Source of the DNA: a virus
DNA length: 31,226 nt
Reading direction: 5' to 3' (one strand)
IMG/VR virus record: IMGVR_UViG_3300025168_000026
Location: 1 to 31,226 of that record
In this document: positions 1-31,226 of the stretch, piece after piece
Layout of the letters: the number at the start of each line of letters is the position of its first letter
How positions within the stretch are numbered: the stretch's first letter is position 1
The notes under the pieces: generated by a model
What the model was told of the DNA's origin: nothing
Databases searched by the model: none
What the model saw: only the letters and a program-made list of their open reading frames with translations
Program-made: the position numbers and the translations under genes

Positions 1-127
1 ACCTTATAGATTCTTGTTCTGCTTCTAGAACATCAATTTCTTGCAATGCTTCTAATCTAGCTGACTCGTCTTCTATCTGTTCAGCATTAAATCTTTTTTG
101 CTCTATTGAAAGCAATGATTCACTTTC
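1..127. repeat. Terminal direct repeat, left copy
   Basis: These 127 bases are identical to 31100-31226. The length equals a common assembler k-mer size (127), so this is most simply the overlap of a circular contig, giving a unique genome of 31,099 bp. It lies inside the tape-measure-like gene and so does not mark a physical phage end. A genuine 127-bp terminal repeat is a less likely alternative. Confidence 0.95.
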
Positions 128-1246
128 TAACTTTGCATTTGTTAATTCTATACCTTCTTTATCTAGTGCATTTTTATTTACTTGTTGTTCTGACCTAAAC
201 CCTGTAACAGTTGCTGCTACTGCTTGAACCTCTGCCTCTGCTTCTAATACTGCAACATAATCTTCAGTCTTACCTGTTAAATCAAACTGTGCTTGTGCTG
301 CTGCTTTTACCAACTCAGCATTCTTAGTCATTTCTTGTTCTTGCTTGTTAAGAATAACAGCTAATTCATCATTTGCTTTTTTTCTATCTTCAATACTTTT
401 GGTTTCATCATCCCTGATTTGCCTTTGTATTTCTGCTTGTCTATCATATTGTTCTAATAATATTCTAGATTCTGCTGCTGCAACTTGTGCTGACTTTTTT
501 AATGCTTGGTTTGTTTTAGCAGTTTCTAATGCTGCTTCTATACTTACATTTTTTAAACCATCTACAACCTGTGTACCTATTTCAGAAACTTCTGTAATTG
601 CTTCTCCAAAATTATCTACAATATCAGTTCCTGCATTTACTGCAGCTTGACCAACTTCTAAAATATCTGCTTTTGTTTCTGTTATTGCAAGGTTTAATTC
701 TTTTATTGTAGCAGGGTCACCATCACCAAAAATAGATTTTTCCCACATTAGTTGTGCTTCTTGAACTGCCAATGTAATTCCATAAAAAGCTAGTTTCATT
801 GGAGTTAATGCTATTGTAACAATTCCACTTACTACCTTTCCTAAAGCATCAAAATTTTCTGTTGCTGATGATACACTTTTATAAACATCTACAAAAACAC
901 CTACAATTTCATTAAATATAATTTGTGCAGTTGTGAAAATGGTATTTAAACCATCCATCACTTCTTGGTTTTCTTGTATTGCAGAAGAAACAAATTCAAA
1001 CGCTTTTTGTAATAAGAATATAACCCCTGTTACTTTTGCTATATTTTTAATTGATGTTCCTACTTTCTTAATTCCTTTAGCACCATCTTCTGCAGATTTC
1101 TCTACTTTCTTTAAAGCATCAGCAGTTTTTTTATTTGCAGATTCTACATCTTTTTCTAGCTTAGAAAATTCCTTTTGAAATTCATCTAAGTTTTTTACTG
1201 CTTCTTTGTATTTTAACTCAAATTCAATTTCTATTTTTTTCGCCAT
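1..1246 (-). CDS. Tape-measure-like tail protein, N-terminal part (gene crosses the contig join)
   Basis: This is the first 415 codons of a 646-aa protein; the rest is at 30405-31099 once the 127-bp overlap is merged. The reading frame is continuous through the repeat, which supports circularity. The N-terminus is charged and helical (residues 1-65, rich in K, E and A). Hydrophobic segments follow at about 68-90 and 135-162, then a long coiled-coil-like stretch rich in A, E, Q and K. That composition, and the position after the tail chaperones and tail tip genes, fits a tape measure that sets tail length and is threaded inside the tail tube. It is short for the family, which suggests a tail of roughly 100 nm if the usual length-per-residue rule holds (inference). 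The start ATG overlaps the end of the 48-aa upstream gene by 16 bases. Confidence 0.75.
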   Translation of the reverse strand, partial: MAKKIEIEFELKYKEAVKNLDEFQKEFSKLEKDVESANKKTADALKKVEKSAEDGAKGIKKVGTSIKNIAKVTGVIFLLQKAFEFVSSAIQENQEVMDGLNTIFTTAQIIFNEIVGVFVDVYKSVSSATENFDALGKVVSGIVTIALTPMKLAFYGITLAVQEAQLMWEKSIFGDGDPATIKELNLAITETKADILEVGQAAVNAGTDIVDNFGEAITEVSEIGTQVVDGLKNVSIEAALETAKTNQALKKSAQVAAAESRILLEQYDRQAEIQRQIRDDETKSIEDRKKANDELAVILNKQEQEMTKNAELVKAAAQAQFDLTGKTEDYVAVLEAEAEVQAVAATVTGFRSEQQVNKNALDKEGIELTNAKLESESLLSIEQKRFNAEQIEDESARLEALQEIDVLEAEQESIR

Positions 1247-1377
1247 CTTATTTTCGTTTTTGTTTGCTTAATGCCTTCAGAAATTGATTCTGCTAATTTG
1301 TATTTCCCTTGTGCAATTCTGATATTTTCGGTTTCCCCTTTTACTATTTGCAGTAAATCAATTATATTTTTTATCAT
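1231..1377 (-). CDS. Small helical protein (48 aa), tail region
   Basis: This 48-aa ORF begins with ATG at 1377, six bases after the stop of the 814-aa tail gene, and ends inside the start of the tape-measure-like gene (16-base overlap). It is mostly helical and basic at the C-terminus (ends KTKIRWRKK). I do not recognise a family. The tight fit between two tail genes and the lack of any other frame for this gap support it being translated. Confidence 0.55.
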   Translation of the reverse strand: MIKNIIDLLQIVKGETENIRIAQGKYKLAESISEGIKQTKTKIRWRKK

Positions 1378-1382
1378 ATTTT

Positions 1383-3827
1383 TTATGTTGTATATGCTTG
1401 TAAAATATTAGATGCTAGAGATTGATTACCATTTATATCATAAGCAATAACTGTAACAGGATATCCTGTTTGTGGATTTAAACCTGTAACATCATCTGAA
1501 TAAGTAGATGCTAATGGATATGCCAAAGCACCCCCTACAGCAACGCCATTTAATAATAGTACATAATAACTCATAGTCGTTCCGTTAGGTGATGTAGAAG
1601 CATCCCAAGTTATTGTGAAGCCTGATGATGAATTATTAGAAGCAACTAAATTTGTTGGTGTTGTAGGAACTGATACAATTAAGTCTGCTTGTTTAACATC
1701 ATTTAATAATTCAAATTCAGTTTTTCCTGTTGTTAAATTAGTAGTTAAAGAATTTATTTTATAATTGTTTTGTCCTAATTGAATCAAATCATTCAATTGT
1801 AAATTATAATAAATCTTCATAGGTAGATATGCAGTAACTTTTGTTATTCTTCTACTGACATTAAATACATTCTGTATGTATGTTTTGTAATTAGTTTCAA
1901 ATAAAGTATCAGTAAAAGATAATGGGTCTCCTACCTCATTTGCTTGGTATTCGTTAATCTCATTACCAAAGTGTATATTTGATTTGCTTGTGCTAGATTC
2001 TAAAGCTACAGCATTTGATGGAATAAAATAATCATCAATGTCTAAAACATTAGTAGATTCTGTATCTCTAATTCTAATTGCTGTTTCGTTAATTTGTCTT
2101 ATTGGGTAAAATAATAAAGGCATTCCAAAATAAGGTTCTAAGTTATCATCTACAAAAAAACCATATTGTACAGCCGTAGAAGCACCACCCTGAACATCAT
2201 AAAGCCTTTCATATTGCATATGCTCAAAAGGTAATTCTATTTTATATTTTTTTGTAGGTGCATCGTAAATGTTACCATCTAAGCTGTAAGATAATGTTCC
2301 CCACCCTAAGTTATTGATTTGTTCAAATTGTTTCGCTAATAGCGTCCCTAGCCCCTTATATTGAAAGTCTATGTTTTTAAAAGGCAATGCAACATTCACA
2401 GTTGAATTTGTTGTATCTAAATACCTATCAATATTAATTGGTTCTGCTGAACCTGCTGCATAATAACTATCTAAAGTTCTAACTACAATAACTCCTAAAT
2501 TATCTACATAAGCAGTTAAATTGAACATCTTAAAAAGCCCTGTAAGGAAATCAATGATAGACATTTTAGGCATCTGTTCATTGATATTAAAATCAATAAA
2601 AGCTGTTGTTTGAAATGCTGATGCATTAGAATAAATCATTTGACCATTTGTTCCAAAACCTCCAATTGTTCCTGTAGTCCAACTTACAGTCCATTGTATA
2701 TTTCCAATAGCAAAAAGCATATTTGTAGATGATGCAATTTGAACTGTGTAGGTGCTATCATTAAACGGAACTACAATTAATTGTTTTGCCCCTGTTCCTG
2801 TTACTTCACTAACTATCTGTGAGCCATCCCTTATAACTCTAATAATATAAGCATCTGTATTATTTGGAGGAGTTACATTTAGGTTTAAAAAAGATATACT
2901 ATAAGGTGATTGTGCTGTTAAAGCTAGAATACCATTTGAAACATTTGATGTTGATGGTTGACAATTTGAAGTTGGTACACAAACTGTTGTTCCTAATTCT
3001 GTAACTTGTGTAAAGTTTTGTAAGACTTGTGATGGTGCATCTACTGAACCTTTTTTTCTATGAAGCCATAAAAACAAATTATCAAAATCATCATTTGTTT
3101 TATTATTAAAAAAGTCATCTGAAAAGGTTAGTGTTTGACCCCCAACAAAAACCTCTGCTTGAATAGCATCAATTATAGCTGCACATCGAATTGCATATTT
3201 AAACTGATTCCATTCAACACCATTATGGGTTGATGATGTATGAGGGTATAAATTTCTTATTTTTAAATCAGGGTTAGGTGGGAAAACAACATTGCTTCCT
3301 GAATTATAAATCAATCTATTTGTATGGGTAATTAAAGGCACAATTATATCACCACCACTTTGTTTTACTTGCATTGCTGAAACTACATCTGAATAGCTAT
3401 AAATTTGATTGTGTTGTGCTAATCCTGATAATGATGACAATTGGCTTTTTGCTAGAATATCTTTTAAGTTTACAGTATTACCAAAGAATGTAATATTGTA
3501 AGTATGTGCTACATTGTTTTTTAACTTAACCCCATTTAATTTAATAGCACCTTCTTTAAAAGGTAGGTCATTTAATTCTAAGGTTGCAGGTTGTTTGTTT
3601 CTTGCATCATATGCAAAAGTAGTATCACCACTTGATACATCAAAATTATAAAAGTGTTTGAATATTTTATTATTTACACTAGAAGCAGGTACAGCAAAGG
3701 TCTTGGTAAATTCAGTAAATATCTTCCCTATGTCTTTTACATTCTGCAAAGTTTGAGTAAATGAAACATTTTCATCCTTAAACAAATCTACCCTTTGGCC
3801 CTCAATGTATAATTGTAGTTTTTGCAT
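1383..3827 (-). CDS. Large tail tip / baseplate-type protein with C-terminal fibronectin III-like domain
   Basis: An 814-aa protein that starts MQKLQLYIEG directly after the 333-aa tail gene, with no gap. The last 95 residues (about 720-814) look like a fibronectin type III domain: PTTPTNLVAS opening, the FTITWDAS strand, and VTGLNPQTGYPVTVIAYD near the end. A possible second beta-sandwich lies around residues 300-390. The long N-terminal part has no motif I can name. Large size, position between the tail completion genes and the tape measure, and an Fn3 end suggest a tail tip, baseplate hub or host-contact component. The exact role is inferred from position. Confidence 0.6.
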   Translation of the reverse strand: MQKLQLYIEGQRVDLFKDENVSFTQTLQNVKDIGKIFTEFTKTFAVPASSVNNKIFKHFYNFDVSSGDTTFAYDARNKQPATLELNDLPFKEGAIKLNGVKLKNNVAHTYNITFFGNTVNLKDILAKSQLSSLSGLAQHNQIYSYSDVVSAMQVKQSGGDIIVPLITHTNRLIYNSGSNVVFPPNPDLKIRNLYPHTSSTHNGVEWNQFKYAIRCAAIIDAIQAEVFVGGQTLTFSDDFFNNKTNDDFDNLFLWLHRKKGSVDAPSQVLQNFTQVTELGTTVCVPTSNCQPSTSNVSNGILALTAQSPYSISFLNLNVTPPNNTDAYIIRVIRDGSQIVSEVTGTGAKQLIVVPFNDSTYTVQIASSTNMLFAIGNIQWTVSWTTGTIGGFGTNGQMIYSNASAFQTTAFIDFNINEQMPKMSIIDFLTGLFKMFNLTAYVDNLGVIVVRTLDSYYAAGSAEPINIDRYLDTTNSTVNVALPFKNIDFQYKGLGTLLAKQFEQINNLGWGTLSYSLDGNIYDAPTKKYKIELPFEHMQYERLYDVQGGASTAVQYGFFVDDNLEPYFGMPLLFYPIRQINETAIRIRDTESTNVLDIDDYFIPSNAVALESSTSKSNIHFGNEINEYQANEVGDPLSFTDTLFETNYKTYIQNVFNVSRRITKVTAYLPMKIYYNLQLNDLIQLGQNNYKINSLTTNLTTGKTEFELLNDVKQADLIVSVPTTPTNLVASNNSSSGFTITWDASTSPNGTTMSYYVLLLNGVAVGGALAYPLASTYSDDVTGLNPQTGYPVTVIAYDINGNQSLASNILQAYTT

Positions 3828-4829
3828 CTATCGTATGTTGTTTATGTAATCGTATGCTTCTTCAAAATCAATTGTATATTCTATCAATCTATCATTCACA
3901 GAAGTCTTAAATGTCATTGATGATGTTTTAACTTTTACAGGAATAACTTCAGTTGTAGAAGTTCCTTTTTTTAACCTTTCCATCCAAATATATTCTGATA
4001 GTAAAAGCTGTTCAAAGTATTCGTTTGCAAACTCAGGATAGTAACCTGAACTTAATTTATGGGATTGTTTAGCCTGTGTATTGAATACCTTATTTGGTGC
4101 ATTTTTAGTTGAGTAAGTTGCATTATTATTTACCGGATATGTTATCGTATTAGATTTAAAACCTTCATTTGTTCTAGCTAATGATTTAACTTCTTTTAAA
4201 AAGAACCAAAGTTCTTGTTGTGCTCCAAATTTATTAATAAATATAATTTTTGTTCCTGTTCCATATTTAGTGCAATCAATTCTTTTTATATTAACAGTAA
4301 TTCCCTCAACCACTATGCTTGTTTGTGAGTTTGAAAATGTAGTTGCAGTTATAACACCTACATCATCAATAGCAGGTATAGTACCACCTACCCCTGTTGG
4401 TGCAAATATTGTAAATGTTTCAGGAATAGTTAAGTTATCCTTTGCTATTAATACAGTTTCATCTATTCTATCACCTATAAAAGATGGATTAACACCTTCT
4501 TCAAAAGTTCCGTATGATTCAAAACCTCTATCTGTAAAAGTTGTAGCAGAACCAACTACAGCAGCTGTTCCATTTAATCCTGCGTGATTTGTTAATGTTG
4601 TAACAATGCTTATTTCCTTTGCAATAAAATCAGTCTTATATTGTATTTCTAAATAATCCCTAGCAAGTTCTGATATGTCAAAATTAACTGATGTTGATGG
4701 TGCTACATTTTTAATTAATGTATATCTTAAAGTTCCATCAATAGCCACCGTGCAAACCGTTGATAATACTCCGGATGCAGGAATTTCTTTATGCTTAAAT
4801 TGTGGACTTCTTAATGCTAAATCTGCCAT
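3828..4829 (-). CDS. Putative tail structural protein (333 aa)
   Basis: The stop abuts the start of the 814-aa tail tip gene, so the two are probably translationally coupled. The protein is beta-rich with many T, V, I and N residues, and has a more helical, aromatic C-terminal third (YFEQLLLSEYIWMERLKKG, then DFEEAYDYINN). No catalytic motif is visible. A distal tail or tail-tip partner of the following gene is the natural guess from order alone. I cannot assign a named family. Confidence 0.55.
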   Translation of the reverse strand: MADLALRSPQFKHKEIPASGVLSTVCTVAIDGTLRYTLIKNVAPSTSVNFDISELARDYLEIQYKTDFIAKEISIVTTLTNHAGLNGTAAVVGSATTFTDRGFESYGTFEEGVNPSFIGDRIDETVLIAKDNLTIPETFTIFAPTGVGGTIPAIDDVGVITATTFSNSQTSIVVEGITVNIKRIDCTKYGTGTKIIFINKFGAQQELWFFLKEVKSLARTNEGFKSNTITYPVNNNATYSTKNAPNKVFNTQAKQSHKLSSGYYPEFANEYFEQLLLSEYIWMERLKKGTSTTEVIPVKVKTSSMTFKTSVNDRLIEYTIDFEEAYDYINNIR

Positions 4830-4835
4830 TATATT

Positions 4836-5369
4836 TTAATTTTTTTGTGCTAATAATATTGATTTTTCAACATCTAATGAAAATGAATTAACCAATTCAA
4901 CAGGTAACCTTTCTAATGCTGCTTCAAATGGTTTGCTAAAAAACATTGTTGCTTTTATACCTTTATTCTTTATGCTATTTGCTAGAATGTAACCCATTGA
5001 TTCATATGTTCCAAATCTTCCTTTTTTATCTCTAGGCTGCAGCTTTCTGTATTTTGCCCATTTAGAAAATATCTTTGTCTTATATTCTAAACCTTTTAAA
5101 TTACTACTTGCTTTGTATGAAAATGGTGAATTTTTATTTTCAATATAATTACTTTTAACACCTTTAACCCCTTGGTCTTGAAATGCACCATAATCTTCCA
5201 TAAAAAAATCAATGATAAAACCATCACCTGATTCTTCTAATTTATAACTTAATGAATTATAAAGTTCTTTAGTGTAGTTACGTTTTCCTTTTGTAAGGTT
5301 GCTCCTTGACTGCTGAATAATATAATTACCAAACTTCTTTAATTCTTTATCTACCTCATTAAATTCCAT
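4836..5369 (-). CDS. Putative tail completion / HK97 gp10-like protein (177 aa)
   Basis: I place the start at ATG 5369, which forms a TAATG overlap with the stop of the upstream gene; a TTG two codons earlier is in frame but unlikely. The protein is basic and helical at both ends. Its central DYGAFQDQGVKG resembles the 'YG.F.D.G..G' motif seen in HK97 gp10-type tail completion proteins. It sits between a tail terminator-like gene and the tail tip genes. The family call rests on this short motif and gene order, so it is moderate. Confidence 0.5.
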   Translation of the reverse strand: MEFNEVDKELKKFGNYIIQQSRSNLTKGKRNYTKELYNSLSYKLEESGDGFIIDFFMEDYGAFQDQGVKGVKSNYIENKNSPFSYKASSNLKGLEYKTKIFSKWAKYRKLQPRDKKGRFGTYESMGYILANSIKNKGIKATMFFSKPFEAALERLPVELVNSFSLDVEKSILLAQKN

Positions 5370-5839
5370 TAGCAAATATAAATGTCATTATAAATCTGTA
5401 TGTTCATTGTTGCAGTCCATCCTGCTAATTGGTTTTCAAATCTGTCATAAAATGGGTCAAGACTTGGACTACCATCTAATTGATACATATCTGTATGTAG
5501 GTTGCCCATTCTTAACTTCTGTATCAGCTTATTTAAGACCCCTAGTTGAGTGTTTAAAATATTCTGAACATCATTATTGCCTGTAAAAATATCTTCTGTT
5601 TCTAGCTTTGATTGGTTTACAATATCACAAGCCGATACACTTATATTAAAATCCAATGTCTGTTCATTTACAACCACATTATTTACAATGATATGTCCTA
5701 ATGGGAATATATCCTGCTTATGTAGATTAACATCGCTTACATCTCCTGTGGTGACTGTGTTTACATTTACATCTGCTAACAGTTGGTTTTTTATTGTTTC
5801 AGTTAATTGGTAAAAACCCCTTATTCCCTGATTGCTCAT
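5369..5839 (-). CDS. Putative tail terminator / completion protein (156 aa)
   Basis: The protein starts MSNQGIRGFYQL. Its ATG overlaps the TGA of the frameshifted tail chaperone (ATGA), which is itself evidence that the frameshifted product is made. It has an early helix (LTETIKNQLLADV), a beta-rich middle, and the ending ENQLAGWTATMNIQIYND. This size and layout resemble tail terminator or minor tail proteins that follow the chaperones in siphophages. Function is inferred from position and not from a signature motif. Confidence 0.5.
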   Translation of the reverse strand: MSNQGIRGFYQLTETIKNQLLADVNVNTVTTGDVSDVNLHKQDIFPLGHIIVNNVVVNEQTLDFNISVSACDIVNQSKLETEDIFTGNNDVQNILNTQLGVLNKLIQKLRMGNLHTDMYQLDGSPSLDPFYDRFENQLAGWTATMNIQIYNDIYIC

Positions 5840-6575
5840 TTGAATTTATTTTTAATTTGTTTTGCTTCTAGTTCTGATTTTTCTTTCATAAATTCTAAAG
5901 CATATAAACATTTATGTACATTTAATTTAGTGATATCTTCAATTCGTCTAACATCGCTTTGAGCGAGTGCAGCGAAGATGCTTTGATACCATCCATACTT
6001 TCTTGAAAAATTTGTTGTTCCATCAAGTTGTCCATTTGATTGTCCTCCAAATAACCCATCATAACTTTCGACAAGTCTATTCCTAAATTGTACAAAAAAA
6101 AAACTGCACCAAATACTACATCCATTGGAATTTCCTGCAGCAAATCTTTAGATTCAACATCATAATCTTTTATAAGGTATTTATCACCTATCTTTTCTTT
6201 GATAGGTCTAAACAATACGTTCATTGCTATTTGCATATTCTGCCAATCACCCATATAAGTATCCAAATCTACATATTCACCTAATGAAATTTCGTCAAGG
6301 TTAGGAATTAATCCATATTCAACCCCACCTAATTTAAAGGTTTTTATCAGTTGAGGTTTTTCTTCAAACATCTTATTGATAATTTGAACAACCCTGTCAG
6401 CATCAGTTAGTTTTAAAAGTCTAACACTTTTGGCATCTAGGTTACAAAATATTTCTATCATTTTACATTGCAGGAAATATGAATCTTCATTGCTTTCTTG
6501 TATTTTTAGAAACTTCTTATATTGCTTCAATGATATCTCTGATAAACTGCTTGGTATTGTTAATTCAAATTTCAT
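5836..6575 (-). CDS. Tail assembly chaperone, -1 frameshifted long form (gpGT-like, 246 aa)
   Basis: Translation starts at ATG 6575 and slips back one base on a run of ten T (6094-6103; the zero frame reads GTT TTT TTT TTG, containing T TTT TTT). It then continues about 85 codons in the -1 frame to a TGA at 5836-5838. The shifted frame is open throughout and encodes a convincing helical protein (for example KYGWYQSIFAALAQ, then ITKLNVHKCLYALEFMKEK). Its TGA overlaps the ATG of the next gene, as expected of a translated frame. In lambda and many siphophages G and GT are made this way and chaperone the tape measure. The slip is inferred; an indel in the T run could give the same picture. Confidence 0.75.
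5922..6575 (-). CDS. Tail assembly chaperone, unshifted form (gpG-like, 217 aa)
   Basis: This is the zero-frame product from ATG 6575, five bases downstream of the CGTTATA late promoter motif. Residues 1-158 are shared with the long form and include TFKLGGVEYGLIPNLDEISL and YVDLDTYMGDWQNM. After the T10 run it has its own 57-residue tail (YNLGIDLSKVMMGYLEDN onward) ending at TAA 5922. It is the first gene of the tail operon and lies right after a strong terminator. The frameshift signature and position ahead of the tail genes support the chaperone role. The region 5922-6093 is read in two frames. Confidence 0.75.
   Translation of the reverse strand: MKFELTIPSSLSEISLKQYKKFLKIQESNEDSYFLQCKMIEIFCNLDAKSVRLLKLTDADRVVQIINKMFEEKPQLIKTFKLGGVEYGLIPNLDEISLGEYVDLDTYMGDWQNMQIAMNVLFRPIKEKIGDKYLIKDYDVESKDLLQEIPMDVVFGAVFFLYNLGIDLSKVMMGYLEDNQMDNLMEQQIFQESMDGIKASSLHSLKAMLDELKISLN
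6094..6104 (-). other. Slippery homopolymer for -1 frameshift
   Basis: On the minus strand the sequence is G followed by ten T and then G. In the zero frame it reads GTT TTT TTT TTG, a perfect X XXY YYZ heptamer (T TTT TTT). Slippage here joins the two open frames of the tail chaperone at about residue 160. No strong downstream pseudoknot was obvious by eye. Confidence 0.7.
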
Positions 6576-6580
6576 AATAG

Positions 6581-6606
6581 TATAACGTAATTAATTTAGT
6601 TTTTTA
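6581..6606 (-). promoter_or_regulatory. Candidate late promoter (CGTTATA motif), tail operon
   Basis: CGTTATA lies at 6581-6587, five bases before the ATG of the tail chaperone and just downstream of a strong terminator. An A-rich tract (TAAAAAA on the minus strand) sits 13-19 bases upstream of the CGT. The same arrangement precedes three other late units. A transcript starting at the usual distance would begin at or near the ATG. Confidence 0.6.
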
Positions 6607-6622
6607 TTTCAATAAAGGTAAT

Positions 6623-6654
6623 AAAAAAAAGGTAGCCATTTCTGACTACCCTTT
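6623..6654 (-). terminator. Strong rho-independent terminator
   Basis: The minus-strand RNA folds as GGUAGUCA / GAAA / UGGCUACC, extended by one G-U and A-U pairs, followed by eight U. It ends the unit of small genes at 6702-7204 and insulates the tail operon promoter at 6581. Confidence 0.88.
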
Positions 6655-6656
6655 AA

Positions 6657-6689
6657 ACGATGTTGCGTACCCCTACATAACAACATCAT
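6657..6689 (-). other. Inverted repeat / hairpin upstream of the terminator
   Basis: ATGATGTTG and CAACATCGT on the minus strand pair over 9 bp (one U-G), enclosing a 15-base loop containing GUAGGGGUACG. It sits between the zinc-ribbon gene and the terminator. No U run follows on the minus strand, so it is not a terminator itself. The function is unknown; a structured 3' UTR or protein-binding site is possible. Confidence 0.5.
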
Positions 6690-6701
6690 ATTTTTTTAAT
6701 A

Positions 6702-6827
6702 CTATAACATACTTGCCTTAAAACAAGTTCCTGAACAGTAACCTGCATCTGTTTCTAAAGGTTCACCACATTCTGAACATTCATATTCTTTTTGTTCGTG
6801 TGGATTTAAATAGTCATCCCAAGCCAT
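6702..6827 (-). CDS. Small zinc-ribbon-like protein (41 aa)
   Basis: ATG at 6827 opens a 41-aa frame starting MAWDDYLNPHEQ. It contains C17-x2-C20 (CSEC) and C31-x3-C35 (CSGTC), a spacing that suits a single zinc-binding knuckle. It lies three bases after the 28-aa ORF and is the last gene before the 6657-6689 hairpin and the terminator. Such mini zinc ribbons are common in phages and usually have no assigned role; DNA, RNA or protein contact is possible. Confidence 0.6.
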   Translation of the reverse strand: MAWDDYLNPHEQKEYECSECGEPLETDAGYCSGTCFKASML

Positions 6828-6830
6828 ACC

Positions 6831-6917
6831 TTAAATGTTAAAGATTAAACCTACAATAAATCTACCTATAAAATAACTAGGTGCTAATATCAATACTAAT
6901 GTCTGTAATTTTTTCAT
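6831..6917 (-). CDS. Tiny single-pass membrane peptide (28 aa)
   Basis: ATG 6917 is preceded directly by the recurrent AAAACAGAACAG element, which marks five other early genes. The peptide is MKKLQTLVLILAP followed by SYFIGRFIVGLIF: two positive charges and then one hydrophobic span. It is too short to assign by sequence. The shared upstream element and the tight spacing to the zinc-ribbon gene are the reasons to call it. Confidence 0.5.
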   Translation of the reverse strand: MKKLQTLVLILAPSYFIGRFIVGLIFNI

Positions 6918-6929
6918 CTGTTCTGTTTT
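6915..6929 (-). promoter_or_regulatory. AACAGAAC start-proximal element (before 28-aa gene)
   Basis: AAAACAGAACAG abuts the ATG at 6917 on the minus strand. It is identical to the element before the gene starting at 7204. It is one of six copies, all touching or within two bases of a start codon. Confidence 0.55.
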
Positions 6930-6949
6930 TATTAGTTTTTAAATGTATT

Positions 6950-7204
6950 TTAATAAGCACCTCCCGAAATTCTTGGGCTTGAATTTATTTTACCCTCTAT
7001 CCAACTACTTAAAGTTATTTCAGTAGTAACTTCGTCAATATAAATTATCTGACTTTTAGGAATCCAAATCATACCATTATTAACACAATTAAGTTGTATT
7101 GCTTTATCAGTTACTCTGTATATTTTGCCTCTAGAACCTATTAATGGAATATCATATTTAGAACCTTCTATTAATGATTGAATTTTCTCGTTTAATTTTT
7201 TCAT
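6950..7204 (-). CDS. Hypothetical protein (84 aa)
   Basis: It starts MKKLNEKIQSLIEG and ends SSPRISGGAY. The N-terminus is helical, followed by beta-type sequence (GKIYRVTDKAIQLNCV, IWIPKSQIIYIDEV). The pattern 'K.Y.VT.KAIQL....GMIWIPKSQI' suggests a small beta-barrel fold, but I cannot name the family. It is the first gene after the bacterial-type promoter at 7231-7260 and carries the AAAACAGAACAG element directly before its ATG, so it is probably expressed early. Confidence 0.65.
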   Translation of the reverse strand: MKKLNEKIQSLIEGSKYDIPLIGSRGKIYRVTDKAIQLNCVNNGMIWIPKSQIIYIDEVTTEITLSSWIEGKINSSPRISGGAY

Positions 7205-7216
7205 CTGTTCTGTTTT
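7202..7216 (-). promoter_or_regulatory. AACAGAAC start-proximal element (before 84-aa gene)
   Basis: AAAACAGAACAG abuts the ATG at 7204, about 15 bases downstream of the TATATTTG box. It would form most of the 5' leader of this mRNA. Confidence 0.55.
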
Positions 7217-7230
7217 TAATTAATGATAAA

Positions 7231-7272
7231 CAAATATATAACTATTTATTTAATAAACAATAAATTTAATAA
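7231..7272 (-). promoter_or_regulatory. Bacteroidetes-type promoter (TTG-N19-TATATTTG)
   Basis: On the minus strand TTG (7258-7260) is followed after exactly 19 bases by TATATTTG (7231-7238), matching the flavobacterial consensus TTG-N17-23-TAnnTTTG. The 20 bases at 7253-7272 are identical to those at 14231-14250 ahead of the other early promoter. It serves the gene starting at 7204 and is probably read by the host sigma factor. Confidence 0.75.
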
Positions 7273-7279
7273 GTTTTTT

Positions 7280-8434
7280 TTAATGAAGTGTATATTTTCC
7301 AAAATTAGGTTTGCTTAGAACTGAATAAGTAGCATAGCGAATAGCATCAATTAGGTGGTTATTTTTATCAATTGGTTTATTTATCATCTTACCACTTCTA
7401 TCTTCTTGCCATTTGTAATTCCTAAATTCCTGTATTGCATTATGGCTATCTTTTAAGATATGTATTTTAAAGCGTTTTAACAAGTCTATTCCTGCATTTA
7501 TACTATCAGCACCTTTTAAACTTGGTCGTACATTCCAACCCATCCTACGCAGTTCCTCAATCAATCTAGGTTCAGCTGAATCAAAGTAAATTGTTTCTCG
7601 TTCTATTCCTACCTGCTTCCATTTCTTATGAATATCAATGGTTGTCATTTGGGTTTGATACAAGTGTTCTTGAATGTACAGGTCGTATTCTTTTCTGTAA
7701 ACACCCACCAAAGTTGTTGGGTCATTTGTATATCCTGCATCTGCCCCAAAGCTAATAAATTCTGCATCTTCAGGAATCTTATTTACCTCAACATAATTAA
7801 AAATTGTAGACCTACTAACTCCTTTTATACCTAATCCATAGATTTGCCAATACTGTTCATCAGTATGTTTTAGCCTTTCAATTTCTTCTTTAATTGTATC
7901 ATTAAGGAAACTATTATCCAAATAAGTAGTAATATTAAAATCGGCATCTTTTCTTGGTATTACCTTGTCATAAATCCAATGGTATTCATCTGATGGATTA
8001 AAGTCAAGAATTATTTTTTCTTCTGTTCTAAATACTAATTGCTGCCAATCTTCATAATCTAACTCATTTGCTTCATTGATGAAAAGCAGGTGTCGTTTTC
8101 TACCTCTAACTTTTTGAGGTTGGTCTAATGAGATAAACTCAATTAGGTTTCCATTTAATTTATATTCGTGATTTGATTTATTATGATTGTCTTCAAAATA
8201 AGACTTGTGTAATTTTAGTATATCAAAAAAATCCCTCATCACAGAAGCACGAACTGAAGGAAATGTTTTTCTGCAAATGGTAATTGTCTTACCTGTATTC
8301 TTTAATGAATAATGGAATATGATATACAGCAGGATATTGTAAGTCTTCCCTGACCTAGTTCCACCTTGCTCAATTGATATCTTTTTATCTGTTTCTAAGA
8401 TATGTCTAAAAACAGCATTAGTTTTTATTCTCAA
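7280..8434 (-). CDS. terL: Terminase large subunit (packaging ATPase and nuclease)
   Basis: A 384-aa protein of the PBSX/XtmB (Terminase_3) type that cuts concatemers and pumps DNA into the prohead. Residues 24-31 (GGTRSGKT) are the Walker A motif, and LLFINEANE at about 116-124 is Walker B with the catalytic acidic residue. The C-terminal RNase H-like nuclease has D232 (GADAGYTNDPT), D285 (YFDSAEPR) and D363 (NHLIDAIRYA). The start is TTG at 8434: an in-frame stop lies two codons upstream, and the nearby ATG in a TAATG overlap is out of frame. It overlaps the small subunit by 17 bases. Confidence 0.93.
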   Translation of the reverse strand: MRIKTNAVFRHILETDKKISIEQGGTRSGKTYNILLYIIFHYSLKNTGKTITICRKTFPSVRASVMRDFFDILKLHKSYFEDNHNKSNHEYKLNGNLIEFISLDQPQKVRGRKRHLLFINEANELDYEDWQQLVFRTEEKIILDFNPSDEYHWIYDKVIPRKDADFNITTYLDNSFLNDTIKEEIERLKHTDEQYWQIYGLGIKGVSRSTIFNYVEVNKIPEDAEFISFGADAGYTNDPTTLVGVYRKEYDLYIQEHLYQTQMTTIDIHKKWKQVGIERETIYFDSAEPRLIEELRRMGWNVRPSLKGADSINAGIDLLKRFKIHILKDSHNAIQEFRNYKWQEDRSGKMINKPIDKNNHLIDAIRYATYSVLSKPNFGKYTLH

Positions 8435-8768
8435 TGATTTCTATTTCAAAATGTGTTGGCATTCCATCTGCACCTGTAATTTCTTGTCTTTCAACATAAC
8501 CCCTTTTCTTACCTTTTGTCTTTAGGTAGAATATTGTAGCAGCAGTTGAGTTATCACTTATCTGTTTATGCAATTGGCTTTCTGCAAAATCTAAAGCTAC
8601 ATTTTCTATTTCCTGAACATCCTTTGCAAATATACTATCTTCATTTAGCCATTTGTAATATGTGCTTCTAGGTATGTCTGCTTTCTTACAAGCTACTGTA
8701 ACAACTCCTAGACTTTGTTCTAGTGCTGCTAATAGTGATTCCTTTTTTATATGTCTACTTTCGTTCAT
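8418..8768 (-). CDS. terS: Terminase small subunit
   Basis: A 116-aa protein with an N-terminal helix-turn-helix (residues about 8-42: LLAALEQSLGVVTVACKKA then PRSTYYKWLNED), a central helix likely to mediate oligomer assembly, and the ending KKRGYVERQEITG typical of phage terminase small subunits. It recognises packaging DNA and stimulates the large subunit. The gene directly precedes and overlaps terL. Upstream of it lies the plus-strand tRNA-like gene. Confidence 0.85.
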   Translation of the reverse strand: MNESRHIKKESLLAALEQSLGVVTVACKKADIPRSTYYKWLNEDSIFAKDVQEIENVALDFAESQLHKQISDNSTAATIFYLKTKGKKRGYVERQEITGADGMPTHFEIEIIENKN

Positions 8769-8807
8769 TTTATATTAAATATTTTTTTGTATATTGTCGT
8801 CTCAAAT

Positions 8808-8877
8808 GCGGTGGTAGTGTAAAAGCAACACATCTAGTTTCCAACTAGAAGATGGCGTTCATATCGACCTCACCGCT
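8808..8877 (+). tRNA. tRNA-Gly(UCC)-like gene, plus strand
   Basis: The plus strand folds as a tRNA. The acceptor is GCGGTGG / TCACCGC (7 bp, one G-U); the D stem is GTGT / ACAC with a short loop; the anticodon stem is TCTAG / CTAGA around TTTCCAA, giving anticodon UCC. The T loop is TTCATAT. Bacterial glycine identity elements are all present: G1-C72, C2-G71, G3-C70, C35, C36 and U73. Odd points: the D loop lacks the usual GG, the T stem is imperfect (GGCG / CG-A-CC with a bulge), and CCA is not encoded. It is followed by a plus-strand terminator. It is either a functional but divergent tRNA or a decaying one; the minus strand folds less well. Confidence 0.65.
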
Positions 8878-8885
8878 CTAATTAT

Positions 8886-8916
8886 TAACCCTTCTTTATT
8901 GGAGGGTTATTTTTTT
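8886..8916 (+). terminator. Plus-strand rho-independent terminator after the tRNA
   Basis: TAACCCTTC / TTTATT / GGAGGGTTA forms a 9-bp stem (one G-U) followed by seven T on the plus strand. It begins nine bases after the tRNA 3' end. The 3' half overlaps the last codons of the minus-strand Mom-like gene, whose stop codon is inside the stem. On the minus strand no U run follows, so it works in one direction only. Confidence 0.75.
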
Positions 8917-9482
8917 GGATATGGTTTTTTTTGTTCTTTACAAATTACTTTTAAATTATTATTTAAAGGATATACATACTTATATTTTCCTGATTTTTTT
9001 CTTTTATCTAATTTATTAAATTCTTTATTTGATAATTTTGCAGATGGTGTCCTATTATGCCCCCATTTACCTTTATAAAATACTTCAACACCACTACTTT
9101 CACTTTCATCAACTAAATACCAATTTGTTGCTTGGTATATAATACCTTTATGATTTTGACCTTTATCAGCATAACTAAATAAAAGTTTTACAAGTGGTTT
9201 TTTTTTCTTTATTAGTTTTATTGCTATTGCCATTGCTTTGCTTGTTGATTCTTGTTTACCATTTAAAGCCATTCTTGTTAATTCTAAAAACTGACCTGCA
9301 ACCAAACCATAAGACATCCCTAATTTATAACTTGCTCCACCTCCAAAAGTTATACATCCACACCATTCATTATTATTATTATAAACATTAAAACCTATAC
9401 TTGTAAGTGGAACAACTTTTGCATAATGGAAATTAAGGCAAGCATATTTAATTGCACTATGTGATGCTATTTCTAATCTCAT
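8907..9482 (-). CDS. mom: Mom-like DNA adenine modification protein (GNAT fold)
   Basis: A 191-aa protein resembling phage Mu Mom, a GNAT-superfamily enzyme that converts adenine in DNA to a carbamoylmethyl form and protects phage DNA from restriction. Visible signatures are CITFGGGAS (43-51), GLVAGQFLELTRMAL (59-73), and SYADKGQNHKGIIYQATNW (103-121), the most characteristic Mom stretch with H111. The basic C-terminus probably contacts DNA. The gene starts at the stop of the ParB-like gene with a 1-base overlap. In Mu, Mom is made late because it is toxic; here too it lies in the unit with terminase, downstream of a CGTTATA site. Confidence 0.82.
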   Translation of the reverse strand: MRLEIASHSAIKYACLNFHYAKVVPLTSIGFNVYNNNNEWCGCITFGGGASYKLGMSYGLVAGQFLELTRMALNGKQESTSKAMAIAIKLIKKKKPLVKLLFSYADKGQNHKGIIYQATNWYLVDESESSGVEVFYKGKWGHNRTPSAKLSNKEFNKLDKRKKSGKYKYVYPLNNNLKVICKEQKKPYPKK

Positions 9483-10018
9483 TACGATACAGAATAAAAA
9501 GAATCTTGATATTTATTTAAAATACTTTTTAACTCAAGTTCTGCATTTTCTAAATCATTTATATTATTAAATGTTATTTTTATAGAAGGTTTATTATTTT
9601 TTTCTTCTCCTATTAAATCTTCATCACTTGGTATTTCTTCTTCAAAAGGAAAGCCATCCAATCCCCATTCCTCTAATTCTTTCACATTCCAATCATTTGC
9701 TAAAATATCCCAATCCCATTCGCCAAAACCTACATTGTCTTTAACTATAAATTCCTGTGCTTGTTTATCATCTAAATCTGCTGCCTGTATAATATAGACT
9801 TCTTTAAGTCCAAGTTCCTTACAAGCCTTGTAACGCATATTACCACCTAAGATAACATTATCCTTATTGACTATGATTGGTCTAAGTGATAGCATCTCAG
9901 GAAATTCCTTTACACTATTAACAAGTTTCTGAAACTTATGCTTGTTGATTGTTCTAGGATTTGCAGCATTTTCTGTTATTGATGAAATGCTTACCTTTTC
10001 TATTTTAGCTTTAATCAT
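9482..10018 (-). CDS. ParB/sulfiredoxin-like nuclease-domain protein
   Basis: A 178-aa protein with the ParB N-terminal fold: NPRTINKHKFQKLVNSV (20-36, the N-P-R box), then LRPIIVNKDNVILGGNMR (45-62), where GGNMR corresponds to the GGxxR motif, and KELGLKEVYII. An acidic C-terminus follows. In phages such domains are often next to or fused with DNA methylases. Here it is directly coupled to the Mom-like gene, so a role in DNA modification or in directing it is likely but unproven. No helix-turn-helix of chromosomal ParB is visible, so plasmid-type partition is unlikely. Confidence 0.78.
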   Translation of the reverse strand: MIKAKIEKVSISSITENAANPRTINKHKFQKLVNSVKEFPEMLSLRPIIVNKDNVILGGNMRYKACKELGLKEVYIIQAADLDDKQAQEFIVKDNVGFGEWDWDILANDWNVKELEEWGLDGFPFEEEIPSDEDLIGEEKNNKPSIKITFNNINDLENAELELKSILNKYQDSFYSVS

Positions 10019-10049
10019 TGTTTATATTTTTTAGCAAGTTACAAAAAAA

Positions 10050-10208
10050 TTATTTTCTATAAATTATTGTAATTATTAACTGAAATAATCCAAAGTATAA
10101 TACTATATCTTCTTCAAATGTTTCTTCATCTTCAAAAGGGTAATGTCTGATACCAAACAAAACCCCTTTAAAAAACCCTACTTTAATTTCATAACGTAAT
10201 AATTCCAT
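10050..10208 (-). CDS. Small protein with hydrophobic C-terminus (52 aa)
   Basis: ATG 10208 opens MELLRYEIKVGFFKGVLFG, then an acidic middle (FEDEETFEEDIV) and a hydrophobic end (LYFGLFQLIITIIYRK). It could be a membrane-anchored peptide. It lies 15 bases downstream of a CGTTATA site, so it may be the first gene of the late unit that continues into the ParB-like, Mom-like and terminase genes. The family is unknown. Confidence 0.5.
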   Translation of the reverse strand: MELLRYEIKVGFFKGVLFGIRHYPFEDEETFEEDIVLYFGLFQLIITIIYRK

Positions 10209-10223
10209 TGTAAATGTTTCTAT

Positions 10224-10250
10224 TATAACGTAATAAAACCTAAATCTTTT
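10224..10250 (-). promoter_or_regulatory. Candidate late promoter (CGTTATA motif), ParB-Mom-terminase unit
   Basis: CGTTATA lies at 10224-10230, with AAAAG 16-20 bases upstream of the CGT. It is less regular than the other four sites: 15 bases separate it from the ATG and the A tract is displaced. A second TTACGTTAT at about 10190 lies inside the 52-aa gene. The genes downstream (Mom, terminase) are of the kind expected to be late. Confidence 0.45.
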
Positions 10251-10344
10251 ATTCCCAATCTTCAGGAAATAACTTTTTAGCTATTGCCTTACCTACTTTT
10301 GCTACAATTACTGCAACCATTATCCAAAAAATCGCTTTTATCAT
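10249..10344 (-). CDS. Tiny single-pass membrane peptide (31 aa)
   Basis: ATG 10344 encodes MIKAIFWIMVAVIVAKVGKA and a short polar tail ending FPEDWE. One hydrophobic span of about 15-17 residues is followed by basic residues. It sits 21 bases after the stop of the DnaA-like gene. Too short to assign; the call rests on the clean membrane-peptide pattern in an otherwise empty gap. Confidence 0.45.
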   Translation of the reverse strand: MIKAIFWIMVAVIVAKVGKAIAKKLFPEDWE

Positions 10345-10365
10345 TTTAGTTTATTTTAATTAAAT

Positions 10366-10857
10366 TTATTTTTTCTTCCATTCCCAACTTTTCTTCACTA
10401 AATCTATTGTCTGAATTACTTCACCAACATAATCTTCAGGTATTTCTTGTAATACTTTTAAGATAGGATTGTTTTTTATTTTGTTTTTTAAAGCATTGTA
10501 TTTAGATTCTAAGTTGTCAAACTTTCCCTGCAGGTAATGCAACTTGTCAATCTCATCGTATTGCAATTCACTTTTAAAATTAAAGCACCTTTCTAATTCC
10601 TGTAAGTCATTATTGTACTTTCTGTAAATTGGGTACATCTTAACTGAATGAATAGCTGTTGCGTGATGCATAGTTTTTCCTTCTGATTCAAAGTATAATG
10701 AAATGTTTGTCCACCTCATACCTAATTTTTCTCGCAGGATAAAACAAACTAATGCCCTTAACTCAACGTGGTTTCTGTTTCTTGTATTTTTAAAAATATC
10801 TATACCAGACATTTCTTTTACACTATTACCTATTTTTTGTATATCTTTTAATACCAT
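10366..10857 (-). CDS. Protein with DnaA domain IV-like DNA-binding region and coiled coil
   Basis: A 163-aa protein. Residues about 26-73 resemble the C-terminal origin-binding domain of DnaA: a helix (VELRALVCFILREKLG), the IS.YFE turn corresponding to IG..FG, and HHATAIHSVK, which lines up with the D-H-[ST]-T-V-x-H-A-x-x-K signature that contacts the DnaA box. There is no AAA+ domain. Residues about 85-135 are likely coiled coil (KLHYLQGKFDNLESKYNALK). It could bind the phage origin, mimic or compete with host DnaA, or act as a regulator. It follows a gene of unknown function in the early unit. Confidence 0.68.
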   Translation of the reverse strand: MVLKDIQKIGNSVKEMSGIDIFKNTRNRNHVELRALVCFILREKLGMRWTNISLYFESEGKTMHHATAIHSVKMYPIYRKYNNDLQELERCFNFKSELQYDEIDKLHYLQGKFDNLESKYNALKNKIKNNPILKVLQEIPEDYVGEVIQTIDLVKKSWEWKKK

Positions 10858-10860
10858 AAT

Positions 10861-11235
10861 TTACCCTATTGATGTTGCTCCGTTATTTTCTAATACTTTA
10901 TCTGATGATTCTGTGATTGCTTCTTTGTCTAATTCATATGCCAAACATATTTCTTGGATTTTACAAAAGTCATTAAAATCAAACTTATTTAAAAGCCATT
11001 CTAAAAAAACCATTTTATTTGTCGTTAGCTTGTCAGCAAGGTCACTTTCATCAACTTCTTCTACTTTGTTATAGTAATTTACCTCTATTTCTTTTAAGTC
11101 GCTTATAGTCCTTCTAACGTTGTTTCTTACTTTTTGTTTGAATAAACCAATCTTGTCAGCATCTTCTAAAAAATGCAGGTTGATAAATGAAGTCAATATT
11201 GCTCCACTTATTTTTTCTAAATCTTTCTGTCTCAT
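10861..11235 (-). CDS. Hypothetical early protein (124 aa)
   Basis: It starts MRQKDLEKISGAIL, with its ATG overlapping the TGA of the DUF3310 gene (ATGA). It is helical, with a charged middle (KVRNNVRRTISDLKEIEVNYYN) and an acidic second half. No motif is recognised. Its place between DUF3310 and the DnaA-like gene suggests a part in DNA metabolism, but nothing in the sequence proves it. Confidence 0.6.
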   Translation of the reverse strand: MRQKDLEKISGAILTSFINLHFLEDADKIGLFKQKVRNNVRRTISDLKEIEVNYYNKVEEVDESDLADKLTTNKMVFLEWLLNKFDFNDFCKIQEICLAYELDKEAITESSDKVLENNGATSIG

Positions 11236-11435
11236 AATTTATTTCTTAAAAGTTCTATTTCTCGTTCTAGATAATCCTGTGCTTTTAATAAGTCACCTAA
11301 TTCATCAGTCTTTTTTCCTGCTCTAATAACATATTTTAATACGTTACCCCTGCTAAAGTTTAATTCGTAATCATTAATTACATCAATAACATCATATTCT
11401 TTTCCGTTATCGTAATGGATTTGTGTTGCTTTCAT
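11232..11435 (-). CDS. DUF3310-type protein (67 aa)
   Basis: It has the compact DUF3310 pattern: YDVIDVINDYELNFSRGNVL, then KYVIRAGKKTDELGDLLKAQ and DYLEREIELL. The family occurs widely in phages and includes the region of T7 gp1.7 linked to nucleotide metabolism; most members are uncharacterised. The start overlaps the methyltransferase stop (TAATG) and its own stop overlaps the next start (ATGA), so it belongs to a coupled early operon. Confidence 0.8.
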   Translation of the reverse strand: MKATQIHYDNGKEYDVIDVINDYELNFSRGNVLKYVIRAGKKTDELGDLLKAQDYLEREIELLRNKL

Positions 11436-12076
11436 TAAAACATTTTTATTTGGTTTGTGTTATTTTGTTTTTCTATCCCTAATACAATTTCTAATATTGT
11501 TTTTCCTGCTTCATAGTCTACCATATTTCTAACAAGTTTAGCTTTCCTTTGTAAACCTAAATATCCACTTACATCTATTTCGTGGTGTTTACATTGTTTT
11601 ATAAATTCGTCTTTTTCTTTATTGCAAACAATTATATTCCTAGTAGTTAATATATTGGGTAAGTTAAAATTTGTCCAATATAAATGTCTGTGCCTTTTTT
11701 GAGCAGGAATTAAAGGTTCATAATAAGGAATCACATTCTCTACTACATATTTACCTTCAAAATGAGTTTGCAAAAACAATATTTCTTCATACAATTTTAA
11801 ATCTGGATAAATTCTATGTGCTTTAGTATTCCAAAATCTTGCCCTAGAGTGACTCGGACAAGGTGGAGAACTCCATATAAAATCAAATTCTTTATAATGG
11901 TCAAGCAGGTATTGGTGGGCATCTGCTACTATAACTGTATCGTTAGGAAATCTTTCTTGGTATAGCCTTGCTAATTCTTCATCCCATTCTACAGCAGTAA
12001 CCTCAATGTCTTCTTTTACTTCGTTCCACTTGTATCTGTTGCCACCTAAACAGGCATATAAATTTAGTATCTTCAT
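11435..12076 (-). CDS. DNA cytosine-C5 methyltransferase
   Basis: I place the start at ATG 12076 (MKILNLYACLGG), in ATGA overlap with the exonuclease stop; ten codons further upstream are open but improbable. The 213-aa protein has motif I (NLYACLGGNRYKW), the catalytic PPC (71-73, within SSPPCPSHSR), the ENV motif (113-115) and a QKRHRHLYW stretch (126-134) matching the QxRxR motif. It is shorter than bacterial Dcm-type enzymes, so the target-recognition region is reduced. It probably methylates phage DNA to evade restriction, alongside the Mom-like protein. Confidence 0.85.
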   Translation of the reverse strand: MKILNLYACLGGNRYKWNEVKEDIEVTAVEWDEELARLYQERFPNDTVIVADAHQYLLDHYKEFDFIWSSPPCPSHSRARFWNTKAHRIYPDLKLYEEILFLQTHFEGKYVVENVIPYYEPLIPAQKRHRHLYWTNFNLPNILTTRNIIVCNKEKDEFIKQCKHHEIDVSGYLGLQRKAKLVRNMVDYEAGKTILEIVLGIEKQNNTNQIKMF

Positions 12077-12786
12077 TCTGTTCTTAGTTTTAAAAGGTGA
12101 TAGCATTCAGCATATTTCTGTCTTGCTTTTCCCTTGTATTCTTGTTTAAATAATTCATACAGCTTTCTAGTATATTGGTATTTGGTTGTGCATTCTGCAA
12201 AGTACTTTTCTGCAAACCTTTTACCTTTTCCTTTAAAGTAGTTTACATTGTCAGCAGTATCACCCATAATCATTTGCTCATAGAAATTATACATTGCTTG
12301 TTCTTCTGATATGTCAAGTATTTCTTGGTGCTTATAATGATAATTGTAAATCAATGCAGGAAACTGCTTATAGTCCTTGTCTATTGAAACTATCATCACT
12401 TCATCCCTTCCAACTTCTCTGCTTAGATTAAACCAATATCTTGCAACCATATCATCTGTTTCAATTCCATAACCATAAACTGAATCGTATTGGTCTTTTA
12501 CAAATTGGTGCATCTCATTTAATAATGGTGGTAATTCTGCTTTTTTCCTATTGGCTTTATACTTGCCTGTAATTAGCTTTCTAAAGTTACCTTTTGAACC
12601 ACTAAATGTAACTACCCTATCAATGCTGTACATATCTTCGAGCTTGTTTACAATAGCCATAAACTGTTGGTCAAACTTATTTCTAGCATCAGCTATATCT
12701 GTATAGTATTTATCATCTTCAGGATGTTCCCTTTTCTTGTAACAACTTGCAAAAATTAAGCTGTCTGCATCTACTAATAAAATCAT
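12073..12786 (-). CDS. 5'-3' exonuclease of the FEN/PIN superfamily
   Basis: The start is ATG 12786 (MILLVDADSL), which overlaps the TGA of the previous gene; twelve upstream codons in frame are unlikely to be used. The 237-aa protein has metal-binding acids in the right order: D6 and D8 (VDADS), the G-x-YKANRKK arch region (74-82), GIETDDMV (107-114), SIDKDYKQFP (134-143) and MGDTADNV followed by GKGKR (174-190), the helical DNA-binding part. The family trims flaps and removes primers in T5, T7 and bacterial Pol I. It would help phage replication or recombination. Confidence 0.87.
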   Translation of the reverse strand: MILLVDADSLIFASCYKKREHPEDDKYYTDIADARNKFDQQFMAIVNKLEDMYSIDRVVTFSGSKGNFRKLITGKYKANRKKAELPPLLNEMHQFVKDQYDSVYGYGIETDDMVARYWFNLSREVGRDEVMIVSIDKDYKQFPALIYNYHYKHQEILDISEEQAMYNFYEQMIMGDTADNVNYFKGKGKRFAEKYFAECTTKYQYTRKLYELFKQEYKGKARQKYAECYHLLKLRTE

Positions 12787-12962
12787 AAGTATTGTATTAA
12801 ACCTTCTATTGACATATAACACGCTTCACATTCGTGTACTTCTGAACCACCTTCTTTAATTTCACTTATTGCTAATAGATAAAATTCTTTTATTTCTAAT
12901 TCAATAGATGGATAATTTAAAATACTATCTAAACAATAAATTGCAAGTTGTTTTATTTTCAT
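12783..12962 (-). CDS. Small protein with HxCxxC motif (59 aa)
   Basis: ATG 12962 overlaps the stop of the upstream gene, and the stop overlaps the exonuclease start; both overlaps are ATGA. It is a helical protein beginning MKIKQLAIYCLDSILNYP, with HECEAC at residues 43-48, perhaps half of a metal site. The family is unknown; the overlaps at both ends argue strongly that it is translated. Confidence 0.6.
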   Translation of the reverse strand: MKIKQLAIYCLDSILNYPSIELEIKEFYLLAISEIKEGGSEVHECEACYMSIEGLIQYL

Positions 12963-13186
12963 AATTCCTCCAATGATTCTTTGATTAATTCTAAGTACAT
13001 TTCCTGCATCTTTTTATTTTCTTTAATGACTTGGCTAACAATAAAAGGTAAGTCCTTGTAAAGCTGTTCTACATTAAAGACAAGGTATTTTTCATCTTTA
13101 TGGTTGCCATAAGAAATATGTAACTCCCCATCAGTACAATGCAATGAATTAGTTTCGTGTATGTATGTAGTTTTTTCTTTGCTCAT
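12959..13186 (-). CDS. Hypothetical early protein (75 aa)
   Basis: It starts MSKEKTTYIHETNSLHCTDG and ends LELIKESLEEL. A short beta-type first half (ELHISYGNH, KYLVFNVEQL) is followed by a long helix. ATGA overlaps on both sides couple it to its neighbours. I do not recognise it. Confidence 0.6.
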   Translation of the reverse strand: MSKEKTTYIHETNSLHCTDGELHISYGNHKDEKYLVFNVEQLYKDLPFIVSQVIKENKKMQEMYLELIKESLEEL

Positions 13187-13335
13187 AATTTAACATTTAA
13201 ATGTAAATAGTTTTTATTTTCTTTAACTTCTTTAACCTGATAATTGATAGTTATGTTTGTGATATTACTATCATTGTCTGTGTGATGCTCTATTAACGTT
13301 TTAAGGTCATTCCAAGCTGCTTCATTTACCCTCAT
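13183..13335 (-). CDS. Hypothetical early protein (50 aa)
   Basis: ATG 13335 overlaps the TGA of the 64-aa gene, and the TGA of this frame overlaps the next ATG. The protein reads MRVNEAAWNDLKTLIEHHTD, then a polar strand (ITNITINYQVKEVKEN). Overlaps at both ends are the main evidence that this is a gene. Function unknown. Confidence 0.55.
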   Translation of the reverse strand: MRVNEAAWNDLKTLIEHHTDNDSNITNITINYQVKEVKENKNYLHLNVKL

Positions 13336-13526
13336 CTTGACCAACAATTACTTAATTTATACATTTTTATAAAATCAGATTCTTCAGTTGAACTTGCTGC
13401 AGGAACACCCTTGTCTGGTGTTATAGATAAATCTGAACTATGGTAAGTTCTACTAACTTCATAAGTCCTTTGGTCTTGGGTGACTATCAATAATGTGCCA
13501 CCCATTTCTTTTGTATAATATGCCAT
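13332..13526 (-). CDS. Hypothetical early protein (64 aa)
   Basis: It starts MAYYTKEMGGTLLIVTQDQR and ends YKLSNCWSR. It is beta-rich at the start, with a flexible Ser/Thr/Asp middle (TPDKGVPAASSTEESD). It sits one base after the 60-aa gene. No family recognised. Confidence 0.55.
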   Translation of the reverse strand: MAYYTKEMGGTLLIVTQDQRTYEVSRTYHSSDLSITPDKGVPAASSTEESDFIKMYKLSNCWSR

Positions 13527-13527
13527 C

Positions 13528-13710
13528 TTATTTTATTAAAGTTAAATCCAATTCACTTGCTACATAATTGATATGCTTCTGAGTTGTCATAGACCAATAC
13601 CCTAATTGGTATAATTTATCTTCTGCTATGGTTGCAACGTGAGTTGTATAACTCCATACCTGATTTCCTTTGATAGTTAAATTTTGCTTGTACTTTGATA
13701 ATTTATACAT
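13528..13710 (-). CDS. Small conserved-looking protein (60 aa)
   Basis: Its pattern 'LSKYKQNLTIKGNQVWSY.THVA' followed by 'GYWSMTTQKHINYVASEL' resembles small proteins shared by phages and plasmids of Bacteroidetes and other groups, for which I know no function. The ATG at 13710 is preceded directly by the AAAAACAGAACAG element. Confidence 0.65.
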   Translation of the reverse strand: MYKLSKYKQNLTIKGNQVWSYTTHVATIAEDKLYQLGYWSMTTQKHINYVASELDLTLIK

Positions 13711-13722
13711 CTGTTCTGTTTT
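13708..13722 (-). promoter_or_regulatory. AACAGAAC start-proximal element (before 60-aa gene)
   Basis: AAAACAGAACAG abuts the ATG at 13710. No -7 box is visible in the 17-base gap to the preceding gene, so this copy acts within an operon. That favours a translational role over a transcriptional one. Confidence 0.55.
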
Positions 13723-13727
13723 TAAGA

Positions 13728-13913
13728 TTAATTATTTATGTAAACTTTTTTTGATATTTCAAGACCTTCATCTAAACCTTTTTTATATTCCTTAGTTGCT
13801 AAATCACAAAGGATATTATTTAATTCAATGAATTGGTCTGCATTTGTTTCTAGGTTTAAAGCCCTTAGTCTGTCATATGCTTTTGATAATTCTGATTTTT
13901 GTTCTGTTGCCAT
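13728..13913 (-). CDS. Hypothetical helical early protein (61 aa)
   Basis: It starts MATEQKSELSKAYDRLRALN and ends EISKKVYINN. It is almost entirely helical and charged. The leader AAAAACAAATG looks like a shortened version of the AACAGAAC element. Function unknown. Confidence 0.55.
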   Translation of the reverse strand: MATEQKSELSKAYDRLRALNLETNADQFIELNNILCDLATKEYKKGLDEGLEISKKVYINN

Positions 13914-13923
13914 TTGTTTTTAT

Positions 13924-14172
13924 TTAAACTGTTTCTATTTCTACTTCTTCTAATTCAAAAATTCCGTTATCTCCACTGAATACAATAGTGGTTGTTCCGT
14001 CATTCCATTTGTCTAGTCTAACACTTCCACCCTCCCACATTTCTAAATCTGTGAAAATATCGTTATGTTTTTCCTCTAGCCAACAGAATAGTCTGTCCTC
14101 AATGTTTTCTTGTTTTAAGTTAATGCTTACTAGGTTTCCCCCCCTGTTTTGCATTTGAAATAATGTAGTCAT
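13924..14172 (-). CDS. Hypothetical early protein (82 aa)
   Basis: First gene after the promoter at 14209-14238 and preceded directly by AAAAACAGAACAA. The protein is acidic, with NIEDRLFCWLEEKHNDIF followed by beta strands (GTTTIVFSG, IFELEEVEIETV). No family is recognised. Leading an early operon, it could be a host-takeover protein, but that is only inference. Confidence 0.6.
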   Translation of the reverse strand: MTTLFQMQNRGGNLVSINLKQENIEDRLFCWLEEKHNDIFTDLEMWEGGSVRLDKWNDGTTTIVFSGDNGIFELEEVEIETV

Positions 14173-14184
14173 TTGTTCTGTTTT
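14170..14184 (-). promoter_or_regulatory. AACAGAAC start-proximal element (before 82-aa gene)
   Basis: AAAACAGAACAA abuts the ATG at 14172, 24 bases downstream of the TATATTTG box. Confidence 0.55.
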
Positions 14185-14208
14185 TGCGTTGGCTTAATTA
14201 CCAATACC

Positions 14209-14250
14209 CAAATATAAAACAAATTATCTTATAAACAATAAATTTAATAA
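14209..14250 (-). promoter_or_regulatory. Bacteroidetes-type promoter (TTG-N19-TATATTTG)
   Basis: TTG (14236-14238) and TATATTTG (14209-14216) are separated by 19 bases on the minus strand, exactly as at 7231-7260. The upstream 20 bases (14231-14250) are identical to 7253-7272, including TTATTAAATTT. It drives the run of early genes from 14172 downward. Confidence 0.75.
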
Positions 14251-14251
14251 C

Positions 14252-14674
14252 TTATTTTTCAGAAATATTAATATTTATAATACTAGCCTGATTTTCAGTT
14301 AGTAAATAAACATCTTTTAGAAGTCTTTTTTTTGTCCACATAGTAGTATCCGGGCAATATTTTTTCACAGGTGCAGGTAATTCTATCGTATTGAGCCAAT
14401 ACAAGAAGTTACCTTTTGGGTCATTAACAAAGTATAGTTTTATAACCTTTTCATCTAATGCCATTAAGGCATCATACTTATCTTTTTCAAGCATTTTTTC
14501 ATCATAATGCTTATTCCTGAATTTCATTTCAATAACACAGTCAATTCCTTTTGGTGTTTTACCAATAGCATCATAAATAGTAAATCCTTCACCTGTATGT
14601 TTTAAATCCCAACCATCTAAGTTCAGCAGGAAGACCACAGCCTTTTCCCACTTGTTAATCTTTTTTATCCCCAT
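14252..14674 (-). CDS. Small PD-(D/E)XK-like nuclease (140 aa)
   Basis: The core KGIDCVIEMKFRNK (42-55) has the D45...E49-x-K51 arrangement of PD-(D/E)XK nucleases, with preceding strands (GEGFTIYDAIG) as in that fold. KDKYDALM follows, then a strand (VIKLYFVND). It could resolve or nick DNA in replication or act as a host-DNA nuclease. It overlaps the 72-aa gene by 20 bases and is the last gene before the 14.2-kb promoter. The fold is inferred from motif spacing alone. Confidence 0.55.
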   Translation of the reverse strand: MGIKKINKWEKAVVFLLNLDGWDLKHTGEGFTIYDAIGKTPKGIDCVIEMKFRNKHYDEKMLEKDKYDALMALDEKVIKLYFVNDPKGNFLYWLNTIELPAPVKKYCPDTTMWTKKRLLKDVYLLTENQASIININISEK

Positions 14675-14873
14675 TATCCCAAATGATGTTCAAATCTTTT
14701 ATCCATCTTTTTATAACTTTAGGGGAGCAGGTGCAAGGTTTGTAAAATGTGTGCTTGTAATACTTTGAGTGGAGTTGGCAAACCAATTCAAATTCGATAG
14801 CTGATATGTGCTGTCCATTTCCCAATCTAAATTTCTGCCAATCAATTCTGTCTTCGTTATCAAATTTTACCAT
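14655..14873 (-). CDS. Hypothetical protein (72 aa)
   Basis: It starts MVKFDNEDRIDWQKFRLGNG and contains FELVCQLHSKYYKHTFYKPC, then TCSPKVIKRWIKDLN. The Cys pair and basic C-terminal helix hint at nucleic-acid contact. ATG 14873 overlaps the stop of the 48-aa gene. Family unknown. Confidence 0.6.
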   Translation of the reverse strand: MVKFDNEDRIDWQKFRLGNGQHISAIEFELVCQLHSKYYKHTFYKPCTCSPKVIKRWIKDLNIIWDNGDKKD

Positions 14874-15013
14874 CTTTTAATTTTTAAATCATTTAGGTTT
14901 TTTCTTCTTTTATCACAGTTGCATTTGCTTCCTCTAAATGTATGATATTTTTCTACAATAAATTTAATGCCTGTGTATTTTGTTATGTAGTAAATTAAGT
15001 CCCCTAGTCTCAT
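14867..15013 (-). CDS. Small basic protein with CxC motif (48 aa)
   Basis: ATG 15013 overlaps the TGA of the upstream nuclease-like gene, and its TAA overlaps the next ATG region. The protein reads MRLGDLIYYITKYTGIKFIV, then GSKCNCDKRRKNLND. Similar short 'GD.I.YIT.YTGIK..V...C.C..R' proteins occur in phages of this host group by my recollection, with no known function. It is coupled at both ends. Confidence 0.65.
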   Translation of the reverse strand: MRLGDLIYYITKYTGIKFIVEKYHTFRGSKCNCDKRRKNLNDLKIKRW

Positions 15014-15354
15014 AATAAATCTTTTAATGGTAATAAAATTCCTTTGCTTGTATTATTATCACCTCCTTTTTTATCTCTATTTGTTTCAATAAATTTTCTG
15101 CACCTTTTTTTTAAATCTTCTGTTTTTATTAAATGAAAAGTATCATTAAAACAAAAACAATAATAATCTGCTTGTGTTGTGCTTATACCACTTTTTTTAT
15201 TTCTAGATTCATACTCTACATAAACGTTCCCTGTTTTTAATGCTTGTAAATCATATTTGACTTCAATAGTTTTAGAATTAAAAATTTCAGCTAATTGTTT
15301 TTCTTTAACTTGACCAACTTTTAAATCATATTTAAAATCATTATTAAAATTCAT
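15010..15354 (-). CDS. Putative PD-(D/E)XK-type endonuclease (114 aa)
   Basis: Residues 30-61 carry IEVKYD, TGNVYVEYESR and KKSGISTTQADYY. The 'EVK.D......TGN..VE.E.R.K.SGI..T.ADY' pattern recurs in small phage and bacterial proteins with a restriction-endonuclease-like fold. The rest is short helices. A Holliday-junction or branch-cutting role would suit its place beside replication genes. It overlaps the sigma factor stop (ATGA), so it is made from the same message. The catalytic assignment is tentative. Confidence 0.55.
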   Translation of the reverse strand: MNFNNDFKYDLKVGQVKEKQLAEIFNSKTIEVKYDLQALKTGNVYVEYESRNKKSGISTTQADYYCFCFNDTFHLIKTEDLKKRCRKFIETNRDKKGGDNNTSKGILLPLKDLL

Positions 15355-15830
15355 AATAGTTTTTTTAATTTGTCCTTTACTTTTCTGTAGGTGTTATAAA
15401 GCGAATAATATTCAATGTAGGAATTTCTAGAAAAATCAGCAATGCTTTCCCCTTCGTTTATTATTTCAAACACTTTTCTATCATACCAAAACATATTCTT
15501 TAATTCATCTTTTACAATACCATATGCTTCATCATAATCAACATCAAAATCATATTGAGATAAATTTGTATCTTCAATGTTTATAATTTTAATATTCTTT
15601 CCTTTTCTTTTTAAATCAATGTATAAAGTTTTTAGGACTTTAAAGATGTAGTAATAGTTTATTTCATCTTCATACATTATGTCTAAGCCATTTTCTAACT
15701 TCAATAGTATTTTTATATACATTTCTTGTACAATGTCTTCTGCTATTGTTTTACTGCATCCAAAAGACAAAACTATGTTAATCCAAGTTTTATGCTTCTT
15801 TGCCAACAATATCATTTTCTTTTGTACCAT
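15351..15830 (-). CDS. Phage-encoded ECF-like RNA polymerase sigma factor
   Basis: A 159-aa protein with the two-domain plan of an ECF sigma. Region 2 is at about 10-78: LAKKHKTWINIVLSFG, AEDIVQEMYIKIL (30-42), then YYYIFKVLKTLYIDLKRKGK (59-78), the part that binds the -10 element. An acidic linker follows. Region 4 is at about 112-159: MFWYDRKVFEIINEGESIAD, a helix-turn-helix-like segment, and a basic end. It would redirect host RNA polymerase to phage promoters. The CGTTATA sites before the late operons are the obvious candidate targets, since ECF -10 elements often contain CGT. The link is inference. Confidence 0.72.
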   Translation of the reverse strand: MVQKKMILLAKKHKTWINIVLSFGCSKTIAEDIVQEMYIKILLKLENGLDIMYEDEINYYYIFKVLKTLYIDLKRKGKNIKIINIEDTNLSQYDFDVDYDEAYGIVKDELKNMFWYDRKVFEIINEGESIADFSRNSYIEYYSLYNTYRKVKDKLKKLL

Positions 15831-15834
15831 TTTA

Positions 15835-16680
15835 CTATTTTAATGGGTCATATAAATCCCCAACTATTTGAGGTAATCCAAATTCATTAACTTCAAAGCT
15901 AAATGTTTCAAAAGCATAACCTCTGCTTCTACCACATTTAACAGTTACCCAATCTTTGTTTACTGTATTGGCTTCTAATTGTATTACTGTCTCAGCTTTC
16001 TTTTCTAAGAATGAACCAAGATGCCCTGTGCCTAGTTTTAAACTACCAAAGTTTTGATGTATAACGTTAATAATGTGACATTTGTATTTTGCTGACCATT
16101 CCATTAATTTTTGAACCACCTGATTGCTTTCTGAGATGTTATTTGCATCTGAGCATAAATCAGCAATTCCATCAATAATAACTAAAGAAGGTGTTTTAAT
16201 TTTTTCCCTTAAATAGTAATCTATAAATTCAATTCTCATTTTATAATCGATTGACCTTAAACCAAAGGTATGATAAATTTCTGAATCTATATTTGAATCC
16301 ATTTTATGAACCCTTTCAAAGACCTTTTGGCAATGCCACAATCCTTGTTCTGTGTCAATATGTACTAACTGACCATCATTACCCTTATGTCCTTTAATAT
16401 CACCCCCAAATTGATTTGAACCACTAAGATAGCAGGAAGCTAATAATGATATAAAAAATGTTTTCTTTGTTTTTGGTGGTGCAGTAACTACAGATAGATT
16501 TCCATAAGTTCCTATTGGTATTGGAACAATCAAATCACCTTCAATTTTATTTGATTTTACAACTTTCTCACCAAAGGATAATGCCACAGGTGGATATGCT
16601 ATTTTTTCTTTTGAATCTACAAAGCAGTCTTGTTCTATAAACTGCATCAACATATTGTGTTCGTTCTGTTTTTCTGTCAT
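15835..16680 (-). CDS. RecA-like ATPase of the RepA/AAA_25 type (replication or recombination)
   Basis: I place the start at ATG 16680 (MTEKQNEHNM). The upstream ATG at 16707 lies inside a terminator hairpin and would add nine unlikely residues. The 281-aa protein has Walker A APPKTKKT (67-74), an acidic strand VHIDTEQG (106-113) and Walker B LVIIDG (166-171), then INVIHQNFGS, which fits a RecA-fold sensor. This resembles RepA-type hexameric helicases and related phage ATPases. With no DnaB-like helicase in the genome, it may load or be the replicative helicase, next to SSB. The nonstandard Walker A (T-K-K-T) is typical of this subgroup. Confidence 0.75.
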   Translation of the reverse strand: MTEKQNEHNMLMQFIEQDCFVDSKEKIAYPPVALSFGEKVVKSNKIEGDLIVPIPIGTYGNLSVVTAPPKTKKTFFISLLASCYLSGSNQFGGDIKGHKGNDGQLVHIDTEQGLWHCQKVFERVHKMDSNIDSEIYHTFGLRSIDYKMRIEFIDYYLREKIKTPSLVIIDGIADLCSDANNISESNQVVQKLMEWSAKYKCHIINVIHQNFGSLKLGTGHLGSFLEKKAETVIQLEANTVNKDWVTVKCGRSRGYAFETFSFEVNEFGLPQIVGDLYDPLK

Positions 16681-16693
16681 TTGATAAATATAT

Positions 16694-16730
16694 AAAAAAA
16701 AAGGCATAGATAATAAAACCTACACCTTTT
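16694..16730 (-). terminator. Rho-independent terminator or attenuator between SSB and ATPase genes
   Basis: The minus-strand RNA pairs AAAAGGUGUAG with CUAUGCCUUUU (11 bp, two G-U pairs) around a 10-base loop and continues into a U run. It lies inside the apparent operon, 14 bases before the ATPase start, and no promoter box is visible after it. Partial termination lowering expression of the ATPase and sigma genes is possible. Confidence 0.75.
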
Positions 16731-16748
16731 AATTAAAAATGGTTAGTT

Positions 16749-17048
16749 TTAAAATGGTAAGTCTGCATCTGCAGTTGCTGCAACATTTGCAGGTGCATCT
16801 TCTTTTTCTGCTAAAGTAATATTTCCATCAGTCCAAAATACTTTTCCATTTCCTAAGTAATTTTTTTTAACTTTAGCATCCCTTTCTTCTTTGGTTTGAC
16901 TATCCATAAAAGCAACATTATTACCATATCTAGTTTCATCTTGAACTGATATGGTTAAATTGTAATATACTGCTCCATCTTTTCCTTTTACAAATTTTTC
17001 CTTTGGTAATTTGTCAACTCTAATTGACCCTTTAATTAATGTACTCAT
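16749..17048 (-). CDS. ssb: Single-stranded DNA-binding protein-like
   Basis: A short (99 aa) OB-fold-type protein: MSTLIKGSIRVDKLPKEKFV, YYNLTISVQDE, NNVAFMDSQ and KVFWTDGNITL. It ends in a flexible Ala-rich linker and an acidic tip DADLPF, matching the D-D-x-P-F partner-binding tail of bacterial SSBs. It would coat ssDNA and recruit host or phage proteins. It is the last gene before the terminator at 16694. Confidence 0.75.
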   Translation of the reverse strand: MSTLIKGSIRVDKLPKEKFVKGKDGAVYYNLTISVQDETRYGNNVAFMDSQTKEERDAKVKKNYLGNGKVFWTDGNITLAEKEDAPANVAATADADLPF

Positions 17049-17073
17049 AGTTTATTTATTTAGTTGTTAATAT

Positions 17074-17469
17074 TTATTTCTTTTTAAAATCTTCTGATTC
17101 ATCTTCACCAAAAACCCCTAGTTCATAAAAGCCTGTAAGTTTTAAAACTGCCCTGCTTAATGCCCTTTTCTCTGCCATCTCAGCAACATACCAACTATTG
17201 CAGTTTCCATCTTTGTAATTAGCTGCTTTTAAAGCACTACCAAAAGTTTCTAATACTGTAGTAGGTTTACTTGAAATAAATGCCTTAGATTTAAATACTG
17301 CAAAGTTAGTTTCACATCTTACAACCTCATAAGTTATAGTGATGTTTTCTTTTGCTTGGATTTTTTCAATCCCTTGTCTTGTGATAATCACATAATGCTG
17401 ATGCTTGTAAACATCATCCTTTTGCAAATCATACTTTTTGTAAAGTTCTACTAATTTTTCTCTGTTCAT
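17074..17469 (-). CDS. Putative ssDNA/recombination accessory protein (131 aa)
   Basis: I choose ATG 17469 (MNREKLVELYKKYDL), in ATGA overlap with the upstream 44-aa gene; fifteen earlier codons in frame are low-complexity Ser/Lys. The distinctive stretch is WYVAEMAEKRALSRAVLKLT, then ELGVFGEDESEDF. The AEMAEKRALSRAV pattern resembles stretches in phage ssDNA-annealing protein groups, and the gene directly precedes SSB, where such genes are often found. I cannot place it firmly in a family. Confidence 0.6.
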   Translation of the reverse strand: MNREKLVELYKKYDLQKDDVYKHQHYVIITRQGIEKIQAKENITITYEVVRCETNFAVFKSKAFISSKPTTVLETFGSALKAANYKDGNCNSWYVAEMAEKRALSRAVLKLTGFYELGVFGEDESEDFKKK

Positions 17470-17600
17470 TGATTTTGATTTTGATTCATAACTTCTATTT
17501 GTGCTTCTAAACATTCTAAGTTGCTCAGCAATGCTTGAACTCTATATTCGTACTCCTGAATAATCGTTGAGGTTGTTTGGTTTGAAAAGTTTATAGCCAT
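17466..17600 (-). CDS. Small helical protein (44 aa)
   Basis: ATG 17600 lies one base after the stop of the 49-aa gene, and its TGA overlaps the ATG of the next gene. The protein is MAINFSNQTTSTIIQEYEYR, then a helix (VQALLSNLECLEAQIEVM) and an Asn/Gln repeat end. It fixes the start of its downstream neighbour. Function unknown. Confidence 0.55.
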   Translation of the reverse strand: MAINFSNQTTSTIIQEYEYRVQALLSNLECLEAQIEVMNQNQNQ

Positions 17601-17601
17601 C

Positions 17602-17751
17602 TTAATCTAGATTTAATAATGTTGATTTTGCTATTTCTAACCTTCTGTAAATTGCAATCTGCTCAAAAGCATCTGCATTTAATACAGCACCTTTAAGCTG
17701 TTCTTCTAAGGATTTAATTTCCTTACTTAATGTTGTTCTTTGTGTTTCCAT
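17602..17751 (-). CDS. Small coiled-coil-like protein (49 aa)
   Basis: ATG 17751 is preceded by AAACAGAACAGA and directly follows a terminator hairpin. The protein is METQRTTLSKEIKSLEEQLK, then NADAFEQIAIYRRLEIAKST, with a heptad-like pattern over its whole length. Perhaps a dimerising accessory factor; no family recognised. Confidence 0.55.
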   Translation of the reverse strand: METQRTTLSKEIKSLEEQLKGAVLNADAFEQIAIYRRLEIAKSTLLNLD

Positions 17752-17763
17752 TCTGTTCTGTTT
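17749..17763 (-). promoter_or_regulatory. AACAGAAC start-proximal element (before 49-aa gene)
   Basis: AAACAGAACAG lies one base from the ATG at 17751, directly after the U run of a terminator and with no promoter box between. If transcripts get past the hairpin, this element would be the only signal here. Confidence 0.5.
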
Positions 17764-17786
17764 AAAAAGGGAGGTTTTACCCCCCT
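17764..17786 (-). terminator. Rho-independent terminator or attenuator
   Basis: The minus-strand RNA pairs AGGGGGG with CCUCCCU (7 bp, one G-U) around UAAAA, followed by U5. It lies ten bases after the 74-aa gene and 13 before the next start, so it should reduce read-through to the SSB cluster. Confidence 0.75.
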
Positions 17787-17795
17787 CGTTAGTTT

Positions 17796-18020
17796 TTATA
17801 TTTTTGCTAGTATTTCCTCGTTAGCTTTTATTATTTTTTCTATCTCTGATTTATCATTAAAAAACAAATCTAAAAGCGTTTTATAAGATTTAATAGTTGA
17901 CCATTCTTCATCTGTTAAATCGTAACTTTTATCTTGCCATTTATCTAATAAAGATATTAGCATTCTGTAAGTTCTGTTGTTACTTTTGTAAGCTTCTGTA
18001 ATAATTGCTGAATTTTTCAT
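17796..18020 (-). CDS. Hypothetical early protein (74 aa)
   Basis: First gene after the promoter at 18050, with AAAACAGAACAAA before its ATG. The protein is helical: MKNSAIITEAYKSNNRTYRM, LISLLDKWQDKSYDLTDEEW and a C-terminal Lys/Glu helix. A terminator follows immediately, so it may be expressed more strongly than the genes beyond. Function unknown. Confidence 0.6.
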   Translation of the reverse strand: MKNSAIITEAYKSNNRTYRMLISLLDKWQDKSYDLTDEEWSTIKSYKTLLDLFFNDKSEIEKIIKANEEILAKI

Positions 18021-18033
18021 TTTGTTCTGTTTT
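18018..18033 (-). promoter_or_regulatory. AACAGAAC start-proximal element (before 74-aa gene)
   Basis: AAAACAGAACAAA runs up to the ATG at 18020. A related stretch, AACAGAACAGAACG, lies nearby in the opposite orientation at about 18130-18143. Confidence 0.5.
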
Positions 18034-18049
18034 ATTTATTAATATTAAA

Positions 18050-18077
18050 CAAATATACACAAAAAATTTAATAACTA
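18050..18077 (-). promoter_or_regulatory. Bacteroidetes-type promoter (TATATTTG)
   Basis: TATATTTG lies at 18050-18057. The -33 position has TAG in place of TTG at a 17-base spacing. The TTATTAAATTT block shared by the other two early promoters is present but 17 bases closer (18064-18074). It follows the NinG terminator and serves the 74-aa gene. Confidence 0.6.
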
Positions 18078-18089
18078 ACTATAAAAGAC

Positions 18090-18125
18090 AAAAAAAAAGG
18101 ATAAAAAATTAATTTTACCCCCTTT
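18090..18125 (-). terminator. Rho-independent terminator after ninG
   Basis: The minus-strand RNA pairs GGGUAAAA with UUUUAUCC around UUAAUU, can be extended by outer G-U and A-U pairs, and ends in nine U. It separates the NinG unit from the 18050 promoter. Confidence 0.72.
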
Positions 18126-18158
18126 CTTTAACAGAACAGAACGTTCAAATGTAGTGAT

Positions 18159-18554
18159 TTACATTGATTCTACAAAGGTTTTATATCTTTTTATCATATC
18201 TTCTAATTCAAAGTCTGCTATTTTTACTATCTGCTGTGCCTTAATGTGTAATCTTCTTGCAGTTCCTTCACCATATTTAGCATCTAGGTTTACAGCAAAT
18301 TTGTATTGCTCCCCATATTTAAAAACGTTGCAACCTGCACATTGTACCTGACAGTTTATTTCATCCCATCTAGTTGAATAATGTTTACGAGATTGAAAAT
18401 GTCCGTTCTGCAATTTCTTCCAATGGTCTTCTTTTCCACAGGTGAAGCAAGTAGCTTTTTCATTATCTGAATTTTTAAGTCTGATATATTGGCTAAATAC
18501 AGTATCTAACTTTTTAACTAATTTGCTTCTAGTAAGTTTTTTTCTAGATGGCAT
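18159..18554 (-). CDS. ninG: NinG-like recombination protein (Rap family)
   Basis: A 131-aa protein matching lambda NinG/Rap, a structure-specific endonuclease acting on Holliday junctions and D-loops. It starts with a basic stretch (MPSRKKLTRSKLVKK), then CFTC (36-39), LQNGHFQSRKHYSTRW (48-63, with H52) and CQVQCAGCNVFKYG, including C72 and C75. The two CxxC pairs and the NGHF motif are the family's HNH-like zinc site. It is close to the normal length of its phage relatives. It overlaps the 53-aa gene by 11 bases and is followed by a terminator. Confidence 0.88.
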   Translation of the reverse strand: MPSRKKLTRSKLVKKLDTVFSQYIRLKNSDNEKATCFTCGKEDHWKKLQNGHFQSRKHYSTRWDEINCQVQCAGCNVFKYGEQYKFAVNLDAKYGEGTARRLHIKAQQIVKIADFELEDMIKRYKTFVESM

Positions 18555-18705
18555 TGTCTAAGATTTCAATAATATGTCTGATATCACTTCTTTCAAATTT
18601 ACCATCTACCTTTCCATTGTATGTTTCAAAATTAATTGAATACATATCTTTTTCTTCTTTTTTATCTTCTTTGTAAAGGTGTTTTACATCTAGTTTAAAC
18701 TTCAT
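18544..18705 (-). CDS. Small charged protein (53 aa)
   Basis: ATG 18705 opens MKFKLDVKHLYKEDKKEEKD, then YSINFETYNGKVDGKFERSD and a helix (IRHIIEILDNAI). Its stop lies 11 bases inside ninG, so the two are probably coupled. It is the first gene after the AT-rich repeat region. Function unknown. Confidence 0.55.
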   Translation of the reverse strand: MKFKLDVKHLYKEDKKEEKDMYSINFETYNGKVDGKFERSDIRHIIEILDNAI

Positions 18706-18785
18706 AATTTTAAATTTTTGATTAAAAGATTTTTTTTTGTAGAATAAAAATAATAAATTTGAATTTTTTATTTACTACAGATATC

Positions 18786-18843
18786 TAAAAATAAATATTA
18801 AAACAAATATAATAAAAATAAATATAAATATAATAAAAATAAA
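18786..18843. repeat. AT-rich direct repeats in an intergenic region; possible origin or promoter region
   Basis: An 18-base unit (AAATATAATAAAAATAAA) occurs perfectly at 18805-18822 and 18826-18843, a 21-base period. The shorter TAAAAATAAATAT also occurs at 18786 and 18813. A TATATTTG box (minus strand, 18804-18811) lies within it, without a TTG partner. This is part of the longest gene-free stretch (18706-18866), between the lysis and recombination genes. A duplex-unwinding element, iterons or curved promoter DNA are all possible. Confidence 0.6.
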
Positions 18844-18866
18844 GACTTAGGAATTATAATTAAAGA

Positions 18867-19316
18867 TTACTTTCCCATTGATTTAAACTTTTCTACACCT
18901 CTAGAACCAAAATAAGCAACATAAACAGTTATTAAAAGTGATTTAAGTAAATCTATCCATTGACTATCTACTCCAAAATCAATATTTAAAGAATCTAACA
19001 GGATTAAAAAAATCATTGATACAGTCAAAAATATTAAAGTCATTGGTCTTGTGTTCTTAGATAACCAACTATCTGAAGCCATATCTGATTCCCAACGCTT
19101 AGTCACCTCCTGCATTTCCATTACATCTATTTCAAGCAGTTTTAAAGCAATATCTTTATCTTCCTTTGATATATTAGTATCTTTTTGAATTAAGTCTTTA
19201 GCCTTGCTTAAAATACCTACAGATGGAAATGCATCACCTATTATGTTTAAAAGTTTAGGTGCTGCACCTTTAAGAAATTTACCAACCTTAGTTTCTGAGA
19301 ATTTTTTCTTTGGCAT
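18867..19316 (-). CDS. Holin-like protein (3TM holin / phage membrane protein family)
   Basis: A 149-aa protein with a soluble helical N-terminus (MPKKKFSETKVGKFLKGAAP) and the family-typical block WLSKNTRPMTLIFLTVSMIF, LILLDSL, WIDLLKSLLITVYVAYFGSR and GVEKF. Two hydrophobic spans are clear (about 91-110 and 124-140). The pattern 'W.S.NTRP...L' followed by 'AYFG.RG.EK' matches holins of the 3TM superfamily. It would make the inner-membrane lesion that lets the M15 endolysin reach the wall. It ends the late unit beginning at 24921. Confidence 0.78.
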   Translation of the reverse strand: MPKKKFSETKVGKFLKGAAPKLLNIIGDAFPSVGILSKAKDLIQKDTNISKEDKDIALKLLEIDVMEMQEVTKRWESDMASDSWLSKNTRPMTLIFLTVSMIFLILLDSLNIDFGVDSQWIDLLKSLLITVYVAYFGSRGVEKFKSMGK

Positions 19317-19317
19317 A

Positions 19318-19473
19318 TTATTCTTTTTTATTCTTATTTAATAAATACCATTTTTGAATAGTGTATCCAATCGTAATAGCTAATAAAATAATCTTTAATC
19401 CTACATCAATGTGGGTCATTGAAATTGTAAATGTACTGAGGTTTATAATTATAGTCTTGTAATCGGTTATCAT
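19318..19473 (-). CDS. Small single-span membrane protein (51 aa), lysis region
   Basis: ATG 19473 overlaps the TGA of the upstream gene (ATGA), and the stop lies one base before the holin-like start. The sequence is MITDYKTIIINLSTFTIS, then THIDVGLKIILLAITIGYTI and a basic end (WYLLNKNKKE): one membrane span with a positive C-terminus. Position next to holin and endolysin genes suggests a second lysis component such as a small holin or antiholin. The two overlaps make it a confident gene but not a confident function. Confidence 0.65.
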   Translation of the reverse strand: MITDYKTIIINLSTFTISMTHIDVGLKIILLAITIGYTIQKWYLLNKNKKE

Positions 19474-19934
19474 TTCTTGTCAATTTGTTGTAGCTTTTTA
19501 GCTGCCCAATTAATACCTGATGTTCCTCCCCAACCTAACCAAGCAACATAACCTTTGTCTTTCCAAGGTGTGCTTTTAAATTCAGGACTTACTTCTGCAT
19601 TCTTTTGATGTCTCCTAAATGCTGACATTCTAGCAATAGTTTCCCTGCTTATATTTTCACCCTTTGCTAATTGATTTGCCCTAGTCCACCCAACCTGTGT
19701 CATACCCTTAACCTCACCTTTGTGTTTATCCCTCCACCTTAGAACTTTCTTAGCATTATTCTTTGCACTTTGTGGGTAGTCATTGTAAGTTTCTAAGTTT
19801 ATCATCTTACCTTGAAAAGAACGATAACAAATGGCTATAGCTTGAGATTTATCGTGATACTGCATTACCTGTGGAACACAACGAATCATAAAATCACTTT
19901 GCTTTTCACCTATTTTTTTGTTTGGTATTGGCAT
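19470..19934 (-). CDS. Phage structural-accessory protein with two conserved phage modules (154 aa)
   Basis: The first 40 residues (KIGEKQSDFMIRCVP, then QAIAICYRSFQGKM) resemble a short Cys module of the form 'F..RC......QA.AIC'. Residues about 45-150 form a second module: ETYNDYPQSAKNNAKKVLRW, GWTRANQLAKGENISRETIA, RMSAFRRHQKNAE and YVAWLGWGGTSGINWA. By my recollection both modules are usually found attached to prohead protease or portal proteins in other phages; here they stand alone in the lysis region. Role unknown. Confidence 0.6.
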   Translation of the reverse strand: MPIPNKKIGEKQSDFMIRCVPQVMQYHDKSQAIAICYRSFQGKMINLETYNDYPQSAKNNAKKVLRWRDKHKGEVKGMTQVGWTRANQLAKGENISRETIARMSAFRRHQKNAEVSPEFKSTPWKDKGYVAWLGWGGTSGINWAAKKLQQIDKK

Positions 19935-19949
19935 ATCTTAACAATTTTT

Positions 19950-20396
19950 TTAATCAACCCAAGTATAATAAACCCCTTGCTTTTTAGTAACTAATACCTG
20001 CTTTCTGTTTCCTTCTTTTTTATAAGAAACGTGTAACCATCTTGGTTCATCTCCAAATTCCCAAATCAATTGGTCAAAATCTAAATTGTCTTTGATGTAA
20101 TGAAACATTTCAAGATTTGTCTTTCCACCCATTGAATCTATGTCTATGGCTTCACCTTTCATATGTGATGATGTAATAGAGCCTTTTAAGGCAGTATTTA
20201 ATTCTAAAGACCTAAACATACTATTAACTCTAATTGGTCCTTCTACCCATTCTCTAAGTGGTTCAAAAACCCCTTCAGCTAATACTTCCATATTTTCAAT
20301 ATGTTCTTTTGTTGGCTTATTCTTTATGCCATTCTGTTGAGCATAATTTGAATTTGTTGCTTCCTTGTAAGAAATGTGTTTACTGATTCTTTTCAT
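19950..20396 (-). CDS. Endolysin-type peptidase M15A
   Basis: A 148-aa zinc peptidase of the M15A type that cuts peptidoglycan cross-links. The zinc site is visible as H78 and D85 in SSHMKGEAIDID (76-87) and H122 in RWLHVSY (119-125). VNSMFRSLELN (58-68) precedes it as usual. There is no signal peptide, so access to the wall needs a holin; two membrane proteins follow within 500 bases. Domain length equals the full protein, so there is no separate wall-binding domain. Confidence 0.87.
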   Translation of the reverse strand: MKRISKHISYKEATNSNYAQQNGIKNKPTKEHIENMEVLAEGVFEPLREWVEGPIRVNSMFRSLELNTALKGSITSSHMKGEAIDIDSMGGKTNLEMFHYIKDNLDFDQLIWEFGDEPRWLHVSYKKEGNRKQVLVTKKQGVYYTWVD

Positions 20397-20410
20397 AATT
20401 TATATATTTT

Positions 20411-20749
20411 TTATGGTCTTGGAACTTCTGCGTTTCTTGGAAATCCATAGAACTGATGAGCTGATGCATCGCCTGGATACACCTCATTGCTTCCAAAGTC
20501 TAAGGTATCAGATGACATTATATCATAAGCCACACCATCGTAGTAAATTGGAGGTGATATTTCGTGTCCATCTTTATCATAGGTTGCTGGAGTCTTTACC
20601 ACTTTTCCAATGTAAACAACTGCTTTTGTTCCGTTGATGTACTGCATTGATGTAACACCTTCTTCTGTTACTTCAGCCCATACATCTTTTGAAATTAAAT
20701 TATCTTTACCTTGTTGCTCTGTATCAAATACTGTTTTGTAAATATTCAT
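20411..20749 (-). CDS. Hypothetical structural-region protein (112 aa)
   Basis: It starts MNIYKTVFDTEQQGKDNLIS in a TAATG overlap with the LamG-like fibre gene, and ends YGFPRNAEVPRP. It is beta-rich, with ATYDKDGHEISPPIYYDGVA in the middle. Coupling to the fibre gene suggests a fibre chaperone or small virion protein. Family not recognised. Confidence 0.55.
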   Translation of the reverse strand: MNIYKTVFDTEQQGKDNLISKDVWAEVTEEGVTSMQYINGTKAVVYIGKVVKTPATYDKDGHEISPPIYYDGVAYDIMSSDTLDFGSNEVYPGDASAHQFYGFPRNAEVPRP

Positions 20750-21714
20750 TAAATTGTTGTTAAAGCTGTTAATTCTGCATCTGTTAGTGCTTCTTTGAAG
20801 ACTGCTAGTGCTTTTGTTTTACCGAAAAAGTGGCTAGTACCATTTAAGTCAAAATCTAAAGAATTTAAACTATTATTAGAGAAATTAGGATTATCCGTAT
20901 TGAAGTCTTTTAAAACACCATTGATAAACAACTTGATACCTGATGCTGAATAAGATACTGCAATTTTATTGTTATTGTCTTGCGAAATTCCTGTAGCATC
21001 TATGTTTGAAAAACCTGTTCCGTTTACCCTTATTATACCTGCTAACGTTCTAAATAATATGCTTATTCTGCTTGACCCACCAAGTAAAGAAATGTATCTA
21101 TTCGAGCCGCTATTAACCAAAGTCGCACCCTCAAAATATAGAGTTCCTTCTGTAGAATTTATCAAAGTAGAGTTCCCTGAACCACTTGCTAAATCTTGAA
21201 GCCTTGTGGATGATGCTCCTAAAGTGGGAATGTAACTTGTTGCGTAGGATTGTTGTTCTAATTGTCCTTTTGTAACTGTTCCAGTAACTGTACTTGTTAA
21301 AGTTCCAGCAGTAGCTGTAAAAGTAGCTGAAACTCTATCAGTTAGACTTGTGCCAACCAAACTACCAGTATGTGTGCCACTAAAGGTAATTGTGCCAGTT
21401 CCGTAAAATGAAACAGTATAAGTACTTGCTAATGTTGTATTATTTTGCGTTGATAATGTTTCAGAATTTAAATATATGTTGGTACTCTGTGGCTCAAGCA
21501 ACCAACTACCACATCCATTCTCATAATTTATTCTCGGTAAATTTGCGCCTTCAGTAACTATAATACCACTTGAATTAACTCTACTTCCATTTCCATTTCT
21601 TGAAAAAGTAAAATCCCCATCTCCGTTAGTTGGCTTAATGCTTAACATACTACCATTGTCGTATGCAGTTGGTGTAAGTAATATTGACGCTTTATCTAAT
21701 AAATTATCTGCCAT
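20749..21714 (-). CDS. Fibre/adhesin with LamG (concanavalin)-like C-terminal domain (321 aa)
   Basis: The N-terminus reads MADNLLDKASILLTPTAYDN, then FTFSRNGNGSRVNSSGII, CGSWLLEPQSTNIYLNS and a Ser/Thr-rich stretch (about 90-145). This resembles the head of phage fibre or carbohydrate-binding proteins. The last 150 residues have LamG-like features: TEGTLYFEGA, NNKIAVSYSASGIKLFINGV, and AVFKEALTDAELTAL, the typical closing helix. It probably binds a surface glycan of the host. It lies far from the tail operon, between connector and lysis genes, so it could decorate head or neck instead of tail. Confidence 0.68.
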   Translation of the reverse strand: MADNLLDKASILLTPTAYDNGSMLSIKPTNGDGDFTFSRNGNGSRVNSSGIIVTEGANLPRINYENGCGSWLLEPQSTNIYLNSETLSTQNNTTLASTYTVSFYGTGTITFSGTHTGSLVGTSLTDRVSATFTATAGTLTSTVTGTVTKGQLEQQSYATSYIPTLGASSTRLQDLASGSGNSTLINSTEGTLYFEGATLVNSGSNRYISLLGGSSRISILFRTLAGIIRVNGTGFSNIDATGISQDNNNKIAVSYSASGIKLFINGVLKDFNTDNPNFSNNSLNSLDFDLNGTSHFFGKTKALAVFKEALTDAELTALTTI

Positions 21715-21715
21715 A

Positions 21716-21907
21716 CTATTCTATTATTTCTAACTCGGTTAATGTTGCAGTTGTGCAAGTAACGTTTTCATAGTATGCTGCCCTGCCTTGTAAAGTAACT
21801 AATAATGCAGGTATAGCACTAGGAAAAGCAAATCGATAATAAATACTTCCCCATCCAATTTCCATAGGACTTCCCCACGCACTAGTATTATAAATTTCGT
21901 TTGCCAT
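21716..21907 (-). CDS. Small hypothetical virion-region protein (63 aa)
   Basis: It starts MANEIYNTSAWGSPMEIGWG and contains IPALLVTLQGRAAYYENV. It is hydrophobic and Gly/Ala rich with few charges. It is one base from the LamG-like gene and one base after the 27-aa gene, so it is part of the head-fibre operon. No family recognised. Confidence 0.55.
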   Translation of the reverse strand: MANEIYNTSAWGSPMEIGWGSIYYRFAFPSAIPALLVTLQGRAAYYENVTCTTATLTELEIIE

Positions 21908-21908
21908 T

Positions 21909-21992
21909 TTATTTTACAATTTTTTTCTTACTTTTCTTTTTTAAAAAAACCTTTAGCTTTTTAATATTCTTTTCTTTTGGTTTGTATATCAT
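21909..21992 (-). CDS. Very short basic peptide (27 aa)
   Basis: ATG 21992 overlaps the TGA of the connector gene (ATGA), and its TAA is one base before the next ATG, the same packing as proven genes around it. It reads MIYKPKEKNIKKLKVFLKKK and ends SKKKIVK, with 13 lysines in 27 residues. It could bind DNA or an acidic protein in the head, or be only a translational bridge between neighbours. Confidence 0.5.
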   Translation of the reverse strand: MIYKPKEKNIKKLKVFLKKKSKKKIVK

Positions 21993-22495
21993 AAAACCCA
22001 ACCATTAAAAGTTGCTTCATAACTTGGATAAATATCATCGTTTGTATTGCTAGTATATTCAGGATATGTAGTTTGATTAAAACTCATAAAATCAATGAAC
22101 CTTCTAGAATACCATTCTGCATTCGTTCTAGCCTTTTCTACCAAGAAATCAACTTCATTTTTATCTACTGAAACAGAATTTTCTGATGTATGTTTGAAAA
22201 CACCTCCTTGCTTAACCTGATATGCTGCGAATGGATAGTAGTTTGCCTGTGAATACCAAATTAACATTGGTACAATATAGTCATCTAAAATTGTTTTCCA
22301 TCTTGCATTTCCTACATCATCAATATTTGGCATTGCTACAGTTAAACCATTGTATAAATCTGTTCCCATAATCTGCTGAACGTCAATTTCTTGTGACAGC
22401 TTCACAAACTGAATAAACTTGTCAGTAGAGATATTACCATCCATTATAGAATTACGAACTAAATCTGTTCTGTTTATAAATAATACTGTTGCCAT
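21989..22495 (-). CDS. Putative head-tail connector / adaptor protein (168 aa)
   Basis: It lies directly after the portal gene, with no spacer. The helical N-terminus (MATVLFINRTDLVRNSIM, NISTDKFIQFVKLSQEIDVQ) is followed by IMGTDLYNGL and a central WYSQANYYPFAAYQVKQGGV. The 'Q.I.G..LY..L' pattern and this size match small adaptor proteins found after the portal in Bacteroidetes phages (DUF6712-like, by recollection). It would join portal to tail. Moderate confidence in the family, better in the role. Confidence 0.62.
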   Translation of the reverse strand: MATVLFINRTDLVRNSIMDGNISTDKFIQFVKLSQEIDVQQIMGTDLYNGLTVAMPNIDDVGNARWKTILDDYIVPMLIWYSQANYYPFAAYQVKQGGVFKHTSENSVSVDKNEVDFLVEKARTNAEWYSRRFIDFMSFNQTTYPEYTSNTNDDIYPSYEATFNGWVL

Positions 22496-24568
22496 TTATC
22501 TTCTTTTATTAGTTGGTAAAAATCCCTCGTCAGGCATATCAATTGGTCGCTTTGCAACTAATGGACTATTTTTTTCAGGTTTAAATCCTTGCTTTATTGC
22601 TTTGTTTACACTTATAGTTGGAGCAAGTGGACTTTTAATATCTATGCTTCCTTTTCCTTTCTTCATATAGGTCTTTCTCATCCAAAAATGGTGGCACGCA
22701 CCTCCTCCTTTGTAAAACCAAATGGAATAAGTATCTGCACCACGTGGTCCCCATCCTGCATTTACTGCTTGTTTACCCATCATTTCAATATCTTCTTTTC
22801 GATATATCTTTTTAGCTTTTACCATTTTAGAACAAAAATCTCTAGTAACATTTTCTCCTTCTTCATTAAAGGTATCTTTTAAAGGTGCATATTGATAACG
22901 AACTTTAAACTGTGTTCCATCTACATCTTCATCTTGTTCAGACTTAGCATTCGGTCTTGCTGTGCCTGTACTTACAAATTCCCATAACTTTGATAGTAAA
23001 CTTTTACCCTTTGTATTTAATTGGTCTATCTGATAATCTAGTGCTTCTTCTGCTTCATAATCAACTTTCCTTTCATCAATTAATTCCCATTCAGTTAAAT
23101 CTTCATCTTCACCAAATGATTCTAAACTTATTTCTTCTAGCTTAACACAATTAGGAACTTTCTTACCATCTTTGGTTTTCATACCCCTTTGCTCGTATCC
23201 ATCCCAACAAGGTGCTTTAAGTTCTTCGTGACTTATACAAGGCATAAAATAAACAACCCCTTCAACTTCGTGTTCGTGTGAACCTCCACAGCCCATTTCT
23301 TCAGCTACCTTTTCTGCTTCTTCTTTAGTTTCAAATGCTTCTTTTCCATCTATCATTTTAAGATTAAATTTCTGCATTTCAACACCTGTTTCTTCTTCAA
23401 TAGTTTCTTTGTCTTGAATTTCACTATCTACCTCAGTAAATTCTAAAGGCTGTAAGGTCGTAAAGTATAGGTTTAAGCTAATATTATTGTAAGATAGTAT
23501 ATTATCAAAAGAATCTATTAAAAGTTCCTGAAATGGTCTTATAACAGTATTGTCCATTAATAAGGAAGCAGTTTTTATTTCATCAGCATTGCTCGAAAAA
23601 CCTGAACTTGTTCTAATACCTAGTAAAAAAGGTGATACAACCCTATGTGCAACCTGTATCTTAGACTCTGCCTCATCTGATAAAAATTGATATTGGTTAT
23701 GTGCATCGCTTAGCTGAACAGGTGTTATTTCTGCTTGGCTTTCTTTATTGTCATTAAATGCTAAAATGAATTTCCCTGCGTTAGATGTCCCTGAAAATTT
23801 CTGTGCTATCTTAGTTTCTATTAATTGTCGTTCATTTTGGTTAGGTGTACCATTGTTAAAATTGATTAACATACTAGGTGCTAGACCATTAAGTATATTA
23901 TTCAAGTGATAGTTTGAAACTTCTTCTTCCAATTCTGCATATTGCAATCCACCTTGGTAATCTACAGGTGAATAGTAGTAAAAGCCTGATTTATAAGGTT
24001 TTATGTAATATATTTCTATATTTTCATTTGACATTCCAAAAGCAGGAATCCTTAATGGAACATCTGATTTTTTTATGTTTGCCCAATCTTTATAATAATA
24101 ATAAGCAGGTATTTCCCCATCATCATCACACTTTTCTGCCCTTAAAGTTTCAATAGGCATATGCTCAATCTGTGCAATAGTCTTTCTATCCTTAGAATAA
24201 ATAACTTGCATAGCACATTGACCCATTAATTTTAAGTCATAACACAATTTCCTTACTACATCTTTTTTAAACAAAGAAACCATTTGGGCATATTCATTTG
24301 GCTTTCTATTTGAATTGGTAGCATTTAAACCCCTACCATAAATAGCCTGACTAATTCCATTGATAGCAGCATTATTTGTTGGAGAACCATTATATCTGTC
24401 AATAAGATATTGAAAGTAGTTATTGTCTGCACCATATTCAATCCAATCTGCTCCATTTACTTCCTTAACTTCAGGACTTGTGTATGTACTTAAATTGACA
24501 AATCCAAATTCAGAAACCTTTGAATCTTTCTTGAATTGCCCATTACTATTTCTCATTTGTTTTTTCAT
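22496..24568 (-). CDS. Portal protein with C-terminal Cys/His modules, including a MuF-like region (690 aa)
   Basis: Residues 1-380 form the portal core: IEYGADNNYFQYLIDRYNGS (43-62), GISQAIYGRGL, a helix with KLCYDLKLMGQCAMQVIYS, then AHRVVSPFLLGIRTSSGFS (307-325). Three further modules follow. One is at 408-446, with GCGGSHEHEV and FMPCISH. The next is at 454-474, CWDGY to VPNC. The last is at 555-632, RDFCSKMVKAKKIYRKEDIE and GWGPRGADTYSIWFYKGGGA followed by CHHFW, which resembles the C-terminus of MuF-type head morphogenesis proteins. It forms the dodecameric DNA gate at one capsid vertex. The extra modules may act inside the head. It starts in ATGA overlap with the 118-aa gene. Confidence 0.82.
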   Translation of the reverse strand: MKKQMRNSNGQFKKDSKVSEFGFVNLSTYTSPEVKEVNGADWIEYGADNNYFQYLIDRYNGSPTNNAAINGISQAIYGRGLNATNSNRKPNEYAQMVSLFKKDVVRKLCYDLKLMGQCAMQVIYSKDRKTIAQIEHMPIETLRAEKCDDDGEIPAYYYYKDWANIKKSDVPLRIPAFGMSNENIEIYYIKPYKSGFYYYSPVDYQGGLQYAELEEEVSNYHLNNILNGLAPSMLINFNNGTPNQNERQLIETKIAQKFSGTSNAGKFILAFNDNKESQAEITPVQLSDAHNQYQFLSDEAESKIQVAHRVVSPFLLGIRTSSGFSSNADEIKTASLLMDNTVIRPFQELLIDSFDNILSYNNISLNLYFTTLQPLEFTEVDSEIQDKETIEEETGVEMQKFNLKMIDGKEAFETKEEAEKVAEEMGCGGSHEHEVEGVVYFMPCISHEELKAPCWDGYEQRGMKTKDGKKVPNCVKLEEISLESFGEDEDLTEWELIDERKVDYEAEEALDYQIDQLNTKGKSLLSKLWEFVSTGTARPNAKSEQDEDVDGTQFKVRYQYAPLKDTFNEEGENVTRDFCSKMVKAKKIYRKEDIEMMGKQAVNAGWGPRGADTYSIWFYKGGGACHHFWMRKTYMKKGKGSIDIKSPLAPTISVNKAIKQGFKPEKNSPLVAKRPIDMPDEGFLPTNKRR

Positions 24569-24921
24569 CTTACTGTGTATGTATTATCAAATCCATTGTA
24601 GGTAGTAAATTTACCTTCGTTTAAATCGTAATAATCATTGTTTGATTGGTCTATAGTTTGGTCTGTACAAAAAATTCTATCTCTATAAATTGTTTCACCT
24701 CCAACAATAAGCCTTAAATCATAAAAATGATTCTCTACTAATATTGGGTCAAATATATTATTAAAATTTAAGTAATTACCTGATGTTACTGCATTAGTAA
24801 TACTATAAGTTTTTACCACATTAGTGCTATCATCCCTAATTGATAACGTAAAAGTAGATACATAACTTCTAGGTATAATTGAAAGTGATTGTGCAGTTGC
24901 CGATGTTGTTAGTATAATCAT
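24565..24921 (-). CDS. Hypothetical virion-region protein (118 aa)
   Basis: First gene of the portal unit, six bases downstream of CGTTATA. It is beta-rich: MIILTTSATAQSLSIIPRSY, FTLSIRDDSTNVVKTYSI, FYDLRLIVGGETIYRDRIFC, and an Asp/Asn/Tyr-rich end. It may be a small tail or head-joining protein. I do not recognise the family. The stop overlaps the portal start (ATGA). Confidence 0.6.
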   Translation of the reverse strand: MIILTTSATAQSLSIIPRSYVSTFTLSIRDDSTNVVKTYSITNAVTSGNYLNFNNIFDPILVENHFYDLRLIVGGETIYRDRIFCTDQTIDQSNNDYYDLNEGKFTTYNGFDNTYTVR

Positions 24922-24927
24922 TATTTA

Positions 24928-24953
24928 TATAACGAAAAAAAACACCTAATTTG
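24928..24953 (-). promoter_or_regulatory. Candidate late promoter (CGTTATA motif), portal-lysis unit
   Basis: CGTTATATAAATAATG on the minus strand places the motif (24928-24934) six bases from the ATG at 24921. C followed by AAA lies 19 bases upstream of the CGT, as at 27748 and 30364. It stands directly after the terminator at 24969-24998, so a new transcript must start here. Confidence 0.62.
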
Positions 24954-24968
24954 TAAAATCAATTAAGC

Positions 24969-24998
24969 AAAAAAAAAGCACCCTAAAAAGGATGCCTT
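24969..24998 (-). terminator. Rho-independent terminator after the tail tube-like gene
   Basis: The minus-strand RNA pairs GCAUCC with GGGUGC (6 bp, one U-G), extended outward by G-U and two A-U pairs, around UUUUUA, followed by nine U. It lies 20 bases after the stop at 25018. Confidence 0.78.
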
Positions 24999-25017
24999 AA
25001 TTTTAACTAAATAAATA

Positions 25018-25554
25018 CTATGCAGTTGGGTCAATCTGTAATGCAGATGCTGTTACTGCTTGTGCTGCTGCTAAGAAATAAGGTGCAGTTTCTTCCATTC
25101 CTTCAAATGTTAAAGTGAAACCTGAAAGGTCTCCTGCGGCTGCTCCTGTGACAACAGTCCCTCCTGTTGCTTCCATTCCATTTTCAAATCCACAAAGGAA
25201 TCTGTTTGAATAATAGTCTTCAACTACAATATACGGACGTGATACTGCTAAAGTTTGCAATTCTGCTTGTGTTTTAGCATCCAAATATGTTAATGTTAGA
25301 TTTAAAGTTTGAGTATAAAAAGTAGTTCCATTTTCTCTAGAACTTGTTACAGTTGTTTCTAGAGATGAATTACCTTTTACATCAAATTCAAACCATACCG
25401 GTGCAGGTGAAGCGTCTGTAAATGTTGCTTCTTTTGTTGTGCCATCTACTGTAACACTAGCAATCGTTCCATAGTCTGCAAATAATACTTTCTTTATGCC
25501 TCCAAAGGCACTTTTACAAGGTAGTTTTCTACCTGTTGTTAATAGACAAGCCAT
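25018..25554 (-). CDS. Putative major tail tube protein (178 aa)
   Basis: The protein starts MACLLTTGRKLPCKSAFGGI. A beta-rich body with TTVTSSRENGTTFYTQTLNL, FLCGFENGMEATGGTVVTG and DLSGFTLTFEGMEETAPYFL fits the strand layout of tube proteins, where a 'G.T.TF.G.E...P.F' ending is common. It follows the major capsid gene, with a terminator on each side, so it gets its own dosage. Siphophage tube proteins are produced in high copy, which fits. A capsid-associated role is the alternative. Confidence 0.6.
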   Translation of the reverse strand: MACLLTTGRKLPCKSAFGGIKKVLFADYGTIASVTVDGTTKEATFTDASPAPVWFEFDVKGNSSLETTVTSSRENGTTFYTQTLNLTLTYLDAKTQAELQTLAVSRPYIVVEDYYSNRFLCGFENGMEATGGTVVTGAAAGDLSGFTLTFEGMEETAPYFLAAAQAVTASALQIDPTA

Positions 25555-25569
25555 TGATTTTTATGATTT

Positions 25570-25602
25570 AAAAAAAAAGGGTAAGTAGAATCCTACCTAC
25601 CC
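25570..25602 (-). terminator. Strong rho-independent terminator after the major capsid gene
   Basis: The minus-strand RNA pairs GGGUAGGUAG with CUACUUACCC (10 bp, one G-U) around GAUU, followed by nine U. It lies between the capsid and tail tube-like genes with no visible promoter after it, so the next gene depends on read-through or an unseen start. Confidence 0.85.
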
Positions 25603-25626
25603 CATTTTTATGATTATTAATTAATT

Positions 25627-26604
25627 CTAAGTATAAGAAACTATGTCAGAAGCAATTCCAAATTGAACTGCACTTGTAAATCTCATTACCATTCTTACAT
25701 TGTTACTTGCATCCAAATCTTGCATATCCAAAACCTTCACTTCTTGTGTTGAATTTAAAAGACCTGTTCCAAAATAAAAGTTAGAACGTTGTGCTGCAAA
25801 CATTTTGTTATCACTCATCCCAGGACATACAAATATTTTTACACCATTCACAGTTAATGAACCATTGTTCCACCATTGTGTCCCCATTCCTTGAACACCA
25901 TTTGCTCCAAGCCCCTGTGCTCCAAAACCTCCTAATGCTTGAACATAAAGTTTTGCTGCTTTTGAACCGATATACAAGAATAAATCTTCTTTTCCGTATA
26001 ATGCTGCAGGAATTGCTTCAACAACATCAGAAAGTTTTTGTACAATGTTAGCTGCTGTTAAAGCTACACCACCACCTATTGCTTGAGCTGCAGGAATATC
26101 CCCTGATGCTACTGCTGCTGCAATTAGTTTTTCAAACCCATCAAATGAATTGTTTGTTGCTGCAGTTGTATCACCTTGCCAAATACAAAATTCTGTATTC
26201 TGTGCTACTTCAGATGCAACGTGTGCAATCATAAAGTCTGAAAATTTAGGAGGTAAAGCCTGTCCTAAACCATAGCCCATTTGCTGAGATTCCCAATCGT
26301 TTACAAAGTCATATTTACATAATTGTAAATTAACTTGTAATTCAACAGGTTGGATAATTCTTTCAGTTAATGTAACAGAACTGTTTGGAGAAAAATCACA
26401 ACTTGCAGGACTTACTAGGTTTCCTGTTGCTAGTTTTTTGATTACTTCTTTGAAAGCAATGTTTGCTTTTACTGTTAAACCACCATCATCAATAGTAGAT
26501 GCCGAAAGTAAAGCTGCTGCGATGTACTCACCTGCAAATTCTCCTGAATATGAGGTAGTTATGTTTGTAGCTGTTGCTAATTGTACATTTTTTAAGTTAC
26601 TCAT
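25627..26604 (-). CDS. Major capsid protein
   Basis: A 325-aa protein starting MSNLKNVQLATATNITTSYS. It has a helical scaffold-like N-terminus, then FKEVIKKLATGNLVSPASCD, VNLQLCKYDFVNDWESQQMG, PPKFSDFMIAHVASEVAQNT and FCIWQGDT. This is followed by a Gly/Ala-rich loop (GGFGAQGLGANGVQGMGTQW) and a C-terminal LDASNNVRMVMRFTSAVQFG. Size, position after putative scaffold and decoration genes, and the 'E...W.G' and late 'VR...RF..AVQ.G' features fit an HK97-fold shell protein. It is followed by the strongest terminator of the late region. Confidence 0.82.
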   Translation of the reverse strand: MSNLKNVQLATATNITTSYSGEFAGEYIAAALLSASTIDDGGLTVKANIAFKEVIKKLATGNLVSPASCDFSPNSSVTLTERIIQPVELQVNLQLCKYDFVNDWESQQMGYGLGQALPPKFSDFMIAHVASEVAQNTEFCIWQGDTTAATNNSFDGFEKLIAAAVASGDIPAAQAIGGGVALTAANIVQKLSDVVEAIPAALYGKEDLFLYIGSKAAKLYVQALGGFGAQGLGANGVQGMGTQWWNNGSLTVNGVKIFVCPGMSDNKMFAAQRSNFYFGTGLLNSTQEVKVLDMQDLDASNNVRMVMRFTSAVQFGIASDIVSYT

Positions 26605-26628
26605 TTTTATTTTTTTTATTTATTATTA

Positions 26629-27048
26629 TTATGCTTCAGATGCCCAAATTCCAACTCCACCAATGATAGCATATTCAGTCAATGAAACAGACCTTAATAC
26701 AATGTAATCACCTTTTAAAGCAGTTGATTTAGTATTAATTACATCTTTGTCTAGAACTCCACTTGCTGAAAATACAGAACCCGAAAGTACTATACTACCA
26801 ATAATTTTGTTTGTGTTTTTTGGTGAAATAGATACAATGTTTGCTGCATCTGCACCTGTGTTTCTGAATAAGAAAGTAGAACCTAAATTTCCTGATGTAA
26901 TTAAAGGTAATCCAATTGTTAAACCATCAGTTGCAACATTATAGTCAACACCTGCTTTGCTTTCAGAAACATCCCCTGTTACTGTTACAGCAACTTGGCT
27001 AACTTTGTTGTATTCAACATCGTTTGATAAATAGTTAAATGTACTCAT
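26629..27048 (-). CDS. Putative capsid decoration/stabilisation protein (139 aa)
   Basis: A beta-rich, low-charge protein between the putative scaffold and the major capsid: MSTFNYLSNDVEYNKVSQVA, GLTIGLPLITSGNLGSTFLF, and an ending YAIIGGVGIWASEA. The Gly-rich 'EYAIIGGVG.W' end is typical of short beta-barrel virion proteins. The position suggests a head decoration protein, as in phages where it precedes the shell gene. No firm family. Confidence 0.55.
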   Translation of the reverse strand: MSTFNYLSNDVEYNKVSQVAVTVTGDVSESKAGVDYNVATDGLTIGLPLITSGNLGSTFLFRNTGADAANIVSISPKNTNKIIGSIVLSGSVFSASGVLDKDVINTKSTALKGDYIVLRSVSLTEYAIIGGVGIWASEA

Positions 27049-27049
27049 T

Positions 27050-27739
27050 TTATTGTTTGTTTAATTTGTTTAATACTCTGTCTAGTGTTGAAGTGAATTT
27101 TCCTTTTCCAAATTCAACTTTTTTAATTGTTTTACTTTCCCCTTCAGGATTGTGTTTTATTGGCTTAGAAGCAGGTTCTGATAATTCAGTTTTAACTTCT
27201 TGATTAACTTCTTCAGAAACTTTTTCAGAAAATTCTTCTTTTATGGTTCTTGATTTAGGCTGTCTAGATGCTTGTTCTTCCATTTCAACTTCATCTTCTT
27301 TTTCCATTTTACCTTCCTTGTCAGATTTTAAATCAGCAATCGCATCCTCAAGGTTTTGGATTTTATCTTCCATTTCTCTAAAAGTATCTTTAGTGACATA
27401 GTTTTCTTCATCCATCATTTTTTCTTCCTTTTCTTTTTTTTCTAAATCTTCAGTAATTTCTTTACCTTCTTCTGTTTCCTTTGCAGGAACTTCATCTGAT
27501 ACTTCTCTAATGTCTCCAATTGTACCTTCTTCTTCTACAACTACTAACCTACCATCTTCTAGTAAGTATTCGCCTACAGGCATTGCTACCTTCTCATCGT
27601 CAGTTACGATAAAAATTTCTTTTCCTTTTTCAAATGAGTCTGCACTTACTACAGTTCCATTTTCTAACTTCATTTCTTCAAGTTTTACCTCGATGTTTAG
27701 AAGCGTTTTAATTTGATTTAACATTTCAGTTGATTTCAT
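27050..27739 (-). CDS. Putative scaffolding protein (229 aa)
   Basis: A highly charged, Glu/Lys-rich protein. Residues 1-75 form a small beta domain (ENGTVVSADSFEKGKEIFIV, MPVGEYLLEDGRLVVVEEEG). From about 85 a long acidic helix begins (KKEKEEKMMDEENYVTKDTF, DKIQNLEDAIADLKSDKEGK), and the C-terminus is basic (GKGKFTSTLDRVLNKL). Such coiled, acidic proteins encoded just before the major capsid are usually assembly scaffolds. It starts eight bases after a CGTTATA motif and heads the capsid unit. Confidence 0.65.
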   Translation of the reverse strand: MKSTEMLNQIKTLLNIEVKLEEMKLENGTVVSADSFEKGKEIFIVTDDEKVAMPVGEYLLEDGRLVVVEEEGTIGDIREVSDEVPAKETEEGKEITEDLEKKEKEEKMMDEENYVTKDTFREMEDKIQNLEDAIADLKSDKEGKMEKEDEVEMEEQASRQPKSRTIKEEFSEKVSEEVNQEVKTELSEPASKPIKHNPEGESKTIKKVEFGKGKFTSTLDRVLNKLNKQ

Positions 27740-27747
27740 ATTATTTA

Positions 27748-27773
27748 TATAACGATTATTAATTTACTTTTTG
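27748..27773 (-). promoter_or_regulatory. Candidate late promoter (CGTTATA motif), capsid unit
   Basis: CGTTATATAAATAAT lies directly before the ATG at 27739, with CAAAAA beginning 19 bases upstream of the CGT. The 13 bases from CGT onward match the site at 24928 exactly. Confidence 0.62.
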
Positions 27774-27778
27774 CATTT

Positions 27779-27994
27779 TCAATTTTCTTCAAATGGATTA
27801 ATTCCGTTTTCTATTAGTATCTCTGCCCATTGTTCTTCATTGTCGTAATAGTCAATTTCAACCCAAGGAGTTTCTAAACATTGGGTAGGTAAAATAGAGC
27901 CATAAGCCTTTATTTCTGTTCTTGTGTTATCCCAACATATAAACCAAATTTCATTGGTTGGATAGCAAACACTTGTATTTTTTAATTCTTTCAT
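27779..27994 (-). CDS. Small acidic protein (71 aa)
   Basis: It starts MKELKNTSVCYPTNEIWFIC and ends AEILIENGINPFEEN. It is rich in Trp and acidic residues (CLETPWVEIDYYDNEEQWAE). It lies nine bases after the BspA-like gene and is the last gene of the protease unit. It may assist the preceding adhesin-like protein; the family is unknown. Confidence 0.55.
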   Translation of the reverse strand: MKELKNTSVCYPTNEIWFICWDNTRTEIKAYGSILPTQCLETPWVEIDYYDNEEQWAEILIENGINPFEEN

Positions 27995-28003
27995 ATTTAT
28001 TTT

Positions 28004-28990
28004 TTAAGCTATTCCTCCATCAACTATTGACCAACCAAAATTACTTACTAGTGATGCCCTTGCCGTTGCTGCTGCTCCTCCTCCAGTGTATTCCGAATTA
28101 CCAAAGTTTATTGAGATATTCGGTGTATATCCACTACCATTCGGAAATGCTGCTTGTAGTGTTGCCTCCCAACCAATTAAAATAGCATCGTAATTTGATG
28201 TTGAAAAAGTTACACCCGCAGCAAAATTTACAAAAGTTGTAACGCTTGTAATATTCCAATTACTTATGTTTTGGTCAAAAGATGTTGCACCAAAAAACAT
28301 AGCACTCATATTAGTTACACTACTCATATTCCAACTACCAATTGGTTGATTAAAAGAAACTGCTCTATTAAACATAGAATTTATTTTAGTCACATTGCTA
28401 GTATCCCAAGAACTTATATCTCGATTAAAAGCAGATGCTCTAAAAAACATATCAGCCATATTTGTAACACTACTAACATTCCAAGAACTTATATCTCCAT
28501 TGAATGACGATGCATCTCGGAACATATAACTCATATTAGTAGCATTTGTAAGATTTGGAGCATCTGTAAACGAACCAGTTAAATTAGTAGCACCTCTAAA
28601 AGACCTTTCAAAACTTGTCCAAACAATATTACCCCATTGTTTAATATCAATTAGTTTTGTTTTATCACCTCCATTATTAAAAAAAAATCTAGGAAAAATA
28701 CCACTTATAGAAACATCATAATCACCAGCAGTAGCAAAGGTTATTGTTTTGCCTCCACTTATATTATTAAAAGTTCGTCCATCTGAAGTAGTTATACTGT
28801 AATTGTATGTGGATGTCGCAATTATTGGTATTGTGATTGTTTCGTTAGATGTTGTTGTTCTCCAAGTAGTTATAAAAGATGTAGTATCTCCACTTGAAAA
28901 AACTTCTGAACTTCCTAAATAGGCTTTTGATATTTCATTACTTCCTAAGTATAATTTTGATATACTAGCACTTCCTAATTTTATAGCCAT
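28004..28990 (-). CDS. BspA-type leucine-rich repeat (DUF285-like) virion adhesin (328 aa)
   Basis: The N-terminus has a short duplicated motif ([28 protein letters not shown]). A possible beta domain follows (residues 30-115), then four 25-residue repeats at about 150-250 of the form F[ND]xxISxWxxSxVTxMxxMF, for example [20 protein letters not shown]. These match BspA/DUF285 repeats, best known from bacterial surface adhesins that bind host or matrix proteins. In a phage this is probably a receptor-binding or virion-surface protein. It lies between the protease and scaffold genes, not with the tail genes. The repeats may vary in number by recombination. Confidence 0.8.
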
Positions 28991-28991
28991 A

Positions 28992-29540
28992 TTATCCGAC
29001 TATTAAATAAAATGTTGTTGCTACTGGACTTCCAGCATCATACTCTGCTTGTGTTAAACTAACAACATTGTAAACTAAATCGCTTCCTGTTGGTTCAGAT
29101 GTAGTAGTTGAGTTAATAGTATTAACTTCTGCACCAGCCTCAATGCCTCCTAGCTTTGTACTTGAAGCACTATCAAAAGAAATTTTAGCAGTATTTGCTA
29201 CAACAGATGTGTTAGCAGATACTAAAGATTCTGTATAACCAACCTTTGCGTTGTTCGTTGTGATGTCGCTAGATTGTGTTGGTGTGATTCCAACCTTTGC
29301 ATTGTTAGCAGTAATTTCGCTCGCTTGTGTTGGTGTTATACCTACCTTTGCTGTGTTAGCAGTAATGGCTGTAGATTGATTTGATGTTATTCCAACCTTT
29401 GCAGTATTTAAATCTATCTCAGATTGTTTTGCTATTAAATCATCTGCAATTGATACAAGGTTTCCTCCAACTCTAGCAGCAGTATTTGCACCAGTTGTTG
29501 TTTCATCCCTTATAATTATTGATTCGCTTCTTATACTCAT
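28992..29540 (-). CDS. Repeat-containing fibre-like protein (182 aa)
   Basis: Residues about 45-110 contain a 17-residue repeat, [17 protein letters not shown], three full copies and two degenerate ones (51 bp at DNA level). This is a pattern of trimeric fibre shafts. The N-terminus ([20 protein letters not shown]) looks like a virion-attachment segment. The C-terminus has [15 protein letters not shown] and [20 protein letters not shown] followed by TFYLIVG, a small terminal domain. It sits two bases before the BspA-like gene; the two may form one fibre. Confidence 0.68.
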
Positions 29541-29546
29541 AGTCTA

Positions 29547-29756
29547 TTAATTAAATGTATCGCCAAATGTAATTCCAAAAACACCTGAAACAGTTGTTAT
29601 TCTTGTTATAACCCCTATGCCCTGGGCCTGCATAGAACCATCACAGCATTCGATAGAATACTTATTTGTGTCCCAACATAAACAAGCCCTAGAACCCCCT
29701 GTTGGACTTGTTCTAGATGGTATAAAAGTTTTTTTATTACTTGTATTTCTGCCCAT
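29547..29756 (-). CDS. Small Cys-rich protein (69 aa)
   Basis: It starts MGRNTSNKKTFIPSRTSPTG in TAATG overlap with the protease stop. The core ACLCWDTNKYSIECCDGSMQ, followed by AQGIGVITRI, has four cysteines (CLC...ECC) that could form a metal or disulphide knot. The ending GVFGITFGDTFN is beta-like. By recollection, similar tiny proteins occur beside fibre genes of flavobacterial phages. Role unknown. Confidence 0.6.
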   Translation of the reverse strand: MGRNTSNKKTFIPSRTSPTGGSRACLCWDTNKYSIECCDGSMQAQGIGVITRITTVSGVFGITFGDTFN

Positions 29757-30358
29757 TAATTAGAAGTTAAAATTTCTTTTATTTTTAATAACGTCTTTTT
29801 ATCAATTTCACTTGACATATCTTCTTTAACTGCTTCTTTAGGAGATTCCATTTTATCTGCAAAATAACCCTCAATAGAAAAACCCTTAACTTTATTTGTC
29901 TTAACATATTCATTCCAAATTTCTTCATTGTTAACTTTTACTGCACCCATCCAAGTCCCAACTGGTACATTTAATCCATACTTTCTTGACTTGTCTTGTA
30001 CCTCAGATTCTACTATCCAAGATTCAACTAAGGTCAAACCTTTTAAATTTTCATTGTGTTCTAAAGTTGAGTTATTCTGATAGCCATTTCTTAAATACAT
30101 CTGTGATGCTTTTGAAATAGTATCTTTTGAAAAGAAAATGTAATATTCACCTTCAGAACCTTTTCTATAAATTGGTTTGTTTGGAATTAATAAAGCACCT
30201 AATAAGATTCTTTTTTCTTTGTCTATTTCTGCTAACTTTATTTCTTCAGTTTTTAAAGCAACAAAGTCTGATTCGATGGCAGGTGCTGCTACAATTGATA
30301 TCGCTTCAATTCCACTTTCTTCTTGTTCTTCGTCTAATATTAATTCAACTATCCTCAT
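29756..30358 (-). CDS. Prohead protease, XkdF-like (S78-type)
   Basis: A 200-aa protein with an acidic N-terminus (MRIVELILDEEQEESGIEAI, then SIVAAPAIESDFVAL). The protease core is ILLGALLIPNKPIYRK (51-66), YYIFFSKDTISKASQMYLRN (72-91), STLEHN with H101, and LVESWIVES with S113; His and Ser are placed as in S78-type prohead proteases. WMGAVKVNNEEIWNEY and VKGFSIEGYFADK follow. It would cleave scaffold and capsid before packaging. It starts five bases after CGTTATA and leads its unit. Confidence 0.85.
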   Translation of the reverse strand: MRIVELILDEEQEESGIEAISIVAAPAIESDFVALKTEEIKLAEIDKEKRILLGALLIPNKPIYRKGSEGEYYIFFSKDTISKASQMYLRNGYQNNSTLEHNENLKGLTLVESWIVESEVQDKSRKYGLNVPVGTWMGAVKVNNEEIWNEYVKTNKVKGFSIEGYFADKMESPKEAVKEDMSSEIDKKTLLKIKEILTSN

Positions 30359-30363
30359 AATAA

Positions 30364-30389
30364 TATAACGTATTTAATTTTTAATTTTG
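30364..30389 (-). promoter_or_regulatory. Candidate late promoter (CGTTATA motif), protease unit
   Basis: CGTTATA (30364-30370) is five bases from the ATG at 30358, and CAAAA begins 19 bases upstream of the CGT. It lies between the tape-measure-like stop and the protease start, with no terminator hairpin visible in that gap. Confidence 0.62.
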
Positions 30390-30404
30390 AATTTACATTT
30401 AAAT

Positions 30405-31226
30405 TTAACCCCCAATAGATGCTTCATCAATAATATTTCTATCTAATTCCTGTGATGTGGTTACTTCACTTGAAACAACAAATGCTTGAACAGGCTGTTG
30501 AGATTGACCACCTATTGCATCTGCTAATTGATTTGTTCCACTTGCTCCGACTACATTAAATGCAGGGGGAATACTACCTGCTGATACTGAAGGTGCTTGA
30601 ATATCTTTGCTAGATTGTGAAACCCCTAATTGAGATGTAGCTGCTTTAGATGCCCTCATTGCACCCCTTATTGCAGAAATAATACCTACTGCTTGTGCTG
30701 CATATCCTAAAATTAAAGGTATGTTTGCAGGAAAAGGTGCTGCTGATGCTGCTTTTGCTGCACCTGCTGAAACATCAACCCCTGCTTCTGATGCTTTGAT
30801 AACTGTTTTAGTAGCTGATTGCTTTGCTGAAAATAAAGTTCCTTTCATTTCCATTATCATTTCCTTAGCTTGTAATAATTGCTTGGCTATGAAAATTGCT
30901 TTTCCTAATTTAGATTCAGCACCTGCTATTGTAATTGCATCTTGAAATGCTTTTTCTCGTCTTTTCTTTTTAGCAGCTTCAATTTCAACATCTCTATTTT
31001 CGTTAGTTTGCCTAGATTGTTCTGTAAATTCGTCTAATATTATCTGTGCATCTATTTTAGCCTGTGTTCCTGCATTTGCATTATCAACGATAGCTTGTAA
31101 CCTTATAGATTCTTGTTCTGCTTCTAGAACATCAATTTCTTGCAATGCTTCTAATCTAGCTGACTCGTCTTCTATCTGTTCAGCATTAAATCTTTTTTGC
31201 TCTATTGAAAGCAATGATTCACTTTC
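30405..31226 (-). CDS. Tape-measure-like tail protein, C-terminal part (joins 1-1246 across the contig ends)
   Basis: This frame has no stop or true start at the window end; it is the continuation of 1-1246. The last 127 bases repeat the window start, so only 30405-31099 is new sequence. It encodes a coiled-coil stretch (ESARLEALQEIDVLEAEQES), a basic stretch (AKKKRREKAFQDAI), Ala-rich helices, and a hydrophobic span FPANIPLILGYAAQAVGIIS near the end, then a Ser/Gln-rich tail. A TTG at 31214 is in frame but is an internal Leu codon. The hydrophobic C-terminal span fits tape measures. Confidence 0.75.
   Translation of the reverse strand, partial: ESESLLSIEQKRFNAEQIEDESARLEALQEIDVLEAEQESIRLQAIVDNANAGTQAKIDAQIILDEFTEQSRQTNENRDVEIEAAKKKRREKAFQDAITIAGAESKLGKAIFIAKQLLQAKEMIMEMKGTLFSAKQSATKTVIKASEAGVDVSAGAAKAASAAPFPANIPLILGYAAQAVGIISAIRGAMRASKAATSQLGVSQSSKDIQAPSVSAGSIPPAFNVVGASGTNQLADAIGGQSQQPVQAFVVSSEVTTSQELDRNIIDEASIGG
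31100..31226. repeat. Terminal direct repeat, right copy
   Basis: Identical to 1-127. Merging the two copies keeps the tape-measure-like frame open, so the contig is circular with 31,099 unique bases. Confidence 0.95.

Follow-up and report, generated by a model that had tools for sequence, protein, structure and literature searches.

A non-standard glycine tRNA gene accompanies mom in many phage genomes and may provide a glycyl donor for DNA adenine modification

The product of phage Mu Mom is N6-carbamoylmethyl-adenine, a glycinamide. Acyl-CoA-dependent GNAT enzymes carry a pyrophosphate loop of the form [QR]xxGx[GA] after strand 4, and other proteins with a GNAT-type fold, namely FemX, L/F transferase and the TacT/AtaT toxins, act on aminoacyl-tRNA. 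The identity set of tRNA-Gly is G1-C72, C2-G71, G3-C70, U73, C35 and C36. To our knowledge, no system has been described in which a charged tRNA is used for DNA modification. In the accessible text of the work on Mu, the donor for Mom is specified no further than an acyl-CoA, with glycyl-CoA as an example. A glycine tRNA that serves outside translation has a precedent in Staphylococcus: according to the available text of PMC4052509, the cell-wall donor tRNA-Gly has lost G18G19 as well as the strong pairs at 49-65 and 51-63, the second of which is an EF-Tu determinant. This precedent is also supported by the accessible parts of PMC8007984 and PMC4810233. In the literature searched, which included few subscription papers, we found no description of Mom paired with a tRNA, and a published tRNA donor may exist.

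Here we describe a tRNA-Gly gene that lies next to mom in a 31,226-nucleotide virus record from IMG/VR (IMGVR_UViG_3300025168_000026), which we call the window (positions 1 to 31,226 of the record). The only phage BLAST neighbours of this 31.2-kb record are Flavobacterium phages. The features of the region are collected in Table 1.

Table 1. Features of the mom and tRNA-Gly region, in window positions
Feature	Position	Strand	Basis
tRNA-Gly(UCC), non-canonical	8808-8877	+	Rfam 43 bits, R1 84.3 bits, alignment and covariation, fold z -3.45
tRNA-Gly acceptor stem	8808-8814/8870-8876	+	read from sequence
tRNA-Gly D loop AAAAGCA, without GG	8821-8827	+	read from sequence
tRNA-Gly anticodon UCC	8840-8842	+	read from sequence
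tRNA-Gly T stem with bulged A8867 (= A63)	8854-8857/8865-8869	+	read from sequence
tRNA-Gly T loop UUCAUAU, U at 58	8858-8864	+	read from sequence
tRNA-Gly discriminator base U	8877	+	read from sequence
Weak Bacteroidota-like -7 element TATATTGT	8790-8797	+	10 nt before tRNA; position as in relatives
Intrinsic terminator of tRNA transcript, 9-bp stem and 7 T	8886-8916	+	fold z, consensus scan
mom, predicted GNAT-fold DNA adenine modification enzyme (PF25680, phrog_1384)	8907-9482	-	profiles, AlphaFold, PDB 8bv8
ParB-like gene upstream of mom, usual cassette neighbour	9482-10018	-	profile matches, relatives' loci
Terminase small subunit, downstream; context, outside the system	8418-8768	-	profile match; mom-less TerS/TerL relatives without tRNA

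The neighbour of the tRNA, which had been called mom-like, is a true Mom, homologous to the methylcarbamoylase of phage Mu (PF25680, 8bv8). The protein matches PF25680 with 107.7 bits (cut-off 27.1; E 8e-31), and a profile comparison with Mu Mom gives E 6e-32. Its AlphaFold model (pLDDT 92.5) has Mu Mom, PDB 8bv8, as its closest fold, with Z 20.0 over 179 aligned residues, and the next GNATs follow at Z 12.1. By homology to Mu Mom, these Mom relatives would modify DNA at adenine N6. Among 128 ELxR-bearing Mom proteins, 127 lack the CoA loop motif, and the window Mom is one of these 127. Like FemX, L/F transferase and TacT/AtaT, the window Mom has a GNAT-type fold and may, as we propose below, use an aminoacyl-tRNA; unlike them, its proposed acceptor is a DNA base. 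No close structural match to any of these proteins appeared among the 50 closest folds listed, and the absence of FemX and L/F transferase there is uninformative either way. The gene order also differs from that of Mu, which has Com upstream of mom and no tRNA after it, whereas in the window mom is preceded by a ParB-like gene and followed by tRNA-Gly.

The tRNA itself is a genuine but non-standard glycine tRNA. It matches Rfam RF00005 with 43.0 bits against a gathering cut-off of 29 (E 4.1e-6), and its minimum free energy fold (-20.7 kcal/mol, z -3.45) is a cloverleaf whose T stem is bulged; none of 200 shuffles equalled this fold. ARAGORN missed the tRNA at default settings. As had been described, all of the glycine identity bases are present, the D loop is degenerate and the T stem is bulged. 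The tRNA departs from a canonical elongator at G18G19, at A58 and in the unbroken 5-bp T stem, but U33 and a 7-base anticodon loop are both retained. The D loop without GG is a donor-type trait, and the A63 bulge breaks the 51-63 register.

The tRNA was also said to be convergent with mom and separately terminated, and this holds. The 9-bp hairpin (8886-8909; fold z -4.14) is followed by seven T (8910-8916), and a consensus scan of 8700-9000 found two nested terminator-like sites at the hairpin, compared with 0.1 expected from shuffles. The stem does contain the mom stop codon (minus strand 8909-8907), while the spacer between tRNA and hairpin is eight bases and not the nine given earlier. The ORF list of the window is consistent with tRNA-Gly being its only plus-strand gene.

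The Bacteroidota -7 consensus is TAnnTTTG, to which the window element is an inexact match. Exact TAnnTTTG occurs in 35 of 72 distinct upstream regions of the antisense class, where shuffles give 6.5. It is enriched upstream of sense-class tRNAs too, mostly 33 nt off; as it lies there mostly inside mom codons, we discounted it for that class. A run of at least five T was found in 65 of 67 distinct antisense-class downstream stretches versus 10 of 86 in the sense class. A sigma-70 scan of the plus strand found nothing useful.

We compared 80 relatives' loci selected by terminase large subunit with 80 selected by the window Mom. ARAGORN reported a tRNA, nearly always tRNA-Gly, in 39 of 161 loci, every one in the Mom set. 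A covariance model, R1, was built from an alignment of 20 tRNAs in which 99.8% of cells were paired and 15 of 20 pairs changed on both sides (78.9% and 9.7 in shuffles). R1 matched all 80 window-type Mom loci plus the window, with E 6e-8 or better and one chance match besides, so that conservation in relatives, looked to as a check in the preliminary description, was found. As R1 includes the A63 bulge it could favour bulged tRNAs, yet every window-type and P-type locus matched.

On the 80 terminase loci R1 gave only five matches, each in a locus with Mom. A profile HMM found Mom in six of these 80 loci; the tRNA is therefore present in 5/6 terminase relatives with mom and in 0/74 without it (Fisher p 2.5e-7). 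The single mom-bearing terminase relative that lacks a tRNA match, L037, has its mom elsewhere. The preliminary description had set the tRNA opposite a terminase/Mom operon. An attachment to terminase or to ParB was rejected because mom-less TerL loci, many of them with ParB, had no match. The tRNA belongs to mom, not to terminase, and is not an isolated oddity.

The five tRNA-bearing terminase siblings have a Mom only 28-34% identical to the window Mom and a tRNA close to that of the window (up to 90% over 70 nt). These siblings (L002, L009, L024, L027 and L038) have terminases near-identical to the window's, another Mom type and nearly the same tRNA, and it looks as if mom had been swapped while the tRNA stayed. 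At about 1925-1980 of L027, a second antisense tRNA-like stretch lies between mom and tRNA-Gly, with the T arm GGTTCGAACTTGC in the given strand.

The attachment extends to other Mom types. With the divergent L002 Mom (the 28%-identical type) as query, R1 matched 80 of 80 loci. A Lutibacter Mom gave a tRNA near mom in 69 of 80 loci; among its misses, L440 is truncated by the end of its contig, L442-L446 share just 31-35% identity, and L367-L371 fall in, or look like, a branch that has no tRNA and includes Parabacteroides and Psychroflexus. When the query was Mom from Arthrobacter phage Shade, of the actinophage and proteobacterial-phage type, R1 matched beside mom in 27 of 80 loci. We built two further models, R2 for a D-armless form (98.7% paired; 37 strong matches in the Shade-query set) and R3 for a form with a normal T stem. 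The union of the three models puts a tRNA in 78 of the 80 Shade-query loci (missing from L255 and L259), part of these matches being by construction, since the set counted also supplied training loci, 19 for R2 and 11 for R3 (the twelfth R3 sequence, L163, is outside it). R2 found 18 strong matches beyond its training loci. In these counts, 'near mom' takes in tRNAs 336-675 nt off (L095, L121, L320, L321, L324, L362, L380 and L381), L393 is counted as adjacent from the R1 search although automated adjacency scoring missed it, and the sets overlap slightly (L345 = L002, L401 = L116, L426 = L127).

Two named phages have the arrangement. Microbacterium phage Appa has an annotated tRNA-Gly 33 nt after a Mom-like gene that is itself preceded by a ParB-like gene, and in Arthrobacter phage Shade an unannotated tRNA-Gly overlaps the mom stop. 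A tRNA beside every Mom is ruled out, because 13 of 15 named phages with Mom have no adjoining tRNA, with ten of the named-phage loci (L447-L456) outside the R1 search; the 13 are Mu, ICP1, VSiP, Stickynote, phiSHEF2, Hayley, PM87, Pa1651, Melnitz (which has a weak R3 match about 1 kb upstream of mom), phiEf11, LP-026, Alsa_1 and A511. In bacterial genome contigs, a tRNA was found at 4 of 7 true Mom loci, one of them in a MAG labelled Clostridia; no tRNA was found at the Mom genes of Parabacteroides, Psychroflexus and Lutibacter (L168, L169, L172), which are chromosomal or lie in prophages, and L174-L176 were dropped as long unrelated proteins that are not Mom.

The same result was reached from the tRNA side. 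A pattern of the T arm plus acceptor end found 120 stretches, of which 80 were examined; Mom is present in 78 of these, its 3' end meeting the tRNA, and is encoded on the opposite strand from the tRNA in 64 and on the tRNA strand in 14. The other two stretches stop no more than about 160 bases from the tRNA. A pattern for the D-armless form found 114, and 78 of the 80 examined carry Mom on the same strand; just 11 and 33 bases are present upstream in the other two. As judged from the genomes alone, searches in both directions show the coupling of a translation-decayed tRNA-Gly to Mom. Rfam found few other tRNAs over 100 records, two clear and two weak. The two clear ones, one each in the L085 and L086 records (G004:C1:9870-9984), are 115 nt long and therefore have a long arm or an insertion.

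The tRNAs keep some features and lose others. All 51 distinct window-type tRNAs have G1-C72, C2-G71, G3-C70, U73, C35 and C36. Among the same 51, U33 is present in 34 (absent in 17), a 7-nt anticodon loop in 30 (eight bases in 21) and the D-loop GG in 36; position 34 is occupied by A in five tRNAs and by C in one more. A tRNA-Gly with anticodon ACC is termed universally missing in the accessible text of a review (PMC8007984). Across three sets, 144 of 145 distinct tRNAs have the bulged A63. None of 7 host tRNA-Gly has it, and all seven have the D-loop GG and a 5-bp T stem. The actinophage-type tRNA has a normal 5-bp T stem and no A63 bulge, and some further relatives' tRNAs have no D arm. This pattern of conservation fits selection for charging without selection for decoding.

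According to the available text of PMC4052509 and PMC8007984, the non-proteogenic tRNA-Gly(UCC) used by FemX/A/B in S. aureus likewise keeps glycine identity and is altered at 18/19 and at 49-65/51-63. The two also resemble each other in a low tRNA score and, as proposed for the phage tRNA, in serving as donors outside translation. Unlike the S. aureus tRNA, the phage tRNA has a bulged A63 instead of weak pairs, is phage-encoded and tied to a DNA-modifying enzyme, and includes D-armless and 8-base-loop forms.

A tRNA beside mom in nearly every relative suggests that glycine is handed to Mom rather than to the ribosome. We propose, as the probable role of this tRNA, that it is a dedicated, non-proteogenic Gly-tRNA that donates glycyl to the adjoining Mom for modification of adenine N6. 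From the attachment of the degenerate tRNA to mom we infer charging, escape from EF-Tu, transfer to DNA and rearrangement. As the identity bases are invariant, the host glycyl-tRNA synthetase may charge the phage tRNA. The bulged T stem and decayed core would then keep it off EF-Tu and the ribosome; for the actinophage type, with its normal 5-bp T stem, this argument falls to the D loop alone. The GNAT-fold Mom would pass the tRNA-borne glycyl group to N6 of adenine in phage DNA, giving N6-glycyl-adenine, an isomer of the Mu product. Finally, the glycyl amine could attack C6, and a five-membered spiro intermediate could open to N6-carbamoylmethyl-adenine.

A glycyl-donor role is the simplest explanation of the amino acid, the enzyme, the bases kept and the bases lost. 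Against it, 34 of the 51 window-type tRNAs still have U33. Additionally, the named phages without an adjoining tRNA indicate that the tRNA is dispensable for Mom chemistry generally, unless host Gly-tRNA serves there. With somewhat less confidence, we favour the general form of the model, in which phages of Bacteroidota, actinobacteria and other hosts would carry mom with their own EF-Tu-evading tRNA-Gly, and Mom would glycylate DNA adenine, which would then become carbamoylmethyl-adenine.

Other roles can be weighed against the same data. It is possible that the tRNA is a substrate of Mom and not a donor, with an adenine of the tRNA, perhaps the near-invariant bulged A63, being modified; adenine N6 is indeed the Mom target. 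We consider this very unlikely, because the bulge is missing from the actinophage type, the invariant parts are the glycine identity bases, which are relevant only to charging, and Mu Mom works on DNA. Less probable again is a regulatory or processing element of mom, in which the tRNA shape would be cut by RNase P/Z or would control mom mRNA by folding. In favour of this, the tRNA and the 3' end of mom overlap in most loci, and in proteobacterial types the tRNA is contained in the mom ORF. In many loci, however, it is antisense and has a promoter-like site and a T run of its own, and from the opposite strand it could not shape mom mRNA. Moreover, anticodon CC and U73 would drift freely. The preliminary description had suggested a tRNA-like regulatory RNA; its non-translational sense survives, but an amino-acid donor is favoured over a regulator because the charging identity is invariant and the tRNA is attached to Mom.

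Counter-defence ranks lower still. The phage tRNA might replace, or act as a decoy for, a host tRNA-Gly attacked by toxSAS, PARIS or retrons, and the accessible text of PMC11559606 reports that FaRel2 attacks tRNA-Gly and that phages deploy tRNA isoacceptors against such systems. However, a replacement must translate and many of these tRNAs cannot, the FaRel2 determinants G1-C72/C2-G71 are retained and not altered, and the tie to Mom from both search directions would be left unexplained. We regard as highly improbable the earlier suggestion of codon supply, in which the tRNA would be an extra GGA-reading tRNA for AT-rich phage genes. Phage tRNAs are common, a single tRNA gene is likewise present here, and in the window tRNA the anticodon is UCC, U33 is present and the loop has 7 bases. 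Unlike ordinary phage tRNAs, these are Gly without exception, with an NCC anticodon, are attached to a single gene and are decayed in translational features: among the relatives many have lost U33 or the 7-base loop, six of 51 have A or C at position 34, and others lack the D arm. The tRNA tracks mom and not codon usage: the GGA share of glycine codons is 37% for the window, 40% for tRNA-bearing siblings and 35% for the mom-less ones, and the tRNA is present in none of 74 mom-less siblings. Hitch-hiking of a functionless tRNA within one inherited gene block, which closely related phages do share, deserves next to no weight, as it is already contradicted by strong covariation despite variable sequence, by gain and loss together with mom, by repeated inversions with adjacency retained, and by occurrence across several terminase types and host groups.

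Which molecule donates the group in Mom-type DNA modification has been unsettled so far, and with a tRNA-Gly attached to mom the donor can be put to a direct test. If a glycyl-donor role is correct, the missing donor of Mu Mom would be named, with host Gly-tRNA serving in Mu, and DNA would join peptidoglycan, lipids and protein ends as an acceptor of tRNA-borne amino acids. The tRNA-Gly genes adjoining mom in hundreds of phage loci would link charged tRNA to DNA chemistry and would form a natural tRNA family released from translational duty, some forms of which standard finders overlook.

We mapped tRNA presence and orientation on a tree of 129 Mom proteins. Presence changes six times in all, whereas 15 are required to explain the antisense arrangement; well-supported branches force at least seven of these, with tRNA presence retained. 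Adjacency to mom outlasts inversion. In L216, L262 and others of L207-L286, a D-armless tRNA-Gly with encoded CCA lies wholly within the 3' end of the mom ORF. Elsewhere in the window, a 328-aa protein (28004-28990, minus strand) has three DUF285 stretches (E 8e-84), and a 163-aa protein (10366-10857, minus strand) has a sub-threshold match to the DnaA C-terminal HTH.

Follow-up and report, generated by a model that had tools for sequence, protein, structure and literature searches.

A phage-encoded ECF-type sigma factor as the likely reader of CGTTATA late promoters in uncultured, mostly marine phages

Introduction

Cellular ECF sigma factors recognize promoters with an A-rich −35 element, like the late promoter described here, and they usually answer to anti-sigma factors. 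Among phages, gp36 of phiEco32 and gp47 of 7-11 are likewise encoded by the phage and are used with the host core polymerase at late promoters, with transcription starting 6–9 bp from the promoter element (PMC8948821). The phiEco32 promoters consist of a single element, tAATGTAtA, whereas the type described here also has a conserved −35 element, and the 7-11 promoter, GTAAtg-16-aCTA, differs from it as well (PMC8948821). Both phages have enterobacterial hosts, and no sequence match between their sigma factors and that of the present phage was seen. In Flavobacterium psychrophilum, CGT has been assigned as the −10 core of ECF sigma factors, and only 5.5% of the mRNAs are leaderless (PMC9723704). 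Little has been described of late control in Bacteroidetes phages, and a literature search that covered few subscription journals and preprints found no previous account of an ECF sigma factor for their late genes.

In this study, a stretch of viral DNA of 31,226 nucleotides (IMG/VR record IMGVR_UViG_3300025168_000026), referred to as the window, was analyzed together with related contigs. The original prediction had proposed that a 159-amino-acid protein encoded in the early unit is an ECF-like sigma factor and the likely reader of CGTTATA late promoters. This proposal is supported, since the fold of the protein, the co-occurrence of gene and motif, the placement of the sites before late modules and the evidence from distant cultured phages all agree. 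It is likely that this sigma factor, presumably made early, drives the near-leaderless transcription of the late genes. The mechanism would be of the phage late sigma factor type, and the window protein joins the known ECF-type phage sigma factors.

Genome organization

The window carries an exact terminal direct repeat of 127 bp (1–127 and 31100–31226) and is therefore probably a complete genome of ∼31.1 kb that is circular or terminally redundant. The minus strand carries virtually all plausible genes. The replication module extends from ∼18020 down to ∼10366 and contains, judging by their appearance, genes for SSB, a helicase, an exonuclease-like protein, a methyltransferase and a DnaA-like protein, as well as the sigma factor; the rest of the window holds virion, packaging and lysis genes. 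Gene names other than that of the sigma factor were assigned from sequence and synteny rather than by family search. The host is presumably a member of the Bacteroidetes, as suggested by kinship to the P12024 phages and by promoters of the type TAnnTTTG. The two genes of immediate concern are as follows.

15351–15830, minus strand: phage ECF-type sigma factor of 159 amino acids, assigned by fold and family (region 2, residues ∼1–81; linker, ∼82–97; region 4, ∼98–159)
15835–16707, minus strand: AAA/RepA-like helicase gene, directly upstream of the sigma gene and its conserved neighbour in the early module

The predicted coordinates of the sigma gene proved to be exact; its reading frame is on the minus strand, and over this interval stops abound on the plus strand. 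The gene lies directly behind the RepA-like helicase gene within the replication module and is presumably expressed early.

Sequence and fold of the sigma factor

Both peptides that had been quoted from the protein, AEDIVQEMYIKIL and YYYIFKVLKTLYIDLKRKGK, are present. The window protein alone matches Pfam Sigma70_r2 with E = 0.023, under the cut-off, and region 4 was not detected by sequence. However, the family, of which IMG/VR contains at least several hundred members, matches Sigma70_r2 in 26 of 33 diverse members (best E = 4.4e-6), with the relative L078 and gp33 of phage P12024S lying above the curated cut-off. A PHROG sigma family also matches relatives. A tblastn search of INPHARED with the window protein gave no match at E < 1, and relatives were reached via L078; an A1 profile search of GTDB contigs found no relative. 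One further relative lies in a contig of 89,305 bases (L422), about three times as long as the others, which also holds a capsid relative and may represent a larger phage, an integrated copy or an assembly join.

An AlphaFold (AF2) model was built from an alignment of 33 sequences (pLDDT 86, pTM 0.47). It contains helices at residues 2–11, 13–22, 27–46 and 59–77 in region 2 and at 99–112, 115–125, 130–137 and 141–158 in region 4, with a low-confidence linker between these two sets; the pTM value means that the arrangement of the domains is uncertain. The top Foldseek matches of the model are the ECF sigma factors AlgU, SigE, SigL, SigH and Escherichia coli sigmaE (E from 2e-4 to 9e-4), and VIA Z reaches up to 10.5. 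Over the full length the r.m.s.d. is large, as the two domains of the lone model have a different arrangement. Taken separately, modelled region 4 fits E. coli sigmaE on −35 DNA with 1.5 Å over 63 amino acids (Z 9.0), and modelled region 2 fits E. coli sigmaE on −10 DNA with 2.6 Å over 75 amino acids (Z 8.5). The best structural matches are thus ECF sigma factors in both halves, as expected from the original assignment of regions 2 and 4.

The protein consists of regions 2 and 4 joined by a short linker, without regions 1 or 3, which is the composition of ECF (group IV) sigma factors. It is a minimal sigma70-family factor of the ECF type, and as such would bind core polymerase. The cellular ECF sigma factors (E. 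coli sigmaE, AlgU and Mycobacterium tuberculosis SigH, SigL and SigE) share the two-domain architecture, the fold and the CGT-type −10 element with the phage system. No anti-sigma gene was recognized beside the sigma gene in the window.

A putative bipartite late promoter

CGTTATA occurs six times in the window, always on the coding strand, against an expectation of 1.5, and four of the copies are followed by a start codon after 5–8 nt, where 200 shuffles gave an expectation of 0.18. These four sites and a fifth, probable one are listed below.

30364–30389, minus strand: late promoter; −35 CAAAAT (30389–30384), −10 CGTTATA (30370–30364), ATG 5 nt downstream; head gene 29756–30358
27748–27773, minus strand: late promoter; −35 CAAAAA, −10 CGTTATA, ATG 8 nt downstream; head/scaffold-like gene 27050–27739, upstream of the capsid gene
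24928–24953, minus strand: late promoter; −35 CAAATT, −10 CGTTATA, ATG 6 nt downstream; portal-adjacent gene 24565–24921; located downstream of the terminator 24998–24975
6581–6606, minus strand: late promoter; −35 TAAAAA, −10 CGTTATA, ATG 5 nt downstream; tail gene 5922–6575; located downstream of the terminator 6654–6627
10224–10230, minus strand: probable late promoter; weak −35, ATG 15 nt downstream; start of the ParB/terminase unit

At the junction corresponding to 10224, the sites of relatives are strong. The remaining copy, at 16060, is inside the helicase reading frame and not at a gene start, and was rejected as a coding match, as were sites inside a conserved gene (VIEMKFRN).

Alignment of 59 non-redundant sites gave the consensus (A/G)CAAAA-N14-CGTTATA, with CAAA starting at −19 or −20 in 38 of them, an A/T-rich stretch immediately 5′ of CGTTATA and mostly TAAAA in place of CAAAA before tail genes. 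The original prediction had recognized the −10 element near the ATG, and the CGT core ascribed to it has a counterpart in the ECF assignment in F. psychrophilum (PMC9723704), but it had missed the conserved −35 box CAAAA ∼14 nt upstream. Across related contigs, 469 of 794 occurrences of CGTTATA stand 2–10 nt before an ATG, compared with 8–21% for the one-base variants tested. An A-rich −35 and a CGT-containing −10 at promoter spacing are what an ECF sigma factor would be expected to use, and in the putative regulon they probably belong to the window sigma factor.

CGTTATA stands where a ribosome-binding site would be, and it could on that account be a translation or operon-boundary element. 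However, the distance between the boxes is constant while that to the ATG varies (3–9 nt at almost every site), which favours a promoter over a ribosome-binding site. Many sites also follow intrinsic terminators (GGGTGCTTTTTTT and similar), the internal genes of the operons in the window are without CGTTATA, and the version in the P12024 phages shares the architecture; a translational role is hardly credible. As a promoter, the element would place initiation at or almost at the ATG if the start lies 6–9 nt from the −10, as for the late sigma factors of phiEco32 and 7-11.

It may further be asked whether the sigma factor recognizes the whole promoter alone or needs other phage factors. Several phage late sigma factors work with partners, and T4 gp55 needs gp33 and gp45. 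In phiEco32, gp79 stimulates gp36 (PMC8948821), and the low pTM of the window model would also suit a partnered protein. A dependence of this kind is nevertheless very unlikely, because both DNA-reading domains and both promoter boxes are present, as expected of a self-sufficient two-domain sigma factor, and the −35 is conserved, unlike in the single-element phiEco32 promoters.

Scans for E. coli-type sigma70 promoters showed no excess over shuffles. Host-type promoters of another form are present in the window at two positions.

14209–14240, minus strand: host-type promoter TTG-N19-TATATTTG before the early gene 13924–14172
7231–7262, minus strand: host-type promoter TTG-N19-TATATTTG before the small gene 6950–7204

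A leader ending in AAACAGAACA just before the ATG is common to the early-type minus-strand genes starting at 7204, 13710, 14172, 17751 and 18020. It often lies under a host-type promoter and is possibly a translation or regulatory element.

Putative regulon and co-occurrence

The sigma-bearing contigs contain 115 CGTTATA-type sites, only two or three of which are not before a late gene. The junctions are TerL/tail (27), MCP/portal-adjacent gene (23), tail/head (23), head/scaffold (20) and DnaA/ParB (6), with a few sites at contig edges. Host-type promoters (TTG-N17-21-TAnnTTTG; 49 sites in the same contigs) are found mostly at early junctions and behind TerL, marking the start of the early module, the units downstream of the sigma gene and a small gene after TerL. 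The sigma gene itself is in the replication module and its putative target sites are before the late units, as in other phage late sigma systems. This placement of promoters outlines a putative early-to-late switch.

The sigma gene is present in 35 of the 45 long contigs examined. Co-occurrence across related phages was a check that the original prediction had suggested: none of the 34 family contigs that keep the neighbouring helicase is without the sigma gene, and the helicase is found in 34 of the 35 sigma-bearing contigs. Eight family contigs without the sigma gene also lack the helicase and are therefore probably truncated. Among 27 contigs that had been collected by their capsid or tail gene, and not by the sigma gene, a sigma match is clear in 20. 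When IMG/VR was scanned blindly with the window-type promoter pattern, 31 stretches were returned, and those in contigs longer than 20 kb all come with the sigma gene, except for two very large contigs. Seven Bacteroidetes phages outside the family have one site in total, and three of the seven are much richer in GC than the window. Linkage through shared ancestry accounts for part of this co-occurrence. Furthermore, the L078 clade, L403 and other distant lineages mostly retain CGTTATA with small variants (CGTTACTA, CGTTACA), and a test by co-variation is weak because the promoter changes so little between sigma lineages.

These distributions bear on whether a host ECF sigma factor might read the CGTTATA promoters, with the phage protein competing for core polymerase or serving other promoters. 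Flavobacteria have several ECF sigma factors, and a CGT-type −10 motif, SM6, is known from F. psychrophilum (PMC9723704). However, the promoter is fixed across the phages that keep the sigma gene and occurs only once in the seven non-family phages. Nor was a further conserved promoter without an assigned reader noticed that the phage protein could serve; the remaining one seen is of the host sigmaA type, and virion genes relying on stress-induced host sigma factors would presumably be a fragile arrangement. Recognition by a host factor is accordingly improbable, and the phage sigma factor is the preferred reader.

Conservation in the P12024 phages

Among named proteins, the nearest relative of the window protein is gp33 of P12024S, a cultured Nonlabens phage; its annotation says no more than that it contains Sigma-70 region 2. 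Comparison of the two families by hhalign gave a probability of 97.9% (E 3e-13). The proteins of the Nonlabens (Persicivirga) phages, P12024S gp33 and P12024L gp35 (phrog_31712), are homologous to the window protein, likewise have 159 amino acids and are likewise encoded in the early module; identity is ∼28%, as measured to the relative L078. Both are listed as hypothetical, and the record has no promoter annotation.

The P12024 promoter before late genes, CAAA-N14-CGTTAATA, is of the same style as that of the window, but its −10 is CGTTAATA and its spacer is one base shorter. The sites in P12024S and P12024L read AAAACAAA-N14-CGTTAATA-N4-ATG or a close variant and precede portal-adjacent, tail and other late genes as well as a small gene upstream of TerL. 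Five IMG/VR relatives of P12024 carry the same pattern; a scan for it gave repeated matches only in P12024-type contigs, as judged by contig names, and scattered single matches.

Proposed mechanism and implications

In the proposed mechanism, the sigma factor is probably expressed with the early replication unit, from host-type promoters, and would bind the host core RNA polymerase. Region 4 would contact the −35 box (A/G)CAAAA and region 2 the −10 box CGTTATA, so that transcription of the packaging, tail, head and portal units may begin at the start codon or only a few nucleotides from it.

The group consists of many uncultured, mostly marine phages, probably with Bacteroidetes hosts. The wider picture, in which a widespread marine lineage has a private two-domain ECF sigma factor, starts its late mRNAs at or near the start codon and ties late control to leaderless translation, a mode uncommon in flavobacteria, is somewhat favoured. 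For a group of phages in which late control has been poorly described, the analysis supplies a defined factor and a defined bipartite promoter, together with a predicted regulon, all recurring in numerous marine phage genomes. Cultured P12024S, with its gp33, allows a direct test of the circuit. In addition, the promoter is usable as a marker of late units in uncultured phages, and the sigma factor–promoter pair could serve as an orthogonal expression tool in Bacteroidetes.

Other features of the genome

A tRNA-like element lies on the plus strand at 8808–8877 (Rfam tRNA, 43 bits; ARAGORN makes no call), followed by a plus-strand terminator-like hairpin at 8886–8909, and the two are apparently the sole plus-strand unit of this minus-strand genome. 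The portal gene (22496–24568, minus strand) has a C-terminal part, from about residue 400, that is variable among relatives and aligns as separate pieces, and an in-frame TAG lies within the aligned portal stretch in two contigs (G016 and G027). Tandem repeats are present inside structural genes of the window at 28249–28507 (75 nt) and 29238–29408 (51 nt).
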